Shown here in pieces: positions 1 to 64,000 of a stretch of 64,000 bases of DNA. The notes beneath the pieces were generated by a model. The model was not told the DNA's origin and made no database searches. It saw only the letters and a list, made by a program, of their open reading frames with translations. How positions within the stretch are numbered: the first letter of the stretch is position 1; every line of letters begins with the position of its first letter. This DNA comes from Paraburkholderia sp. SOS3 (GTDB taxonomy: Bacteria > Pseudomonadota > Gammaproteobacteria > Burkholderiales > Burkholderiaceae): the NCBI RefSeq assembly GCF_001922345.1, contig NZ_CP018811.1:124001-188000 (forward strand), given 5' to 3'. The position numbers and the translations under genes are program-made.

Positions 1-939
1 CGGCCAGACGCCGCCGCGCGCGTACTGGAGCAGCACAACCATCAGAATGCCGAACACGATCACTTCGAAGTTGCCGTTCTCGCCGAGCAGCTTCGGCAGC
101 AGCGTTTGAAGATAGTCCTGCAGCACCGTCAGAATCGCGGCACCGAGCACGGCGCCCCACACGTGCGACACGCCGCCGACCACGGCCATAAACAGATACT
201 CGATGCCGTGATTGAGTCCGAACGGCGTCGGATTCACCGCGCGCTGCAGATGCGCATAGAGAAAGCCCGAAACTGCCGCCAGTACCGCTGCATAGATAAA
301 GATCACGACGCGCATCCACGCGGTATCGACACCCATCGCCTCAGCCATCGATCCACCGCCGCGCAGCGCACGAATCGCTCGTCCGGGCCGACTATTAAGC
401 AGATTCTGAACAGAGACGACTGCACCGAGCACGACGACCCAGATCAGGTAATAGATATGCCGCCCCGTCTCCAGATCGATGCCGAGCAGGTTCAGCGCTG
501 GAATGCCGTTGATGCCGTCGTACTTGCCGAGCCATTCGAGATTGCCGAACAGAAAGAACAGCGCGAGACCCCACGCGATCGTGCCGAGCGGCAGAAAATG
601 CCCGGACAGCCGCATGGTGACAAGGCCGAGCATGAGCGCGATCAATGCGGTCAACAGGACGCCGGCGATCAATCCAAACCACGGCGATACGCCGAATTGC
701 GTCGTCAGATACGCAGTCGAATACGCGCCGATGCCGACGAATGCAGCCTGCCCGAAACTCGTCATGCCTCCGATGCCCGTCAACAATACGAGGCCGATTG
801 CGACGATCGAATACAGGCCGATGTAGTTGAGCAGCGTGATCCAGTATTCGGGCACGTGAACCGGTTTCGGCAGGACCGGCAGCGCAAACAGCACGACCAG
901 AAATAGATAGAACGGTCCGTTCCGAACGAGGCGTTTCAT
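1..939 (-). CDS. livM: LivM-type branched-chain amino acid ABC transporter permease (3' end cut by window edge)
   Basis: Inner-membrane permease subunit of a high-affinity LIV/HAAT-type ABC importer; it pairs with the LivH-type permease just upstream. The minus strand is open from an ATG at 939 to the window edge (313 codons), so the C-terminus is missing. The translation begins MKRLVRNGPFYLFL and contains typical LivM blocks such as GIGGMTSFGQAAFVGIGAY and AVVGGVSHVWGAVLGA, the latter being the EAA-like loop that contacts the ATPases. GGAGGAG lies about 8 nt before the ATG, and the gap to the livH stop is only 4 nt, which indicates one operon. The ATPase genes of this set are not in the window and presumably lie beyond the left edge. 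Substrate is not determinable from the sequence. Confidence 0.9.
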   Translation of the reverse strand, partial: MKRLVRNGPFYLFLVVLFALPVLPKPVHVPEYWITLLNYIGLYSIVAIGLVLLTGIGGMTSFGQAAFVGIGAYSTAYLTTQFGVSPWFGLIAGVLLTALIALMLGLVTMRLSGHFLPLGTIAWGLALFFLFGNLEWLGKYDGINGIPALNLLGIDLETGRHIYYLIWVVVLGAVVSVQNLLNSRPGRAIRALRGGGSMAEAMGVDTAWMRVVIFIYAAVLAAVSGFLYAHLQRAVNPTPFGLNHGIEYLFMAVVGGVSHVWGAVLGAAILTVLQDYLQTLLPKLLGENGNFEVIVFGILMVVLLQYARGGVWP

Positions 940-943
940 CGTG

Positions 944-1999
944 TCACTCCTCCGCCTCTTCTGCGTGCGGCGTCGCGAGACTACGCCACAGCAGCACCGG
1001 AATGATCAGCGTGAACACGATCACTTCCTTGTAAGCGCTCGCCCAGAACGACGAGTACGACTCGAGTAAGCCGACCAGCAACGAGCCGGCTGCCGCGAGC
1101 GGATAGCTGACGAGCCCGCCGATGATCGCGCCGACGAAGCCCTTGAGACCGATCAGAAAGCCGGAGTCGTAGTAAATCGTCGTCAGCGGTGCGACGAGCA
1201 TGCCGCACAGCGCGCCGAGACCCGCTGCGAGCGTGAACGCGAGGCGCCCCGCCTGCGTCGTGCCGATGCCGACCAGTTGTGCGCCGACGCGGTTCACCGA
1301 AGTCGCGCGCAGCGCCTTGCCGGAAAGCGAGCGGTCGAAGTACAGATACAGCGCGACGATCAGCACGAGCGCCGTGCCGATCACCCAGAGGCTCTGCCCG
1401 GAAATCGCCAACGTGCCGACATTGAATGTCGCGTCCGAGAATGCATTCGTGCGCGAGCCTTCCGCGCCGAACATCACGAGCCCCAGGCCCACCATCGCGA
1501 AGTGCACCGCGACTGCGACGATCAACAGCAGAAGCGTCGTGGTTTCGGCGATTGGCTCGAAGGCCAACCGGTAGACCAGTGGACCCATGGGAATCACGAT
1601 CAGCAGCGCGAGCGCGATCTGCACGGCCATCGGCAGCGGATGCATGAAGAGCGCGCGCGTCAGCGCATAGACGGCGACCGGGAACAGCAGATACTTGCCG
1701 GCCAGCACAGCGAACGTGCGCGCCGCAGCGCCGCGTCGTTCGGGATGCCGAACGAGTCCGGCCGCTTCCACGACGAAGCACGCGGCGCCTAACGCGACGA
1801 GCATCGTGCACGTAGCCGGAAACTTCTGCGATTGCAGGCCGGCGAGCGTCAACGCGCCATATGAAACGAACTCTCCTTGCGGGATAAAGATCACGCGCGT
1901 CACCGAAAAAACGAGCACGAGCGCGAGTGCGAGCAATGCGTAGATCGCGCCGGTCGTGATGCCGTCCTGCGCGAGGATCGCCGCGATTGATAGATCCAT
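944..1999 (-). CDS. livH: LivH-type branched-chain amino acid ABC transporter permease
   Basis: Inner-membrane permease of the first LIV-type importer (351 aa). The open frame extends further upstream, but I chose the ATG at 1999 because AAGGACG sits just before it and the protein then starts MDLSIAAILAQDGITTGAIY, the usual LivH start. At least eight hydrophobic segments are visible, and the LivH block IGLKGFVGAIIGGLVSYPLA is near residue 290. It is longer than the usual 290-310 residues because of an extra stretch around residues 75-120 (EAAGLVRHPERRGAAARTF and a membrane segment). It lies 4 nt upstream of livM and follows a binding-protein gene at 205 bp spacing. Confidence 0.88.
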   Translation of the reverse strand: MDLSIAAILAQDGITTGAIYALLALALVLVFSVTRVIFIPQGEFVSYGALTLAGLQSQKFPATCTMLVALGAACFVVEAAGLVRHPERRGAAARTFAVLAGKYLLFPVAVYALTRALFMHPLPMAVQIALALLIVIPMGPLVYRLAFEPIAETTTLLLLIVAVAVHFAMVGLGLVMFGAEGSRTNAFSDATFNVGTLAISGQSLWVIGTALVLIVALYLYFDRSLSGKALRATSVNRVGAQLVGIGTTQAGRLAFTLAAGLGALCGMLVAPLTTIYYDSGFLIGLKGFVGAIIGGLVSYPLAAAGSLLVGLLESYSSFWASAYKEVIVFTLIIPVLLWRSLATPHAEEAEE

Positions 2000-2203
2000 A
2001 AAGAATCGTCCTTCGTGGAGCGTCGAAAACCGGAATGGGGAGAAACAGAAAGCGTGTGGAAAAGCGGGAACGCGTCGCGCGCTGGTCAATGCCTCATCGC
2101 GACCGTCGATCGCAACGATTCATCGACACAGCGGCGCCTGCCATTGTCCCCGATACGAAGCTTGCGCGCCGACGTCGCGGCCGCAGGCTACGGAAGGCGT
2201 GTT

Positions 2204-3376
2204 CTAGTCTTTCTGCAGTTGCCATTTGCCGTCGACGATCCGCACGATCACGCGTGCGCGACTGTCGAGGCCATTGTGATCGGTCGTCGTCATGTTGAAG
2301 ATGCCGTGCGACGCGGGCATGTTTTTCACGTTTTCGAGCGCATCGCGCAGCGCGGTGCGAAACGCGACCGTGCCCGGCTGCCCCTTCTTCAGCGCCTCGG
2401 GGACCGCCCGCTGCAGCAACTGGCCGGCATCCCATGCATGGCCGCCGAACGTCGACACCGAGCCCGCGCCATAGACCCTCTCATAGGCATTCTTGTAGGC
2501 TTGCGACGACTGCTTGACCGGGTTCGAGTCCGGCAGCTGATCGGTAACGAGAATCGGCCCCGCAGGTAGCAGTTCGCCGTCGCAATCCTTGCCGCACACG
2601 CGCAGGAACTCGTTATTCGCGACGCCATGCGTTTGATAGATGTTGCCCTTGTAGCCGCGCTCCTTCAGCGTCTTCGCAGGCAACGCGGCGGGCGTGCCGG
2701 AACCTGCGATCAGCACCGCATCGGGGTTCTGCGACATCATTTTCAACACCTGGCCGGTTACCGATGCATCGGTGCGGTTATAGCGTTCGTTGGCAACGAG
2801 CTTCAGATGATGCGCGTTCGCAGCCGCATTGAAGACCGAGTACCAGCTCTCGCCATACGCGTCCGCAAAGCCGAGAAACGCGACCGACTTCACGCCGTGC
2901 TGCTCCATGTAAGCGGCGATCGCATCGGCCATCAGCGCATCGTTTTGCGGCGTCTTGAACGCCCATTCGCGCTTCGCATCGATCGGCGCGACGATCGACC
3001 CGGATGCTGCAAGCGAGATCATCGGCGTTCTGCTTTCGGCAATGGGGTCGAGCATCGCCAGCGAGGCGGGCGTGACCGTCGAGCCGATGATCGCATCGAC
3101 ATGGTCTTCGTCGATCAGCTTATGCACGTTCTGCACCGCATGCGTGCTGTCGCTTGCATCGTCGAGCACGATGTATTGCACGCTCTTGCCGCCGATTTGT
3201 TTCGGCAGCAGCGCGATGGTGTTCTTCTCGGGAATGCCGAGCGACGCGGCAGGACCGGTCGTCGACAGCGTCACGCCGATCTTCACCTGCGCCGCGGCCG
3301 AGCCGGCGCCGCAGACGAATGCCGCGGCGCACGTGGCCAACACCGCGGCGCGCATCCATCGTTTCCTGTTGTTCAT
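2204..3376 (-). CDS. Periplasmic substrate-binding protein of LIV-type ABC transporter (paralog A)
   Basis: Class I (Leu/Ile/Val-binding type) periplasmic solute-binding protein, 390 aa, expected to deliver substrate to the livH/livM permeases downstream. The N-terminus is a clear Sec signal peptide (MNNRKRWMRAAVLATCAAAF, small residues, cut near AAA-Q), and the mature protein opens QVKIGVTLSTTGPAASLGIP. The ligand-pocket blocks DAIIGS and AFLGFADAYGESW are present, as is the Cys pair RVCGKDCDGE. It is clearly homologous, block for block, to the next gene upstream (3498-4652), so the pair is a tandem duplication. Ligand unknown; aromatic acids and amides are alternatives to amino acids for this family. 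Confidence 0.88.
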   Translation of the reverse strand: MNNRKRWMRAAVLATCAAAFVCGAGSAAAQVKIGVTLSTTGPAASLGIPEKNTIALLPKQIGGKSVQYIVLDDASDSTHAVQNVHKLIDEDHVDAIIGSTVTPASLAMLDPIAESRTPMISLAASGSIVAPIDAKREWAFKTPQNDALMADAIAAYMEQHGVKSVAFLGFADAYGESWYSVFNAAANAHHLKLVANERYNRTDASVTGQVLKMMSQNPDAVLIAGSGTPAALPAKTLKERGYKGNIYQTHGVANNEFLRVCGKDCDGELLPAGPILVTDQLPDSNPVKQSSQAYKNAYERVYGAGSVSTFGGHAWDAGQLLQRAVPEALKKGQPGTVAFRTALRDALENVKNMPASHGIFNMTTTDHNGLDSRARVIVRIVDGKWQLQKD

Positions 3377-3427
3377 GGTTCGACCTGTTCAGATATCCGG
3401 GGCTTCGGTTTCGCTGCGAGCAGGCAG

Positions 3428-3458
3428 AAAAAAAGGCGCGTCGAGCTGCACGCGCCTT
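3428..3458 (-). terminator. Intrinsic terminator after binding-protein paralog B
   Basis: On the minus strand a 9-bp perfect stem (AAGGCGCGT / ACGCGCCTT, 8-nt loop) is followed by a run of seven T. It lies 40 nt past the stop of the 3498-4652 gene and upstream of paralog A, so paralog B can be made as a single-gene transcript and part of the transcription is expected to stop before livHM. Confidence 0.82.
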
Positions 3459-3497
3459 CTTTCCGGGGATGCATCAATGCACCGGCACCGATGCAAA

Positions 3498-4652
3498 TCA
3501 GTCCGACACGAGCTTCCACTTGCCATCGACGATCTGCACCATCACGCGCGCCCGCTCGTCGAGGCCGGCGTGATCGTTGGCGCTCATGTTAAAGATGCCT
3601 TGCGAAGCCGGCAGGTCATGCGTGCTTTCGAGCGCCGCACGCAGCGCTTCGCGGAACGCCGGCGTACCCGGTTGACCTTGCTTGAGCGCGATCGGAATCG
3701 CACGCTGCAGCAACAGTCCAGCATCCCACATATGACCGCCGAATGTCGACACTGACCCGGCGCCGTACGCGGATTCGTACGCATGCTTATACGTAAGTGC
3801 GGCCTGTTTCGCGGGATTCGACGCCGGCAGCTGATCGGCAACGAGCAGCGGACCGGCCGGCAGATAGGTGCCGTCGCAATCCTTGCCGCACACGCGCAGG
3901 AAGTCGTTGTTCGCGACGCCGTGCGTCTGGTAGTACTTGCCGTTGTAGCCGCGTTCCTTGAGCGTGCGCTGCGGCAACGCGGCCGGCGTGCCGGCGCCCG
4001 CGATCAGCACCGCATCCGGGTGCTGCGCCATCATTTTCAGCACTTGCCCTGTCACCGAAGTGTCATTGCGCGCAAAGCGCTCGCTGGCGACGACCTTGAT
4101 GTTCGCCTGCTGCGCCGCCTTCGAGAACTCCTTGAACCAGCTCTCGCCATAGGCGTCCGCGAAGCCGATGAACGCGACCGTTTTCACGCCGTGCCTTGCC
4201 ATATGCTGCGCGATCGCACTCGCCATCAGGATGTCGTTTTGCGGCGTCTTGAACACCCAGGCCCGCTTCGCATCCATCGGCTCCACGATCGCCGCGGCCG
4301 CGCCGAGCGAAATCATCGGCGTGTGAGCTTCGCTTGCAATGTCGATCATCGCAAGCGAGTTCGGCACGACAGTCGAGCCGATCAATGCGTCGACGTGGTC
4401 TTCGCTTATCAGCTTGCGCGTGTTCTTCACGGCCTGCGTCGAATCGGTCGCATCGTCGAGCACGATGTAGTCGACCTTCTGCCCTGCAATTTCTTTCGGC
4501 AGCAACGTGGTGGTATTTTTCTCGGGGATGCCGAGCGACGCCGCCGGGCCCGTCGCCGATACCGTGATGCCGATCTTTACGCCTGCCGCTATCGCGCCGT
4601 GATATGCCACACACAAAAGCGCTGCGCTCATCCATCGCCATGCCGACTTCAT
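3498..4652 (-). CDS. Periplasmic substrate-binding protein of LIV-type ABC transporter (paralog B)
   Basis: Second LIV-type periplasmic binding protein (384 aa), a tandem paralog of the 2204-3376 gene. The ATG at 4652 was chosen from a longer open frame because AAGGAG lies 6 nt upstream and a signal peptide follows directly (MKSAWRWMSAALLCVAYHG, cut near AIAA-G). The mature start VKIGITVSATGPAASLGIP and the block RVCGKDCDGTYLPAGP match paralog A almost residue for residue. A strong terminator follows, so it may be expressed at a higher level than the permeases, as is common for binding proteins. The two paralogs may differ in ligand. Confidence 0.88.
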   Translation of the reverse strand: MKSAWRWMSAALLCVAYHGAIAAGVKIGITVSATGPAASLGIPEKNTTTLLPKEIAGQKVDYIVLDDATDSTQAVKNTRKLISEDHVDALIGSTVVPNSLAMIDIASEAHTPMISLGAAAAIVEPMDAKRAWVFKTPQNDILMASAIAQHMARHGVKTVAFIGFADAYGESWFKEFSKAAQQANIKVVASERFARNDTSVTGQVLKMMAQHPDAVLIAGAGTPAALPQRTLKERGYNGKYYQTHGVANNDFLRVCGKDCDGTYLPAGPLLVADQLPASNPAKQAALTYKHAYESAYGAGSVSTFGGHMWDAGLLLQRAIPIALKQGQPGTPAFREALRAALESTHDLPASQGIFNMSANDHAGLDERARVMVQIVDGKWKLVSD

Positions 4653-5243
4653 TCCACTCCTTACGCCCGTAGTCGAAAAGCAATCGATATAAAGGGCCGG
4701 TTTTAAGTGGCATGACCTTGTGGCCACACCAGGAACGTCAATATCAGGGAATGGCGAGTGTAGCCGAACGCGCCAAGGCGTGCGGCGAGGCGAGCAAGGC
4801 GGTATCGCGACCGTCGGAAAAAGAAGCAAGGCTTATCGAGGGGCCTCGCGCACGGAAACTCAGCTTCCGGCGCCATTCATTGACGCGGCAAGATGCGCGC
4901 GCCGGATACTTCGCGAAAGGACAGACAAAAAGTAAAAAGCGCTGTTGGATCCAGTCCAACAGCGCTTTTGTATGGGCGCTTAGCGCCTCATTGTCTCCTC
5001 GTTCTCCACCTGCAAAATTCGGGTGCATCAGAACTGTGTGAAGATTAAACAAGCGGGCTTTATCGAACAACTAGCATTTACCCTAGTGGTGCAGCTGCGC
5101 ACCGTATCGGGGCGCGCGGTGTCGACACTTTGACATGCTTGTCGAACTCGTTTCGCGCTCGTTTGACTGCGCTAATTTTGCATCGGATAACGAAGCAACG
5201 AGACATGGCCGGAAGCGTTTCCACCTCGCCCTGCCCGACCCGC
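4653..5243. other. Intergenic region with one bidirectional terminator, no gene
   Basis: About 590 bp between the binding-protein gene and the second livM. The only clear element is the strong hairpin at 4935-4969. Open frames here lack ribosome sites and family resemblance. The promoter of paralog B must lie in 4653-4930, but I could not pick a convincing -35/-10 pair. Confidence 0.6.
4935..4969 (-). terminator. Strong intrinsic terminator, likely end of the second liv operon
   Basis: A perfect 15-bp inverted repeat (AAAAGCGCTGTTGGA and its complement, 5-nt loop TCCAG). On the minus strand it is followed by TTTTTACTTTTTG, a good U-tract, about 275 nt after the livM stop at 5244. The T4 on the plus side means it could also act in the other direction. 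Confidence 0.85.
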
Positions 5244-6215
5244 TCACGCACGCAACGGCTTCACCCGCGCGACGATTTCGCCGACAATGCCGCGCCTGAA
5301 TGCCAGCACGCAAGCGATAAAGATCAGGCCCGTGACGATCGTCACCGATTCGCCGAGCGAGCGGAACCAGTCGAGCCCCGTTGCCGACGCGATCACGTTA
5401 CCGATATCGCCGAGCCGCTCTTCGAGCGAGACAATCAGCGCGGCGCCGAGCAGCGGCCCAAACAGCGTGCCCATGCCGCCGACGAGCGTCATCAGCACGA
5501 CGAGGCCCGACATCGTCCAGTACGCATCGCTCAACGTTTCGAACCCGAGCACGAGCACCTTCATCGAACCGGCGAGACCCGCGAGACCCGCGGACAGCAC
5601 GAACGCGAGCAGCTTGAAGCGGTTCGTATCGTAGCCAAGCGAAATCGCTCGCGGCTCGTTCTCCTTGATCGCGACCAGCACCTGCCCGAATGGCGAGTGC
5701 ACGATGCGCACGATCAGCATGAACGCGAGCACCATCACGAGCAGTACGACGAAATACAGCGTGAGGTCCGACGAGAGATCGAGCAGGCCGAACAGCCTGC
5801 CGCGCGGCACGCCCTGCATTCCATCCTCGCCATGCGTAAACGGCGCCTGCAGAAACACGAAGTAGATCATCTGCGCGAGCGCAAGCGTGATCATCGCGAA
5901 GTAGATGCCCTGCCGGCGGATCGCGAACAGCCCGACAATCAACCCCAGCAGCGTCGCGGCCGCGGTGCCGGCAAGCACGCCGATTTCAGGTGTCGTGCCG
6001 AGCGACTGGATCGCATAGCCGGTGATATACCCTGCGCTCGAGAGAAACATCGCATGCCCGAACGACAGCAGCCCCGTGTAACCGATCAGAAGATTGAACG
6101 CCGCCGCAAACAGCGCAAAGCACAGCACCTTCATCACGAACACCGGGTACATGCCGGCAAACGGCGCGACGATGAGACCGATGAGCAGCAGCACGTAAAG
6201 CGCTTTTCTCTGCAT
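5244..6215 (-). CDS. livM: LivM-type branched-chain amino acid ABC transporter permease (second system)
   Basis: Inner-membrane permease (323 aa), last gene of the complete livG-livF-binding protein-livH-livM set. It starts MQRKALYVLLLIGLIVAPFA and contains the LivM signature GYTGLLSFGHAMFLSSAGYI near residue 45 and LVGGMGTLFGPLLGAALIVS near residue 235. Its ATG overlaps the livH stop by one base (TAATG), which indicates translational coupling. Length is normal for the family. The operon probably ends at the hairpin 275 nt downstream. Confidence 0.92.
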   Translation of the reverse strand: MQRKALYVLLLIGLIVAPFAGMYPVFVMKVLCFALFAAAFNLLIGYTGLLSFGHAMFLSSAGYITGYAIQSLGTTPEIGVLAGTAAATLLGLIVGLFAIRRQGIYFAMITLALAQMIYFVFLQAPFTHGEDGMQGVPRGRLFGLLDLSSDLTLYFVVLLVMVLAFMLIVRIVHSPFGQVLVAIKENEPRAISLGYDTNRFKLLAFVLSAGLAGLAGSMKVLVLGFETLSDAYWTMSGLVVLMTLVGGMGTLFGPLLGAALIVSLEERLGDIGNVIASATGLDWFRSLGESVTIVTGLIFIACVLAFRRGIVGEIVARVKPLRA

Positions 6216-7099
6216 TATTTCTCCTTGCCGAAAAGGCCTGTCGGCCGCACGAGCAGCACGAGCGCCATGATCACGAATACGACGGTGGCCGACGCCTCCG
6301 GATAGAACACGCGCGTGAAGCCTTCGATCACGCCGAGCAGCAGGCCCGTCAGAATCGAGCCCATGATCGACCCCATCCCGCCGATCACTACCACGGCGAA
6401 TACCGTGACGATCAGCGGTTGCCCCATCAGCGGCGAGACCTGGATGACAGGCGCGGCCAGCACGCCGGCAAACGCCGCGAGCGCGACGCCGAAACCATAG
6501 GTGAGCGTGACCATCAGCGGCACATTGACGCCGAAGGCTTCGACGAGCTTCGGATTCTCGGTACCGGCGCGCAGGTAAGCGCCAAGGCGCGTCTTATCGA
6601 TCACGAACCACGTCGCGAAGCAGACGATCAGCGACGCGACCACCACCCACGCGCGATAGTTCGGCAGAAACATGAAGCCGAGATTGGTCGCGCCGGAAAG
6701 CAGATCGGGCACATCGTACGGTTGACCGGACGCGCCGTAGATCGAGCGGAACACGCCTTCGACGACCAGCGTGAGCCCGAACGTCAGCAACAGCCCATAC
6801 AGGTGATCGAGCTTGTAGAGCCAGCGCAGCATCGACCGTTCGATCAGCATCCCGAACAATCCGACGATGATGGGCGCGAGCACGAGCATCACCCAGTACG
6901 GCAGGCCGAAATACGCGAGGCCCATCCAGGTGAGCATCGCGCCGAGCATGAACAATGCGCCGTGCGCGAAGTTGATCACGTTGAGCAGACCGAAAATCAC
7001 CGCCAGCCCGAGGCTCAGGATCGCGTAGAACGAACCGTTCACGAGACCGAGCAGCAACTGGCTCAACATGGCCGGCAGCGGGATGCCAAAGATATCCAT
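6215..7099 (-). CDS. livH: LivH-type branched-chain amino acid ABC transporter permease (second system)
   Basis: Inner-membrane permease (294 aa) partnering the livM just downstream. It contains the LivH blocks GLAVIFGLLNVINFAHGAL near residue 33 and VVVIGGMGSIMGSILTGLL near residue 235. I chose the ATG at 7099 (MDIFGIPLPAMLSQ), the common start for this family; a TTG at 7114 in the same frame would add five residues. Neither start has a good ribosome site, so translation may depend on coupling or on the hairpin at 7132-7182 in the leader. Confidence 0.9.
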   Translation of the reverse strand: MDIFGIPLPAMLSQLLLGLVNGSFYAILSLGLAVIFGLLNVINFAHGALFMLGAMLTWMGLAYFGLPYWVMLVLAPIIVGLFGMLIERSMLRWLYKLDHLYGLLLTFGLTLVVEGVFRSIYGASGQPYDVPDLLSGATNLGFMFLPNYRAWVVVASLIVCFATWFVIDKTRLGAYLRAGTENPKLVEAFGVNVPLMVTLTYGFGVALAAFAGVLAAPVIQVSPLMGQPLIVTVFAVVVIGGMGSIMGSILTGLLLGVIEGFTRVFYPEASATVVFVIMALVLLVRPTGLFGKEK

Positions 7100-7131
7100 T
7101 GAACGCGTCGTCAAAGTGAAAGCAAAAGCGC

Positions 7132-7182
7132 GCTGGGCGCATCAGGCCAACCGCACATCCACCGTAGCCCAATGCGCCCAGC
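7132..7182 (-). promoter_or_regulatory. Intercistronic stem-loop between binding-protein gene and livH
   Basis: A perfect 11-bp inverted repeat (GCTGGGCGCAT / ATGCGCCCAGC) with a 29-nt loop, 55 nt after the binding-protein stop and 33 nt before livH. On the minus strand it is followed by GCGCTTTTGC, a weak U-tract. Hairpins in this position usually protect the upstream message or cause partial termination, which raises binding-protein output relative to permeases. Function here is inferred. Confidence 0.6.
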
Positions 7183-7236
7183 ACGCGGAACGTGCGCGCC
7201 TGCCGCCGCCTGTCCGCGGCAGGCCATCGCCGGCGC

Positions 7237-8451
7237 TTATTTCCACAACGCGCAGCGCGTTTCCTGCTTTGTCGTAAATGCCTGTTCGCCCGGAATCGTC
7301 GCCGTGATCTTGTAGTAGTCCCACGGTTCTTTCGACTCGGCGGGCGTCTTCACCTGCATCAGGTACATGTCGTGAATAAAGCTGCCGTCCTGGCGGATAT
7401 AGCCCTTACCGTAGAAATCGTCGATCTTCGTCTTCTTGAGCTGCGCCATCACCTTGTCCGGATCGGTCGAGCCGACCGCCTTCACGGCGTTCAGATACGT
7501 CATCGTGGCCGAGTAGTCGGCTGCCTGCAGGCTCGACGGCATCTTCTTCATCTTCTCGAAATAACGCTGCGCCCATTTGCGCGTGTTCGCGTCCTTGTTC
7601 CAGTACCAGCTGTCGGTCGCGATCAGGCCTTGCGTCGTCTCGAGCCCGAGACTGTGGATGTCGTCGATGAAGATCAGCAGTGCGGCGATCTTCATCGTCT
7701 TCGTGATGCCGAATTCCTTAGCGGCCTTGATCGCATTGATCGTATCGCCGCCCGCATTCGCGAGCCCGAGAATCTGCGCCTTCGACGCTTGCGCCTGCAA
7801 CAGGAACGACGAGAAGTCCGATGCGGACAGCGGATGCCGCACTTCGCCGAGCACCTGGCCGCCGTTGGCCTTCACGACGTCCGCGGTGTTCTTTTCGAGC
7901 GCCTTGCCGAATGCGTAATCGGCGGTCAGAAAATACCAGGTCTTGCCGCCCTGCTTCGTGATCGCGGAACCGGTGCCTTTGGCGAGCGCGGTCGTGTCGT
8001 ACGCATAGTGGACCGTGTACGGCGTGCACTGCTCGTTGGTCAGCGTATCGGCGCCCGCACCGATGTTGATGTACACCTTGTGCTTCTCGCCCGCGACCTG
8101 GTTCGTCGACAACGCGGTTGCCGAGTTCGTGCCGCCGATCACGGCGTCGACGCCGTCGCGGTCGAACCACTCGCGTGCGCGCGAGGCGGCGATATCGGCC
8201 TTGTTCTGGTGGTCCGCGTAGAGAATCTGGATCGGCTTGCCGTTCACCTTGCCGCCGAAATCCGCAACGGCCATGCGAATCGCCTCGAGGCCGCCCTGGC
8301 CATCGATGTCCGCATAGAGCCCCGACATGTCGGTGATAAAGCCGATCTTCACGGCGTCGTCGGCTGCCCGCGCGCTGCCCGCGGTCAGCGCGATACCGGC
8401 GGCGGCCGCGAAACAGAGGGACGTGAGGCGCGCGAGAGTTTTCCTTTTCAT
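7237..8451 (-). CDS. Periplasmic substrate-binding protein of LIV-type ABC transporter (second system)
   Basis: Periplasmic class I solute-binding protein (404 aa). The ATG at 8451 follows AAGGAG at normal spacing; an upstream in-frame extension was rejected. Signal peptide MKRKTLARLTSLCFAAAAGI ends near SARA-ADD, and the mature part opens VKIGFITDMSGLYADIDG. The protein resembles the family members described as ABC substrate-binding proteins with the block LTADYAFGKALEKNTADVV. Only distantly similar to paralogs A and B at 2-4.6 kb, so the two transporters probably differ in substrate. It sits between livF and livH. Confidence 0.9.
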   Translation of the reverse strand: MKRKTLARLTSLCFAAAAGIALTAGSARAADDAVKIGFITDMSGLYADIDGQGGLEAIRMAVADFGGKVNGKPIQILYADHQNKADIAASRAREWFDRDGVDAVIGGTNSATALSTNQVAGEKHKVYINIGAGADTLTNEQCTPYTVHYAYDTTALAKGTGSAITKQGGKTWYFLTADYAFGKALEKNTADVVKANGGQVLGEVRHPLSASDFSSFLLQAQASKAQILGLANAGGDTINAIKAAKEFGITKTMKIAALLIFIDDIHSLGLETTQGLIATDSWYWNKDANTRKWAQRYFEKMKKMPSSLQAADYSATMTYLNAVKAVGSTDPDKVMAQLKKTKIDDFYGKGYIRQDGSFIHDMYLMQVKTPAESKEPWDYYKITATIPGEQAFTTKQETRCALWK

Positions 8452-8548
8452 CTGTGTGTCTCCTTGGTTCTGCGTTGTGTTTATCAGAGGCAATGTGCGT
8501 CGCGCGAGCGGTGGGCGCGGTGCCGCGACATCGAAGCGCCCGCGCCGC

Positions 8549-9307
8549 TTACACGCCGAGCAGGTCGTGCAGGACCGGCATTTTGCTTTCGAGCTCCTGC
8601 GCGCCGAAATGCTCGACGATGCGGCCGTGCTCCATCACATAGAAGCGATCCGCAAGCGGCGCGGCGAAGCGGAAATTCTGCTCGACCATCACGATCGTGT
8701 AGCCGCGCGATTTCAATGTGACGATCATTCGCGCAAGCGCCTGCACGATCACCGGCGCGAGTCCTTCCGAGATTTCGTCGAGCAGCAGCAGGTTCGCGCC
8801 GGTGCGCAGAATGCGCGCGACCGCGAGCATCTGCTGCTCGCCGCCCGATAGCCGCGTGCCCTGGCTCATGCGGCGTTCCTGCAGATTCGGGAACATCTCG
8901 TAGATTTCGGAAAGCGACATCATGTGTGCCGCGTCGCCGACCGGCGGCGGCAGCAGCAGGTTTTCCTCGCACGAGAGGCTCGAGAAAATGCCCCGTTCTT
9001 CGGGGCAGTAACCGATGCCGCAATGCGCGACGCGGTGCGTGGGCAGATCGATCGTTTCGCGGCCGCTCACGCGTATCGAACCCGTACGACGCCCCGTCAG
9101 GCCCATGATCGCGCGCAAGGTGGTCGTGCGACCGGCGCCGTTGCGGCCAAGCAGCGTGACCACCTCGCCGCGCGCAACGGTCAGATCGACGCCGTGCAGG
9201 ATGTGCGACTCGCCGTACCACGCCTGCAGCCCGGCGATTTCGAGCGCGGGTTCCGCGCTCAACGCCCCGTTCGTTTCGACGTTCTCGTTCTCGGTGACCG
9301 TGCTCAT
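8549..9307 (-). CDS. livF: LivF-type ABC transporter ATP-binding protein with Arg in Walker A
   Basis: Cytoplasmic ATPase subunit (252 aa) of the second LIV importer. It has the ABC signature RLSGGEQQMLAVARIL near residue 143, Walker B LLLLDEISEGLAP near residue 167, and a switch His in MVEQNF context. The Walker A reads GRNGAGRTT instead of GxxGxGKT: codon 9128-9130 is CGC (Arg) where the phosphate-binding Lys is expected. The start overlaps the livG stop (ATGA). About 20 residues precede the first beta strand (MSTVTENENVETNG). I recall the same substitution in other LivF-like proteins, so it may be a tolerated variant rather than a defect. Confidence 0.92.
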   Translation of the reverse strand: MSTVTENENVETNGALSAEPALEIAGLQAWYGESHILHGVDLTVARGEVVTLLGRNGAGRTTTLRAIMGLTGRRTGSIRVSGRETIDLPTHRVAHCGIGYCPEERGIFSSLSCEENLLLPPPVGDAAHMMSLSEIYEMFPNLQERRMSQGTRLSGGEQQMLAVARILRTGANLLLLDEISEGLAPVIVQALARMIVTLKSRGYTIVMVEQNFRFAAPLADRFYVMEHGRIVEHFGAQELESKMPVLHDLLGV

Positions 9308-10083
9308 GCGTGCGCTCCGGCCAGCGCGGCATCGGCACTGCCCATATAGGCCTGCGTCACGAGCGGATTCTTCGATACGTCCGCATAGGTTCCTTCAGCG
9401 AGCACCTCGCCGCGCTGCAGAACCGTGATCGTATCGGAGATGCCGGCAATCACATTCATGTTGTGTTCGACCATCAGGATCGTGCGGCCCGCCGATACTT
9501 TTTTGATCAACGCCGTGACGCGGTCCACGTCTTCGTGGCCCATGCCCTGCGTCGGCTCGTCGAGCAGCATCAGTTCGGGCTCCATCGCGAGCGTCGTCGC
9601 GATTTCGAGCGCGCGCTTGCGGCCATACGACAGTTCGACCGTCGGTACGTCTGCGAAATCGGCAAGGCCGACTTGCGTGAGCAGATCGAGCGCATTGTCG
9701 TCGAGCCGATGCAGCGTGCGCTCGCTCTTCCAGAAATGAAACGCGGTGCCTAACGCGCGCTGCAAGCCGATGCGCACGTTTTGCAAGGCGGTCAGATGCG
9801 GGAAAACTGCGGAAATCTGAAACGAGCGGATGATGCCGCGCCGCGCGATCTGCGCCGGCCGCTCGCGTGTGATGTCGACGCCGTTGAAGACGATCTGCCC
9901 GGCTGTCGGTTCGAGAAACTTCGTAAGCAGATTGAAGCAAGTGGTCTTGCCCGCGCCGTTCGGGCCGATCAGCGCATGAATCGAGCCGCGCCGCACCCGC
10001 AGGTTGACGCCGTTGACCGCCGTGAAACCCTTGAACTCCCTCGTCAGCCCGCGCGTCTCGAGTATCGTATCGCCGAGAATCAT
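9304..10083 (-). CDS. livG: LivG-type ABC transporter ATP-binding protein
   Basis: Cytoplasmic ATPase subunit (259 aa), first gene of the second LIV operon. Walker A GPNGAGKTT is intact near residue 38, followed by the LivG-typical insertion (TREFKG, ITRERPAQIARRGIIRSFQ), Walker B LMLLDEPTQGMGH and VEHNMNVIAGISD. I chose the ATG at 10083 because GAAGGGAAC lies just before it; an ATG at 10095 overlaps that ribosome site. Since LivF carries an altered Walker A, LivG probably supplies at least one canonical ATP site of the heterodimer. Confidence 0.92.
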   Translation of the reverse strand: MILGDTILETRGLTREFKGFTAVNGVNLRVRRGSIHALIGPNGAGKTTCFNLLTKFLEPTAGQIVFNGVDITRERPAQIARRGIIRSFQISAVFPHLTALQNVRIGLQRALGTAFHFWKSERTLHRLDDNALDLLTQVGLADFADVPTVELSYGRKRALEIATTLAMEPELMLLDEPTQGMGHEDVDRVTALIKKVSAGRTILMVEHNMNVIAGISDTITVLQRGEVLAEGTYADVSKNPLVTQAYMGSADAALAGAHA

Positions 10084-10349
10084 GTTCCCTTCCATGCGAA
10101 GTAAGGCGAAGCACTACGGTAATCCGCGCAGCGTTGCGCAAGGTCGGATGGCGTTGAAACCCCCGTTGCCGGTCGTGGCGTGATGCACCAATACAGACGG
10201 CAAGCCATGCCGCACTACGCAGCATGGCTGCCATTGTCGCGCCATTGATGCAGCGCATTCATTGGGATTTGCACTAACTGATGCTGCGCACACCCGGGGC
10301 AGGCACCCGCCGAAGGCGCCCCCTCAGGCATGCGCCGCCGCCAGTAATG

Positions 10350-12095
10350 TCACGCGACCGACACGGTCGCCGCGGCAGACGTCGCTTCGTTTTGCATCGT
10401 GCTGCGCTGCGCGCGGCGATCGGCACGGATCATTTCGCTCGCGCGCTCGGCGATCATTAACGTCGGCGAGTTCGTGTTGCCCGATGTAATGTTGGGCATG
10501 ACCGATGCATCGACCACACGCAAGCCGTCGACACCGATCACGCGAAGCCGCGTATCGACTACCGCAGCGGGATCGTCGGTCGTTCCCATGCGGCATGTGC
10601 CGACCGGATGAAAGATCGTCGTGCCGACCTCGCCCGCCGCGCGCTGCAATTCCTCTTCGGTCTGAAACTGCACGCCGGGCAGAATCTCTTCGGGCGTGTA
10701 GCGCGCGAGCGCCGGTGCAGCCGTAATGCGGCGCGTGAGCCGCAACGCGTTGGCCGCGACATGCCGGTCGTAATCGGTCGACAGATAGTTCGGTGCGATC
10801 AGCGGCGGCGCATGTGGATCGGGCGAGCCGATATGAATGCTGCCGCGCGACGTCGGCCGCAGGTGGCATACCGACGCCGTAAACGCATTGAAACGATGCA
10901 GCGGTTCGCCAAAGCGGTCGAGCGACAGCGGTTGCACGTGGTACTCGAGGTCAGGACGCGTAATCGACACATCGCCGGCATCCGATTTCGCGAATGCGCC
11001 GAGCTGCGACGGTGCCATCGACATCGGACCGCTTTGCATCAGCAGATACTGAAGCCCGATCATCAGCTTGCCCCACCAGTGCGCCGAAGACGTGTTCAAC
11101 GTCCGCACGCCGCGCACTTTATAAGCCATCCTCAATTGCAGATGATCCTGCAGGTTCTCGCCGACGCCGCGCAAATCCCGCACGACGTCGATGCCGAGGT
11201 TCTGCAGGCGCGCACCATTGCCGATCCCCGACAACTCGAGCAATTGCGGCGAATTGACGGCGCCGGCGCTCAGGATCACCTCGCATTTCGCCTTGGCGAC
11301 GTAGTCGACGTCGTTGCCGCGATATTCGACGCCGACGCAGCGTTTGCCTTCGAACACCAGACGCTGCGTATGCGCACCCGTGATGATCGTCAGATTCGGC
11401 CGCCCGAGCGCAGGCCGCAAGAATGCCTTCGACGCATTCCAGCGAATGCCGTGCTTCTGGTTCACTTCGAAGTAGCCGACGCCGCTGTTGTCGCCACGAT
11501 TGAAATCTTCGGTATGCGGAATGCCGGTTTCGTGCGCCGCATGGGCGAACGTCTCGAGAATCCTCCATTTGAGGCGCTGTTTCTCGACGCGCCATTGGCC
11601 GCCCGCGCCGTGCCATTCGTTGCCGCCGCCGTGATGGTCTTCGCTGCGTTTGAACACCGGCAGCACCGCATCCCAGGCCCACGACGAATCGTTCGTGACG
11701 CGCGCCCATTCGTCGTAGTCTTCGCGCTGGCCGCGCATATAGATCATGCCGTTGATCGACGAACTGCCGCCGAGCACCCTGCCGCGCGGATACGACAGCG
11801 AGCGTCCGTTCAATCCCGGCTCCGCTGCTGTCTTGTAGAGCCAGTCGGTGCGCGGATTGCCGATGCAGTGCAAGTAGCCGACCGGTATGTGGATCCAGTG
11901 ATAATCGTCCCTGCCTCCCGCTTCGAGCAGCAGCACCGACACGTCGCGGTCCTGGCTCAGACGGTTCGCGAGCACGCATCCCGCCGTGCCCGCCCCGATC
12001 ACGATGTAGTCGAATTCGCCTTCGAGCGTTCGTTCACCTGCTGCACGTCCACTTGCTGTGCGCGTCGTTTGCGACGTTACGTTAGTCATGCTCAC
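10350..12095 (-). CDS. GMC-family FAD-dependent alcohol dehydrogenase (HpdH-like)
   Basis: Flavoprotein oxidoreductase of the glucose-methanol-choline family (581 aa). The FAD-binding motif GAGTAGCVLANRLSQDRDV is near residue 33, the second signature PRGRVLGGSSSINGMIYMRG follows, and the catalytic His region FHPVGTCRMGT is near residue 495. I chose the GTG at 12095 because AAGGAG lies 7 nt before it; an ATG at 12089 is the alternative. It follows mmsA by 88 bp on the same strand. In Pseudomonas, GMC dehydrogenases beside mmsA and a LysR gene oxidize 3-hydroxypropionate to malonate semialdehyde; by context this is the leading guess, choline or longer alcohols being alternatives. Confidence 0.85.
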   Translation of the reverse strand: MSMTNVTSQTTRTASGRAAGERTLEGEFDYIVIGAGTAGCVLANRLSQDRDVSVLLLEAGGRDDYHWIHIPVGYLHCIGNPRTDWLYKTAAEPGLNGRSLSYPRGRVLGGSSSINGMIYMRGQREDYDEWARVTNDSSWAWDAVLPVFKRSEDHHGGGNEWHGAGGQWRVEKQRLKWRILETFAHAAHETGIPHTEDFNRGDNSGVGYFEVNQKHGIRWNASKAFLRPALGRPNLTIITGAHTQRLVFEGKRCVGVEYRGNDVDYVAKAKCEVILSAGAVNSPQLLELSGIGNGARLQNLGIDVVRDLRGVGENLQDHLQLRMAYKVRGVRTLNTSSAHWWGKLMIGLQYLLMQSGPMSMAPSQLGAFAKSDAGDVSITRPDLEYHVQPLSLDRFGEPLHRFNAFTASVCHLRPTSRGSIHIGSPDPHAPPLIAPNYLSTDYDRHVAANALRLTRRITAAPALARYTPEEILPGVQFQTEEELQRAAGEVGTTIFHPVGTCRMGTTDDPAAVVDTRLRVIGVDGLRVVDASVMPNITSGNTNSPTLMIAERASEMIRADRRAQRSTMQNEATSAAATVSVA

Positions 12096-12183
12096 TGCTG
12101 GTCTCCTTGCGCGTTGCGCCGCTAGCCGTTCGGCACAGCGCGTTCGCTCTATCGCTTTCACTCTGAACCCTATCCGCCGCCCG

Positions 12184-13707
12184 CTACTTCGCGACCGGCA
12201 TCGTGAATTCCGCACCCTTCGCGATGCTGTCCGGCCAGCGCTGCATGATGCTCTTGTAGCGCGTGTAAAAGCGCACGCCTTCCTCGCCATAGGCGTTGTG
12301 ATCGCCGAACAGCGAGCGCTTCCAGCCGCCGAACGAATGCCATGCCATCGGCACCGGAATCGGCACGTTGATGCCGACCATGCCGATCTGGATCTGCCGC
12401 GAGAATGCGCGCGCGATACCGCCGTCGCTCGTGAAGCACGATACGCCGTTCGCATACTCGTTCCTGTTGATGAGCTCGACGGCCGATGCAAAATCGGGCA
12501 CGCGCACGACGCACAACACCGGGCCGAAGATTTCGTCGCGATAGATCGACATATCGGTCTTGACGTTATCGAACAGCGTGCCGGCAAGAAAGAAGCCCTT
12601 CTCGTGCCCGGCCACTTCGTGATTGCGGCCATCGACGACGAGCGTCGCGCCCTCCTTCACGCCCGCATCGACGTAGCCCGACACCTTCGAGCGATGCGCA
12701 GCGGTGACGAGCGGGCCCATCTCCGCCGCGGGATCCATGCCATTGGCGATCTTCAGCGCCTTCACGCGCGGCGTCAGACGTTCGACGAGCTCGTCGGCGA
12801 TATGGCCGACCGCGACGGCCACTGAAATCGCCATGCAACGCTCGCCGGCCGAACCGTATGCGGCGCCGATCAACGCATCGACGGCCTGATCGAGGTCCGC
12901 ATCGGGCATCACCACGAGATGATTCTTCGCGCCGCCCAGCGCCTGGACGCGCTTGCCGCGCTTCGTGCCTTCCGTATGGATGTATTCGGCGATCGGCGTC
13001 GACCCGACGAACGACACGGCGCTGATGTCGGGATGCGCGAGCAGCGCGTCGACCGCAACCTTGTCGCCATGCACGACGTTGAATACGCCATCGGGCAAAC
13101 CCGCTTCCTTCAGCAATTCGGCAAGCCGGATCGATGCGGACGGATCGCGCTCCGACGGCTTCAAAACGAACGTGTTGCCGCATGCGATTGCCATCGGGAA
13201 CATCCAGCACGGCACCATCATCGGGAAGTTGAACGGCGTGATGCCGGCGACCACGCCAAGCGGCTGCCGCAGGTTCCAGTTGTCGATACCGCCGCCGATC
13301 TGATCGGTGAAATCGGTCTTCAGCAGATTCGGAATGCCGCATGCGAATTCGACGACTTCGATGCCGCGCGTCACCTCGCCCTTCGCATCGGAAAACACCT
13401 TGCCGTGCTCGCGCGTAATCAGTTCGGCGAGTTCGTCGTGGTGTCTGTCGAGCAGTTCCTTGAACTTGAACATCACGCGTGCCCGCTTGAGTGGGGCAGT
13501 CTCGCTCCACGCGGGAAACGCAGCCTTCGCCGCCGCGACCGCCGCATCGACTTCCGCGACGCTTGCGAACGGCACGCGCGCCGCGATGCTGCCGAGTGCC
13601 GGGTTGAACACGTCGCCGAAGCGCTCGCTCGTGCCCTCGACCAGACGTCCGTTGATTGCGTGCGCCAACTCCCGCACGCGCGAAGGGTTCCGATCTGTCT
13701 CGCTCAT
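12184..13707 (-). CDS. mmsA: CoA-acylating (methyl)malonate-semialdehyde dehydrogenase
   Basis: Aldehyde dehydrogenase family enzyme (507 aa) that converts methylmalonate or malonate semialdehyde with CoA and NAD to propionyl- or acetyl-CoA plus CO2. The ATG at 13707 follows GAGGAAA at good spacing; the much longer open frame upstream is not used. Family blocks are [19 protein letters not shown] near residue 148, [13 protein letters not shown] near residue 230 and the nucleophile Cys in [11 protein letters not shown] near residue 285. Length fits MmsA. It is divergent from the LysR gene and upstream of the GMC dehydrogenase, suggesting a two-step alcohol-to-acyl-CoA route. Confidence 0.92.
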
Positions 13708-13839
13708 GTTTTCCTCGCCGAAAAAGTCGATGGATGTCGCGCTCTTATGTCGCCTTTGAACCGAAGCGTAATCGCGTTCAACACGCGAAATCCAATGAGT
13801 TCTGCTCAACTGCGATATAAGTCGCGCTAATATCAGCCG

Positions 13840-14740
13840 ATGGACCTGACACTGCTGAGGGCGTTCGCGACGGTCGCGCGCGAGGGCAATCTGACGCGCG
13901 CCGCCGCGCAGCTGCATCTGACCCAACCCGCCGTGAGCCTGCAGATCAAACATCTGCAGGAAGCGCTCGGCGTGACGCTGTTCACGCGCTCGTCGCACGG
14001 ACTCACGCTGACGCGCGACGGCCAGGCGCTGTTGCCGCATGCCGAGCGCGCGCTCTCGGCGGCCGGCGACGTCGAGCGCGCGGCAGCGACCCTGCGCCAG
14101 GAAGTGCGCGGGCGCCTGCGTATCGGCACGATCCTCGATCCTGAATTTCTACGCCTCGGCGGGTTTTTGCGCCAGTTGGTGGAAACCTGGCCGCATATCG
14201 AAACCGCGCTGCGGCACGGCATGTCGGGCTGGGTCCTCGAACAGGTCCGCGCGGGCGAACTCGACGTCGGCTTTTACATCGGCCAGCCGGCCGAAGACGA
14301 TGCGCGCGACGCCGCGCTGTTTCACTCGATTACGCTGACGCGCTTCCAGTACCGCGTACTCGCGCCGGCCGGCTGGAAAGACCGCGTCAAAAAGCGCGCA
14401 CGACTGGCGCGCGCTCGCCGCGCTGCCGTGGATCTGGACGCCGCCGGCCTCCGCGCATAACCGCCTGCTGTCGCGGCGCTTTGACGAAGCGGGCGTGAAA
14501 CCGGTCAAGGTCGCCGAAGTGGACCAGGAGCCGTCGATGCTCGATCTCGTCAAATCGGGCGTCGGCCTCTCGCTGGCACGCGATGCGACGGCGATCGCCG
14601 AAGCGCATGCGCATGCGTTGACGATCGTCGAAGGTGTGACCGTGCCGACCGAACTGAGCTTCATCACGCTCGCCGCGCATAAGGACGAGCCCGCGATCGC
14701 CGCTGCGCTGAAGCTGATCGAAATGCAATGGGCGATATGA
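13840..14740 (+). pseudogene. LysR-family regulator with one-base frameshift
   Basis: Transcriptional regulator divergent from mmsA and probably controlling it. The first part reads 206 residues: HTH near residues 16-37 ([20 protein letters not shown] context) and the start of the effector domain, then goes out of frame at the A-run 14389-14393. Reading with four A instead of five restores RVKSAHDWRALAALPWIWTP and continues to a stop at 14740 (DATAIAEAHAHALTIVEG, then ALKLIEMQWAI), giving 299 residues, the normal family length. So either an inactivating +1 slip, ribosomal or polymerase slippage at AAAAAG, or a sequencing error. Without correction the product lacks most of the co-inducer domain. 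Confidence 0.85.
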
Positions 14741-15005
14741 GGCGCGCTCATGTCAGACAAAGTAGTACGCTGCGTCAACGCACCGTCACGCGCTTTTTGC
14801 TAGATTGACGGTTCCCCTGCCTCACGGCTCTTCCGCTTTCCCGTCCGGTTTCTCATCCGTTCGCGTGGTAAGCGGCATGCATCGATTCCCGGTGCGCATG
14901 TCGCATCTCGCTTGCGGCTGCGTTGCCATTGCGTCGGTCGCCGTACGGAGCATGTGTCTTTTCTGGTGCGTTAGCGCCGACTTTCTCTCTCAACAGGAGC
15001 ACTAC

Positions 15006-15542
15006 ATGGCCCGCAACATCGAAATCAAAGCCCGCGCCCACCAGTTCGATCTGCTTCGCGAGCGCGCCGCCGCCCTTTCGCCAGACGCTCCGTTGATCTT
15101 TCGCCAGCTGGACAGCTTCTACGATGTGCCGCGCGGCCGCCTGAAGCTGCGCCAGTTCGACGACGGCACGCCTGCCGAACTGATTTTCTATCAACGCGAC
15201 GATCGCGATGGCCCGAAGGTTTCGTATTACACGAGAAGCCCGGTGACCAATGCGGAAGCGATGCATTCGCTGCTCGCGACCGCGCTGACCACGCGTTGCG
15301 TCGTATCGAAAGAGCGGCACGTGTATCTGGTCGGCCGCACGAGGATTCATCTCGATCGCGTCGACGGGCTCGGCGATTTCATCGAACTCGAAGTGGTGCT
15401 CGCGCAGGATGACGACGAAGAAGGCGGCGAAGCCGAAGCTCACGATATGTTCAGGAAGCTCGGCGTGCCCGAGTCGGATCTCGTTGCAGTCGCGTATGCG
15501 GATCTGCTCGATGCGACGCAGGAACCGTTGAAGGTGGCTTGA
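15006..15542 (+). CDS. CYTH-domain protein (class IV adenylate cyclase / triphosphatase-like)
   Basis: Soluble protein of 178 aa with the CYTH triphosphate tunnel fold. The start ATG at 15006 follows CAGGAG. It opens MARNIEIKARAHQFDLL, matching the N-terminal strand (EIK of the ExExK motif) of class IV adenylate cyclase-like proteins; further charged strands RLKLRQFDDGTPAELIFYQR and IELEVVLAQDDDEE follow as expected for metal and phosphate binding. Function cannot be fixed between cAMP synthesis, inorganic triphosphate hydrolysis or another organic triphosphate. It stands alone between LysR and Lrp genes. Confidence 0.8.
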   Translation: MARNIEIKARAHQFDLLRERAAALSPDAPLIFRQLDSFYDVPRGRLKLRQFDDGTPAELIFYQRDDRDGPKVSYYTRSPVTNAEAMHSLLATALTTRCVVSKERHVYLVGRTRIHLDRVDGLGDFIELEVVLAQDDDEEGGEAEAHDMFRKLGVPESDLVAVAYADLLDATQEPLKVA

Positions 15543-15576
15543 GCCTGACCGCCCTGACCAGTGCGCCGCGATATCG

Positions 15577-16074
15577 CTATTCCGTTTCAGTCGCGCTGCC
15601 CGGCGACAGGTGCCCGAGCGGCAACGGGCCATTGCGCTTGAATGTCGTGAGCACGATGTTCGAGCGCACGCTGTCGACGCCCGGCACGCGCATCAGTTTC
15701 TTCATCACGAACGACGACAACGCGGTCAGGTCGGGCGCGACGATGCGCAGCAAATAGTCGGCGTCGCCGACCACGGCGTGGCATTCGAGCACTTCGGGCA
15801 GCGTGTCGATCTGCTGTTGAAACTGCTCGATGATCGAATCGCCGTGGTGCTTCAGCTTCAGGCTCGTGAACGCCGTCACGCCGAGGCCGAGCTTTTCCGG
15901 CCTCAACACGACGCGATAGCCGTCCACCACCCCGATCGCTTCGAGCCGCTGCAAGCGCCTGCCGATCTGCGACGGCGAAAGCGGCACCTGCTCGCCCAGC
16001 TGCTGATGCGTTGCGCGCCCGAAGCGCTGCAGCACGTCGAGAAGCGCGAGATCGAAATGATCAAGCTCCACCAT
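15577..16074 (-). CDS. Lrp/AsnC-family transcriptional regulator
   Basis: DNA-binding regulator of 165 aa. The ATG at 16074 follows GAGGAAAAG; a longer upstream frame was not used. N-terminal HTH (DLALLDVLQRFGRATHQQLG, LSPSQIGRRLQRLE, residues 7-45) and C-terminal RAM ligand domain (AFTSLKLK, VVGDADYLLRIVAPDL, VRSNIVLTTFK). It is divergent from phhB with a 207-bp gap. In Burkholderia relatives I recall an Lrp gene next to phenylalanine hydroxylase genes, so it may sense an aromatic amino acid, but phhA itself is absent here. Confidence 0.9.
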   Translation of the reverse strand: MVELDHFDLALLDVLQRFGRATHQQLGEQVPLSPSQIGRRLQRLEAIGVVDGYRVVLRPEKLGLGVTAFTSLKLKHHGDSIIEQFQQQIDTLPEVLECHAVVGDADYLLRIVAPDLTALSSFVMKKLMRVPGVDSVRSNIVLTTFKRNGPLPLGHLSPGSATETE

Positions 16075-16281
16075 GACTTTTCCTCGCCTGTTCGGCCGAT
16101 TCGACGCGCAATTATGGCACGCGATGGAGCCCGGAAAAGGCTGTCTCGCCCGCCGCGCGGGCGTCCTGCCGAACTCGCTGCAGCGTCTTTTCTTCCGTGG
16201 AAAAATGGCGCGGCCTGATGTGTGACGGGCTATGACCGGCTGATGCGGGGAATCTTCCGATGAGCGGCAAATGAGTGACAA

Positions 16282-16590
16282 ATGAGTGCCAAACCGACCG
16301 CCAAATTGAGCGCCGAAGAACGGGCAGCGAGATTGCGCGAATTAAAGGGCTGGCAAAGCGTCGCCGAACGCGACGCGATCGAACGCCGCCTTCAATTCGC
16401 CGACTTCAACGAAGCATTCGGTTTCATGACGCGCGTGGCGATCAAGGCTCAGGAAATGGATCACCATCCCGAGTGGTCGAATGTCTATAACGTCGTGAGA
16501 ATCACACTTTCTTCGCACGACGTGAACGGAGTGACCGAACGCGATGTCGAACTCGCGCGGTTTATCGACCGCATCGCCGGCAGCGCATAA
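16282..16590 (+). CDS. phhB: Pterin-4a-carbinolamine dehydratase
   Basis: Small cytosolic enzyme (102 aa) that dehydrates 4a-hydroxytetrahydrobiopterin and so regenerates the pterin cofactor of phenylalanine hydroxylase. The family's catalytic motif is present as [12 protein letters not shown] near residue 58, and the C-terminal [13 protein letters not shown] is typical. The start is within a short direct repeat: AAATGAGTG occurs twice at 16270-16288, giving two closely spaced ATG codons in different frames; the 16282 ATG is the one in frame. The usual partner phhA is not adjacent, so the enzyme may serve a hydroxylase elsewhere or another pterin role. Confidence 0.93.
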
Positions 16591-16680
16591 ACCGAACCGG
16601 TCAGACGTAACTGGCGAATGACCCGCGGCCCCGCGAAATGAAAGGCTTTTGGAGGTATTCAGGCCACCAAACCTTCACTT

Positions 16681-16905
16681 CTACAGGCCATCCTTAAGGC
16701 GAACGTAAGAATTCCACGCATCACGTGCAGACTGCTCAAGCGCTTCATGCGACACAACCTGGTGTCGCTGTACAATCATCAACGCATACGGCTTGGAGAG
16801 CGCGCTTGCCTCCTTGCACAGAACGAGTTCGTCGCCTGCTGAAGGCGAACGGGCGCGCCAGAAGTTGATCGCGGCTTCGAGTTCGTTGATCGTGATTTCG
16901 GACAT
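16681..16905 (-). CDS. DUF3717 domain protein
   Basis: Small protein of 74 aa from ATG 16905 (MSEITINELEAAINFWRARS). The block CKEASALSKPYALMIVQRHQ matches what I recall of DUF3717 proteins, which are common in Burkholderia-group genomes and have no known function. An ATG at 16920 after GGCGGGG would add five residues and has the better ribosome site, so the true start is uncertain. Mostly helical, no signal peptide or membrane segment. It is divergent from the response regulator at 17014. Confidence 0.75.
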   Translation of the reverse strand: MSEITINELEAAINFWRARSPSAGDELVLCKEASALSKPYALMIVQRHQVVSHEALEQSARDAWNSYVRLKDGL

Positions 16906-17013
16906 GACTTTCGTGATCATCCCCGCCGCGGCATGCGGCGGCCTCCTGTGTAGCAGGCGCACCGGCGAACCGCGTGCCTGACATGCCTAACCCATTGTAC
17001 TTGAGCGAAACCC

Positions 17014-17700
17014 ATGCGACTCCTTCTGATCGAAGATGACCGTCCGATTGCACGCGGCATCCAAAGCAGCCTCGAACAAGCCGGCTTCACGGTCGACATG
17101 GTCCACGACGGCATCTTCGCCGAACAGGCCCTCACGCAAAACCGCCACGAACTCGTGATCCTCGATCTGGGCCTGCCCGGCATTGACGGCATGACGTTGC
17201 TGTCGCGTTTTCGTCAGAGCAACCGGCATACGCCGGTTATCGTGCTGACCGCCCGCGACGAACTGAACGACCGTGTCCAAGGCCTCAATTCGGGCGCCGA
17301 CGACTACATGCTGAAGCCGTTCGAACCGGCCGAACTCGAGGCGCGCATTCGCGCCGTCATGCGCCGCAGCGGCCCGCACGGCGATATGCCGCGTCCGGAA
17401 GTGTCGTTGGGCGGCGTACGCCTGTCGGGCGTCGATCGCCGCATCTTCAACGACGACAAGCCGCTCGAACTGTCGCCGCGTGAATTCGCGGTGCTCGAAA
17501 TGCTGCTGCTGCGTCACGGCCGCGTCGTCAGCAAGGCGCAACTGCAGGATCACCTCACGCACTTCGGCGGCGATCTCGGCGACACCGCGATCGAAGTCTA
17601 TGTGCACCGGGTCCGCAAAAAGCTCGAAAGCTGCCGCGTCGAAATCGTCACGGTGCGCGGTTTCGGTTATTTGCTGCAAGAGATCCGTCAGGCTGCATAA
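17014..17700 (+). CDS. OmpR/PhoB-family response regulator (TctD-like)
   Basis: Cytoplasmic response regulator (228 aa), partner of the histidine kinase downstream. The receiver domain has the acidic pair IEDD at residues 6-9, phospho-acceptor D51 in LVILDLGLPG, T/S in VIVLTARD and K in DYMLKPFEP. The C-terminal winged helix ends with IEVYVHRVRKKLESCRVEIV and VRGFGYLL. It resembles TctD/QseB regulators; TctDE pairs control tricarboxylate uptake, but no such transporter is nearby, so the target is unknown. Confidence 0.93.
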   Translation: MRLLLIEDDRPIARGIQSSLEQAGFTVDMVHDGIFAEQALTQNRHELVILDLGLPGIDGMTLLSRFRQSNRHTPVIVLTARDELNDRVQGLNSGADDYMLKPFEPAELEARIRAVMRRSGPHGDMPRPEVSLGGVRLSGVDRRIFNDDKPLELSPREFAVLEMLLLRHGRVVSKAQLQDHLTHFGGDLGDTAIEVYVHRVRKKLESCRVEIVTVRGFGYLLQEIRQAA

Positions 17701-17975
17701 TGGTCGTATGACCGCAGTCGGATGACGGTGTAACGGAGCAACGCGCGGGCGCGATACGCAACAGACGTCCCGCGCATCCGCTCCGGATGCCGGCGCCATG
17801 CGCCGCGCGCCGCTTTAAGTTGCTTGAAGCCGCTTTACGCGATACGGGCCGGATCAGGCCTGATAACAACGTAAAGCCGCGGCAGTGCGCCGGCATTGTC
17901 CCTTTGCCTGCGGTCGACGTCCGCGGGCCTCATGCATCGCGGTTCTTCGCCGTTTCCCTTTTCGCGGGTTCGAGC

Positions 17976-19550
17976 ATGTCCTATCCGGCCGCGAACAGTC
18001 TGCGCCGCTCGCTGCTGCGCCGCCTGGCCGCTCCTTTGTCGCTGCTCGCGCTGATGAGCGGCCTGATCGCGTACTGGCTCGCGTGGCAATACACGCAGCA
18101 TGTCGTCGACCGGTCGCTGGCCGATCTCGCCACCGCGATCTCGAAGCAGATCCAGATTGCCGGGCCCAATGCGCGCATCGCCGTGCCGCCGCTCGCGCAA
18201 GCGATGTTCTCGGACCCTGTCGAACATCTCGTCTACCGCATCAGCACCGGTGAAACGGAAATTGCCGGCGATCCGAACCTGCCGCTGCAAGGCACGAGCG
18301 TGCGGCGGATGCACTATGCATACGTCTTCGAAACGAAGCACGAGGGCGTGACGGTGCGCGTCGCGCAGGTGCGCGTCGATCAGCCGGTCGGCAATCCGAT
18401 CGTCATCGAAGTCGGCCAGCCCGTGCGTCATCGTTTCCGCATCGCGGCCGAGTTTCTGATCGCGATCATGATGCCGTTGCTGCTTCTGCTGCTTGCCGGC
18501 TGGGTGATCGTCTGGCGTGTCGTGAACCAGCAGTTGAATCCGCTCACCGATCTCGCCGATTCGCTGAACCGGCAGACGCACACGTCGCTCGAACCGGTCG
18601 ACGAAACTTTTGTGCCGGTCGAGATCCGGCCGCTGACCGGGGCGTTGAACGGTCTGCTCGACCGCCTGAAAACCGCGCTCGATTCGCAGCGCAAGTTCAT
18701 CGCCGATGCGGCGCACCAGCTGCGCACGCCGCTGACCGCCGTGAAGCTGCATGCGGAACAGGCCGCCGTCGCGCGCGATCCGCAACAGACGCTCGCCGCG
18801 GTGCGCGAGCTGCGCGCCGCCGCCGATCGCGCGGTGCGGCTGTCGAACCAGTTGCTGTCGCTTGCGCGCGCCGAGCCGGGCGAGCAGGCCGCGCGCTTCG
18901 TCAATATCGACATGGCGGCGCTTGCCTTCGACACCGGCGCCGAATGGGTGCCGCGCGCGCTAGCCGCGCACGTCGATCTCGGCTTCCAGCGTCTCGACGA
19001 TCCGTCGAACGACCGCCCCTTGATTGCGCGCGGCAACCCCGTGCTGCTGCGCGAAGTCATTGCCAACCTGCTCGACAATGCGCTCAAGTACGTACCGCTC
19101 GCGCGCCTGCACGGTGGCCGCATCACGATGACGGTCGAGGAAACGGTGATCGACAGCGTCGGCATGGCGGAACTCACCGTCGAGGACAATGGGCCCGGTG
19201 TGCCCGCTACGCAGCAGCCTGACCTTTTCAAGCGGTTCTTCCGCGGCGACCGGCATCGCGAATCGCAAAGCGGCGTCGACGGCGGCGCCGGGCTTGGCCT
19301 CGCCATCGTCCACGACATCATGGTGCTGCATCACGGCAGCGTGCATTACGAAGATGCGCCCGAAGGCGGCGCGCGCTTCATTGTGCGCATCCCGATCGTG
19401 ATCGGCGCGGCACGCCGCGCAGACGGCAAAGAGTGCCACGACGAGCGGGACGGCGAGAAAGGCAACGAGCACGCCGAGCGTGTCGAGCATGACGCGGCGC
19501 TGCCTCAGGGCGCAAAAAAATCGGCGCATAACGCGCCGATCGATCTGTGA
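17976..19550 (+). CDS. Sensor histidine kinase (TctE-like) with an extended charged tail
   Basis: Inner-membrane sensor kinase (524 aa). Start ATG 17976 gives MSYPAANSLRRSLLRRLAAP; the frame is open further upstream but that part does not look coding. TM1 near residues 17-37, a periplasmic 2CSK-type sensor of about 120 residues, TM2 near 160-185, HAMP, H-box ADAAHQLRTPL with phospho-His 247, N-box NLLDNALKY and G-boxes DNGPGVP and GAGLGLAIVHDIM. The kinase fold ends near FIVRIPIV; the following ~50 residues (ECHDERDGEKGNEHAERVEH) are highly charged and overlap the SET gene's terminator. The 275-bp gap from the regulator gene is unusually wide for such a pair. Confidence 0.88.
   Translation: MSYPAANSLRRSLLRRLAAPLSLLALMSGLIAYWLAWQYTQHVVDRSLADLATAISKQIQIAGPNARIAVPPLAQAMFSDPVEHLVYRISTGETEIAGDPNLPLQGTSVRRMHYAYVFETKHEGVTVRVAQVRVDQPVGNPIVIEVGQPVRHRFRIAAEFLIAIMMPLLLLLLAGWVIVWRVVNQQLNPLTDLADSLNRQTHTSLEPVDETFVPVEIRPLTGALNGLLDRLKTALDSQRKFIADAAHQLRTPLTAVKLHAEQAAVARDPQQTLAAVRELRAAADRAVRLSNQLLSLARAEPGEQAARFVNIDMAALAFDTGAEWVPRALAAHVDLGFQRLDDPSNDRPLIARGNPVLLREVIANLLDNALKYVPLARLHGGRITMTVEETVIDSVGMAELTVEDNGPGVPATQQPDLFKRFFRGDRHRESQSGVDGGAGLGLAIVHDIMVLHHGSVHYEDAPEGGARFIVRIPIVIGAARRADGKECHDERDGEKGNEHAERVEHDAALPQGAKKSAHNAPIDL
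19514..19540 (-). terminator. Intrinsic terminator of the SET-domain gene
   Basis: Minus-strand stem of 8 bp (ATCGGCGC / GCGCCGAT, 5-nt loop) followed by seven T, about 80 nt after the SET-gene stop at 19622. It lies inside the last codons of the convergent kinase gene, so the two transcripts overlap at their 3' ends. Confidence 0.83.
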
Positions 19551-19621
19551 TTGCGATTCGCTGATCGCGCGTGCAGCCGCGCGTGGCCACCGACATGGCA
19601 GCCTGACAAGGCTGCCGCCGC

Positions 19622-20110
19622 TCATTTCTTTTTCTTTTTGCTCTTCTTCTCTTTCCCGTCTTTTTCCGGCGGTGCGAGCATCGTGCCGCGACATTTGCGG
19701 GCTCCGCAGCGGCATTCGTATTCGCGCTTCAGTTTCTTCGTCTGACGCGCGTCGATCACAAGGCCGTAATCGTAGAACAGCTCTTCGCCGGCCTCGATAT
19801 CGCGCAGCGCATCGATAAACACATGTCCGTCGATCTCTTCGGCTTCGCAATTCGGCGCACAGGAGTGGTTGATCCAGCGCGCGCTGTTGCCGTTCACTTT
19901 GCCGTCGATCACGCCGCCGTTGTCGAGCGCGAAGTAAAACGTGTGATTCGGTTCGTCCGGGTCATGCGGATGACGCCGCAATGCCTCTTTCCACGAGATC
20001 CGCTCCCCCTTGTACTCGATCAGGCGTTCGCCCGCTGCGATCGGTTCGAGCGCAAACACGCCTTTGCCATGGACGCCCGATTGGCGCACGGCGATCCTGC
20101 GTGAACTCAT
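19622..20110 (-). CDS. SET-domain protein-lysine methyltransferase
   Basis: SAM-dependent lysine methyltransferase of 162 aa. Starts MSSRRIAVRQSGVHGKGVFA, the usual SET entry (GKGVFA). The SAM/pseudoknot motif is intact as RWINHSCAPNCEAEEIDG near residue 78, the catalytic GEELFYDYG near residue 108, and a post-SET zinc cluster CRCGARKCRG near residue 133. The C-terminus is almost pure Lys (KDGKEKKSKKKKK), which suggests nucleic-acid or nucleoid binding. Bacterial substrates of such enzymes are mostly unknown. It ends at its own terminator and is convergent with the kinase gene. Confidence 0.9.
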   Translation of the reverse strand: MSSRRIAVRQSGVHGKGVFALEPIAAGERLIEYKGERISWKEALRRHPHDPDEPNHTFYFALDNGGVIDGKVNGNSARWINHSCAPNCEAEEIDGHVFIDALRDIEAGEELFYDYGLVIDARQTKKLKREYECRCGARKCRGTMLAPPEKDGKEKKSKKKKK

Positions 20111-20184
20111 TGAATGAATCCTTGTGAAAAACTAAGGTGGACTTTCCGTCCGCTTTCCGACTGTTTTTTTAGTCCGGATAGCAA

Positions 20185-20209
20185 ACGCGGCGCCCTCATG
20201 GCGCCGCGT
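20185..20209 (-). terminator. GC-rich hairpin after the Old Yellow Enzyme gene
   Basis: A perfect 10-bp inverted repeat (ACGCGGCGCC / GGCGCCGCGT, 5-nt loop). On the minus strand it is followed by only TTTGC, so termination would be weak. It lies 110 nt past the stop at 20319. Confidence 0.5.
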
Positions 20210-20318
20210 CGACAGTTGATGCGCATCCGCATCACAACCGGCATCCTACACGGTCGATATGATTTCGTTCAAGCGTCGGCGCGCACACGAAGCACCTTCC
20301 TGCGCATCGCTCGGAAGA

Positions 20319-21431
20319 TCACCGCTGCCCGAACGAAATATCGCCGAACAGCGCCTTCTGGTCGCGCGGCTGCGAACGCCAGTATTGCGGGGGCGCCTGC
20401 ACCGACGCGCCCAGTTGTGCAGCGGCGTGCCATGGCCAGCGCGGATCGTACAGCATGGCGCGCGCCATGGCGACGAGATCGGCGTCGCCTTCCTCGACGA
20501 GCCGGTTTGCGTGTTCGGGATCGCTGATCAAACCGACCGCGATCGTCGGCAAGCCGGTCGCTTCCTTGATCGCCTTCGCGAATGGCGCCTGGTAACCGGG
20601 TTCGACCGGAATTTTCTGCAGCGGCGACACCCCGCCGCTCGACGCGTCGATCCAGTCGCAGCCGCGCTTTTTCAGTTCCCGCGCGAAGGCGATCGTGTCG
20701 TCGATCGTCAGTCCGCCGTCGACCCAGTCCACGGCCGAGACGCGCACGCCGACCGGTCTGTCGGCCGGAAAGGCGGCCCGCACGATATCGAAAATCTCGA
20801 GCGGAAAACGCATGCGGTTTTCGAGCGACCCGCCATATTCGTCGCCGCGCCGATTCGCAATCGGCGAAAGGAATTCGTGCAGCAGATAGCCGTGCGCGCA
20901 GTGAATCTCGAGCGCATCGACGCCAAGCCGCGCCGCGCGGCGCGCCGCTGCGCCGAATGCATCGCGAATGCGGTTGAGGCCCGGATAGTCGAGTGCGAGC
21001 GGCGGCTCCTCGCCGGCCTTGTGCGGCAATGCCGAAGGCGCGTGCGGCAACCAGCCGCCGTCGGATACCGGAATCAGCTGACCGCCCTCCCACGGCGTAT
21101 GGCTAGACGCCTTGCGGCCCGCGTGCGCGAGCTGCATCGCAACCGGAATGTCGGAATACTTGCGAATCGCGGCGAGCACCGGCACGAGCGCGGCCTCGGT
21201 CATGTCGTCCCACAGGCCGAGATCGCCCGGCGTGATGCGCCCGTCCGGCTCGACAGCAGTCGCTTCGATGATCAGCATGCCCGCGCCCGACAGCGCAAGA
21301 TGCCCGAGATGGATCATGTGCCACGCGGTCGCTTCGCCGCGTTCGGCGGAGTACTGGCACATCGGCGAGACGACGATGCGATTCGGCAGCGTCACGCTAC
21401 GCAGCGTGAGCGGAGAAAACAGGGCGCTCAT
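20319..21431 (-). CDS. NADH:flavin oxidoreductase, Old Yellow Enzyme family (YqjM-like)
   Basis: FMN-dependent ene-reductase of 370 aa that reduces activated C=C bonds with NAD(P)H. I used the ATG at 21431, giving MSALFSPLTLRSVTLPNRIV; upstream residues lack family resemblance. OYE markers are VVSPMCQYSA near residue 20 (Cys redox sensor typical of the YqjM class), QLAHAGRKAS near residue 100 and the substrate/flavin pair region EIHCAHGYLLHEFLSP near residue 170, with the C-terminal PPQYWRSQP. Physiological substrate unknown; detoxification of electrophiles is a common role. Confidence 0.9.
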   Translation of the reverse strand: MSALFSPLTLRSVTLPNRIVVSPMCQYSAERGEATAWHMIHLGHLALSGAGMLIIEATAVEPDGRITPGDLGLWDDMTEAALVPVLAAIRKYSDIPVAMQLAHAGRKASSHTPWEGGQLIPVSDGGWLPHAPSALPHKAGEEPPLALDYPGLNRIRDAFGAAARRAARLGVDALEIHCAHGYLLHEFLSPIANRRGDEYGGSLENRMRFPLEIFDIVRAAFPADRPVGVRVSAVDWVDGGLTIDDTIAFARELKKRGCDWIDASSGGVSPLQKIPVEPGYQAPFAKAIKEATGLPTIAVGLISDPEHANRLVEEGDADLVAMARAMLYDPRWPWHAAAQLGASVQAPPQYWRSQPRDQKALFGDISFGQR

Positions 21432-21569
21432 GGGATGGGACTCGGTGGAACGTGAGGAGGAGCGTTCGAGAATAGCACCGGGTCCGAAGTGCTGCACACG
21501 CGGGCGAATCGTTGTTTTTGCTGTTGTCCGGCCGCGGCTTGCTCTCAACGGCATTGCTTCGGGCGCGGG

Positions 21570-22316
21570 TCAATCCGCAGGCGTATCGAGCCTCCTGCTC
21601 CACGATTCGACCGCGCCGTTCGCGAGCCGCTTCGCGGCCGTCGCACGCCATGAAGGTGTCAGCGCGTCGAGATTGGCCATCTGCTCGAGCGCGGTGCGGT
21701 TGTCGCGATCGACGTAAAGCACATGCAGCAGGCGCTCGACGGTCCACTGCGGATGCACGCGCGCGAGCCGCTCGATGCGATCGCCGGCGCCGATCTTGCC
21801 TGCTTCGAGTACGCGGTAGTACCAGCCGGTGCGCAGCGTCTGCTGCACGCGCCGCGACATATCGTCGCGTGCGAAGCGCAGGTTCAGTTTCCAGCACGGC
21901 TGGCGCGGCTGAGAGAGCTGTACGATCGCGTCGCCGATGCGGTAAACGTCGCCGACGCATACATTTGCTTCGGTCATGCCGAGCGTACTGATGTTCTCGC
22001 CGAATGCGCCGCGCGATGCCAAACGCGCAACGCCCGGCGCGGCCGTTGCGCAAACGTCGCAATCAACGCCGTTGCTGCGCTGAAGCCATTCGCTGCGCCA
22101 TGTCGCGTAATGATCGAACGGATAGTGATGCAGCGCTTTTTCCACGCCGCCATGATGCTTCGCGTCGGCCTGCTCGTCGCCGTCGAGGCCCGTTTCGTCG
22201 AGGCGAACGCGTGCGGCGACCGGATGCTTGTCGATCGCGCTGCGCTTTCCGGAATCGCCAAGCGGTGCGACCTTGCCCATCAATAGCGCGTCGACGCGGC
22301 ACAGAATGTCATTCAT
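21570..22316 (-). CDS. YiiM-like MOSC-domain protein
   Basis: Soluble 248-aa protein with a MOSC (molybdenum cofactor sulfurase C-terminal) domain. The block DAKHHGGVEKALHHYPFDHY near residue 50 matches the YiiM branch, and FGENISTLGMTEANVCVGDVYR plus the conserved Cys in RQPCWKLNLRF near residue 130 complete the domain; a 3-alpha C-terminal segment follows. YiiM-type proteins handle N-hydroxylated substrates such as 6-hydroxylaminopurine by use of molybdenum cofactor. ATG 22316 chosen (MNDILCRVDALL); no strong ribosome site is visible. The next gene (22370) is close and on the same strand. Confidence 0.85.
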   Translation of the reverse strand: MNDILCRVDALLMGKVAPLGDSGKRSAIDKHPVAARVRLDETGLDGDEQADAKHHGGVEKALHHYPFDHYATWRSEWLQRSNGVDCDVCATAAPGVARLASRGAFGENISTLGMTEANVCVGDVYRIGDAIVQLSQPRQPCWKLNLRFARDDMSRRVQQTLRTGWYYRVLEAGKIGAGDRIERLARVHPQWTVERLLHVLYVDRDNRTALEQMANLDALTPSWRATAAKRLANGAVESWSRRLDTPAD

Positions 22317-22369
22317 GGCGGGTATGGACAATCGACAAGGCAAAGCGGCTGGTCATTCTCACGACAGTC

Positions 22370-23092
22370 TTACGACTGCTGCGCGTCGAGTCGATCGAGC
22401 CACTCGCCGAACATCCGCGATGCGGCAGCTTCGAGCGCCGGGCCGAAGCGCGCCGTCTCTTCACGCAATTGCGATACGTCGATGCCGTGCGTGACGAGTT
22501 CGCTCGCGTGACCAATCAGCCATGGTTCGAAGCGTTCGGTGCGAATCTCAGGATGGCATTGCAAACCGAGTACGTGATTGCCGAATGAAAACGCCTGGTT
22601 TTCGCAAAGAGGTGTGGACGCGAGGCGTGTCGCGCCCGCGGGCAAGTCGAACGTATCGCCATGCCAATGGAGCATCGACGTCGATCGACCGTCAAGATGA
22701 CGAATTGATGACGCGCATCCCGCTTCGGTCAACGTCAACGGTGCCCAGCCGATTTCCGCGTGCCGGGCCGGATAAACGCGTGCGCCCATCGCTCGTGCGA
22801 TCAACTGCGCGCCGAGGCAGATGCCGAGCGTCGGCAAGCCCGCGGCGACGCGCTTTTCGATCATCGAAAGCAGCGGCCCCAATGTGGGATAGCGGTTGTC
22901 GTCGTAGGCGCCGATCGGCCCGCCGAGCACGACCATCAACGACGGCGCGACCGGATTGGGCGCCTCGATGCGCGCAAAGCCGACGTCGAGATAACGGACG
23001 GGCCATCCGCGCTCGCCGAGCACGAGTTCGAGACTGCCCAGATCCTCGAAGTGCACATGGCGAATGGCCAGAACTTCGTGATTCATCGGCAT
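22370..23092 (-). CDS. Class I glutamine amidotransferase (GMP synthase-like domain)
   Basis: 240-aa stand-alone GATase1-domain protein. The nucleophile elbow is TLGICLGAQLIARAMG with Cys92, and the catalytic His-Glu pair is in LGLQCHPEIR. The oxyanion block VVLGGPIGAYDD is near residue 55. Such proteins hydrolyse gamma-glutamyl bonds; without a synthase partner the substrate is unknown (gamma-glutamyl amines are one option). It lies 53 bp upstream of the MOSC gene on the same strand, so the two are probably co-transcribed. An ATG at 23086 is an alternative start. Confidence 0.87.
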   Translation of the reverse strand: MPMNHEVLAIRHVHFEDLGSLELVLGERGWPVRYLDVGFARIEAPNPVAPSLMVVLGGPIGAYDDNRYPTLGPLLSMIEKRVAAGLPTLGICLGAQLIARAMGARVYPARHAEIGWAPLTLTEAGCASSIRHLDGRSTSMLHWHGDTFDLPAGATRLASTPLCENQAFSFGNHVLGLQCHPEIRTERFEPWLIGHASELVTHGIDVSQLREETARFGPALEAAASRMFGEWLDRLDAQQS

Positions 23093-23298
23093 ATCTCACT
23101 TCGCGTTGACAAAAGACGCGCCTTCCCGCCGACGCGGGAGCATGCGCAGCAAGCTGCTGCCGCCACGGCGCGATACTGCATGCTGCATGGCGAACGCATT
23201 GCAAACGGGCGGAGCGTCGCGCCCCGCTACGTTGCTGAAACTGGCGTTTTCACGCAGCGCAAGCGCTGCTGGCGAGCCGGCCCCGCAGTTTAGCGGAG

Positions 23299-23949
23299 TC
23301 AGGCCTGCTGCGCGAAGATCTTCCAGGTTTTCTTTTGCGTCGCGAGATCCGCGGTTTCGTGGACCGAGCAATCGAGCCGCAGATCGGTATCCGACATCGT
23401 GATGTCGAGCAGCGCGCAGCGATGCAGCGACTTCTTCGGATTCTTGCTCGGCTCGAAATGCGTGCAAGTGACACACATGCGGTGCACGGGAATCTGGCCT
23501 TGCACTTCGAGTTGCCGAACCGTCTTCAGCAACGTGCGATAGAACATGGCCTGTTCATCGTCGCGCAATGTGCCGACTGCCTTCGACAGGAAGTCCGGCC
23601 ACTGCGCCGCACGCTTGGCCGCCGTGCGCCCACGCGCCGTCAAACGGACCGCGAGAGCGCGACCGTCGTCGAGCGCCCGTCGCTTTTCGACGAGACCCTT
23701 GCCTTCCAGCGTGCTCACCGCATCGCTCGTCGTCGCGGCGGTCAACGCCGTTTCGCGTGCGATTTCGCCGAGACGCATCGGGCCCTTGCGCTGCATCAGC
23801 AGCACGAGAATTTCACCCTGGGTGGGCGTCAGGCCTGCGCCCTCCGCCCATTCCCATGCCTGGCTACGCATTGCCGTGCTGAGTCGTAACAGACTGTGGG
23901 TCACCCGCCCGGTAGCCTGCTCTCCGTAAACGCCTTCGCTCATAGTCAT
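23299..23949 (-). CDS. MarR-family regulator with C-terminal four-cysteine extension
   Basis: 216-aa transcriptional regulator. Winged-helix core at residues 30-110 (LTPTQGEILVLLMQRKGPMR, ETALTAATTSDAVSTLEGKG, wing VEKRRALDDGRALAVRLT). Past the usual MarR length comes a segment with four Cys: C159 and C162 (CVTC), C178 and C194, with even 15-residue spacings, in a tail that contains HF, HRC and VHE. That pattern suggests a metal or Fe-S site or a thiol switch. The upstream region (23950-24654) is long and regulatory in appearance. Confidence 0.87.
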   Translation of the reverse strand: MTMSEGVYGEQATGRVTHSLLRLSTAMRSQAWEWAEGAGLTPTQGEILVLLMQRKGPMRLGEIARETALTAATTSDAVSTLEGKGLVEKRRALDDGRALAVRLTARGRTAAKRAAQWPDFLSKAVGTLRDDEQAMFYRTLLKTVRQLEVQGQIPVHRMCVTCTHFEPSKNPKKSLHRCALLDITMSDTDLRLDCSVHETADLATQKKTWKIFAQQA

Positions 23950-24098
23950 TCGTTGGTTATTGACGACGTGCCTCTGCGTGTTGGCAGCAATGCAAACCGC
24001 CGGCAGCCGTGTGGGGTTGTCCCGCCAGAAAAGCCGGCGAGCCGATTCCTACTATCTCAAAAATTTCCTGCTTTGCACGCCTGTCCCGGCGCGTTAAT

Positions 24099-24122
24099 GG
24101 GAGAGTCGCATACTCTCTTTTT
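24099..24122 (+). terminator. Plus-strand intrinsic terminator without an obvious gene
   Basis: A 6-bp stem GAGAGT / ACTCTC (5-nt loop, two further possible G-T pairs) is followed by five T. No plus-strand gene ends here, so if functional it would end an antisense transcript or a small RNA starting within 23950-24090. Confidence 0.5.
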
Positions 24123-24323
24123 GTCCGCAGCGACCATTGCACCCGTTTGATCGAAAAAATCCGCCGACAGACCCACCGCGAGACCTGCCGATAGACCTAC
24201 CGATAACCGACACCGGATCCTTCGAATCAACCTCAACCGGGAGCAGCGGGACCATTCGCTGCGGCGAAGTCGTCATTCTATGCGAGAGCGGCGAATCGTA
24301 CAGCTAAGTTGTCCAACGCAATC

Positions 24324-24332
24324 TGTGGATAA
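24324..24332 (-). promoter_or_regulatory. Perfect DnaA box
   Basis: TGTGGATAA, the exact complement of the consensus TTATCCACA, in a long intergenic region. One of two perfect boxes in the window, the other being at 27858-27866. Confidence 0.7.
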
Positions 24333-24490
24333 CCACGGGAAAGACCGTTGACTGCCTGTGCGTGAATTCTTGATAACGCGCAACCGCGTCAAAGTCGGAT
24401 CCAGGCTGTCAGCCGTTGCAAGCGTTGATCCAGCGGCGCTGCGCATGGTTATGATTTTCGCAGTGCTTTGACTTTTCAGGAGATTATTCT

Positions 24491-24547
24491 GTTGTCCACA
24501 GACAAGTGCAATGCTTGTTAACTACTACTACGTTTGTATATGTAAAC
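24491..24547 (-). repeat. Origin-like element, copy A (DnaA box plus trinucleotide run)
   Basis: Read on the plus strand: DnaA-like box TTGTCCACA (24492-24500), a 20-nt spacer, ACTACTACTAC (24521-24531) and an AT-rich tract TTTGTATATGTAAAC. This order (box, spacer, 3'-GAT-type trinucleotides, AT-rich DNA) is that described for the basal unwinding system of bacterial oriC. The complement matches copy B at 27628-27686 through GTTTAC, ACGTAGTAGNAGTTAACAAG and TGTGGACAAC at nearly equal spacing. Confidence 0.65.
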
Positions 24548-24590
24548 ATTGGAAAGAACATGGGAGCCCGAAGCCGGGGCCTTTTAAACG

Positions 24591-24613
24591 AAAAAACCCG
24601 CTAAAAGCGGGTT
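24591..24613 (-). terminator. Intrinsic terminator of the ligase/antiporter operon
   Basis: Minus-strand 8-bp stem AACCCGCT / AGCGGGTT with a 3-nt loop, with six T at its 3' end, 42 nt past the stop at 24655. Confidence 0.88.
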
Positions 24614-24654
24614 CATCAAGATGACAGAATTTGACGGAGCTTTTATCCGCTTGC

Positions 24655-25770
24655 CTATGCGCGCCATTGCAGGCATTGCTGACGCACTGCTTCGTGCAGC
24701 GATTTTTCGTCGTGGTAAACCGTGCGCAGCCACGTTGCATCGTTGATCTGACCGCGCGCGATCGAGCCGACCTCGTCGAGCGCCTTCGTCGAACTCAATG
24801 CTTCGGCGTGCGGCGCGATTTGCTCGAGCGTTTGAATGATGTCTTCGGAGATCGTGCGGCGTTCTCCCGTTTGCGGGTCGATACAGGTGCCCGCAAGGCC
24901 GAAACGGCATGCTTCGAAACGGTTAAACGTATAGACGAGGTAGTCGTCCTCTTTTGGCGTAAGGGGTTTGTCCAGAAGCAGATGCCGCGCGAGCGTCTGG
25001 ATATAGCAGGCGATGGCGGCCGCGCGATCGACCGACAGCGGCGTGTCCATCACGCGAACTTCGATCGTGCCGAAACCTGGCTTTGGGCGAATGTCCCAGT
25101 AGAAATCTTTCATGCTGTTGACGACACCGGTATGGACCATCTTCGAAAAGTATTCTTCGAAGCTGTCCCACGTCAGCACGAACGGCGCGCGGCCCGATAG
25201 CGGAAACGCGAAGACCGAATTCAGACGTGCCGAATGAAATCCGGTGTCGACGCCCTGCACGAACGGTGACGAAGCCGACAGCGCAATGAAATGCGGAATG
25301 AATCGGGACATCGAATGAAGCAGGAATAGCGCGCTATCCGAATCGGGGCAGCCGATATGGACATGCTGTCCAAACACCGTGAACTGCTTGGCAAGGTAAC
25401 CGTAGAGTTCCGATAAATACTGAAAGCGCGGCGTATCGACGATCTGCCGCTCGCTCCATTGCTGGAACGCATGCGTGCCGCCGCCGCACAGGCCGACGTT
25501 GAGCCGGTCAGCCGCGGCCACGAGCGTATCGCGGATGGTGCGCAGATCGGCCACCGCCTGTTCGTGAGACGTGCAGATGCCGGTCGACAGCTCGATCATG
25601 CTTTCGGTGATTTCCGGCGTGATATTGCCTGGAATCTTTTCGTCCTTGATCAGGCGCAGCAGATCGGACGCGGCTTTGGTCAGATCATAGTCATGCGTGT
25701 TCACAATCTGCATTTCGAGTTCGATACCGAAGGTGAACGGTTTCGAATCGACGAAGGGTTCGAGTGACAT
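24655..25770 (-). CDS. YbdK-family carboxylate-amine ligase (GCS2-type glutamate-cysteine ligase-like)
   Basis: 371-aa enzyme of the GCS2 family, which forms gamma-glutamyl or similar amide bonds with ATP. It starts [20 protein letters not shown], the metal/ATP-binding GIELE motif; further family blocks are [26 protein letters not shown] near residue 92, [15 protein letters not shown] near residue 133 and [13 protein letters not shown] near residue 225. Weak glutamate-cysteine ligase activity is known for YbdK; the true substrate is not. It lies 8 bp after the antiporter gene, hence an operon. A classical gshA is present at 50261-51874, so this enzyme is not needed for ordinary glutathione synthesis. 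Confidence 0.9.
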
Positions 25771-25778
25771 GGCGTCCT

Positions 25779-26996
25779 TTACGAGGTTCGAGCGTTATCG
25801 CGTCGTTCGCCGACCAGCGCAAGGCTGCGGTAAACGAGCCACGGACCCACGAGCTGCAGCACGACGATCGAGCACATGATGACCGCGCGCAGCATCGGAT
25901 CGAAATTCGGGTACATCGTGTAGGTGTCGTCGACGAGCAGATAGGCAAGCGCCGACATCGGCGACAGCGACAGACCGAGCGCCGCGCCCTGCTTCCAGTT
26001 CAACCCGCTCGGCTTCGCGAAAACGAGCACGCCCACCAGTTTGCCGACGAGGCGCGCGACGATCAGCCCGCACGCCGCGACACCACCGAGCGCGATATCG
26101 CGCCACTCGAAGGTGGTCAGTGTCAGCACGAACAGAATGACGGTGAGCAACCAGCCGGCCGTGCCGAAATGCTGCGGCCACAACTGCGGCCGCGCTTCGA
26201 GATTCTTGACGATGATGCCGGCCGCGAGCAAAGCCAGAATGGTCGATAGCTTGAAGACATGCGCAATCGCGATGGCGAGGAGCACGAGCCCGAACAACGC
26301 GACGAACGAATGCTCGTCCTGCATGTTGACGCGGCGATAGAAGAACGTGCAGGTGCGCGCGAGCAGATACGCGAGGATCAGCGAACCGACGAGCAGATAA
26401 AGCGGCTGGAGAATCGTCGCGAACACGTTGCCGTAAATTTCCTGATGCAGCCAGCCGGACGCGAGCTTTTCGATTACGACCGCATACATGCTGTTCAACG
26501 CCGTCAGCGTCATCAGACGCTGCGTGACCTGCCCTTCGGCGCGCAACTCGGTTTTGAGCTGGATCACCATCGCGGGCGACGTCGCCATCGCAATCGATGC
26601 GAGCACCATCGCAGTCATGACCGGCACGTGCACGAACAGCAGGACGGTCAGCACGAGCACGAAGGTCAGCGTCGCTTCCGCGATGCTCGAGAGGATCAGC
26701 CACGGATTGCGGCGGATCCAGCGCAAGTCGAGCCGGCTGCCGAGCTCGAACAGCAGCAGGCCGAGCGCCACGTCGAGCAATGGCCGTGCTGCGCTCGCAG
26801 ACTCCGCATCGATCACGCCCGACCCCGCGGCACCCGCGATCAATCCGATTACCGCATAACCGGAAATGCGCGGCAAATGCCAGGCGCGATAGCAGAGCTC
26901 GCCGCACAGGCCCGCAGCCAGCAGCGCGAGCCCCGCCCAAAAAATGGCATCGGGCGTGAGAGGCCAGGCGGGAAAAAATGAAAACGCCGACTTCAT
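25779..26996 (-). CDS. CPA2-family monovalent cation/proton antiporter (KefB/YbaL-like)
   Basis: Inner-membrane protein of 405 aa with about 11-12 hydrophobic segments. ATG 26996 ([20 protein letters not shown]) follows AAGGAG; the upstream frame is not credible. CPA2 landmarks: [14 protein letters not shown] near residue 43, [20 protein letters not shown] near residue 75, [15 protein letters not shown] near residue 125. There is no C-terminal RCK/TrkA_N nucleotide domain, unlike KefB/KefC. Co-transcribed with the ligase gene; KefB/C are gated by glutathione adducts, so a link to a glutathione-like product of the ligase is an attractive guess only. Confidence 0.87.
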
Positions 26997-27627
26997 CGTG
27001 ATGGGTTCTCCTTGTGAGACAACCGCAGCAGGCCGGAAAAGCCGGAATGGACGGAATCTGCCCAAAGGGAGCGGCTGACGAGCAAACCCCTGAGCAAATC
27101 CCGGACTCGGAGAAGCGGCTCGTCGCAACGGGCGCTCGCGCCGACCTGTGTTGCGCTTGTCAACGATCGGGTGAAAAACGGGACGAACATGCCGATGCCA
27201 CGTCACTGCGCGCACATCGTCACGGGTGATAGAACGCCGTCGACTTTCGAATCAGATTCTGATGAACCGGCAACCGTTCCTTGGGTGCGCTGCGCCACCA
27301 TGAGCGGCACTCGGCGCGTGAAGAACGGCGATTGTGCCATAGCTTTCTTCTACCAGCTGGCAAAAGCGCCGAACTCACCGTCAAAGAGGTAAAACGTACG
27401 ACATCTGGATAACAAAGGGAAAAAGAGACCTTTGTCGGCAGGCACCGGGGGCGGTTCTTCCGTCCGCAGATTGAGTCTGCAAGCGCTTTGAAATGTGCTT
27501 TGACCTGCATTCCAGCCTGCATTCGGGAAGGCCTGCGGGTTTCCGTTTGGCCTGCTTCTGGACGGAAAGTTTGCGATGTCCTGCATGGAGTCGGCCGACC
27601 ACACCGGTGCGGGTCTTCTACTCAAAG

Positions 27628-27686
27628 GTTTACCTGTATGTATACGTAGTAGAAGTTAACAAGGGCATGCCGCTTTTGTGGACAAC
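27628..27686 (+). repeat. Origin-like element, copy B (inverted relative to copy A)
   Basis: Plus strand: GTTTAC, AT-rich CTGTATGTATAC, GTAGTAGAAG (27646-27655), TTAACAAG, a 17-nt spacer and TGTGGACAA (27677-27685, complement of TTGTCCACA). It matches the complement of copy A over its whole length with a two-base length difference. The two copies are 3.1 kb apart in opposite orientation, with their AT-rich ends facing each other across the ligase/antiporter pair. Confidence 0.65.
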
Positions 27687-27857
27687 ACCGGTTTACCGAA
27701 AGAAATCATGGTTTTGACGCGCGCATAACCGGACGCATAGCGTGTGCGTGCAGCGGTTGCTTCTGCTGGTAACTTTTGGGTCTTAAACGACTGGGCTCGA
27801 CTTACCCCGTTTACGTCCACATCGATTCCACACGCGTTTCGCGTCGAATTCGACCGG

Positions 27858-27866
27858 TTATCCACA
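27858..27866 (+). promoter_or_regulatory. Perfect DnaA box
   Basis: TTATCCACA, 43 bp beyond the mnmC stop codon, within CCGG(TTATCCACA)GACGCG and followed by a GATAACCGG block that repeats part of it in inverted form. Confidence 0.7.
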
Positions 27867-27908
27867 GACGCGCGGGGATAACCGGTCGGCGGTGCGGTGC
27901 GATTGTGT

Positions 27909-29912
27909 TCAGTCGAATTCGTCGTGCCGCAATGCGCGCAGCAGGAAACGGGCGGGGTCGATTGCTTCGGCGAGCTCGCGCTCGAGCGGCCATGGTTCGC
28001 CTTCGAGCTGCGAGGCGATCAGTTCGGCGCCGAGCGTGGCCCAGACGAGACCGCGCGAGCCGTAGGCGAATGCGCCGAAAAGTCCGTCCGAGCGCGGCAG
28101 ATCGCGCGGCCACGCGCCGCGCAGCTTCGCGGCATCGGCTATCGCTGCGGCTTCGTCGGCGAGCATGCCGATCATTGGCAGCCGGTCGCTCGTAACGCAG
28201 CGAAATGCGACGCGGCCTGTCAGCAAGTGCGACGCTTCGCATCGGTCGGTTTCATTCGATGAGAACGGGCCAGCAAGCGACGGCAGCATTCGCGCGACGC
28301 GCTCGATATTTTCGAGGTGCGCTTCGACACGCACTGCGGTGTCGGTATCGTCGATGTCGTAGGTGGCGCCCGCGAGTGTCGTACCGTCGGCCAGCGGCAC
28401 TGCGTAGCCCTCGCCGATCACAGGAAGGCGCAGGCCTTCGAGCGTGCCGATCGGGTCGATCGTGCGATCCGGCAGCAAGGTCAACTGCCCGCGCACGCTG
28501 CGTGTCGGCGCATGACTCAAGCTCGCGACGCGCGCCGCTTCATGAGCATTCGCAACGATGACGACCGGCGCGCACGCGAGTACCCGGCCCTCGGCATCGA
28601 ACACGGCCCACTGGTCGCCGGCACGTTCGACGCGGGCGGCTTCGACACCGTAACGCCGCACGAGAAGATCGCCGGCGCTTGCACATTGCGCTGCGCACAG
28701 TTGCGAAGGATCGATCCATCCGCCGCGGGGAAAAAAGCAGCCGCCTCGCGTGACCGGTAAGCCCGCGATGCTTGCGGCTTCATCGCGTGATACGGCGGTC
28801 ACGAACTCGGCCGGATACGCAAGCGATGCCAATACCTGTGCGAACGACTGCGCTTCCTCTTCGGATTCGGCGATCTGCAGCAGGCCGTCCGCACGATGCG
28901 TGATAGGCAAGTTGAGATCTGCAAGCGTCGACCAGCGTCGCAACGCGTATAGAAAACCTGCACGCGTGATGCGCGAGGCGACGCTGTCGTCGCGCGCGAG
29001 CATCGGGTGAAAAACGCCAGCCGGATTGCCCGATGCTTCGCGCGCCGGCGCGCGATGTCGTTCGAGCGACGTGATGCGCCAGCCGCGCGCTGCAAGCCGT
29101 TCTGTTATTGCGCAACCGGCCAGCCCGGCGCCGATCACGATCGCGTGCCGCTCGCTTACCGGAAGCGGCAGCGGCGGTTCATAGCGCCGCACGCGCCAGC
29201 GCGGCGCGAAGCGGCCGACTAGCATTGCGCGCTTGCCCGCAAAACCGCCGACCTTCGTGCATTCGAAGCCGGCTTGCGCGAGCCCGCGTTTGACGTCGCC
29301 GGCGCTCGAGTAGGTGGCGACCGTTGCGTCGTCGGCGGCGAGCCGCGTGAGCGATCTGAAAACCTGCGGGCTCCACAGGTCGGGATTTTTCGATGGCGCG
29401 AAGCCGTCGAGATAAATCGCGTCGGCGCGCATCGATAGCGACGGCAGCGTGTCGAGCGCATCGCCGAATACGAGCGTGAGCGTCACGCGCCCTGCTTCGA
29501 ATTCGAGACGGTGCATGCCGGGCACGAGCATCGGCCATGCCTCGGCGAGCAAGCGCGACAAATGCGAGATCGATGCATCCGCAACGATCGTTGCATGTGC
29601 GGTGCGCAAGTCGGCCGCCGAAAACGGATGCTTTTCGACCGATACGAAGTGAAGTCGCTCGCAGCGCGCCGGGTCGGCGCGCCACTGTGCCCACGTGGTC
29701 AGGAAATTGACGCCGAGGCCGAAGCCGGTCTCAAGAATGCTGAATATCCGGCGTTCGCGCCACCGCTCGGGCAGCGCGTTGCCGTTCAGAAACACATGCC
29801 CGGCTTGCGCAAAAGCGCCGGCGGCGCTGTGGTAGATGTCGTCGTGGCGTGGCGAATACGGCGTGCCGTCCGCGCGAAAAACGAGCGTAGCGGGTGTGAG
29901 CGTCGTGGCCAT
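27909..29912 (-). CDS. mnmC: Bifunctional tRNA mnm5s2U biosynthesis protein MnmC
   Basis: 667-aa cytosolic enzyme finishing mnm5(s2)U at the wobble position of tRNAs for Lys, Glu, Gln, Leu and Arg. The N-terminal third is the SAM methyltransferase (ILETGFGLGVNFLTTWAQW near residue 58; DAIYLDGFAPSKNPDLW near residue 165). The C-terminal part is the FAD oxidase (IVIGAGLAGCAITERLAARG near residue 256; FHPMLARDDS; RGQLTLLP). Length fits the fused form. Acts downstream of MnmE-MnmG; mnmE is at 59029. Starts MATTLTPATLVFRADGTPYS, the usual entry sequence. Confidence 0.95.
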   Translation of the reverse strand: MATTLTPATLVFRADGTPYSPRHDDIYHSAAGAFAQAGHVFLNGNALPERWRERRIFSILETGFGLGVNFLTTWAQWRADPARCERLHFVSVEKHPFSAADLRTAHATIVADASISHLSRLLAEAWPMLVPGMHRLEFEAGRVTLTLVFGDALDTLPSLSMRADAIYLDGFAPSKNPDLWSPQVFRSLTRLAADDATVATYSSAGDVKRGLAQAGFECTKVGGFAGKRAMLVGRFAPRWRVRRYEPPLPLPVSERHAIVIGAGLAGCAITERLAARGWRITSLERHRAPAREASGNPAGVFHPMLARDDSVASRITRAGFLYALRRWSTLADLNLPITHRADGLLQIAESEEEAQSFAQVLASLAYPAEFVTAVSRDEAASIAGLPVTRGGCFFPRGGWIDPSQLCAAQCASAGDLLVRRYGVEAARVERAGDQWAVFDAEGRVLACAPVVIVANAHEAARVASLSHAPTRSVRGQLTLLPDRTIDPIGTLEGLRLPVIGEGYAVPLADGTTLAGATYDIDDTDTAVRVEAHLENIERVARMLPSLAGPFSSNETDRCEASHLLTGRVAFRCVTSDRLPMIGMLADEAAAIADAAKLRGAWPRDLPRSDGLFGAFAYGSRGLVWATLGAELIASQLEGEPWPLERELAEAIDPARFLLRALRHDEFD

Positions 29913-30391
29913 GCGAGGTGAAAGACGGTCTGGCGGTTCGGAGGCAATGCTGCGTCGACCCGACTGGAACCGCTTGCGGCGGGCGCTTTGCGCGTGCTCG
30001 ACGAGCGTTTCGATGACGCTCGAAGTGCCGTTGCACGCGCAAAGCCGCTCCCGTGCGCGCGCAAAACGTTGGCAAAAACCAACGCTGAAACGCCCCGAAA
30101 CCCCGTCCGGGACGCGAATCCGACGCTAAAGGAGCGCAAATTGCCGATTTCCATGCTGGATCAGGCGCAGCGCGATGTAATTCTTCGAAACCCTTGTCCA
30201 GATTGGGTTTGCGCTGAGCTATCATAGCAAGCGCCGCGAGGGAAGCGGCAGCACGGCGTTCGATGCAGTGCGGCAGCGCGCTGCTTAGGTCGGGGAATTC
30301 CCAAGTCGTCGCTGCTCGACGGCGCGGCGCGCGCACGTATAATCGGCGCGTTCGCGCTGTTCGTGTCAACCTAAACCAGAAAGGAACCTTA
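29913..30391. other. Divergent mnmC-hupB intergenic region
   Basis: Carries both promoters. The hupB promoter is proposed at 30315-30343. A small inverted repeat CGTTGG/CCAACG with an A-rich loop sits at 30067-30084. Open frames here show no family resemblance. Confidence 0.55.
30315..30343 (+). promoter_or_regulatory. Predicted sigma-70 promoter of hupB
   Basis: A perfect -10 TATAAT at 30338-30343; the best -35 at 17-bp spacing is the weak CTCGAC at 30315-30320. The start codon is about 50 nt downstream, leaving a short leader with AAAGGAA. Confidence 0.6.
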
Positions 30392-30670
30392 ATGAACAAA
30401 CAGGAACTGATCGACGCCGTCGCAGGGCAGACGGGCGCCAGCAAGGCTCAAACCGGCGAAACGCTGGACACGCTCCTCGAAGTAATCAAGAAGGCAGTGT
30501 CGAAGGGTGACTCAGTTCAGTTGATCGGCTTTGGCAGCTTCGGTTCGGGCAAGCGCGCAGCACGTACGGGCCGCAACCCGAAGACCGGCGAAACCATCAA
30601 GATTCCGGCCGCCAAGACGGTCAAGTTCACGGCCGGTAAGGCATTCAAGGACGCAGTCAACAAGCGTTGA
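30392..30670 (+). CDS. hupB: HU-family nucleoid DNA-binding protein
   Basis: 92-aa histone-like protein that bends and compacts DNA, working as a dimer. [20 protein letters not shown] opens the family; the beta arm carries the diagnostic [20 protein letters not shown] with the intercalating Pro in NPKTG. The ATG follows AAAGGAACCTTA; an open frame extending to 30263 was rejected. Flanked by its own promoter and terminator, so a single-gene unit. Confidence 0.96.
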
Positions 30671-30706
30671 GCGAATTTCTTTTTTAGCTTCGCTGCATTT
30701 GTTGGC

Positions 30707-30730
30707 ACCCGCCGTGAGGCGGGTTTTTTT
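30707..30730 (+). terminator. Intrinsic terminator of hupB
   Basis: 7-bp stem ACCCGCC / GGCGGGT with GTGA loop followed by six T, 37 nt after the hupB stop. Confidence 0.92.
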
Positions 30731-30753
30731 CGTCCGCGTGTTTATCGCATTGC

Positions 30754-32070
30754 TCAATGACGATGCACGATCTGACCTTCGCGATGGTCGTGACTGTCGT
30801 CGTGCGCATGGTCGTGATCATGATCGTGCGTTTCGTCGTCTTCGAAATTCGCGTCCCAGGAAGGAAACGGATCCACGAACTGCAGCCAGCCGTCCGGGCC
30901 GAGCGCGTATTCGTCGTCGGTCAGCAAGCAAGCGTCGAACTTCGCCTGCCAGTGCGCGCGATCGATGTCGACACCGATCATCACGAGTTCCTGGCGGCGA
31001 TCGCCGATCGTCGCGTCGTCCAGATCGCCGTACCAGTCCGCGGTGATTTCAGCCATCAGCTCGTCATCGCCCTCCGGCCATTCGCTGCGATCCTGCGCTG
31101 CCCACCACATGCCGGCCGGCCCGTGCCGGCACGCGCCGCCCGCTTGCGACAGCATGCCGCCCATGTCGTTGCGCGTCGCGAGCCAGAAAAATCCCTTGGT
31201 ACGCAGGATTCCTTGCCACTCTTCGTGCATCAGCGCCCATAGACGTTCGGGATGAAACGGCCGCCGCGCGCGATAAACGAAATGGCCGATGCCGTACTGG
31301 TCGGCTTCGCCGGTATGTGCATGCTCGTGGTCGTGATGCAGCGACGCGAGCCAGCCTGGCGCATTCGACGCGCTGTCGAAATCGAAGCGTTTCGTGTCGA
31401 GGAGTTCGGATAACGGCACGGCGCCGAAGCGGCTCACGATTTGCACCGCGCGCGGGTTGATCTGCGCGAGGATGCGTTGCAGCTTCGCCAGCTCATCGGC
31501 ACTGACAAGATCGGCCTTGTTCACGACGAGCACGTCGCAGAATTCGATCTGGTCGATCAGCAGTTCGACGAGCGTACGGTCGTCTTGTTCCGATGCGGCG
31601 ATGCCGCGCTCGGCAAGACCGTCTGCGCACGCGTAGTCGCGTAGGAAATTGAAGGCATCGACGACGGTCACCATCGTGTCGAGCCGCGCGATGTCGGCAA
31701 GCGACGCGCCGTCGTCATCGACGAAGGTGAAGGTTTCGGCGATCGGCATCGGCTCGGCGACGCCGGTCGATTCGATCAGGATTGCATCGAATCGATTTTC
31801 GGCGGCAAGGCGCCGGATCTCCGCCAGCAGATCGTCGCGCAGCGTGCAGCAGATGCAGCCGTTCGACATTTCCACGAGCTGCTCTTCGACATGCGAAAGT
31901 TCGGCGGCATCGCGCACCAGCGCGGCGTCGATATTGACGGCGGCGAGGTCGTTGACGATAACGGCGACACGAAGTCCTGCCCGGTTCGCGAGGATGTGAT
32001 TGAGGAGCGTCGTCTTGCCGGCGCCCAGAAAACCGGAGAGCACGGTGACGGGCAGTGGCGGCTGGTTCAT
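30754..32070 (-). CDS. COG0523/CobW-family GTP-binding metallochaperone
   Basis: 438-aa GTPase thought to deliver Zn or a related metal. Walker [17 protein letters not shown] near residue 11, the family-defining metal motif [11 protein letters not shown] near residue 71 (CxCC), ESTGVAEP, and G4 NKAD near residue 180. Two His-rich stretches (HHDHEHAH near residue 250; [15 protein letters not shown] near residue 420) point to metal buffering. The C-terminal CobW_C domain includes [15 protein letters not shown] 32070 chosen ([16 protein letters not shown]). No clear Zur operator was found upstream, so zinc control is unproven. Confidence 0.9.
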
Positions 32071-32185
32071 TGCGGTACCGGAAACGTGAGCGGAAAAACG
32101 CAGTATGCGGCAGGCCGGGACGGGCCGGAGCGTTTTACCGGTGTTTGCAAGGCGTCGCGGACGCAGCGCCCGACGGGGCGGACAG

Positions 32186-32212
32186 ATGCGGCAAGTGCGG
32201 CAGATGCGGCAG
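32186..32212. repeat. Three tandem 9-bp repeats
   Basis: ATGCGGCAA, GTGCGGCAG, ATGCGGCAG in direct succession, in the GC-rich 294-bp gap between the CobW-family gene and the transglycosylase gene. Nothing else was recognised in that gap. Confidence 0.6.
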
Positions 32213-32364
32213 ATTCCGTCGATACGAAAGGCGGGCGGCCGGCGCGCGGCGTGAAGCCGCATTGTGCATCAAATGGCGGGAATCCGTCGCGCGTGGCGCG
32301 GGGAACGGACGAAGCGGATTTGCGGGAGCACGCCGGCAACATCGAACGGCGCGCCGTGGCGCCG

Positions 32365-32811
32365 TCACTTCGTAGCCGGCATCAGCTTCCACTTTTGCAG
32401 GATCGCGACGATCTGCTGCGCGTACTTGTCGCGCAGCGCCGGCGTTTCCGAATGGTAGGCGCCGACCGCCTGCCACGTATTGCCGTACTTGTTCATTTTC
32501 TGGCGCAGATGCCATGCGGCGATATAGACGTTCTTGCACGGCTCCATCAGCGTGCCGCTCGAGATGCCGTATTGAGCAAGCGCGGGCAGATGCACGGAAT
32601 TGATCTGCATCACGCCGTAGTCGGTCGAGCCGTTCGCATTCTTATGCAGCGCGTCGGGCCGGTTATGCGATTCCTGCCATGCGATGGCCCGCAGAATCAG
32701 CGGATTGACTTTCTGGTACTGGGCTGCCTCGTCGAAGCAGTCCGCCCGCGCGGTGCCCGCCGCAAGAAGCGCGGTCAAGGCGGCGGTAACGGTCAAAAAG
32801 ATCGGCTTCAT
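32365..32811 (-). CDS. Lytic transglycosylase (IagB/VirB1-like)
   Basis: 148-aa secreted muramidase-like enzyme that opens peptidoglycan. Signal peptide MKPIFLTVTAALTALLAAGT cut near ARA-D; catalytic Glu in LRAIAWQESHNRP near residue 47, and the SLT motifs STDYGVMQINSVHLPAL and AWHLRQKMNKYGNTWQAVGAYHS. Small enzymes of this kind make room for envelope-spanning machines, and the type II secretion cluster begins 550 bp away in the opposite direction. Confidence 0.9.
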   Translation of the reverse strand: MKPIFLTVTAALTALLAAGTARADCFDEAAQYQKVNPLILRAIAWQESHNRPDALHKNANGSTDYGVMQINSVHLPALAQYGISSGTLMEPCKNVYIAAWHLRQKMNKYGNTWQAVGAYHSETPALRDKYAQQIVAILQKWKLMPATK

Positions 32812-33363
32812 CGGGCTTTAACGGTAAATGGAAGCAGAACAGCCGCCGTCGGAATTAAAGGTCCGGCAACGACCATCAAGATGACTAAGCAAATCAAAAA
32901 TAAAAAATAAAGACGGTGCGCATGCTCACAAAAAATGCCTGGGCGGCGTGGCCGACCTGTGCAATTGAGCACACCATCGGGGAAAACCCGCTCTAGCCAG
33001 GCGTCTTCGTCGTCTCGAACCGCCCGTATCATACCGGCAGACGATCGCGCGTCAATGTTGCCGGGCCGACATATACCGCGCGAATCGTGGCGTCCGTGTG
33101 TCATTGCGCACGCAACAAGATCGAATGCTTTCAACACCTTACGGAGCCGCAGACCGTCAGTGAGAACTCAGGCAGTCACCTGGTTTTGTGACATTTCCGA
33201 CACGAAAAGCTGGTACTGTTGCTGCTTTTCCGAATACCGGACCGCTGGCGCCCGTATGGCGATCGAGACCCAACGAGTGTGCCAGTCGATGACGGGGGCG
33301 ATGTCTTACCGCGGTATTCGCTGCGAACAGTCGGCGTAAAACGCCGGCATCCATATCAGATCC
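32812..33363. other. Divergent gap between transglycosylase gene and gspD
   Basis: About 550 bp that must hold the gsp promoter; I found no convincing -35/-10 pair. A locally A-rich stretch (AAATAAAAAATAAAG) lies at 32895-32913. Reading frames here were rejected as genes. Confidence 0.5.
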
Positions 33364-35811
33364 ATGAGAAGAAACCGTTTTGTGTTGCGTCGCTCGGCAA
33401 CGGCGCTGGTACTGGCTGGCCTTCTTGCCGCGCAAGTCGCGTATGCGCAGGTCACGCTCAACTTCGTCAATGCCGACATCGATCAGGTGGCCAAGGCCAT
33501 TGGCGCCGCGACGGGCAAAACCATCATTGTTGATCCGCGTGTCAAAGGGCAGCTGAATCTGGTGTCCGAAAACCCCGTACCGGAAGACCAGGCGCTCAAA
33601 ACGTTGCAGGCCGCCTTGCGGATGCAGGGCTTTTCGCTGGTGCAGGATCATGGGGTGCTGAAAGTCGTACCGGAGGCCGACGCGAAACTGCAAGGCGTGC
33701 CGACTTACGTCGGCAATGTACCGTCCGCGCGCGGCGACCAGGTCGTTACGCAGGTCTTCCAGCTCAGAAACGAGTCGGCGAATAATCTGCTGCCGATCCT
33801 GCGGCCGCTGATCTCGCCGAACAACACGATCGCCGCGTATCCGGCCAATAACACGCTGGTCGTGACCGACTACGCGGATAACATCCGCCGTCTCGCGCAA
33901 ATCATCGCGGGCGTCGATACGGCGGCCGGTCAGCAGGTGGTCGTCGTGCCGCTTAGAAACGCGAATGCGCTCGACGTCGCGCAGCAGCTCACGAAGGCGC
34001 TCGATCCCGGTGCGATCGGCAGTACCGACGCGACGCTGAAAGTGTCGGTGTCCGCCGACCCGCGCACCAATTCGCTGTTGCTGCGCGCATCGAATGTCGC
34101 GCGCCTGAACGCCGCGAAGACGCTCGCGAGAGAACTCGATGCGCCGACCGCCGAACCCGGCAACATGCACGTCGTGCAACTGCGCAATGCCGATGCGGTA
34201 AAACTCGCGAAGACCTTGCGCGGCATGCTCGGTAAAGGCGGCGGCGATAGCTCGTCAAGCGGGGGTGCCGGCGGCGGCGGCGCGAACTCGTTCAGTCAGA
34301 ATCAGGGCGCAGGCGGATTCGGCAACAGCTCGACCGGCACGTCGGGCACGCCGCCGTTGCCGGGCGGTTCGTCGAGTTCGTTCGGCGGTTCGTCCTCGCT
34401 CGGCGGCGGCAGTTCGTTCGGCGGCGGTTCGTATGGCAGCGGCGCGGGCAGCAGTTCGCCGTTTCTCAGCAGCGACAAGGATCAGGACGACAATCAGCCA
34501 GGCGGCATGATCCAGGCCGATTCCGCGACGAATTCGCTGATCATCACCGCATCGGACCCTGTCTACCGCAATCTGCGCGCGGTGATTTCGCAACTCGACG
34601 CGCGCCGCGCGCAGGTTTACATCGAGGCGCTGATCGTCGAGTTGAATTCGAATACGAGCGGTAATCTCGGCATTCAATGGCAGGTCGCGAACAACTCGGT
34701 TTTTGCCGGCACGAACCTTCAGACAGGCCAGTCCAACAGCATCATCAATCTGACGGCCGCGGCCGCGACCGGAACGCCGCCTGGTCTCGCGGGAGCGATC
34801 GCCAACACGGGCGGGCTTCAACAGGGCCTGAACGTCGGCTGGATCCACAATATCTTCGGCGTGCAGGGGCTCGGCGCGCTGCTGCAGGCGCTGTCGCAGA
34901 CGTCCGATGCGAACGTGCTGTCCACGCCTAACCTGATTACACTGGACAACGAGGAAGCAAAGATCGTCGTCGGCACGAACGTGCCGATCACGACGGGTTC
35001 GTTCTCGAATTTGACGAGCGGCAACACGGCCAACGCATTCAACACGTTCGACCGCGTCGACGTCGGCTTGACGTTGCACGTGAAGCCGCAGATCACCGAC
35101 GGCGGCATTCTGAAGCTGCAGCTTTACACGGAAGACTCGGCAATCGTGACCGGCACGAACAACGCGGCGACCAACCCGGCAGGTCCCGAATTCACCAAGC
35201 GATCGGTGCAGTCGACGGTGCTTTGCGACAACGGCGAGATCATCGTGCTCGGCGGTTTGATGCAGGACAACTACCAGGTTCAGAACAGCAAGGTGCCGTT
35301 GCTCGGCGATATTCCGTGGATCGGCCAGCTGTTCCGCTCGGAACAGAAGACGCGCGAGAAGACGAACCTGATGGTGTTCCTGCGGCCTGTGATCCTCAGC
35401 GATGCCGCGACGACGCAGGCCGTGTCGGCGAATCGCTATGACTACATTCAGAATTTGCAGGGCGCGTACAAGTCGGACAACAACATCATGAGGGATAAGG
35501 ATGACCCGGTGGTGCCGCCGATGCCGGTCGGCCCGAGCGAGGGCGGTTCGGCACTGAACCTGTTCGATCTCGACAAGATGCGGCGTCAGCAGATGGCGCC
35601 GCCGCCGGCTGCGGTTCCCGCTCCGGCGCCTGCACGGATTCCGGCTCCGGCTCAGGCGCCTGCCGCGGCGCCGGAGCCGACGCCGGTTCCCGCCTGGGTT
35701 CCCGAGCCCGCGACCGCTACGCCTGCTCCGGCTCCAGCGATGATTCCGGCGGCGCCCCCGCCGGCGATCGGCACGGGACAAGGCATTCAGTCTCCGGGAG
35801 CGCATCCGTGA
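33364..35811 (+). CDS. gspD: Type II secretion system secretin GspD
   Basis: 815-aa outer-membrane secretin forming the exit channel. Signal peptide to residue 28 (QVAYA-Q), N0 domain (VTLNFVNADIDQVAKAIGAA), N1-N3 repeats (VVVVPLRNANALDVAQQLTK, MHVVQLRNADAVKLAKTLRG), then the secretin core with VLSTPNLITLDNEEAKIVVG near residue 518 and IIVLGGLMQDN. Two low-complexity parts: a Gly/Ser-rich insert near residues 292-368 in N3 and a Pro/Ala-rich tail past residue 740. First gene of the cluster; its stop overlaps the gspE GTG. Confidence 0.96.
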   Translation: MRRNRFVLRRSATALVLAGLLAAQVAYAQVTLNFVNADIDQVAKAIGAATGKTIIVDPRVKGQLNLVSENPVPEDQALKTLQAALRMQGFSLVQDHGVLKVVPEADAKLQGVPTYVGNVPSARGDQVVTQVFQLRNESANNLLPILRPLISPNNTIAAYPANNTLVVTDYADNIRRLAQIIAGVDTAAGQQVVVVPLRNANALDVAQQLTKALDPGAIGSTDATLKVSVSADPRTNSLLLRASNVARLNAAKTLARELDAPTAEPGNMHVVQLRNADAVKLAKTLRGMLGKGGGDSSSSGGAGGGGANSFSQNQGAGGFGNSSTGTSGTPPLPGGSSSSFGGSSSLGGGSSFGGGSYGSGAGSSSPFLSSDKDQDDNQPGGMIQADSATNSLIITASDPVYRNLRAVISQLDARRAQVYIEALIVELNSNTSGNLGIQWQVANNSVFAGTNLQTGQSNSIINLTAAAATGTPPGLAGAIANTGGLQQGLNVGWIHNIFGVQGLGALLQALSQTSDANVLSTPNLITLDNEEAKIVVGTNVPITTGSFSNLTSGNTANAFNTFDRVDVGLTLHVKPQITDGGILKLQLYTEDSAIVTGTNNAATNPAGPEFTKRSVQSTVLCDNGEIIVLGGLMQDNYQVQNSKVPLLGDIPWIGQLFRSEQKTREKTNLMVFLRPVILSDAATTQAVSANRYDYIQNLQGAYKSDNNIMRDKDDPVVPPMPVGPSEGGSALNLFDLDKMRRQQMAPPPAAVPAPAPARIPAPAQAPAAAPEPTPVPAWVPEPATATPAPAPAMIPAAPPPAIGTGQGIQSPGAHP

Positions 35812-37355
35812 GTACGCAGCCGATGGCCGCATCGCACGCGCCGATCGGCGCGGACGGCGCGCGCGATGCGAAGGAGTTGTCGGCCGGAGCGCCGGCCGGC
35901 AACCGCGAGGGACCGTCGGCGCTCGCAGCACGGCTCGTGCCGTATGGGTTCGCGCGAAGCGGCCAGATTCTCATTGCGCATCAGCATCCGGACTCGCTCG
36001 AAGTGTGGATCAGCGACCGCACGAGTGATGCGGCGTTGGCTGAAGTCGCGCGAAATTTCGGCGTACTGTCCGTTGTGCGGATGCCGGCCGATGAGCTTGC
36101 GCAGGCGATCAACACGGCCTATGCGCGCCAAGACGGCAGCGCGGCGCAGGTGGTCGGCGAAGTGGAAGGCGAAGTCGATCTGTCGCGGCTGATGCAGGAC
36201 ATCCCGGAAGTCGAAGACCTGCTCGAGTCCGAAGACGATGCGCCGATCATCCGCATGATCAACGCGCTGCTCACGCAGGCGGCGCGCGAGCAGGCTTCCG
36301 ATATTCATATCGAGCCGTTCGAGAATGCATCGGTCGTGCGCTTTCGCGTCGACGGCACGCTGCGCGATGTCGTGCGGCCGAAGAAAGCGCTGCACGGCGC
36401 GCTGATTTCGCGGATCAAGATCATGGCGCAACTCGACATCGCCGAGAAGCGTCTGCCGCAGGACGGACGCATCACGCTGCGCGTGGGCGGCCGTCCGGTC
36501 GACGTGCGCGTGTCGACGCTGCCGACCGGTCACGGCGAGCGCGCCGTGCTGCGTCTGCTTGAAAAGGACGCGGCGCGTCTGAATCTCGAAGCGCTCGGCA
36601 TGGCGCAGGACACGCTCGGGCAGTTCGACAAGCTGATTTCGCGGCCGCACGGCATCGTGCTCGTCACGGGTCCGACGGGCTCCGGTAAAACGACGACGCT
36701 TTACGCATCGATGTCGCGCCTCGAGACGGCCACGACCAACATCATGACCGTCGAGGACCCGATCGAATACGATCTGTCGGGCATCGGCCAGACGCAGGTC
36801 AACGAGCGCATCGGCATGACGTTCGCGCGTGCGTTGCGCTCGATTCTGCGTCAGGATCCGGACGTGATCATGATCGGCGAAATCCGCGACCTCGAAACCG
36901 CGCAGATCGCGGTGCAGGCATCGCTGACGGGCCACCTCGTGCTCGCGACGCTGCACACGAACGATGCCGCTTCGGCGGTCACGCGTCTGACCGATATGGG
37001 CGTCGAGCCGTATCTTCTGGCGTCGTCGCTGCTCGGCGTGCTCGCGCAGCGTCTCGTACGGCGCCTGTGCCCCGTGTGCAAGGAAGAGCGCGAAGAAGAC
37101 GGCCATAAACAATGGCATCCGGTCGGCTGCGACAAATGCGGACACTCGGGTTATGCGGGACGGCGCGGCGTCTACGAGTTGCTACTGGTCGACGAATCGA
37201 TCCGCACGCTGATCCACCGCAACGCCGCCGACGCCGAAATTCTCGAAGCCGGCCGCAAGCAGGGTATGCGCACGCTGCGCGAAGACGGCGATCGCTGGCT
37301 TGCGACCGGCCTCACGTCGCTCGAAGAAGTGATTCGCGTAACGGGCGGAGCCTGA
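35808..37355 (+). CDS. gspE: Type II secretion system ATPase GspE
   Basis: 515-aa cytoplasmic ATPase powering pseudopilus assembly. GTG start overlaps the gspD stop (GTGA). Residues 1-45 form an Ala-rich leader before the N-terminal domain; Walker A GPTGSGKTTTLYA is at about residue 287, the Asp and His boxes follow (ATLHTNDAASAVTRL), and a four-Cys zinc site is split between CPVC near residue 421 and CDKCGHSGY near residue 441. Interacts with GspL and GspF. Confidence 0.96.
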   Translation: MSTQPMAASHAPIGADGARDAKELSAGAPAGNREGPSALAARLVPYGFARSGQILIAHQHPDSLEVWISDRTSDAALAEVARNFGVLSVVRMPADELAQAINTAYARQDGSAAQVVGEVEGEVDLSRLMQDIPEVEDLLESEDDAPIIRMINALLTQAAREQASDIHIEPFENASVVRFRVDGTLRDVVRPKKALHGALISRIKIMAQLDIAEKRLPQDGRITLRVGGRPVDVRVSTLPTGHGERAVLRLLEKDAARLNLEALGMAQDTLGQFDKLISRPHGIVLVTGPTGSGKTTTLYASMSRLETATTNIMTVEDPIEYDLSGIGQTQVNERIGMTFARALRSILRQDPDVIMIGEIRDLETAQIAVQASLTGHLVLATLHTNDAASAVTRLTDMGVEPYLLASSLLGVLAQRLVRRLCPVCKEEREEDGHKQWHPVGCDKCGHSGYAGRRGVYELLLVDESIRTLIHRNAADAEILEAGRKQGMRTLREDGDRWLATGLTSLEEVIRVTGGA

Positions 37356-37359
37356 TCGA

Positions 37360-38577
37360 ATGCCTGCATTCCGGTTCGAAGCGATCGACGCCGCAGGCAA
37401 GGCGCAAAAAGGCGTCCTCGATGCGGACAGCGCGCGCGGCGCACGCACGCAATTGCGCACACAGGGACTGACGCCGCTCGTCGTCGAACCGGCCGCGACG
37501 CGCACGCGCGGCGAACGCAGCCAGCGCCTGTCGCTGGGCCGCAAGCTCTCGCAGCGCGAGCAGGCGATTCTGACGCGTCAGCTCGCAAGCCTGCTGATCG
37601 CCGGTTTGCCGCTCGACGAAGCGCTTGCAGTGCTGACCGAGCAATCGGAGCGCGACTATATCCGCGAACTGATGGCTGCGATTCGCGCCGAAGTGCTCGG
37701 CGGCCATTCGCTCGCCAACGCGTTGTCGCAGCATCCGAAAGACTTCCCCGACATCTATCGCGCGCTGGTCGCGGCCGGCGAGCATACGGGCAAACTCGGG
37801 CTCGTGCTGTCGCGCCTCGCCGATTACATCGAGCAGCGCAACGCACTGAAGCAGAAGATCGTGCTCGCGTTTACGTATCCGACGATCGTCACGATCATTG
37901 CGTTCGGCATCGTCACGTTCCTGCTCAGCTACGTGGTGCCGCAAGTCGTCAACGTATTCGCCAGCACGAAACAGCAATTGCCGTTTCTGACGATCCTGAT
38001 GATGGCGCTGTCCGGATTCGTTCGAAGCTACTGGTGGGCGATGCTGATCGCCGTGGTGGTGATCGTGTACGTCGTGCGGGCGATTCTGAAGCAGCCTGGA
38101 CCGCGCCTCGCATTCGACCGGTGGCTGCTGACCGCGCCATTGTTCGGCAAGCTCGTGCGCGGCTACAACACGGTGCGTTTCGCGAGCACGCTCGGCATTC
38201 TGACCGCGGCTGGCGTGCCGATTCTGCGCGCCTTGCAGGCAGCCGGCGAAACGCTGAGCAACCGCGCGATGCGCTTGAATATCGACGATGCGATCGTGCG
38301 TGTGCGCGAAGGTACGTCGCTGTCGCGCGCGCTCGGCAATACGAAGACGTTTCCGGCGGTGCTCGTGCACCTGATCCGTTCAGGCGAAGCGACCGGCGAC
38401 GTGACGACGATGCTCGATCGCGCGTCGGAAGGCGAATCGCGCGAACTCGAACGCCGCACGATGTTCCTGACGAGTCTGCTCGAACCGCTGCTGATTCTCG
38501 CCATGGGTGGCGTCGTGCTCGTGATCGTGCTCGCGGTGATGATGCCGATCATCGAACTGAACAACCTCGTGCAGTAA
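37360..38577 (+). CDS. gspF: Type II secretion system inner-membrane protein GspF
   Basis: 405-aa polytopic platform protein. Starts MPAFRFEAIDAAGKAQKGVL; two homologous helical cytoplasmic domains (LTRQLASLLIAGLPLDEALA near residue 68, and RFASTLGILTAAGVPILRAL near residue 270) each precede membrane segments, three in total. It lies 4 bp after gspE, in the same operon. Confidence 0.96.
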   Translation: MPAFRFEAIDAAGKAQKGVLDADSARGARTQLRTQGLTPLVVEPAATRTRGERSQRLSLGRKLSQREQAILTRQLASLLIAGLPLDEALAVLTEQSERDYIRELMAAIRAEVLGGHSLANALSQHPKDFPDIYRALVAAGEHTGKLGLVLSRLADYIEQRNALKQKIVLAFTYPTIVTIIAFGIVTFLLSYVVPQVVNVFASTKQQLPFLTILMMALSGFVRSYWWAMLIAVVVIVYVVRAILKQPGPRLAFDRWLLTAPLFGKLVRGYNTVRFASTLGILTAAGVPILRALQAAGETLSNRAMRLNIDDAIVRVREGTSLSRALGNTKTFPAVLVHLIRSGEATGDVTTMLDRASEGESRELERRTMFLTSLLEPLLILAMGGVVLVIVLAVMMPIIELNNLVQ

Positions 38578-38646
38578 GCGCGAGGCGATGAGCTGCGTCG
38601 GCGAAAAATCGATGCGATGCGGCAGTGGAGATTCAGCGGCGCGGGT

Positions 38647-39069
38647 TCAGCGTACGTAGATGGTGGGCCCCGGTGCGTTCGCCGGCAGGAACACTTCCGA
38701 ATGCGAGCCGTTGCGATCGATGATGATCGAGCGCGCGCGCACTTGGGAGAGTTTCGCGCCTTCCATGATCGCGTTGCCGAGCGACACGGCATGCGGCGGT
38801 TCGCCGCCCACGCTGACGATCGCGGCGGCGCCGTCGCGCAGCGCGAGGATGCCGTAAAGGCGCACGTCCTGATTGACGGTGCGCGTGAGCTGACCGCCGA
38901 ACAGCGTTGCCGCCTGATCGACCGACACCGGCACGCGCGCCGCGGCGGCGGGCACGCTGGGACCGCGATGTGACGTCAGCGTGACGACCCAATAGGTTGC
39001 CGTCGCGCAGAACACGGCGAAGCACAGGAGCGAAATGAGGCGAACTTGGAGGGCTGTCATGCGCGACAT
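38647..39069 (-). CDS. gspC: Short GspC: inner-membrane type II secretion protein lacking a PDZ domain
   Basis: 140-aa protein on the strand opposite to the rest of the cluster. One N-terminal membrane segment (LISLLCFAVFCATATYWVV), then a homology region (RLYGILALRDGAAAIVSVGG, VRARSIIIDRNG) that in GspC contacts the secretin N0 domain. The usual C-terminal PDZ or coiled-coil part is missing: other GspC proteins are about twice this length. The stop lies 69 bp from the convergent gspF stop. An ATG at 39060 is an alternative start. Confidence 0.85.
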   Translation of the reverse strand: MSRMTALQVRLISLLCFAVFCATATYWVVTLTSHRGPSVPAAAARVPVSVDQAATLFGGQLTRTVNQDVRLYGILALRDGAAAIVSVGGEPPHAVSLGNAIMEGAKLSQVRARSIIIDRNGSHSEVFLPANAPGPTIYVR

Positions 39070-39277
39070 TGTACGGATAAATGTGAAAGTTGCGATGTAT
39101 CGAAGCGCCGCAACGGCATCCCTTTAGAATGACCGGCCGCATCACCGGAAAGTGTGCTGAAAGGGACTGCGGAAAATGCGCCGTTCACGCCGAAAGGCGC
39201 AAGATACGCCCCGGTCCGGGCGAGTCCCGCCTGGCCGGAGCAACAGCGAACAATCAATTGGAATGAGGTAGCAAGCT

Positions 39278-39742
39278 ATGCAAATGTGGACGAATCGCCG
39301 CACGGAAATCGTGGGTGCCCGCGCCCGTCGTCAACGGGGGTTCACGCTGATCGAAATCATGGTCGTGATCGCGATTCTCGGCATTCTCGCCGCGCTGATC
39401 GTGCCGAAGATCATGAGCCGGCCCGACGAGGCTCGCCGGGTTGCCGCGAAGCAGGACATCGGCACAATCATGCAGGCGATGAAGCTCTATCGCCTCGACA
39501 ACGGTCGCTATCCGACCCAGGAGCAGGGGTTGCGCTCGCTCGTCGAAAAGCCGACCACCGACCCCGTGCCGAACAACTGGAAGGACGGCGGCTATCTCGA
39601 ACGCCTGCCGAACGATCCGTGGGGCAATCAGTACCAGTATCTGAACCCCGGCGTGCACGGCGAAATCGACGTATTCAGCTATGGCGCGGACGGCAAAGCC
39701 GGCGGCGAAGGCAACGATGCCGATGTCGGTTCGTGGCAGTGA
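39278..39742 (+). CDS. gspG: Major pseudopilin GspG
   Basis: 154-aa major pseudopilin. Prepilin peptidase site RQRG/FTLIEIMVVIAILGI with the conserved Glu at +5, then the typical GspG body (YRLDNGRYPTQEQGLRSLVE, DPWGNQYQYLNPG, DVFSYGADGKAGGEGNDAD) whose C-terminal acidic loop binds calcium. The leader is longer than usual (about 21 residues). Starts a second plus-strand run after the inverted gspC. Confidence 0.96.
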   Translation: MQMWTNRRTEIVGARARRQRGFTLIEIMVVIAILGILAALIVPKIMSRPDEARRVAAKQDIGTIMQAMKLYRLDNGRYPTQEQGLRSLVEKPTTDPVPNNWKDGGYLERLPNDPWGNQYQYLNPGVHGEIDVFSYGADGKAGGEGNDADVGSWQ

Positions 39743-39790
39743 CGGACGCGAAATCTTTCATGGTTCGGTAGTCGGGTTTCATCGCGCGCC

Positions 39791-40345
39791 ATGCGTTCAC
39801 TTCCCTGCCCGGCTTTCGCGCGTCGCGCTGCTTCGCGCGGCGCGCGCGCGCCTCTCACGAGCCGGACCCGCGTGAGGCCCGACGGCCCGTTTCGGCGGCA
39901 GCGCGGCTTCACGCTGCTCGAGATGATGGTCGTGCTCGTCATCGCGGGCTTGCTGGTTTCGCTCGCGTCGCTGTCGTTGTCGCGTAATCCGCGCACCGAT
40001 CTGAACGAGGAAGCGCAGCGTCTTGCGCTGCTGTTCGAATCGGCCGGCGACGAAGCGCAGGTGCGTGCGCGGCCGATCGCGTGGATGCCGCTCGAAAACG
40101 GCTTCCGTTTCGATATCCATACCGAAGACGGCTGGCGGACGCTGCGCGACGATCTGCTCGGCCCACGCAACTGGGAAGGCGGCGTAACCGGCGTATCGAT
40201 CAATTACCCGGGCTCGGACAAACAGGGCGACCGCCTCGTGTTCGGCACCGAGAGCATCGACACGCCGGTCACGGTGACGCTCCATTCGGGCGTCGGCAGC
40301 GCGACGATCGTCGGTACCGGAAACGGCCGGTATGAGGTGCGTTGA
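39791..40345 (+). CDS. gspH: Minor pseudopilin GspH
   Basis: 184-aa minor pseudopilin. Peptidase site RQRG/FTLLEMMVVLVIAGL near residue 39, followed by the GspH domain (EEAQRLALLFESAGDEAQVR, LVFGTESIDTPVTVTL). From ATG 39791 the leader is long (about 38 residues); a GTG near 39871 just before the prepilin motif is an alternative start. Ends 2 bp before the gspI ATG. Confidence 0.9.
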   Translation: MRSLPCPAFARRAASRGARAPLTSRTRVRPDGPFRRQRGFTLLEMMVVLVIAGLLVSLASLSLSRNPRTDLNEEAQRLALLFESAGDEAQVRARPIAWMPLENGFRFDIHTEDGWRTLRDDLLGPRNWEGGVTGVSINYPGSDKQGDRLVFGTESIDTPVTVTLHSGVGSATIVGTGNGRYEVR

Positions 40346-40347
40346 CG

Positions 40348-40773
40348 ATGCGGCGCACGCATTTCCGCCATCGCAGCAGTCCCGGCAGGCCTCGCCGTTG
40401 CGGCAGCCGCGGCTTCACGATGATCGAGGTGCTCGTCGCGCTCGCGATCATCGCGGTCGCGCTGGCCGCCTCGCTGCGCGCGGTCGGCGCGCTCGCGACC
40501 GGCGAAGCGGATCTGCATCGCCGGCTGCTGGCCGGCTGGAGCGCGGACAACACGCTGGCGCAGTTGCGGCTCACGCACTCGTGGCCCGAAATCGGTTCGC
40601 AAAGTTTCGATTGTTCGCAGGGCAACCTGCAGCTGATCTGCACGGAGAACGTCTCGACAACGCCGAATCCGGTGTTCCGGCGCGTCGAGATCGTGGTGAC
40701 GATGCCGGGGCGGTCCGGCGTGCTCGCGCAGATGGTGACGGTGGTCCCGAATGAAACGAACCGGCCGCTTTGA
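40348..40773 (+). CDS. gspI: Minor pseudopilin GspI
   Basis: 141-aa minor pseudopilin of the tip complex. Peptidase site CGSRG/FTMIEVLVALAIIAV near residue 20; the family Cys pair is present in SFDCSQGNLQLICTENV. The ATG at 40348 follows GAGGTG; a TTG 6 nt earlier was not used. The 3' end overlaps gspJ by 23 bp. Confidence 0.93.
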   Translation: MRRTHFRHRSSPGRPRRCGSRGFTMIEVLVALAIIAVALAASLRAVGALATGEADLHRRLLAGWSADNTLAQLRLTHSWPEIGSQSFDCSQGNLQLICTENVSTTPNPVFRRVEIVVTMPGRSGVLAQMVTVVPNETNRPL

Positions 40774-41431
40774 ACGCGGCGTGGCCGGCGGCACGGCGCG
40801 CGGTTTCACGCTGATCGAGCTGCTCGTCGCGATCGCGATTCTCGCGGTGATCGCCGTGCTGTCGTGGCGCGGCCTCGATCAGATCATCCGTGGCCGGCAG
40901 ACGGTCACGAACGCGATGGAGGACGAGCGCGTATTCGCGCAACTGTTCGACCAGATGCGCATCGACGCGCGCGAGGCGGCCACCGAGGACGAAGTCGGCC
41001 AGCCGTCGGTGTCGGTGGCATCGAGCGGGCTGCAGATCGTGCGCGAGCTGTATGAGCCGGGTTCGCCGCCGCGGCTGCAGGTCGTCCGGTATCGCGTGTC
41101 CGCGGGACGCATCACGCGCTACGCATCGCCGCCGCTGAAAAACCTCGGCGAAGTGCGGCGCGCGATGTCGGGCGACGAGAACGCCAACTGGGGCGCCGTG
41201 CCGCTGATGGGCGGCGTCGGCATGATTACCGCGCGTATCTATGTGACGAAGGCCGGCTGGACGACCGAAATGAAGGACGTGCAATCCGCGATGACCGAGA
41301 ACGTGAACAACCTGAAAGTGCCGCAACTCGGCAACGCGCCGATTCCGCGCGCGGTGACCGGGCTCGAGGTCAGCATCGGCGCGGCGGCGTTGAAACGCCC
41401 GGTGACGCGGGTGTTCCTCGTCGGGGAGTGA
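40751..41431 (+). CDS. gspJ: Minor pseudopilin GspJ
   Basis: 226-aa minor pseudopilin. Peptidase site TARG/FTLIELLVAIAILAV near residue 17, then the GspJ body (SWRGLDQIIRGRQTVTNAME, RLQVVRYRV, GLEVSIGAAALKRPVTRVFL). Overlaps gspI at the start and gspK at the stop (GTGA), in keeping with tip-complex genes translated together. Confidence 0.94.
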   Translation: MKRTGRFERGVAGGTARGFTLIELLVAIAILAVIAVLSWRGLDQIIRGRQTVTNAMEDERVFAQLFDQMRIDAREAATEDEVGQPSVSVASSGLQIVRELYEPGSPPRLQVVRYRVSAGRITRYASPPLKNLGEVRRAMSGDENANWGAVPLMGGVGMITARIYVTKAGWTTEMKDVQSAMTENVNNLKVPQLGNAPIPRAVTGLEVSIGAAALKRPVTRVFLVGE

Positions 41432-42618
41432 AGGCCGTGAACCGCCTGCCGCGCGCGTGCCGCGCATGTCCGAAACCGCAACCGCGACAGCAACCGCGAG
41501 ATAAATTGCGCATCGCTTCGCGCATCGAGTCGCGAGCGCGGTCGCGCGAAACGGGCGTCGCGATTATCAGCGCGTTGCTCGTCGTCGCGCTGTCGGCGAT
41601 TCTCGTGTCGGGCATTTTGTGGCGGCAGCAGGTGCAGGTGCGGCGCATCGAGAATCAGCGACTGCTTGCGCAGGCGCAATGGGTCGGCCGCGGCGCGCTC
41701 GACTGGACGCGGCTCATTCTGCGCTCGGAAGCCGATACGTCGGCCGGCATTACGTATCTGGGCGGCATCTGGGGCGTGCCGATCGCAAAGACGCGCCTGT
41801 CCGATTTTCTCGGGCAGATCGGCGACGCGCACGGTTCGGAAGGCTCGGACACGTTTCTCTCCGGCTCGATCGAAGATGCGCAGGCGAAGTTCAACCTGCG
41901 CAATCTCGTATCGAACGCGACGCCCGGCATGCTGCAGCTGAACCTGCAGCAGATCGAAGTGTTTCAACGGTTGCTGTCCACGCTCGGGTTGAACAGCCAG
42001 CTCGCGAAAAATGTCGCGCTGCAGATGCGCGCGAGCCTCGCACATTCCGCGACGCGTTTCCAGTCGATCAACGCGACGAATCCGACCGGCGTGCCGGGTG
42101 CCGCCAGTTCGCCGGTCGTCGCGGGGGGCGCCGCCGGCGGCGAGTACACCGATAAGCCGGGACTGTCGGATTCCGACTCCAACCCGTCGGTCGCGCCGCT
42201 GCAAATGACGAGCATCGACTCGCTGCTCGACGTACCGGGCTTCACGCGCGAGACGGTCGAGCGCTTGCGTCCGTTCGTCACGGTTCTGCCGACGGTGACC
42301 GCGATCAACATGAATACCGCGCCTGCGGAAGTGATCGCGGCGATCGTGCCGGGCATGAACGTGTCGAGCGCACAGGCGCTCGTCGCGCGCCGCGAGACGG
42401 TGTTTTTTCACAACGTCGCCGATGTGCAGCTCGCGCTCAGTGCAGCGGGTGTGCCGGCCGGCGTGTTCGACCCGGGCCAGATGGACGTGAATTCGAGCTA
42501 CTTCGTCGTGCACGGGCGCGTGCAGCACGAACGCGCCGAAGTCGATCGCACGACGCTCGTCTATCGCGACGCGCTGACTCATACGACGCGTATCGTACGG
42601 GAGCGGGACCAATTATGA
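41428..42618 (+). CDS. gspK: Minor pseudopilin GspK
   Basis: 396-aa large minor pseudopilin thought to cap the pseudopilus. GTG start overlapping gspJ. Leader of about 41 residues, then ETG/VAIISALLVVALSAILVSG; as usual for GspK the +5 Glu is absent, which helps it sit at the tip. The two SAM-like helical modules carry the typical DVPGFTRETVERLRPFVTVL and AITAAIVPGMN-type stretches. Confidence 0.94.
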   Translation: MKAVNRLPRACRACPKPQPRQQPRDKLRIASRIESRARSRETGVAIISALLVVALSAILVSGILWRQQVQVRRIENQRLLAQAQWVGRGALDWTRLILRSEADTSAGITYLGGIWGVPIAKTRLSDFLGQIGDAHGSEGSDTFLSGSIEDAQAKFNLRNLVSNATPGMLQLNLQQIEVFQRLLSTLGLNSQLAKNVALQMRASLAHSATRFQSINATNPTGVPGAASSPVVAGGAAGGEYTDKPGLSDSDSNPSVAPLQMTSIDSLLDVPGFTRETVERLRPFVTVLPTVTAINMNTAPAEVIAAIVPGMNVSSAQALVARRETVFFHNVADVQLALSAAGVPAGVFDPGQMDVNSSYFVVHGRVQHERAEVDRTTLVYRDALTHTTRIVRERDQL

Positions 42619-42646
42619 ATAACGCTTTTCCCAAAGAGAGTGGGCC

Positions 42647-44125
42647 TTGAGCACGCTGATCGTTCTACTGCCGCCGCGTGATCCGGCGGTGCCGTCGCAG
42701 GAATGGCAACTGCCGGACATGCCGTTTCTGCTCATCGACAAGTCGGGCCGCACGATGCGCGCCGGCGACGCTTCGCTTGCGCTTTTGCCGCGCGCGTCGT
42801 CGACGGTGCTGATGGTCGCCGCGCGAGACCTGCTGATGATGCCGGCCGCCGTGCCCGCGCTGAAAGGTCCGCGACTGCGCCAGGCGCTGCCGAACGTCGT
42901 CGAGGATCAGCTGATCCAGGATCCGCAGACCTGCCATATCGCGATCGATGCGCAGCCGCTTGCCGATGGGCGGCGTCTGCTGGCGATCGTCGATCGCGGG
43001 TGGTTCCGCTTTATTCACGAGGCGTTTGTCGGCGCCGGACACCGCAATCTGCGCGCGGTGCCCGTGACGGCGTGCTTGCCGCGGCCGCTGTCGGCCGTGG
43101 CGGCCGACGATGCGCTTGCCGAGGCGATGTCGGATGCGCATGCCGAAGCGAGCGTGGCGGCTGCAGCGCCCGCTTCCGAAGCTGGTTCGAGTACCGCCTC
43201 TGGCGCTTCCGCTGCCGCCGGCGGCACCGACCCAACGGCCGATGCGACCGCCCCGTCGCGCGAACCGATCGTTGCCGCATTGCTGGGCGAAGCCATCCAG
43301 TCCTCGCCCGCTGTGCTGCTCGGCGACGTGCCGCAGGACGCGCCGGCGCCGCGCGTCGAGCTCGCGATCGCGCGCGGGCGCATCGGCGAAGGCTTTGCAG
43401 TGCCTGCGGACGCGGTCGGCGCGACGCTCGCCGCACTGGCCGGCGACACGCCGCTCACGCTGTATGCACTGACCGGCGTGCCCGGCAGCGAGCCGCATGG
43501 GATGTCGACTTCGGCAATCGACGCGCCGATGCAGCGCGCTATCGATAGCGTTGCGCATCGGACGACTGCGCATCCGCTGACGTTCGAGACGCTCGCGCAG
43601 CGCGCGCTCGAATGCCGCTTCGATCTATGCCAGTTCGAATTCACGTCGCAGCCGTGGCGTCTGGACCGCGCGACGCTGCGCCGCATGCGCGCGCCGATCG
43701 CGCTCGTCGCCGCTGCTGCGCTGGTCGCGATCATCGGTGCCAACGTGCAGTGGCTGGTCCTCGCGCGACAGCGCGATGCGATCAACGCGCAGATGACCGA
43801 GGCGCTGCTCAACGCGTTCCCGAAGACGACCGTGGTACTCGACGCGCCGGGCCAGATGACGCGGCAATTGCAGCAGTTGCGCGTCGCGGCCGGCGAATTG
43901 TCGCCGGAAGACTTCCTGTCGCTCGCGGACGGGCTCGCCCGCTCGCTCGGACCGTTGCCGGTCAACGGACTTGCCGCGCTCGATTATCAGAACCACCGCC
44001 TCGACGTGACGTTCAAGCCTCAGGTGAAGGTCGATGCCGACTTCGCTCAGCGCCTTGCGCGCAACGGGCTGAACGGCGCAATCGATAGCAATACGGGCAA
44101 GTGGACCATCAGGAGCGGACAATGA
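42647..44125 (+). CDS. gspL: Type II secretion system protein GspL
   Basis: 492-aa bitopic inner-membrane protein linking the GspE ATPase to GspM. TTG start at 42647 with AAAGAGAG upstream. Actin-like cytoplasmic domain (LRQALPNVVEDQLIQDPQTC near residue 78), one membrane segment near residue 350 (ALVAAAALVAIIGANVQWLV) and a ferredoxin-like periplasmic domain. An Ala/Ser-rich insert (about residues 160-210, ASSTASGASAAAGGT-like) interrupts the cytoplasmic part. Confidence 0.93.
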   Translation: MSTLIVLLPPRDPAVPSQEWQLPDMPFLLIDKSGRTMRAGDASLALLPRASSTVLMVAARDLLMMPAAVPALKGPRLRQALPNVVEDQLIQDPQTCHIAIDAQPLADGRRLLAIVDRGWFRFIHEAFVGAGHRNLRAVPVTACLPRPLSAVAADDALAEAMSDAHAEASVAAAAPASEAGSSTASGASAAAGGTDPTADATAPSREPIVAALLGEAIQSSPAVLLGDVPQDAPAPRVELAIARGRIGEGFAVPADAVGATLAALAGDTPLTLYALTGVPGSEPHGMSTSAIDAPMQRAIDSVAHRTTAHPLTFETLAQRALECRFDLCQFEFTSQPWRLDRATLRRMRAPIALVAAAALVAIIGANVQWLVLARQRDAINAQMTEALLNAFPKTTVVLDAPGQMTRQLQQLRVAAGELSPEDFLSLADGLARSLGPLPVNGLAALDYQNHRLDVTFKPQVKVDADFAQRLARNGLNGAIDSNTGKWTIRSGQ

Positions 44126-44625
44126 AAGAACAACTGCTCGAGGCATGGGCCGGCTTCTGGGGCGCGCGCAACGCGCGCGAAAAGGCGCTGCTGACGTGGG
44201 GCTCGGTGGTGCTGGCTATCGTCGTTGCGTGGTCGGTGTTGTGGTCGCCCGCGCAGGACGGCCGCTCGCGGCTGCTCGAATCGCTGCCGGGCTTGCAGCG
44301 GCAGCTCGCGCAAATGACGGCTCAGGCAAACGAGGCGCGCGCGCTGGCCGGAAGCGTGCAAGGCGTCGCGCCGACCGGCGGCGCGCTCAAGGACGCGCTG
44401 ACCACGTCGCTTTCCGACCACGGACTGAACGCGACGCAGGTGCAGGTGATCGGCAATGCGGTGCAGATCCAGCTGAAGAACGCGTCGTTTCCCGCGTGGA
44501 CCGCGTGGCTCGACGACGTGCGCCGCCAGTTCAAGGTGCAGGTGTCCGAGGCGCATGTCACCGCGCTGAAGGAAGATGGCCAGGTCGATCTGACCGCGTC
44601 GCTGCAGCCGGCGACGATCAAGTGA
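44122..44625 (+). CDS. gspM: Type II secretion system protein GspM
   Basis: 167-aa bitopic protein partnering GspL. ATG 44122 overlaps the gspL stop (ATGA); an in-frame GTG at 44101 inside gspL was rejected. N-terminal WGARNAREKALLTWG, one membrane segment (VVLAIVVAWSVLW) and the periplasmic domain ending WLDDVRRQFKVQVSEAHVTA. Confidence 0.93.
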   Translation: MKEQLLEAWAGFWGARNAREKALLTWGSVVLAIVVAWSVLWSPAQDGRSRLLESLPGLQRQLAQMTAQANEARALAGSVQGVAPTGGALKDALTTSLSDHGLNATQVQVIGNAVQIQLKNASFPAWTAWLDDVRRQFKVQVSEAHVTALKEDGQVDLTASLQPATIK

Positions 44626-44644
44626 TCCGGCTCGGATAGGACCT

Positions 44645-45427
44645 GTGAAGAATCTCTGGATGCGCCGCATGGGCGCCGCGTTGCCGTGGGTCATCGTCGC
44701 GTTGCTGTCGTGCGGCGCGGTGCTGCTCGTCACGCTGCCGGCCGCATGGATCACGCCGCAATTCGCGAAGGCGACGCATGGGCACGTGAACCTTATCGAG
44801 CCCGACGGATCGCTGTGGCAAGGCTCCGCGGTGCTGATGCTCGCCGCCGGTCCCGATGGCGGCGGTGCGACGCTGCTGCCCGGGCGTATCGAATGGCGCA
44901 CGTCGTTCTGGCCGCTGTTCACGGGCCGCGTGCGGATGCGGATGCGGCAAACCGATGCGATGCCCGACGCGATTCAGGTCGACGTGTCGCGCCTCGGCGC
45001 AACGATGACGGCGGGCGCGATTCAGGTGCCCGCGTCGCTGCTCGCGGGGCTCGGTGCGCCGTTCAATACGCTGAACCTGCAAGGCGACGTGCGGCTTTCG
45101 TGGACCGACTGGCGCAGCTTCGGACACGACGCGTTCGGGCAGCTTTCGGTGCTGCTCAACGAAATGAGTTCGAGCGTGTCGCGCGTGAAGCCGCTCGGCT
45201 CGTATCGCGTCGTGATTCAGGCCCAGGGCGCGACCGCGAGCGTCGATCTGTCGACGATAAAGGGGCCGTTGCTCCTGAATGGGCGTGGATCGTTCGGTGG
45301 ACGTGCGACGTCGTTTCAGGGCACCGCGAGCGCGACGCCGGATCAGCTCGACAATCTCGCGGGGCTGCTGAACCTGATCGGCCCGCCGGTCGGGAAAGGG
45401 ACGGTTTCGCTCGATTTCGCACATTGA
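44645..45427 (+). CDS. gspN: Type II secretion system protein GspN
   Basis: 260-aa protein, last of the gsp run. GTG start 44645 with AGGACCT upstream. N-terminal membrane anchor (MGAALPWVIVALLSCGAVLL), then the family blocks LIEPDGSLWQGSAVLML near residue 50 and RIEWRTSFWPLF. GspN is dispensable in several systems. Convergent with the efflux gene; no clear terminator was found in the 132-bp gap. Confidence 0.92.
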   Translation: MKNLWMRRMGAALPWVIVALLSCGAVLLVTLPAAWITPQFAKATHGHVNLIEPDGSLWQGSAVLMLAAGPDGGGATLLPGRIEWRTSFWPLFTGRVRMRMRQTDAMPDAIQVDVSRLGATMTAGAIQVPASLLAGLGAPFNTLNLQGDVRLSWTDWRSFGHDAFGQLSVLLNEMSSSVSRVKPLGSYRVVIQAQGATASVDLSTIKGPLLLNGRGSFGGRATSFQGTASATPDQLDNLAGLLNLIGPPVGKGTVSLDFAH

Positions 45428-45559
45428 CGCAGCCATAGGGGCGGCTGGTTGATCGTGCGGCCGAGGCGTTGTGCCCGAACGGACGAACGCGATTGACCGG
45501 CGCTTCGCGGCGCCCGGCACGGCCACCATTTCATCGCGGTGCCCGAGACTTCCGCTCTG

Positions 45560-47164
45560 TTAGTCGTTGCGCACTTCGGCGGCAGCAGCGCCCTTCTGCG
45601 CGACCGGCGCTGAACCGGCCGCGGCCTGCGGGGCCGATGCGCCGGAGTCTTGCACGGGTGCCGGTGCGGCTATCCCGCCATCTTCGCGATTCATCTGCGC
45701 GACATCCCAGCCGCCGCCGAGCGCCTTCACGAGTCCGGCCGACGACACCATCCGCTGACCCGCGATGCTCGCGAGCTTTTGCTCCGCGGTAAATGCGGTG
45801 GTTTGCGCGGTCAGCACGTTCAGATAGTCGACGGTGCCGGCCTTGTACTCGTTCGTGACGATCGCAAGCGCCTGCTGCGCCGACTGCACGGCCTGCTGCT
45901 GCACGACGATTTCCCTGCCGAGAATGCGCAGCGACGCGAGGTTGTCCTCGACGTCCTGGAATGCGGTGAGCACCGTCTGCCGATAGGTGGCCACGCTTTG
46001 GTCGTACGCCGCGCGCGCCGCGTCGGTCTGCGCGCCGCGCAGGCCGAAGTCGAATAACGTCGCGGCGAGTTGCGGGCCCACGGTCCAGAAGCGCGACGGT
46101 GCCGTGAGCAACTGCGAGAACACCGAACTTTCGAAGCCGCCGGTCGCGGAAAACGTGAGCGTCGGGAAATAGGCGGAGATTGCGATGCCGATCTGCTCGT
46201 TCGCGGCAGCGGCTTTGCGCTCGGCCGACGCGATGTCGGGCCGCCGCTCGAGCAGCGCTGACGGCAGCTGCGCGGGGACGTCGGGCGGCGTCGCATCGAG
46301 CGGCGCCGGCGGCAACGAAAACGTCGATGCAGGCTCGCCGATCAGCACGGCAATGGCGTGCTCGTTCTGCGCGCGCGCGACGCCGTTGTCGATCGCCGCG
46401 GCCTGCGCGGACTGCAGTTGCGTCTGCGCCTGGATCACGTCCGAACGTGCGGCGACGCCCTGCGCATAGCGGTTTTGCGTCAATTGCAGCGACTTTTCGA
46501 ATGACACGACGGTGTCGTCGAGCAGTTTTTGCTGCGAGTCGAGCGAGCGCAGCGTGAAGTAGGTTTGCGCGAGCGTGCCCTGCGCGGACAGACGCGCGTT
46601 TGCGAGATCGGCCGCGGCGCCCTGCTGGCCGGCTCGCTGCGCCGCGACGGTACGGCTCACCTGACCCCACAGATCCGGCTCCCACGTCGCATCGGCGGAC
46701 AGGCGGAAGCTATTGGTGATCGAGCCCGACGACCCGACCGAGCCCGTGCCGGTGACGAAACCGCCGCTGCGCGACGGCGATTGTTGCCGCTCGCCGCTGC
46801 CGTTCAGCGTGACCACGGGGAAATAGGCCGAGCGCGCTTCCGCGACGAGCGCGCGCGCCTGGCGGTAAGCGGCGGCGAATTGCGCGATCGACTGGTTCGA
46901 TGCGTTGAGCTTGTCCTCGAGCGCGTTGAGCTGCGGATCGTTGTAGATGGTCCACCACGGGCCGCGATCGTGCTGATCGTTTGGCTGCGCAACCTTCCAG
47001 CCTTCCGCGGCTTCCTTGTAGGACGCCGGAATCTCGGTCGTCGGCCGCTTGTAGTCGGGGCCGACCGCGCAGCCGGCCAGCATCGCGGCGAGCGCCGCGG
47101 CGACGACGATCGTCATCGCGCGGGGCGCGGCGGCGCTAAGGCGCGTCGTGAAATCGGACTGCAT
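45560..47164 (-). CDS. RND-type outer-membrane efflux lipoprotein (OprM/NodT family)
   Basis: 534-aa outer-membrane channel lipoprotein. ATG 47164 follows AAGGAATTC. Lipobox LAAMLAGCAVGPDYKRP near residue 30, then two OEP repeats (NQSIAQFAAAYRQARALVAE near residue 100; SAERKAAAANEQIGIAISAY near residue 310; AVATYRQTVLTAFQDVEDNL-like block near 400). The C-terminus adds an Ala-rich stretch (GASAPQAAAGSAPVAQKGAA). No RND pump or membrane-fusion gene is adjacent, so it is either an orphan or serves pumps encoded elsewhere. Confidence 0.92.
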   Translation of the reverse strand: MQSDFTTRLSAAAPRAMTIVVAAALAAMLAGCAVGPDYKRPTTEIPASYKEAAEGWKVAQPNDQHDRGPWWTIYNDPQLNALEDKLNASNQSIAQFAAAYRQARALVAEARSAYFPVVTLNGSGERQQSPSRSGGFVTGTGSVGSSGSITNSFRLSADATWEPDLWGQVSRTVAAQRAGQQGAAADLANARLSAQGTLAQTYFTLRSLDSQQKLLDDTVVSFEKSLQLTQNRYAQGVAARSDVIQAQTQLQSAQAAAIDNGVARAQNEHAIAVLIGEPASTFSLPPAPLDATPPDVPAQLPSALLERRPDIASAERKAAAANEQIGIAISAYFPTLTFSATGGFESSVFSQLLTAPSRFWTVGPQLAATLFDFGLRGAQTDAARAAYDQSVATYRQTVLTAFQDVEDNLASLRILGREIVVQQQAVQSAQQALAIVTNEYKAGTVDYLNVLTAQTTAFTAEQKLASIAGQRMVSSAGLVKALGGGWDVAQMNREDGGIAAPAPVQDSGASAPQAAAGSAPVAQKGAAAAEVRND

Positions 47165-47650
47165 GCAAATGAATTCCTTGATTCCTGTCGATTCGGCCCG
47201 CGAACGACGCAGAACGGCAGGCGGGCTGCGAGTGGTCTGGTGCCTGATGACGACAATCGGAAGTGAACGGAGCCGCGGCATGAACTGGCCGCGAGGCGCG
47301 ACCGCTAGCTTACTGCGCCTCGCCCGGAGACAGAAGAGTAATGCCGTGTGCCTTGCAGATGTGTTACGGAGGGTGTTCGCAAGGTTACGTGTCGTTACTG
47401 CGCCAAACGCGGTTCATGCGGCGCGGGCGAGCCAGGACGAGCGGCGGGTTGTCGAGCGCTGCGTCTCGCGCGCAGGCCGCGCGGCGCGGCATTGCGCGTC
47501 GTTTGCCCAGATGTGCGAGGGTGTGGCGGAAATGGCCGCTCGACAGATAGGACCGCGCGGCGCGGCCAGTTCAACGGTGAACTGGCGCTGAACCATGGGT
47601 TTCGCCGTGAACGCAATGGCGATGCGCTTGCGTTGCCGACGATGGCGACA
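47165..47650. other. Gap between efflux gene and small membrane gene, nothing recognised
   Basis: 485 bp of GC-rich sequence upstream of the efflux gene. Reading frames are Arg-rich shadows without ribosome sites. No hairpin with a T-run and no clear promoter were seen. Confidence 0.5.
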
Positions 47651-48025
47651 TCAGGCGCGAAGGTCGGCCGAGCCCTGACGGGCCTGTTTGCCGGCGGCCG
47701 CGCGGCATGCCGGCGCATCGGAACGCGCCTGGCAGACGGCTGCGCCCGGCGCGATGCCTTTCGTGGCGGACGGCGCTTTCGCTTTTATCGATGCCGTCGC
47801 GAGAAGCGCCACCGGCTTGTTTATTGACGCAGGTTTCACAGCACGCCGCGCACGCCGATGATCGATCCACGCGAGAAAAAGCACCCCAAGCGATCCACCC
47901 GGCAACACGAAGACGACCGCATAGAGCGCGAATTTCCACCAGCGATACGGCTTCTGAAAATTGAGCAGCGCGGAATCGATCAGGGAGCGGCTCAAGCCGC
48001 CAAGGGTGTTTTTCAGGTACAGCAT
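47651..48025 (-). CDS. Small single-span membrane protein, function unknown
   Basis: 124-aa protein from ATG 48025 (AGAGGAA upstream). The N-terminal half is well formed: MLYLKNTLGGLSRSLIDSAL, then a membrane segment FALYAVVFVLPGGSLGVLFL at residues 31-50 followed by AWIDHRRARR on the positive side. The C-terminal half is Ala/Lys-rich and low in complexity. I do not recognise a characterised family. The promoter at 48123-48151 fits this start; an upstream in-frame start at 48154 would fall upstream of the predicted transcript start. Confidence 0.7.
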   Translation of the reverse strand: MLYLKNTLGGLSRSLIDSALLNFQKPYRWWKFALYAVVFVLPGGSLGVLFLAWIDHRRARRAVKPASINKPVALLATASIKAKAPSATKGIAPGAAVCQARSDAPACRAAAGKQARQGSADLRA

Positions 48026-48122
48026 CGCGGGATTCCTCTGCGGCCGGCGCGGGCGGGCTCGCTTTGAAGCGGTCAGAACATGGTCTCGAATGGCGCAGAT
48101 CGCGCGTAACTCGTTGACTGAC

Positions 48123-48151
48123 ATAATATTGACTATGCAATTAAGTTTCAA
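48123..48151 (-). promoter_or_regulatory. Sigma-70-type promoter of the small membrane protein gene
   Basis: On the minus strand TTGAAA, exactly 17 bp, TATTAT. The AT-rich setting stands out from the surrounding DNA. Transcription would begin about 90 nt upstream of the ATG at 48025. Confidence 0.75.
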
Positions 48152-48257
48152 CATAGTTCTCGCGAAACCCTTGATCGAGTGTTGTTTTTCTGGCGGGCGC
48201 GCTGGAGCGTTGCTGTTCGTCCGATGGGCGGAGCGGGTGGCAGCACACCAGCTTTAT

Positions 48258-48284
48258 ATGCATCCGTAATATGCAAGGATGCAT
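48258..48284. repeat. Perfect 8-bp inverted repeat, possible operator
   Basis: ATGCATCC and GGATGCAT separated by 11 bp, with a partial third ATGC between. It has no T-run, so an operator is likelier than a terminator. It lies 107 bp upstream of the promoter at 48123-48151. Confidence 0.45.
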
Positions 48285-48565
48285 CGGATTTTTGCGCCGG
48301 ATACAATGAATTACGCGGAAAAGTGAGCGCTTGCTAACAGGAGGATTGCCGAGAGTTCTGCGGGCGCGATTCGACTGCAGCCGGGTAGCGCGCATTCAGA
48401 GCCCGACGCGCGTCGGGCACAGCAGCGAAGTCGGTGGCGAAACGGAGATCGTCCCAGAAGATGGCCGCTCCTTTAGTTGCCTAGGCATGAATGCTATCGC
48501 GGGTATTTGCGCGTCCTATCGATGGACGCCGGTAGCCGGGGGGGCGCTCGCGACCCGTACGGACG

Positions 48566-48597
48566 AAAAAAAACGGCACCGGCCAGAAGCCGATGCC
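48566..48597 (-). terminator. Intrinsic terminator of the OmpA-like lipoprotein gene
   Basis: Minus-strand 9-bp stem (GGCATCGGC / GCCGGTGCC, one wobble pair, 5-nt loop) followed by eight T, 72 nt past the stop at 48670. Confidence 0.87.
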
Positions 48598-48669
48598 GCC
48601 GCGCAATACGGGTCCGGGGAACGACGGCCCGTGTTTTCTGGCGGAAAAGAAATCGCGAAGTGGTTTGCC

Positions 48670-49374
48670 TTACTGGCCGTCGACCTGAATCTCGACGCGG
48701 CGATTCTTCGCGCGGCCCGCAGCCGTCGCATTCGTATCGACCGGCGATGCGCTGCCGTAACCGTTCACGCTGTACTGCGCGGCGCGCAAGCCGTGCGAAC
48801 CGAGATACGCCTGGACCGAGCGCGCCCGTGCGGCGGAGAGCCGCTCGTTCAGCGCGGCAGAACCGGTCGAATCGGTGTAGCCGGCGATCGTCAGCAGCTG
48901 GATATCGACGCCGCGATTGGCCGCGATGAATTCGTCGAGGTTTGCCTTGGCGGCGGGCGTCAGCGTCGCGCTGTTGGTGGCGAAATTCGCGTCGCCTTGC
49001 AGCGTCACCTTGCGCGCCGGCGCGGGTGCCGGCGCCGGCTGCGGAGCCGGTGGCGGCGCCGGTTGCGCAGCGGGCTGTTGCACGACCGGCGTCGCGCAGG
49101 TGAAGAGGATTTCACGCGGATCGTTTTCGGGCTTGTAGCCGGAGATCGCACGATCGGTGGCGGATACGCGCAACGCCTGCTTGTCGCCGCAAACCTTGCG
49201 CACCTGCTCCATACAGCTTTCGGTGGACTCGGCGAGGCCCAGACACTGCACGCGATGCGCCTGTGTACCGTTGGCCAACGTGATCACGTCGTTGTTATAG
49301 GTAAGACCGGATGAAGTGGTGCAACCAGCCGCGAGTGCGACGCATGCGGCCGCGAAGAAGAGTCGGAGATACAT
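48670..49374 (-). CDS. OmpA-family peptidoglycan-associated lipoprotein
   Basis: 234-aa lipoprotein. Signal and lipobox MYLRLFFAAACVALAAGC, Cys18. Residues 19-100 form a Cys-containing domain of unknown type (QCLGLAESTESCMEQVRKVC), then a Pro/Ala linker (APPPAPQPAPAPAPA) and an OmpA C-like domain with LLTIAGYTDSTGSAALNERL and SAARARSVQAYLGSHG, ending NRRVEIQVDGQ. It should tether the outer membrane to peptidoglycan. Single-gene unit with its own terminator. Confidence 0.92.
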   Translation of the reverse strand: MYLRLFFAAACVALAAGCTTSSGLTYNNDVITLANGTQAHRVQCLGLAESTESCMEQVRKVCGDKQALRVSATDRAISGYKPENDPREILFTCATPVVQQPAAQPAPPPAPQPAPAPAPARKVTLQGDANFATNSATLTPAAKANLDEFIAANRGVDIQLLTIAGYTDSTGSAALNERLSAARARSVQAYLGSHGLRAAQYSVNGYGSASPVDTNATAAGRAKNRRVEIQVDGQ

Positions 49375-49485
49375 GGGAGCTTCTCGATGGAATTGAGGGT
49401 GACCGAACGATAAATTCGGTCATCTTCAAGTCCAATCGGAGAAGTCTTAAAGCATCCCTATAAAGCCGCGCAATGAGCTTGCCGT

Positions 49486-49971
49486 CTACTGCGAGATCGG
49501 CTCGCCAGTCGGTGATGGCATCGTTTGTCCCGGTATCGCGTCGGTAGGATGCTTGGGCGGCGGCGCGACGTTAGCACTCGCGTTTGCGTTGCCGCCTCGC
49601 ACGAATTGCTTGAAGTCCGCACCGGCTTCCCACGGATTTGGCTTGCACCCGAGCGAGCTGTCGCAATGCGCGGCGAAGCCGATCGTCGATGTGCCGTCGC
49701 TGTTCGGCGTCTTCGTGATCTGATAAGCGAGGTCGCGCTTGCCTCCGTCCGGCCCCGCGGTCTGGATCAGCGAATCGGTGGCGGTCGTCACGTCGTAGCG
49801 CGAATGATCGCTGACCCAGGTGCGCGCACGTTGCCACCATGTGTCGCATTCGGCTTTCGTCGAGCACGTGAGCGGCGCGGTGGCGATCTGCATTACGTCG
49901 GGGTTCACCTGCCCGCGCGTCGAGCATCCGGCGGCGAGCACGCACAACACGGCCAATAGACCTTTTTTCAT
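49486..49971 (-). CDS. Putative lipoprotein, function unknown
   Basis: 161-aa protein. ATG 49971 follows AAGGATG; a longer upstream frame was rejected. MKKGLLAVLCVLAAGCSTRG is a lipoprotein signal with Cys16. The mature part has a paired Cys (LTCSTKAECDTWWQRARTWV) and a second pair (AAHCDSSLGCKPNPW), so two disulfides are likely, and a Pro-rich C-terminus. I recall similar unnamed lipoproteins in Burkholderia but no function. Confidence 0.82.
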   Translation of the reverse strand: MKKGLLAVLCVLAAGCSTRGQVNPDVMQIATAPLTCSTKAECDTWWQRARTWVSDHSRYDVTTATDSLIQTAGPDGGKRDLAYQITKTPNSDGTSTIGFAAHCDSSLGCKPNPWEAGADFKQFVRGGNANASANVAPPPKHPTDAIPGQTMPSPTGEPISQ

Positions 49972-50260
49972 CGCATCCTTCCTCCCTGAACGATGCACGT
50001 CCGCCGCACGTGTTTCATGCGCGCGCGGCGGGTCCGGTCTGCAATTCTGCAATACAGGTTGGACCTGGGTGCGACGAGCGTGTTTCATGCGTTTGAATAC
50101 GGTGGGCGATCCGCTTCGTTGCTTCAGTTCGTTGCTTCAGTTCGATGCATTTGCCGCGGCAACGGAATTCTTGCTGATCAGCGCCCGCATGCGAGGCTTG
50201 ACGGGTAGACGTTGCCTCGCAAAGCGCGTGCGCAATCCCTATTATTTCCGTGCGCCGACG

Positions 50261-51874
50261 TCACACGCTGAAACGGTTCAACGTGTATGCGCGATATGCG
50301 GCGACGAACGCATCAAATGTGCCCACCTCTTCGCGCTCGAGTTTTTCTTGTGCCGCGAGCGATTCCACGGCGAGCGTCTCGAACTCTTTTATCGATGCGG
50401 CGTCGAGCGGCCGCGCGCTGAAGTATGCCGCATGCGCTTCGCTTTGCTCGAGTCCGAAGGCGAGGAAACTCTGCTGCTTGTCGCGCATGGTTTGCAGTAC
50501 ACGCGCGGAAGGCGTCAACGACGGGTCCGCGAGCTTCGCACGCTGCGCGGCGACCGCGCGCGCATGATTGTCGCCCCCCTGAACCGCATCGAGCGTGGTC
50601 GCCGCCACAGCGATGCGGTCGAGCAAGGCGTTTGCCCACTCTGTCATTGCAACCGGCTGACCATCGCGCATCAATTCGAGTCCGGGCTTGCGCCCTTCTG
50701 TCGTCACGAGGCAGAAGTTGCGGTTCGCTTCCGTATAAGCGGGCGGCGGCAGCGGCGCGCTGTCTTCGAGCGCGCAAACGAGCAGATACGCATCGAGAAA
50801 ACGCGCGGCCTCGAGCGACAGCCCGGTCGGCTCGAACGGATCGATATCCATGCAACGGACTTCGACGTATTGCACGCCGCGGGCCGCGAGTGCATGCAGC
50901 GGACGCTCGCCCGAGTACGCGACGCGCTTCGGACGAATCGTCGAGTAGAACTCGTTCTCGATCTGCAGCACGTTCGTGTTGATCTGCACCCACTCGCCGT
51001 CGCGTTTCGTGCCGATCGCTTCGTACTGCGGATAAGGCTGGCTGACCGCCTCGGCGAGCGCATCGAGATAGCCGGACAATGTGTCGTAGTCCGCATGGAG
51101 CGCCGATTGCCCGGTGGTATTCGAGTACCCGAGGTCGCTCATTCGCAGGCTCGTGGCGTACGGGCGATAGAACGTGTCGGCGTCGAATGCTTCGAGCGTA
51201 TGCGGACGGTTGCGCAAAAAGCGCCTGTCGAGCGCCGGCGATGCGCCGAACAGATACATGAGCAGCCAGCTCGTGCGGCGGAAATTACGGATCAGCGCGA
51301 GATAGCGTTCGGACTGGAAATCGACCGCGGTCGCAGTGGACTGCTGGTCGACGTGCAGGAGCCGCCACACTTCTTCGTTCAGCGAATAGTTGTAATGGAT
51401 GCCGGCAATGCATTGCATCGTGCGGCCATAGCGTAAAGCGAGGCCCACGCGATACACGTACTTCAGTTTGCCGATATTCGACGTGCCGTAGCGCGCGATC
51501 GGAATGTCGTCGTCTTCGGGCAGGAGCCCCGGCATCGAGTTGTTCCACAGGATCTCGTTGCCGAGCTGCCCATAGACGAAGCGGTGCAGCGTGTCGAGTT
51601 GCTCGAGCGCGAGCGCGGCGTCGAGCTCGGCGGGCGTGATGAGCTCGAGCAGTGCTTCCGAATAGTCGGTGGTTAGCGACGGATGCGTGAGCGCGGAGCC
51701 GAGCGATCGAGGGTGCGGTGTCGTCGCGAGACGACTGTCGTGCGTGACACGCAGACTTTCTTTTTCGATGCCGCGCAGGCCCGTGGTCAGCGCGTCGCGC
51801 TGCGGGCCGGATGTGAGCACGGACAGACGGTGTAGCAGCGCGTCGGTCGTGCGCGAAGAATTCGTGTTTGGCAT
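50261..51874 (-). CDS. gshA: Glutamate-cysteine ligase (gamma-proteobacterial type, GshA)
   Basis: 537-aa enzyme for the first step of glutathione synthesis: ATP-dependent joining of Glu and Cys. Family blocks: TTGLRGIEKESLRVTHDSRL near residue 27, HPSLTTDYSEALLELITP near residue 64, WNNSMPGLLPEDDDIPIARY near residue 109, AGIHYNYSLNEEVWRLL near residue 158 and VQYVEVRCMDIDPFEPTGL near residue 335. Length is close to E. coli GshA (518). It is unrelated in family to the YbdK-type ligase at 24655. Confidence 0.95.
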   Translation of the reverse strand: MPNTNSSRTTDALLHRLSVLTSGPQRDALTTGLRGIEKESLRVTHDSRLATTPHPRSLGSALTHPSLTTDYSEALLELITPAELDAALALEQLDTLHRFVYGQLGNEILWNNSMPGLLPEDDDIPIARYGTSNIGKLKYVYRVGLALRYGRTMQCIAGIHYNYSLNEEVWRLLHVDQQSTATAVDFQSERYLALIRNFRRTSWLLMYLFGASPALDRRFLRNRPHTLEAFDADTFYRPYATSLRMSDLGYSNTTGQSALHADYDTLSGYLDALAEAVSQPYPQYEAIGTKRDGEWVQINTNVLQIENEFYSTIRPKRVAYSGERPLHALAARGVQYVEVRCMDIDPFEPTGLSLEAARFLDAYLLVCALEDSAPLPPPAYTEANRNFCLVTTEGRKPGLELMRDGQPVAMTEWANALLDRIAVAATTLDAVQGGDNHARAVAAQRAKLADPSLTPSARVLQTMRDKQQSFLAFGLEQSEAHAAYFSARPLDAASIKEFETLAVESLAAQEKLEREEVGTFDAFVAAYRAYTLNRFSV

Positions 51875-52234
51875 TGAATGATGTCGCCCGCTGCTAGTGG
51901 TGATACCCGGCTACCGCATGGACGATGCGGGTTGAACACGCGCGGCGTAATTTTCAGTAGCGGGCACTTTAACATCTCGCCACGACGGCTGCTTGACCTG
52001 CCTTTGCGCGCTTTCGAAGCGGCCTGGCGGGCGGTGCAGGTCCGCTCGGATAGCGCGTTCGCCGTGCGCCTGCAGCAGGCCTTGCATGGTTCGTCTACTG
52101 TACGCCGCGGGTTGGCGATTGACATGATGCGTAGGGGTTTATGCGGCCGTTCAAGCAACCGGTTGTGCATGTGATGGAGGACGCGCCTATGATCGATTTC
52201 GCGTTGCACCATCGCTCACGCAACCAACACGCCG
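51875..52234. other. Gap between gshA and alkA, nothing recognised
   Basis: 360 bp upstream of gshA. A short palindrome CCGCAT/ATGCGG at about 51916-51932 is the only structure noted; it is followed by no T-run. No credible reading frame. Confidence 0.5.
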
Positions 52235-53149
52235 CTACCCTCCCCGCGCGGCCCCGAGTCGATCCGTAACCTCATTCCACAGATGCATCGCCGCATACGC
52301 GCGCCATGGGCGCCACGCATCGGTGCGCGTGCGCTGCTGCGTCGGGCGCGCGAGCGCCGGGTCGCGCGCGGCGATCGACTGCATCAGCACGAGGTCCCAC
52401 GCGGGCCACGCGTCAGGGTCGCGCCACGCGCGCATCGCAACATACTCGACGGTCCACGGCCCGATGCCGGGCAGCGCGAGCAGCGCGGCGCGCAGCGCCG
52501 TGACGTCGGCAGCCGGGTCGTCGAGCGGCACTGCGCCGGTCGCGACGGCCTGCGCGAAACCCTGCAGTGCGGCTACGCGTTTGCCGGGCATGCCGATCTG
52601 CGCGAGATCGGCGGATGCGAGCGCGGCCGGCGTCGGAAAGCGCCATGCCGTGCGCTCGTGCGGATGCTCTTCGATACGTTTGCCGGCGCGTTCGACGAGC
52701 CGGCCGATGATCGTCGTCGCGGCTTTCACGCTGACCTGCTGGCCGACGATCGCGCGTACCACCAGTTCGAAGCCCGACCACGCGCCCGGCACGCGCAGAC
52801 CGGGTGCGGCATCGACGAGCGGCGCGAGCCACGGATCCGCGCCAAGCGCCGCGCCGATCGCGCGCGGGTCGGCGCGCAGATCGAACATGCGCGAGACCGG
52901 CGTAGCGAGCGAATCTGCGTGCCGCGCCACGGCGCCGTCGATCGTCGCGACGAGGCAGCGCTTTCTCGGATGAAGCGTGACTTGCAGCGTGCCGCTGTCG
53001 CCGGCCCATTCGATCGCGCGCCGGTAGGCGCCTGCTTCGATTGATTCGACGCCTGGCGTCGCGCGGCCCGAGAAGAAGCGCAGCGTGCGCGGCCAGTCGT
53101 AGGGTGCCTTGAACGGTAGATCGAGTTTGACGTTGTTTTGTGTGCTCAA
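52235..53149 (-). CDS. alkA: DNA-3-methyladenine glycosylase II (AlkA-like)
   Basis: 304-aa base-excision glycosylase removing alkylated purines. N-terminal AlkA_N domain (LPFKAPYDWPRTLRFFSGRA), HhH-GPD domain with VVRAIVGQQVSVKAATTIIG near residue 130, the hairpin LPGIGPWTVEYVAMRAWRDP near residue 222 and the catalytic Asp in DAWPAWDLVLM. Its ATG overlaps the ada stop (ATGA), so the two are translated together. Confidence 0.93.
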   Translation of the reverse strand: MSTQNNVKLDLPFKAPYDWPRTLRFFSGRATPGVESIEAGAYRRAIEWAGDSGTLQVTLHPRKRCLVATIDGAVARHADSLATPVSRMFDLRADPRAIGAALGADPWLAPLVDAAPGLRVPGAWSGFELVVRAIVGQQVSVKAATTIIGRLVERAGKRIEEHPHERTAWRFPTPAALASADLAQIGMPGKRVAALQGFAQAVATGAVPLDDPAADVTALRAALLALPGIGPWTVEYVAMRAWRDPDAWPAWDLVLMQSIAARDPALARPTQQRTRTDAWRPWRAYAAMHLWNEVTDRLGAARGG

Positions 53150-54372
53150 GCGGCGTGGTCCAGGTCGACGGTTCGGGCGGCTTTCCGGTTTGACCGGTGG
53201 GTTTCGGTTGCGGTGCCGCCAGATATGGCAGCGGTGATCGTGCAGGCGCTGGACGTGTCGTTTGTCGCAGTACTGCTTGCCACCGGCACCGCCGTCGCTG
53301 CCGCCGCCTGCGGCGCCCCATCGCCGCGCTGTTTTTCCGCGTCGAGCAGCGCCGCCTTACGTGCCGCGCCCCAGCGATAGCCGCTCAAGGAGCCATCTTT
53401 ATGCAGCACGCGATGGCACGGAATCGCCAGCGCGACCGGGTTCGACGCACACGCAGCGGCGACCGCGCGCACCGCCTGCGGCGAGCCGACCGCTGCGGCG
53501 ATCTCCGAATAGCTGCGCGTCTCGCCGTACGGAATCCGTCGCAATGCGTCCCAGACGCGCTGCTGGAACGCTGTCGGCGCGATGTCGAGCGGCAGGTCGA
53601 CGCGTTGCTCCGAGCCGCGCAGGTATGCATCGATCTGCGTGACGAACGGTGCGAGCGGCGCCGGATCTTCGATGAGTTCGGCATTCGCGAATTCGTCCCG
53701 CAGGCCGTCGACGAGTGCGGCCCGATCGTCGCCGAAGGCGATCTTGCAGATTCCGCGGTCGGTTGCCGCGACCAGCACAATGCCAAGCGGAGTCGACGCG
53801 CCCGCGTAACGCACGACGAGTCCCGCGCCCTTGCGGCGATACGCGGACGGTGCCATGCCGAGTTCGGCCGGCGCCGTATCGTACATGCGCGACGGCGAGC
53901 CGAAGCCGGCGTCGAGCGTGGCGCGCGTCACGTTGGCGCCCCGCTTGAGCGCGTCGCGTAGTGCCGCGCCGCGCTGCGCTGCCTGATACTGCCGCGGCGA
54001 TACGCCGACGACGCGCTTGAAAAGCCGTTGCAGGTGGAATGGGCTCAGATGCACCGCGTCGCTGAGCTGGGCAAGCGTCAGACGCTGCTGCGGGTCCGCA
54101 TCGAGTACCGCGCACGCGCGATTGACGATGTCCATTTCGCGCGGCAGGCCGCCGGGCCGGCACCGCTTGCAGTCGCGGTAACCGGCGGCGCGCGCGTCGT
54201 CCTGCGTCGCGAAGAATTCGACGTTCTCGCGGCGCGGCTGCCGCGACGAACACGATGGGCGGCAAAACACGCCCGTCGTCCGCACCGCGTAGAAGAATGC
54301 GCCGTCCGCCTGTGCGTCGTGACGCGCAACGGCGGCCCAGCGTTCGGATTCGGTGGTGTAAGCGGTTTTCAT
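53146..54372 (-). CDS. ada: Ada: bifunctional methylphosphotriester sensor / O6-methylguanine methyltransferase
   Basis: 408-aa protein that repairs O6-alkylguanine and, once methylated at its N-terminal Cys, switches on the adaptive response. N-terminal zinc/Cys domain (TTGVFCRPSCSSRQPRRENV, Cys36/Cys40, and DCKRC), AraC-type HTH (LTLAQLSDAVHLSPFHLQRL), and the C-terminal methyltransferase with IPCHRVLHKDGSLSGYRWG (acceptor Cys near residue 319). About 60 Thr/Ala-rich residues follow the normal end. ATG 54372 chosen; upstream residues are not family-like. Upstream of and coupled to alkA. Confidence 0.94.
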   Translation of the reverse strand: MKTAYTTESERWAAVARHDAQADGAFFYAVRTTGVFCRPSCSSRQPRRENVEFFATQDDARAAGYRDCKRCRPGGLPREMDIVNRACAVLDADPQQRLTLAQLSDAVHLSPFHLQRLFKRVVGVSPRQYQAAQRGAALRDALKRGANVTRATLDAGFGSPSRMYDTAPAELGMAPSAYRRKGAGLVVRYAGASTPLGIVLVAATDRGICKIAFGDDRAALVDGLRDEFANAELIEDPAPLAPFVTQIDAYLRGSEQRVDLPLDIAPTAFQQRVWDALRRIPYGETRSYSEIAAAVGSPQAVRAVAAACASNPVALAIPCHRVLHKDGSLSGYRWGAARKAALLDAEKQRGDGAPQAAAATAVPVASSTATNDTSSACTITAAISGGTATETHRSNRKAARTVDLDHAA

Positions 54373-54575
54373 TGTCAGCGCTCGTGGACAGGTTGCGACG
54401 GTTCCCAATTTACGGCGCACGTCGACACACTACGCTCCGGTTTTTGCTCTGTCATTGCCATGTCGTGGATATCTGGCGGGCTTCCCTCGGGCATCCCAAC
54501 TATTGGGGACGGAAGCGCCGGTCTTATGCGCATGTGGCAAAACGACACGACATCGGGTTTTCCCTTAAAAAAATA

Positions 54576-54604
54576 TTGCGTCGCGGTAGGGCGTTGTGTA
54601 TAGT
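54576..54604 (+). promoter_or_regulatory. Promoter of the predicted small RNA
   Basis: TTGCGT, exactly 17 bp, TATAGT. An A-tract with TTAAAAAAATATT lies directly upstream of the -35 and resembles an UP element. No open reading frame with a ribosome site follows before the terminator. Confidence 0.72.
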
Positions 54605-54610
54605 GATTTC

Positions 54611-54671
54611 TGTCTCCTCCATGTCTCCTCCTGATATGGATTCAGCCCGCTCAAATCAGCGGGCTTTTTTT
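54611..54671 (+). ncRNA. Predicted ~60-nt small RNA with two anti-Shine-Dalgarno motifs
   Basis: Inferred transcript from about 7 nt past the -10 to the end of the T-run. Its 5' part is a direct repeat of TGTCTCCTCC (54611-54620 and 54622-54631, one A between), each carrying CUCCUCC, complementary to GGAGGAG-type ribosome sites and to nothing in the RNA's own hairpin, so both are free to pair. The 3' half is the terminator hairpin with a seven-U tail, a usual Hfq-binding end. It resembles in principle the CCUCCUCC-bearing trans-acting RNAs described in other proteobacteria. Expression and targets are unproven. Confidence 0.65.
54644..54671 (+). terminator. Intrinsic terminator of the predicted small RNA
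   Basis: 8-bp stem AGCCCGCT / AGCGGGCT with a 6-nt loop, followed by seven T. On the other strand there is no T-run, so it works only in the plus direction, where no protein gene ends. Confidence 0.9.
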
Positions 54672-54840
54672 CGTCCATAGGTTTCGTCGCGGTGGATCAA
54701 TGGGCGCAGGCGCCAGCGCGTTGCGCCCGTGGGGCGGCGCTTTCAGCATCTCACCTTTCATTTTGCCCTGCCGCGCCCGGCCTTCCCGTCTATCCCCTAC
54801 ACTCTTCCTCAAGCTCCGAACCAGATGAAGAGGCGGCACC

Positions 54841-55266
54841 ATGAAGTTTCACATCCGCGAGATTGACCACGTAGTAATCAGGGTCGACGACGCCGAGGCG
54901 ATGACGCGATTCTATTGCGAGGCACTCGGTTGCAGCGTCGAGAAGGAACAGCGCGACATCGGATTGACCCAGTTGCGCGCCGGCCGCTCGCTGATCGATC
55001 TACTGCAGGTGGGAGCGAAGATCGACCGGCCGGATAGCGGATCGCCTGGCGCCGGCCGGAACATGGACCACCTGTGTTTGCGCATCGAACCCTTCGACGA
55101 AGCGGCGCTCGAGGCGCATCTGGTCGAACGCGGCGCACGCATCGGCGAAAAGGCCGTGCGCTATGGCGCGGATGGTTTCGGCCCGTCGCTGTACCTGTTC
55201 GATCCGGAGGGCAATATGGTCGAACTGAAGGGGCCGCCGGACGCGGCGCGGACGACTTCGATATAG
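54841..55266 (+). CDS. VOC-superfamily (glyoxalase/dioxygenase-fold) protein
   Basis: 141-aa metalloenzyme-fold protein. IREIDHVVIRVDDAEAMTRF opens the first beta-alpha-beta-beta-beta unit (metal-ligand His9) and NMDHLCLRIEPFDE the second (His near residue 76); Glu in NMVELKGP completes the typical metal set. Reads like lactoylglutathione lyase-related or fosfomycin-resistance-related VOC proteins, but substrate cannot be assigned. AGAGGCGG precedes the ATG. Confidence 0.87.
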   Translation: MKFHIREIDHVVIRVDDAEAMTRFYCEALGCSVEKEQRDIGLTQLRAGRSLIDLLQVGAKIDRPDSGSPGAGRNMDHLCLRIEPFDEAALEAHLVERGARIGEKAVRYGADGFGPSLYLFDPEGNMVELKGPPDAARTTSI

Positions 55267-55315
55267 ACGCAACGCCGACGTTGTCGCCGGCTCCCGCGCC
55301 CGTGCTCGACTCACT

Positions 55316-55894
55316 TCACTTGGCGCCCTGCGCAACCGACCGCGCGTCCGACGCGCCCTTCAACACCGTCCACTCGATCGGCACTGCGTCCGCGTCGGCG
55401 CTGCCGAGCCAGGCGGCGCCATCCTGCACCGTGCATTGCAGCCGCATCGTTCTCTGCGCGAGTGCACCGAGCGCCGATGCGACGTCCTCGCCCAGCGACC
55501 AGACTGTCACATTGCGCAGCCGCTCGACCTTGCCGCGCACGCCTTGCCACCAGATATCGGATGTCCGGCCGCCGTACGCGATCACGATCACCTCGTTGGC
55601 ACGACCGCTCGCCTTTGCGATGCGCCGCTCGTCAGGTTGGCCGATGTCGATCCACGTTTCGATTGCGCCAGTCAGATCCTTCTGCCAGAGGTCGGGTTCG
55701 TCGGTATCCGAGAGGCCTTTGCAGAACTCGAGCCGTTCCTGAGCGAACAGCGCGAATGCGGCGACGCGCACCATCATCCGTTCGGCGGTTTCGGACGGAT
55801 GCAGCGCGATCGTCAGCGAATGGTCGGCGTAGTAGTGCCGATCCATGTCGGCGATCTGCAGGTCTGCCTTATAGATTGTCGATTTGAGCGCCAT
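55316..55894 (-). CDS. yaeQ: YaeQ family protein
   Basis: 192-aa protein from ATG 55894 (MALKSTIYKADLQIADMDRH), the usual YaeQ entry; a frame extending to 55963 was not used. Blocks LTIALHPSETAERMMVRVAA, FCKGLSDTDEPDLWQKDLTG and WIDIGQPDERRIAKASGRAN match the family, which has a PD-(D/E)XK nuclease-like fold and was linked to RfaH suppression in E. coli. Molecular function unclear. Convergent with the VOC gene. Confidence 0.93.
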   Translation of the reverse strand: MALKSTIYKADLQIADMDRHYYADHSLTIALHPSETAERMMVRVAAFALFAQERLEFCKGLSDTDEPDLWQKDLTGAIETWIDIGQPDERRIAKASGRANEVIVIAYGGRTSDIWWQGVRGKVERLRNVTVWSLGEDVASALGALAQRTMRLQCTVQDGAAWLGSADADAVPIEWTVLKGASDARSVAQGAK

Positions 55895-56423
55895 GGAAAG
55901 TCCCGATCCCGCAAACGAGGACCGGAAAGTGAAGAGTGATTCGGGGCCGTAATAGCGTGCCATTTTGATACTGCCTTCTGTCGCGCGTCACGCGCGTCTC
56001 GCCGATGAAACGGTTTTGCCAAAGCGCAGCGATGACGAACGTCTCAATCTGCCGCATGCAACGCGCTCGACTTCCTATGATGTGAGATGAAGCAACGAGC
56101 GTGCCGCGTGCCGGATCGGAACAACGCCGGATCGAAGGGCGGAGGAGCGTGATGATACCGAATCTGCCGAAGCGGTATGACAAACGGATGGCGCCGGGTC
56201 AGCGCGGGCATTCGAGGTGCGTTTGGGGCAATTGACGCGTCTCTCGCCGGGCTGGCCCGCGATCTCGGTTTAATGCAGCAGTTGTTTCGGATTGGCCGAG
56301 GCGAGCAAATGTAAAACGGCTGGGCGAATATCGCGCAGCCGTTTTTGAATGCGAAAGCTTGTTCGGTCTTCTAAAGACCACCACTGTCTGTTTTTTCCCG
56401 GCGAGGCGTCGGGCAAAAACCCA
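55895..56423. other. Gap upstream of yaeQ, one terminator
   Basis: About 530 bp. The hairpin at 56313-56346 ends the minus-strand gene to its right. Nothing else was recognised. Confidence 0.5.
56313..56346 (-). terminator. Intrinsic terminator (works in both directions)
   Basis: 10-bp stem AAAACGGCTG / CAGCCGTTTT with an inner GCG/CGC pairing. T-runs are present on both sides. It lies 78 nt after the minus-strand gene at 56424. Confidence 0.82.
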
Positions 56424-56759
56424 CTATTGCTTGATAAAGCGATCGTTGGTCCAGAGACCTTCGGTGTCGCTATTCGCCGCGTTGACGAATTCGATGTCGT
56501 GTCCGTCTACGCGCACGATGCGGAAAGTCGCATTTTCAGGCGTCGACAGGCATTGGAAACCGGAGAAAAATTCCTGCATTTTCTGCTGCTCGCCGGCCTG
56601 CTCGTGCTGGCGCACTGCGTCGAGCTTGTCCTTGGACAGGCAGCCATACGCATTGGCCGTAAGTTGCACGGTCTGTTGAGGCTTCAGGTCCTGAGCCTGA
56701 GCGGCCGATGCAGCTGCGAAAGCTGCCATAGCGAAGAGAACCGCGACGCGCATCTTCAT
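56424..56759 (-). CDS. Small secreted protein, function unknown
   Basis: 111-aa protein with a clear signal peptide (MKMRVAVLFAMAAFAAASAA, cut near AQA-Q) and CGGAGG before the ATG. The mature 88 residues contain two Cys (YGCLSKDKLDAV, GFQCLSTPENATF), probably one disulfide, and end DIEFVNAANSDTEGLWTNDR. No known family recognised; likely periplasmic. Single-gene unit with its own terminator. Confidence 0.82.
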   Translation of the reverse strand: MKMRVAVLFAMAAFAAASAAQAQDLKPQQTVQLTANAYGCLSKDKLDAVRQHEQAGEQQKMQEFFSGFQCLSTPENATFRIVRVDGHDIEFVNAANSDTEGLWTNDRFIKQ

Positions 56760-57254
56760 AAATACCTCCGTGCGGGTTAATACTCAGGTTAGCTATGTAT
56801 TTAACTTCAGGGGGATACCCGCAGTTTCGAATTTAGAAGAACTGTGCGGAAGAACAAGCACGACTTGTGTGCGATTGCAATAGCGGCGGATTGTCGCAGC
56901 TTCGCTGTCGCAAACGCGCGCGAGATTCCTATCGGTAAATCGATGCATATTTAATCGCGCACCGCGGACCTGTTCGCGATCATCGCTTTGTCCGACAATC
57001 GTTTGCGGCTCGCATCCTCGTTTACGAGAATACGTAATTAAGCGATTGGCTAAATGCTTTAAATTGGCTTGATGCGACGCACACAAAGTCGTCAAACCGT
57101 TTGGCGAAAAAGCACGGCTGCATGTGGCAAACGAAGAATAAAAATCATGCCCGGCCGACAACGGCTTCGCCGTGAATGTGCGACGCTGCAGTTCGTCTTG
57201 CGCTTCGCGAAAGTTCGTGGATAAATCGGAACGACTTCCAAGGAGACTGTCGTT
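56760..57254. other. AT-richer intergenic region, nothing recognised
   Basis: 495 bp, less GC-rich than the genes around it. A single near-match DnaA box (CGTGGATAA at about 57217) and no hairpins with T-runs. The minus-strand frame here was rejected as a gene. Confidence 0.5.
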
Positions 57255-57887
57255 ATGACGCTGGCCCACTGGCTTCCGTTCGCTATTGCATCAGCCATTC
57301 TCGTTGCCATTCCCGGCCCTACCGTGCTGCTCGTGGTCTCGTATGCGCTCGGGCACGGGCGCCGCTATGCGCTTGCCACCACCGCCGGCGTCGCGCTTGG
57401 CGACCTGACGTCGATGACCGCGTCGATGCTTGGGCTTGGCGTGATCCTCGCCGCGTCGGCAACGCTTTTCTCCGCCCTGAAGTGGGTAGGCGCCGCCTAC
57501 CTGATCTATCTCGGCGTGAAGCTCTGGCGCACGCCGGTCGGACCCGAAAACACGACGCTGGACGCAAGCGCTGAGACGCGCACCGGCCGCATCCTTGCCC
57601 ACGCGTACGCAGTAACAGCGCTCAATCCGAAGAGCATCGTCTTTTTTGTCGCGTTCGTGCCGCAGTTCATCGATACGCAAGTTGCGACGTGGACGCAGAT
57701 CGCGGTGTTCGAAGCGACGTTCGTCACGCTCGGTACGCTTAATGCGCTTGGTTACGCGCTGCTCGCGTCGGCGGCTCGTCGAGCGATCCGCCGACCTGGC
57801 GTGCAGCTTGCTGTGAATCGCACGGGTGGAACCTTACTGATCGGGGCCGGCATGCTCGCAGCGGCCTGGAAAAAGGCCGCTGCCTGA
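57255..57887 (+). CDS. LysE/RhtB-family amino acid exporter
   Basis: 210-aa inner-membrane exporter with six hydrophobic segments. The family motif is AIPGPTVLLVVSYALGHGRR near residue 18, followed by GVALGDLTSMTASMLGLGVI and the central block AYAVTALNPKSIVFFVAFVP near residue 115. AAGGAGA precedes the ATG. Exported substrate (Lys, Thr, homoserine lactone or other) cannot be told from sequence. Confidence 0.92.
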   Translation: MTLAHWLPFAIASAILVAIPGPTVLLVVSYALGHGRRYALATTAGVALGDLTSMTASMLGLGVILAASATLFSALKWVGAAYLIYLGVKLWRTPVGPENTTLDASAETRTGRILAHAYAVTALNPKSIVFFVAFVPQFIDTQVATWTQIAVFEATFVTLGTLNALGYALLASAARRAIRRPGVQLAVNRTGGTLLIGAGMLAAAWKKAAA

Positions 57888-58059
57888 GCGCTTTGCGTCA
57901 CCCGCGTAGCGACGCTCCATTCGCGGTGAACCTCGGCGCAAAGGTAGTGTCTGCAAGCTCAGTGAAGATTGTGCGTGCTTACCCACATGGATGGCACGCG
58001 GCAGCAGGTGGGACGCCTACAATGAAATTGCGAGTCAACGTCGATCCACGGAGGCTAAT

Positions 58060-58230
58060 GTGATCGAGCATCTGGTTCTAGGCGCGTTTCTGATTGTGCC
58101 GCTTCTGATCGTCGCGTTTCTCTTTTCCGATGAGCTTTGGCAAGAGCATCGCCATCAGCTCGAAGAGGAGTTTGACGCGGCCCGCCGGATGGATTGGCGG
58201 CACCCGATTCGCAGCCTGCTACATCACTGA
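58060..58230 (+). CDS. Small single-span membrane protein (56 aa), function unknown
   Basis: GTG start at 58060 with GGAGG five bases upstream. The protein begins with a membrane helix (IEHLVLGAFLIVPLLIVAFL) and continues with an acidic amphipathic part (SDELWQEHRHQLEEEFDAAR) ending MDWRHPIRSLLHH. The strong ribosome site and the ordered helix support a real gene. No family recognised. Confidence 0.65.
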   Translation: MIEHLVLGAFLIVPLLIVAFLFSDELWQEHRHQLEEEFDAARRMDWRHPIRSLLHH

Positions 58231-58684
58231 GCGTGTGTGGCGAAACCGAATGCCTTCCGCTACCGGCGGGAGGCATCCGGAATCGTCTTTTCCGGTTGTT
58301 GGGTTCCTACACCTGGAATGACCTGCTTCGCACCGGTGCTGGATCTCTCGGTGACTGAGTTCCACGGTTGCCGCGTTGTGCGGTTCAGGATCGCAAGCGC
58401 CGCCACGTAACGGACGACAGACGAGCCGTTGCAGCCTCCTGTTTGCGTGCGGCGCAATCCGCGCCGCTTTACTCCCCTTCGTCCTCTGCCTCTGCGCTGT
58501 TCGTCGATCGGCGACTGCAACCGGGCTCCCACTGCAGGTAACGCATCGATTCCTCCCACTGCGCATTAAATGCGGTCGTCTGCTGCTGGAAAGTGGCGCG
58601 GCGATGAAAACGGCGCTACATTAATCCTCAGAAGATCAGAAGTAACAGAACGCAGGAACCTGACTATTGCACCGGGGGGCGCAT
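58231..58684. other. Gap with stem-loops, no gene
   Basis: About 450 bp. Near its start are an 11-bp stem with one wobble pair (ATGCCTTCCGC / GCGGGAGGCAT, 58250-58276) and an adjoining CCGGAA/TTCCGG repeat (58277-58295) with TTTT nearby, which could end the transcript of the small membrane gene. The rest shows nothing. Confidence 0.5.
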
Positions 58685-58960
58685 ATGAACGGGTTGCTCG
58701 ATCGCGATATCGCTCATATTTCACGCGTGATGCGTCCATCACTGACTGGCGATTTCGGCGGTCCCATTCTCACATCGGCGTATTGGCGACAGCGACTGCA
58801 TCGGTTGCTCGAAGCGCCAATGCTCACCAAAGCGCAGCTGTGCGCTATCGATAGTCTGCTGCTCGAACTCGATGAGTTCGATGCGGGTGGCCTCGGCGTG
58901 TTGTTTCCGCAACCGATTGAATCGGCTGACGGAACGCAGGATGCCGTGCAGTCCGCCTGA
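58685..58960 (+). CDS. Small hypothetical protein (91 aa)
   Basis: ATG 58685 with a G-rich GGGGGG stretch upstream. MNGLLDRDIAHISRVMRPSL, then AYWRQRLHRLLEAPMLTKAQ and LCAIDSLLLELDEFDAGGLG: two predicted amphipathic helices, no signal or membrane segment. I believe similar unnamed proteins occur in Burkholderia but cannot name a family. It is convergent with mnmE. Confidence 0.65.
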   Translation: MNGLLDRDIAHISRVMRPSLTGDFGGPILTSAYWRQRLHRLLEAPMLTKAQLCAIDSLLLELDEFDAGGLGVLFPQPIESADGTQDAVQSA

Positions 58961-59028
58961 CGCTCCGCAGCCGGCCGGCGTACTCGCATGTTGGTGCGAT
59001 GGATTTGCTTCTTTGCTTTGTTTTTCCG

Positions 59029-60450
59029 CTATTTGCCGATGCAGAAGCGGCTGAAAATGACCCCCAGCAAATCGTCAGACGAAAACTCGCCGGTGATCGA
59101 ATTCAATTGCTCCTGTGCGAGCCTCAATTCCTCGGCGAACAGATCCAGCGCGCGCGCGTTTTGATCGGCGTGCTGGGCGGCGAGCGCCAGGTGTTCGTCG
59201 GCGGCGCGCAGTGCGATCAAATGGCGCTCGCGCGCAAGATAAACGCTTTCTGCTCCTGCCTGCCATCCGGCGATGCGCAACAGTTCGGCACGCAGCAACG
59301 CGATGCCGTCTCCGTGTTTCGCTGAAAGACGAACCTCGCGCAGGTCGGCGCTGCGCGCGCCTTCTGCCTTGCCGTGTTCGGCTTCGAGGTCGCGTACGGC
59401 CGGCGGAAAGTCTGTCAGATCCGTCTTGTTCAAGACCCGCAGTACCGGTACCCCTTTGGGAAAGCGCTCGGCGATTCGCTCGTCTTCGGCGGTCATGACT
59501 GCGCGTGCGTCGAGCAGGTGCAGCACGACGTCAGCTTTTTCGATCTCGCTCCACGTGCGGGCAATCCCGATCTTTTCGACCTCGTCTTCCGTGTCGCGCA
59601 GTCCTGCCGTGTCGACCACGTGCAACGGAATTCCTTCGATCTGAATCGTCTGCGCGACCTTGTCGCGCGTGGTGCCGGCAATCGGCGTGACGATCGCGAG
59701 TTCGGCGCCGGCCAGCGCGTTCAGCAGCGACGACTTGCCGACATTCGGTTGTCCCGCCAGCACGACCGACAGTCCTTCGCGCAGCAGCGCGCCCTGGCGC
59801 GCGTCGCGAAGCACGGCCGCAAGGCGCTCACGGATTCGCGCGAGCTTGCCGCGCGCGTCCGCGGCTTCGAGGAAGTCGATTTCCTCTTCCGGGAAATCGA
59901 GCGTCGCTTCGACCAGCATGCGCAGCGTGACGACTTCTTCGACGAGCGCGTGAATGTCGCGTGAAAACGCGCCCTCGAGCGATCGTCCGGCCGAGCGCGC
60001 CGCAGCCTCCGTGCTTGCCTCGATCAGATCCGCGACGGCTTCCGCCTGCGCGAGGTCGAGCTTGTCGTTGAGGAAGGCGCGACGCGTGAATTCGCCGGGC
60101 TCGGCGAGGCGCAGCGCAAAGGCTTGGCCTGCGTCGAGGCAGCGTTGCAGCACGAGCTGCAGCACGATCGGGCCGCCGTGGCCTTGCAGCTCGAGCACGT
60201 GCTCGCCGGTGTAGGAATGCGGCGCCGGAAAGTACAGTGCGATGCCGTGATCGAGCGCGTTGCCCGCGTCGTCGAGAAACCCGACGTAGCTCGCGTGACG
60301 CGGCTTCAGTACCTGCCCGGTCAGTGCGTGCATCAACGATTCGGCGGCCGCCTCGCCCGCCCGTCCGATCGAGATCCGCACGACGCCGATCCCGCCGCGT
60401 CCGGGTGCGGTGGCGATGGCAACGATGGGATCGGAATCGGTTGAGAGCAT
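59029..60450 (-). CDS. mnmE: tRNA modification GTPase MnmE
   Basis: 473-aa GTPase that with MnmG makes the 5-aminomethyl-type modification at tRNA U34. N-terminal tetrahydrofolate-binding domain ([19 protein letters not shown]), central helical part, G domain with Walker [18 protein letters not shown] near residue 230, [20 protein letters not shown], and the obligatory C-terminal CIGK. Complete. MnmC at 27909 acts later in the same pathway. Confidence 0.97.
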
Positions 60451-60781
60451 AGGAAATCGATAATCTGAAAATTCGCAAACCCGATGCGTGGAACAGGTCG
60501 TTCAGGCGTCGAGCATTGTAGCGTGCCGGTGGACCGTGGCTTTTGACCGACGCAGAGTCTTAGATCCGGCATCAAACGTACAGACTTATCTTATTTGAGA
60601 TAGGCTAAACAACGGTCAAGCTAAGAAGTTTGCGATTCAATTGATGTATATGATCGCGTCGCATGCTTGTATTCCTATGTCCTCGTGGTCTTTTCAGTAC
60701 TTGTCCTATCCAATTCTTAGCTGAGGTCGTTGTATCTCGATCAGGCTATATCTAGCTTGTGCGGTTGGCTACGGATTGAGA
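60451..60781. other. AT-rich divergent region mnmE / XRE regulator
   Basis: 330 bp, distinctly lower in G+C than the rest of the window (for example ACTTATCTTATTTGAGATAG). It carries both promoters and short dyads such as ATCTTATTTGAGAT. I could not fix a -35/-10 pair. Confidence 0.5.
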
Positions 60782-61234
60782 ATGCAAATGCACAATCTCG
60801 CTATGCCTACGATCAATGAAAAACAGGCCTTTGCCGATCGCCTGAAGCTTGCGTTAAGACGCGTTCCGGAAAAGCCGGAAGGCCCGACGGAGCTCGCGCG
60901 GTTCTTCAACTTGCGCTTCGAAGGCGAGTCTGTCACGACGCAGACCGTCGACAAATGGCTCAAAGGCCGCACGATCCCGAAACTCGACAAGCTCGAAACG
61001 CTTGCGAGAGCGCTGCGCGTCGATTTGCACTGGTTGCACTACGGGCCGCCGCCAAAGGTGACGACCTCGAAGAGGAAGCCAAAGCCGGCGCCGCCGCCAC
61101 CGCCTGAAGAGAAGTACCCGGCTTCGCCCGAGTCGCTCGAGCTGGCGAACAAGATCGAATCGTTGATGCCGCACCATCGCTATCTGGTGCAGGAACTGGT
61201 TGCACAATTCTACGGCGACCTCGAGAACGAGTGA
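60782..61234 (+). CDS. XRE-family HTH transcriptional regulator
   Basis: 150-aa DNA-binding protein. HTH at about residues 15-65 (EKQAFADRLKLALRRV, ELARFFNL, VTTQTVDKWLKGRTIPKLDK, LETLARALRVDLHWLHYG), a Lys/Pro linker (SKRKPKPAPPPPPEEK) and a helical C-terminus (LELANKIESLMPHHRYLVQE). Resembles phage-repressor-like N-terminal domains. The start is uncertain among ATGs at 60782, 60788 and 60803. It sits in reverse orientation between mnmE and yidC, which are adjacent in many genomes. Confidence 0.85.
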   Translation: MQMHNLAMPTINEKQAFADRLKLALRRVPEKPEGPTELARFFNLRFEGESVTTQTVDKWLKGRTIPKLDKLETLARALRVDLHWLHYGPPPKVTTSKRKPKPAPPPPPEEKYPASPESLELANKIESLMPHHRYLVQELVAQFYGDLENE

Positions 61235-61309
61235 CCGCCAGGAGGGATCGACCGGTGCGCCCGGCGACAACCGATAACGACAGTCAACCAAGCCAACAAC
61301 AGCCAATAA

Positions 61310-61343
61310 AAAAGCCGTCCTTCGGTTCCGAAGGACGGCTTTT
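61310..61343 (+). terminator. Strong bidirectional terminator between XRE gene and yidC
   Basis: A near-perfect 16-bp stem (AAAAGCCGTCCTTCGG and its complement, minimal loop) with four T on the plus side and A-rich flank giving TTTTTTATTGG on the minus side. It ends both convergent transcripts. Confidence 0.92.
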
Positions 61344-61387
61344 GTTTGGCGGAAAACTCGCGGCGCCCGAGGCACCGCACAATCAGA

Positions 61388-63055
61388 TCACGCCGGTTTC
61401 TTCTTCCCTACACCCATCATCCGCGTGATGTAGTACTGCTGCGCGATCGACAGCACGTTGTTCACGACGTAGTACAGCACGAGGCCGGCCGGGAAGAAGA
61501 AGAACATGACCGAGAACGCGATCGGCATGAACATCATCATCTTGGCTTGAACCGGGTCCGGCGGCGTCGGGTTCAGACGCGTCTGAATGAACATCGAGAC
61601 TGCCATCAGCACCGGCAGGATGTAGTAAGGATCCTGTTGCGACAGATCGTGAATCCAGAGAATCCACGGGGCGCCGCGCATTTCAACCGACGACAGCAGC
61701 ACCCAATACAGCGAGATAAACACCGGAATCTGAATGACGACCGGCAGACAGCCACCGAACGGGTTCACCTTCTCGGTTTTGTACAGCTCCATGAGCGCCT
61801 GATTCATCTTCTGCGGATCGCCCTTGAAGCGTTCGCGCAGCGCCTGCATGCGCGGCGTGATCTCTTTCATGCGCGCCATCGACTTGTAGCTCGCGGCCGA
61901 CAGCGGGAAGAACACGGCCTTGATCAGCAGCGTAAGCAGCACGATCGCCCAGCCCCAGTTGCCGACATAGCTGTGGATCTTCTCGAGCAGCCAGAACAGC
62001 GGCTTCGCGATGATCGTCACCCAGCCGTAGTCCTTCACGAGTTCGAGGCCTGGCGCGATGCCTTCGAGCATCCGCTCTTCTTCCGGACCCGCGAAGAGGC
62101 GCGCCGATACGTCGTACGACTGACCCGGCTGAATGGTCGGCAACTGCTGCGTGACGCCGACGCGATACAGCGACGGATCGAGCTTGTTGATGTAGATCTT
62201 GCGCTCGACGCCCTCTTTCGGAATCCATGCGGACGCGAAGTAGTGCTGGACCATCGCGACCCAGCCGTTGTTGGCCGAGGTGGCGTAATCGTCCTTGTTT
62301 TTGTCGACGTCGCTAAACGACAGCTTCTGGAAGTGATGCTCCGACGTGTAGACCGCGGGTCCGATGAACGTATGCGAGAAGCGCGGCGTTTCGACCGGTT
62401 GGCTGTCGCGCACGAGTTCCATGTACGCAGTCGGCGAGACCGGCGTCGTGCCGACGTTCTCGACCTTCGTATCGACGTTGATCACATAGCTGCCGCGCGT
62501 GAACGTGTAGGTCTTGATGACCTTCACGCCACCCTTCACCGGCGACTCGAGGCTGATCTGCATCGTGTTCTGGTTGGCCGCGAGATCGTGCAGCTGGTTC
62601 GGCACCGGCGTGAAGATGTCGTTGTGATTCGGATAATCGCCACCGAAGAGGCCCGTACGCGCGAGATACGTATGGTCCTTCGTGTGATCGAACAGCGTAA
62701 TCACGAGGTCCGGCTGCTTACCATCGCCTTGCTTGATCAGCGTGAGCTTCGACAGCGTGCCGCCCTGCGTATCGATGTCGCCGCGATACACGTCGGTGCT
62801 GAACGGAATCTGCTGGGCTTTCTGCTCGGCCGGCGTCGTCGTGCCGGGCGCGGTGCCGGCGTTAGTGGTCTGCGGCAGATCCGACGCCTGCGTGCCGGGC
62901 GTCGTCGTGCCGGACGCGGCGGTGGTCGCAGTGCGCGTCGGCGTCGCGCTCGGGAAGAACATCGACGGGTGCCCATGGAACCGCTGCCAGTTGTCGAACA
63001 GCATGACAAGCGATACGAAGAAGATGACCCATAGGACCGTGCGTTTGATATCCAT
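61388..63055 (-). CDS. yidC: Membrane protein insertase YidC
   Basis: 555-aa inner-membrane insertase that places proteins in the membrane with or without SecYEG. N-terminal anchor [20 protein letters not shown], a Thr/Ala-rich linker (residues 36-72), the large periplasmic P2 domain, then the five-helix core with [20 protein letters not shown] and [20 protein letters not shown] near residue 415, ending in a basic tail. Typical length. Follows yidD and rnpA in the same direction. Confidence 0.97.
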
Positions 63056-63083
63056 GCGTTGTCTCAGTCGAGGCGAGAGCGCA

Positions 63084-63314
63084 TCAGCGCTTTTCAGATT
63101 TGGGTGGCGGGACTAGATCGACGCCGCCGGCCGAAAACGGGTGGCAGCGGCACAGACGCCTGGCGGCGAGGTACGTTCCGCGCGCGGCGCCATGATACTG
63201 GATTGCTTCGCGCGCGTAATCAGAACAGGAAGGATAAAAACGGCACCGGCTGCCGAGCAGCGGACTCACGGCAACTTTGTAAAACCGCAGTAAAGCGAAC
63301 AGTACCGTTTGCAT
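63084..63314 (-). CDS. yidD: Membrane protein insertion efficiency factor YidD
   Basis: 76-aa membrane-associated protein. From ATG 63314: [20 protein letters not shown], then the family Cys motif [18 protein letters not shown] and [20 protein letters not shown]. Upstream in-frame residues are Arg-rich and not family-like. Lies 28 bp from yidC and 37 bp from rnpA. Confidence 0.96.
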
Positions 63315-63351
63315 GGCTACAGCGGCCGGGCCGCCCAACACGCTTCGACCT

Positions 63352-63795
63352 TCATGACGCCGCCGGCGGGATGGCGGGCGTCTCGGCAACCGCGGGCGCC
63401 GCGGCTTCCCGCCGCGCGATCTCACGTCCCACCTTATCCAGCAGCACGTCGATTTCGCCGCGGAACAACGCTTTCAACGGCGGCGACGCCGCACTTGGAA
63501 AAGCCTTCCTGTCGATCTTCGTGTGAAGCCGGATCAGCACGTCCCACCCGCCAAATTCCCCGCGACGCAACCGGAACGCTTCGCGGGCAAGCCGGCGGAT
63601 CAGATTTCGCGTGGCAGCGCGCGGTGCGAACTTCTTTCCGATGACGAGACCGAGCCGCGCGTCACTCCCCGTGGGCCGCGCATAGACAACGAAATGCGCG
63701 GTACGCCGCCACGGACGCAAACGAAAAACGGATGAGAACTCATCCGTTTTGAGCAGCCGGGCGGCTTTGGGAAAGGCGGCTTGCGCTCGCTGCAT
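63352..63795 (-). CDS. rnpA: Ribonuclease P protein component
   Basis: 147-aa protein subunit of RNase P, which matures tRNA 5' ends. From ATG 63795: [20 protein letters not shown], the conserved basic motif [20 protein letters not shown] near residue 67 and GWDVLIRL. The C-terminus has an Ala-rich extension ([17 protein letters not shown]). The frame is open further upstream to a TTG at 63867; those residues are not conserved in the family. No clear ribosome site, as is common when translated after rpmH. Confidence 0.95.
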
Positions 63796-63965
63796 CGGAA
63801 CGGTGACGTTCTGCTGCGCTGCTGCCGTTCCCGCCACATCGCGGGTATCAGCCACAGCGCGGGACAAGATAGACGAAGACCGCAGACGACTTTGCGCGAA
63901 GAGACCTTGGCAATGACATTGGCAACGATCGCGGCAAAGCGGTTACGACGGCGACCGCGTCTGCC

Positions 63966-64000
63966 TTAGATGGCCAGACGCTTACGGCCCTTCGCGCGGC
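63966..64000 (-). CDS. rpmH: Ribosomal protein L34 (3' end only)
   Basis: The last ten complete codons and stop, reading RAKGRKRLAI, the invariant C-terminus of bL34. The rest lies beyond the right edge; dnaA normally follows in divergent orientation. Confidence 0.95.
   Translation of the reverse strand, partial: RAKGRKRLAI

Follow-up and report, generated by a model that had tools for sequence, protein, structure and literature searches.

The window (the whole stretch of 64,000 nucleotides that was analysed) contains two gaps separated by a pair of (-)-strand genes, a ybdK carboxylate-amine ligase gene (24655..25770; NF010040.1, 631.9 bits) and a sodium/proton exchanger gene (25779..26996; PF00999) with its first ATG at 26996 in an ORF that opens at 27215. 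Gap A is bordered by a MarR-like regulator gene (23299..23949, (-)) that scored below every NCBIfam cut-off, and gap B by mnmC (27909..29912, (-); NF002480.1). A gene for an HU-type DNA-binding protein was found at 30263..30670 (+) (PF00216). By synteny, the HU gene adjoins this locus even in genera in which neither ybdK nor mnmC turned up at this position.

Each gap held one unit with the same order of features: an AT-rich tract, DnaA-trios, an R1-like DnaA box, an IHF-like stretch and an inverted R4-like box. Unit A (24324..24565, (-)) was matched by the R1 profile at 24483-24562 (-) with 64.8 bits. Its AT-rich tract (24534..24562) has a GTWWAC site at 24542, and another lies at 24517, inside the core. 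The core itself (24514..24533, (-); 0 mismatches) consists of GTTAACAAG and three 3'-GAT-5' DnaA-trios. The R1-like box TGTGGACAA, with one mismatch, is at 24492..24500 (-), reading TTGTCCACA on the (+) strand. It is followed at R1+27 by a weak IHF-like stretch, AGTCAAAGCACTG (24461..24473, (-)), and at R1+168 by the perfect R4-like box TTATCCACA (24324..24332, (-)).

Unit B (27605..27881, (+)) was matched by the same profile at 27619-27696 (+) with 62 bits. GTWWAC sites are found at 27628 and 27640 in its AT-rich tract (27628..27645), and more at 27655, 27691 and 27809. The core (27644..27663, (+)) has the trios GAT, GAT and GAA together with GTTAACAAG, and the R1-like box TGTGGACAA (27677..27685, (+); TTGTCCACA on the (-) strand) lies 13 nt past it. 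An IHF-like site, AATCATGGTTTTG, is present at R1+27 (27704..27716, (+)), a perfect R4-like box, inverted to R1, at R1+181 (27858..27866, (+)), and a degenerate third box, CGGGGATAA, with two mismatches, at R1+196 (27873..27881, (+)). Scored against the IHF consensus WATCAANNNNTTR, the stretch at R1+27 had one mismatch in B and two in A.

The two units are inverted, and their unwinding (trio) ends face one another across ybdK and the antiporter gene. The shared core lies in inverted arms of 27 nt that are 85% complementary, and the R1-to-trio distance is 21 nt. An earlier note on this DNA had correctly located both perfect boxes and the inverted copies with their common core and flanks. It gave the element as 57-59 bp long, but each unit reaches the outer perfect box and thus spans about 240 bp. 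Its spacer of 17-20 nt also needs correction, the gap from TTGTCCACA to ACTACTACTAC or ACTTCTACTAC being 20 nt in both copies.

Across the 7.5-Mb genome the core was fully matched at exactly two places; one further match, with 3 mismatches, had no DnaA box at the expected place. The pattern of core, N15 and box matched twice in the window and never in 100 shuffles. A profile built from relatives together with A and B found only these two units genome-wide (E values 2.6e-17 and 1.8e-16). On these counts and E values a chance repeat was rejected.

A search for the elements in relatives, which the earlier note had suggested, found them conserved. In 30/30 relatives' sites recovered by the core alone, the box was exactly 13 nt away. 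An inverted R4 partner box was present in the range scanned at 71 of 73 B sites, with 68 of these matches at R1+180/181. Of the 30 unique A sites, 29 had one downstream, in most cases between R1+168 and R1+172. Reversed-motif controls gave 0-4 sites. A direct third box was found in the scanned range at 50/73 B sites (47 of the 50 matches at R1+195/196). Many relatives also carry extra units, here called satellites, roughly 35-300 kb away. IHF-like sequence at R1+27, with at most one mismatch to the consensus used above, was found at 50/73 B sites, 8/30 A sites and 5/66 satellites. Both gaps could be read at 38 loci of relatives, of which 20 had both units, 17 only B and one only A. Because just one side is intact in 18 of these loci, neither unit requires the other as its second half there.

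The interval 24,324-27,866 is likely the oriC of the main chromosome. Over the 288 kb analysed, with the remainder of the chromosome sampled, cumulative GC skew was lowest at window position 24,238, 276 bp from unit A, and keto skew at 27,430, about 200 bp from unit B. The sampled chromosome arms had skew of opposite sign. This check, proposed in the earlier note, bears out its placement of oriC here and not at dnaA. The dnaA gene, 36.7 kb from the locus, is at neither minimum, and the curves there stand 783 (GC skew) and 1024 (keto skew) counts above them. Four perfect DnaA boxes occur in the 288 kb. Two are the outer boxes of units A and B, and the others are at window coordinates -20808 and 64402, the latter 158 bp before the dnaA ORF. 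An origin at dnaA was rejected, because the skew curves are above their minima there and only one perfect box precedes the gene. A parS pair was found 26-28 kb from unit A, on the side away from dnaA; this pair and the HU gene next to the locus speak for an origin here.

Six other genomes had an intact unit at this locus 0.2-10.7 kb from the GC-skew minimum of the stretch examined. The larger GC-skew offsets, 10.7 kb in G110 and 6.0 kb in G134, count against the locus, as do keto-skew offsets of about 9 kb in G135, G089 and G041 and of 44 kb in G134. In G110 the keto-skew minimum of the stretch was 144 kb off the locus and 2.8 kb from a satellite, which itself lay 3.2 kb from a local GC-skew minimum; this too counts against. 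The 18-kb stretches around units in G547 and G023 were without a clear local skew minimum and were uninformative. Also against the locus is a Cupriavidus genome paper, the available part of which puts the origin of chromosome 1 in the region of dnaA (PMC6379261).

In architecture the units resemble the E. coli oriC, with the same order and orientation (DUE, R1, IHF-like stretch, R4) and an R1-R4 distance of 180 bp there against 181 in unit B. The E. coli stretch GATCAACAACC, presumably its IHF site, lies at R1+27, the same offset as in the units. It has two mismatches to the consensus, as in A, and the strict IHF pattern gave no site in the E. coli oriC. The R1 profile did not match the E. coli oriC at E<=10, so the likeness is one of architecture and not of sequence. 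Unlike in E. coli, there are two inverted units, trios and GTTAACAAG replace the 13-mers, and the neighbours are HU, mnmC and MarR genes instead of mnmG-mioC.

The box-spacer-trio reading of the earlier note fits the known basal unwinding system (BUS). As described in the available part of PMC8287927, this system has a box, a spacer and three 3'-NAN-5' trios (mostly GAT) adjoining AT-rich DNA. Both copies here contain a DnaA box with at least three DnaA-trios. The units differ in their 21-nt distance, in an invariant GTTAAC and in having at least two copies per chromosome in many genomes. The published search rule puts the trios no more than 16 bp away from the box (PMC8287927, same part), a limit that 21 nt exceeds unless TTGTTAACT (4 mismatches) counts as a weak second box.

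The bipartite origins of H. pylori and B. subtilis likewise have two DnaA-box regions flanking coding DNA, though in the available part of PMC8235120 dnaA lies between them and only one region has a DUE. Here ybdK and the antiporter gene lie between two trio/AT-rich ends. The parallel with Helicobacter drawn in the earlier note is thus loose: whereas a single DUE acts for two box clusters in Helicobacter, each side here is a complete unit with its own DUE-like end and is not a required half of the other. Double origins have been predicted for Ralstonia pickettii 12D and Acidaminococcus, and P. aeruginosa has two autonomously replicating sequences of which only one is essential (available part of PMC4403523). 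These also have two oriC-like sites per chromosome, but the predictions came from box clusters and skew in single genomes, whereas we found a homologous unit of fixed register across genera. Dispersed DnaA boxes are likewise reported for the origin regions of B. cenocepacia c1, where the precise origin was left 'uncertain' (PMC4948915), and C. metallidurans CHR1, with a GC-skew switch about 90 kb from dnaA and box clusters about 130 kb apart (PMC4948915, PMC2864759). The parts of these two papers available describe no trio unit or twin arrangement.

As read from the sequence, the oriC locus is two complete E. coli-type units and not, as the earlier note had it, one origin split by two genes. 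We consider it very probable that it is the main-chromosome origin, with B the principal and A a second, losable unit. DnaA on the R1-like box would extend across the 13-nt spacer and GTTAACAAG, itself possibly a weak second DnaA box, onto the trios of one strand, and there melt the AT-rich tract next to them. Between R1 and the inverted R4-like box, IHF-type bending would help the complex to fold. Unit B would be the principal origin at the locus. Unit A, inverted to it, would be a second unit for initiation or DnaA assembly, one that genomes can lose here; in many genomes other units lie elsewhere. The anatomy of the units, their conservation and the skew minima were observed; binding of DnaA and IHF, melting, which unit fires and any interaction between A and B are what we infer from them.

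It is a serious possibility, if short of an even chance, that B alone initiates, and that A and the satellites, having kept the form of an oriC, handle DnaA in the manner of datA/DARS, by titration, ADP/ATP exchange or hydrolysis. B is the unit most often kept, the satellites keep boxes and trios and rarely the IHF-like site, and none of four satellites in three genomes (48-261 kb from B) was at the GC-skew minimum of its stretch. However, A and the satellites have kept the trios, which datA and DARS are not known to need, and the G110 satellite lies near skew minima, as expected of an origin. Moreover, genus g10 has a single unit in 26/31 genomes, including all six one-contig genomes, and in the contexts read it stands at the A position.

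One bipartite origin of the kind suggested for H. pylori and B. subtilis, in which DnaA bridges A and B as halves and the 3-kb gene pair is looped out, is possible but doubtful. Among the 150 listed of 186 matches (58 genomes), close pairs were inverted with trio ends facing in 30/30 cases, 3.08-3.33 kb apart, and same-strand pairs at that distance were absent, which favours such an origin. The loci with just one intact unit, and the g10 genomes with a single unit in all, argue against it. That A is a relic of origin duplication and turnover, without present function, is quite improbable. It was not found or was degenerate in 17/38 relatives' loci, which also weighs against the two-unit reading. 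Where present, however, it is conserved in the R4 region too, which was not used in finding A sites: in 28 sequences the mean majority fraction was 0.73-0.79 from +190 to +270 and 0.05-0.42 over the 180 bases that follow. The units sit in gene gaps and promoters can be under the control of DnaA boxes, but the elements can hardly be DnaA-regulated promoters of neighbour genes instead of origin parts, as three satellites have different neighbouring genes (ethanolamine lyase, sigma factor, GntR-type regulator), A and B lie at skew minima and the oriC register is kept.

The window's genus and a Burkholderia-like genus had at least two units in every genome scanned. By genus, 58/58 g1 genomes had 2-4 units, 51/51 in g11 at least two, 38/40 in g3 two and 14/14 in g23 three. 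A restriction of second units to multi-replicon genomes is a lead that fits g10, g1, g11, g3 and g23, with replicon numbers judged from contig counts and few informative contrasts. Family f7 counts against it, with two matches close together in 11/30 genomes, including the one-contig G155, G586 and G587. It is conceivable, though unlikely, that in multi-replicon Burkholderiaceae the main chromosome cannot do without two or more complete oriC units, B being joined either by the inverted A or by a satellite far off. This additional unit would then work as a second origin, for which the G110 satellite beside its own skew minimum may be cited, or as a checkpoint that, like crtS in Vibrio, couples replication of the secondary chromosome to that of the main one. 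The literature covered gives no natural bacterial chromosome with a demonstrated need for a second oriC unit.

The units offer sequence-level candidates for the primary-chromosome origin in a large family whose members include soil bacteria, symbionts and opportunists. For at least one studied species of this family the precise origin is called 'uncertain' in the available part of PMC4948915. With one to four oriC-like units in related genomes, they form a natural, countable system in which to study if a single bacterial chromosome can be served by several origin units, and their inverted geometry bears on the loading of two helicases for two forks. The origin reading is also favoured by weaker related units in other members of the order, which lie at the dnaA-dnaN junction (L268, L276, L279, L281 and L283).

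On sequence evidence, the locus holding the inverted oriC-like units A (24324..24565, reverse strand) and B (27605..27881, forward strand), which flank the ybdK and antiporter genes, is the predicted chromosome origin. The genome comprises 7,502,907 bases in three contigs, the window being C1:124001-188000. Within C1:1-288000, the cumulative GC-skew minimum was at window position 24,238, and all positions at most 60 counts above it fell within C1:144,062-151,887, a span that includes both cores (trios and GTTAAC-type element); dnaA lay 783 counts above the minimum. The keto-skew curve reached its minimum at 27,430, with the B core some 200 bp away. Thus, the proposal in the earlier note of an origin here, away from dnaA, was upheld. 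Chromosome skew was read from C1:1-288000 and eight sampled 20-kb stretches, with GC skew positive in all five at 0.5-2.0 Mb and negative in all three at 2.5-3.5 Mb.

In six relatives (100-400 kb examined per genome), the GC-skew minimum lay near the orthologous locus, at 202 bp (G041), 0.56 kb (G080), 2.6 kb (G135), 2.9 kb (G089), 6.0 kb (G134) and 10.7 kb (G110) from its nearest intact unit. Their keto-skew minima agreed less well: that of G080 coincided with the locus, those of G135, G089 and G041 missed it by about 9 kb and that of G134 by 44 kb, and the G110 minimum was 144 kb from B and 2.8 kb from a satellite (an oriC-like unit away from A and B). A parS-like pair at -3278 and -1728, left of the window start, was 26-28 kb left of A, on the opposite side from dnaA. 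In five of the six relatives parS was 22-31 kb from the locus, and in G134 it was not found near the locus. An origin away from dnaA is countered by C. necator NH9, where an excerpt of the genome report places the annotated origin around dnaA (PMC6379261). A lone perfect DnaA box at 64402, 158 bp before dnaA, is probably an autoregulatory site of that gene.

The sequence details of the earlier note, four DnaA boxes and a core in two inverted copies, were recovered, and these copies were the only two full core matches in the whole genome. From the gene pair outward, each side had an AT-rich tract, trios (reading GTAGTAGNAG on the strand of the core), the element GTTAACAAG, 13 nt, an R1-like box (TGTGGACAA), about 160-170 bp and an inverted perfect box, the three sequences being common to both units. 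The perfect box had been listed as a separate item; from its order and offset (R1+168 in A, R1+181 in B, counted from the R1-like box), it is instead the far end of its own unit. In E. coli oriC, R1 and R4 are 180 bp apart compared with 181 in B, a register common to both. E. coli also has GATCAACAACCTG at R1+27, the same offset as the IHF-like site of the units. This stretch has two mismatches to the IHF consensus, equal to A's stretch, and a strict IHF pattern run on E. coli oriC reported no site, so the IHF comparison is positional. A profile built from the relatives' sites and the window's two sites found no match in E. coli, despite the E. coli register in the units.

The core (at most two mismatches) was present in 84 of 150 family genomes, counting the window's own, and a reversed-core control in five. 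A DnaA box with no more than one mismatch stood exactly 13 nt past the core in all 30 relatives' loci from the core search, which required no box. Core and box at fixed distance occurred in at least 120 stretches across named genomes; the 80 stretches listed were all from records named Burkholderia (also Candidatus), Paraburkholderia, Caballeronia, Robbsia, Mycetohabitans or Trinickia, a lower bound that does not argue against occurrence in other genera. From 197 collected sites, 173 were kept after removing duplicates and sites whose upstream sequence was shorter than 40 bases (31 from the A gap and 74 from the B gap, the intergenic regions holding the units, and 68 elsewhere); since most were picked by pattern, conservation of core and R1 among them is partly built in. 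The R4-like box, its register and the IHF-like site lay outside the search pattern. An inverted R4-like box was found in 29 of 30 A sites with enough sequence, 71 of 73 B sites and 43 of 66 elsewhere (reversed-motif controls, 0-4 sites). It fell at +180/181 in 68 B hits, at +168 to +172 in 29 A hits and at +168/169 in 30 of 45 elsewhere. The IHF-like site (at most one mismatch) was at R1+27 in 50/73 B, 8/30 A and 5/66 other sites.

GTWWAC had few copies in the window, 16 over 64 kb, but four of them lay inside 70 bp at B. Sites were at 27628, 27640, 27655, 27691 and 27809 in B and at 24517 and 24542 in A. B units averaged 3.9 per 130 bp. The core GTTAAC belongs to the search pattern; positions -18/-17, +45 and +162/163 do not, and gave 60, 44 and 65 hits in the 74 B units. 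In B. cenocepacia, both GTWWAC and CACAG are targeted by methyltransferases and have been observed at origins (PMC7364216). The GTWWAC sites concentrate in the units, most of all in B, and methylation control of the origin is possible.

A and B read as two units rather than two halves. The idea of a single origin split by two genes was not supported: of the 38 loci from relatives in which both gaps could be read (39 when the window is counted), most of them retrieved for having at least one unit, 20 had both and 18 only one. The latter comprised B with A absent (13) or degenerate (4) and A only (1); three B-only loci repeat a genome (L061/L129, L069/L121 and L072/L195, the last with identical gaps), and the profile detected a decayed A in L072. 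In the window's genus (58 genomes), the matches listed (150 of 186) included 30 close pairs 3.08-3.33 kb apart, all with trio ends inward, and no same-strand pair at that distance. In Robbsia the B gap contained two units on one strand, and two nearby units, mostly same-strand, were found in 11 of 30 genomes from family f7; doubling therefore recurs in other geometry. Loci L260, L264, L278 and L282, which belong to a further family of the order, had two or three neighbouring oriC-like units; in several of these loci the partner boxes were spaced about 158 bp. Box spacings of 158, 168 and 180 are close to whole helical turns.

DnaA at R1 would extend toward the trios and open the AT-rich tract, with IHF and R4 closing the complex, and B would be the main site. 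A may be a DnaA-handling site or, almost as likely, may cooperate with B, neither reading being more likely than not; a relic is improbable. An autonomous second origin at A falls within the remaining probability. According to Hi-C work on B. cepacia and C. necator, the origin of the secondary chromosome is in contact with much of Chr1 (PMC13342612). Such contacts make a checkpoint tying secondary-chromosome replication to the main one worth testing, and are not evidence for it. Among the papers listed by searches of the open literature (titles, abstract starts and term counts), none dealt with DnaA-trios or twin units in Burkholderiaceae; Burkholderia and Ralstonia go unnamed in the main text of PMC8287927 but could be in its tables. 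Excerpts of other reports hold prior hints: DnaA-box clusters about 130 kb apart in C. metallidurans (PMC2864759), a c1 origin left uncertain (PMC4948915) and a double origin predicted in R. pickettii (PMC4403523).

Unit number varied among genera. Genus g11 was judged to be Burkholderia from named records with identical satellite sequence; g3 may be Cupriavidus, g10 Pandoraea, g12 Polynucleobacter, g23 Ralstonia and g1, the window's genus, Paraburkholderia. Exactly two units were found in 45 of 51 g11 genomes and three or four in the remainder. Both shared a contig in 36, inverted in 35 (34 at 41-67 kb, one a close A-B pair); the lone same-strand pair was 35 kb apart. Two units were found in 38/40 g3 genomes, inverted in all 24 with a shared contig and spaced 135-220 kb in 23; the last spacing, 3.9 Mb, may be measured the wrong way round the contig. 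All 14 g23 genomes had three units. In g10, 26 of 31 genomes had one unit, in the A position where contexts were read, and a second match was merely weak in three of the other five. Weak second profile matches (E about 0.009) in G127 C2 and G554 C1 of g10, lying 22-23 kb from the one strong unit of the genome, are possibly a decayed second unit.

Satellites (L058, L075, L063, L056, L060, L073) had gene neighbourhoods recurring within genera and were 48-261 kb from B where B shared the examined stretch. The GC-skew minimum was at none of four satellites in that range (one each in G135 and G110, two in G089). In G110 (L060; C2 2,683,140-2,686,315), the satellite, 147 kb from B, had a local GC-skew minimum 3.2 kb away and the keto-skew minimum 2.8 kb away; it may be a second origin that is active, or the picture may stem from an earlier rearrangement.

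In g3 and g23, one unit was flanked by the SET-domain and HU genes that also occur in the window, and nothing matching ybdK, antiporter or mnmC was found between these two genes. The origin locus may therefore be older than the ybdK/antiporter pair. The HU-type gene (30263-30670) was conserved beside the locus, also in genera without a ybdK, antiporter or mnmC match before the SET-domain gene. At a cut-off of E<=0.1, the profile also found weaker relatives beyond these genera, with matches in 84 of the 299 genomes of the order, many of them close to that limit. In L276, L279, L281 and L283 the match was at the dnaA-dnaN junction, the classical place of oriC, with the R1 box in the gap and the opposite end running about 12-21 bases into the dnaN alignment; the L268 match was wholly inside the dnaN alignment, adjoining dnaA. 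These matches are the strongest independent indication of the element being an origin module.
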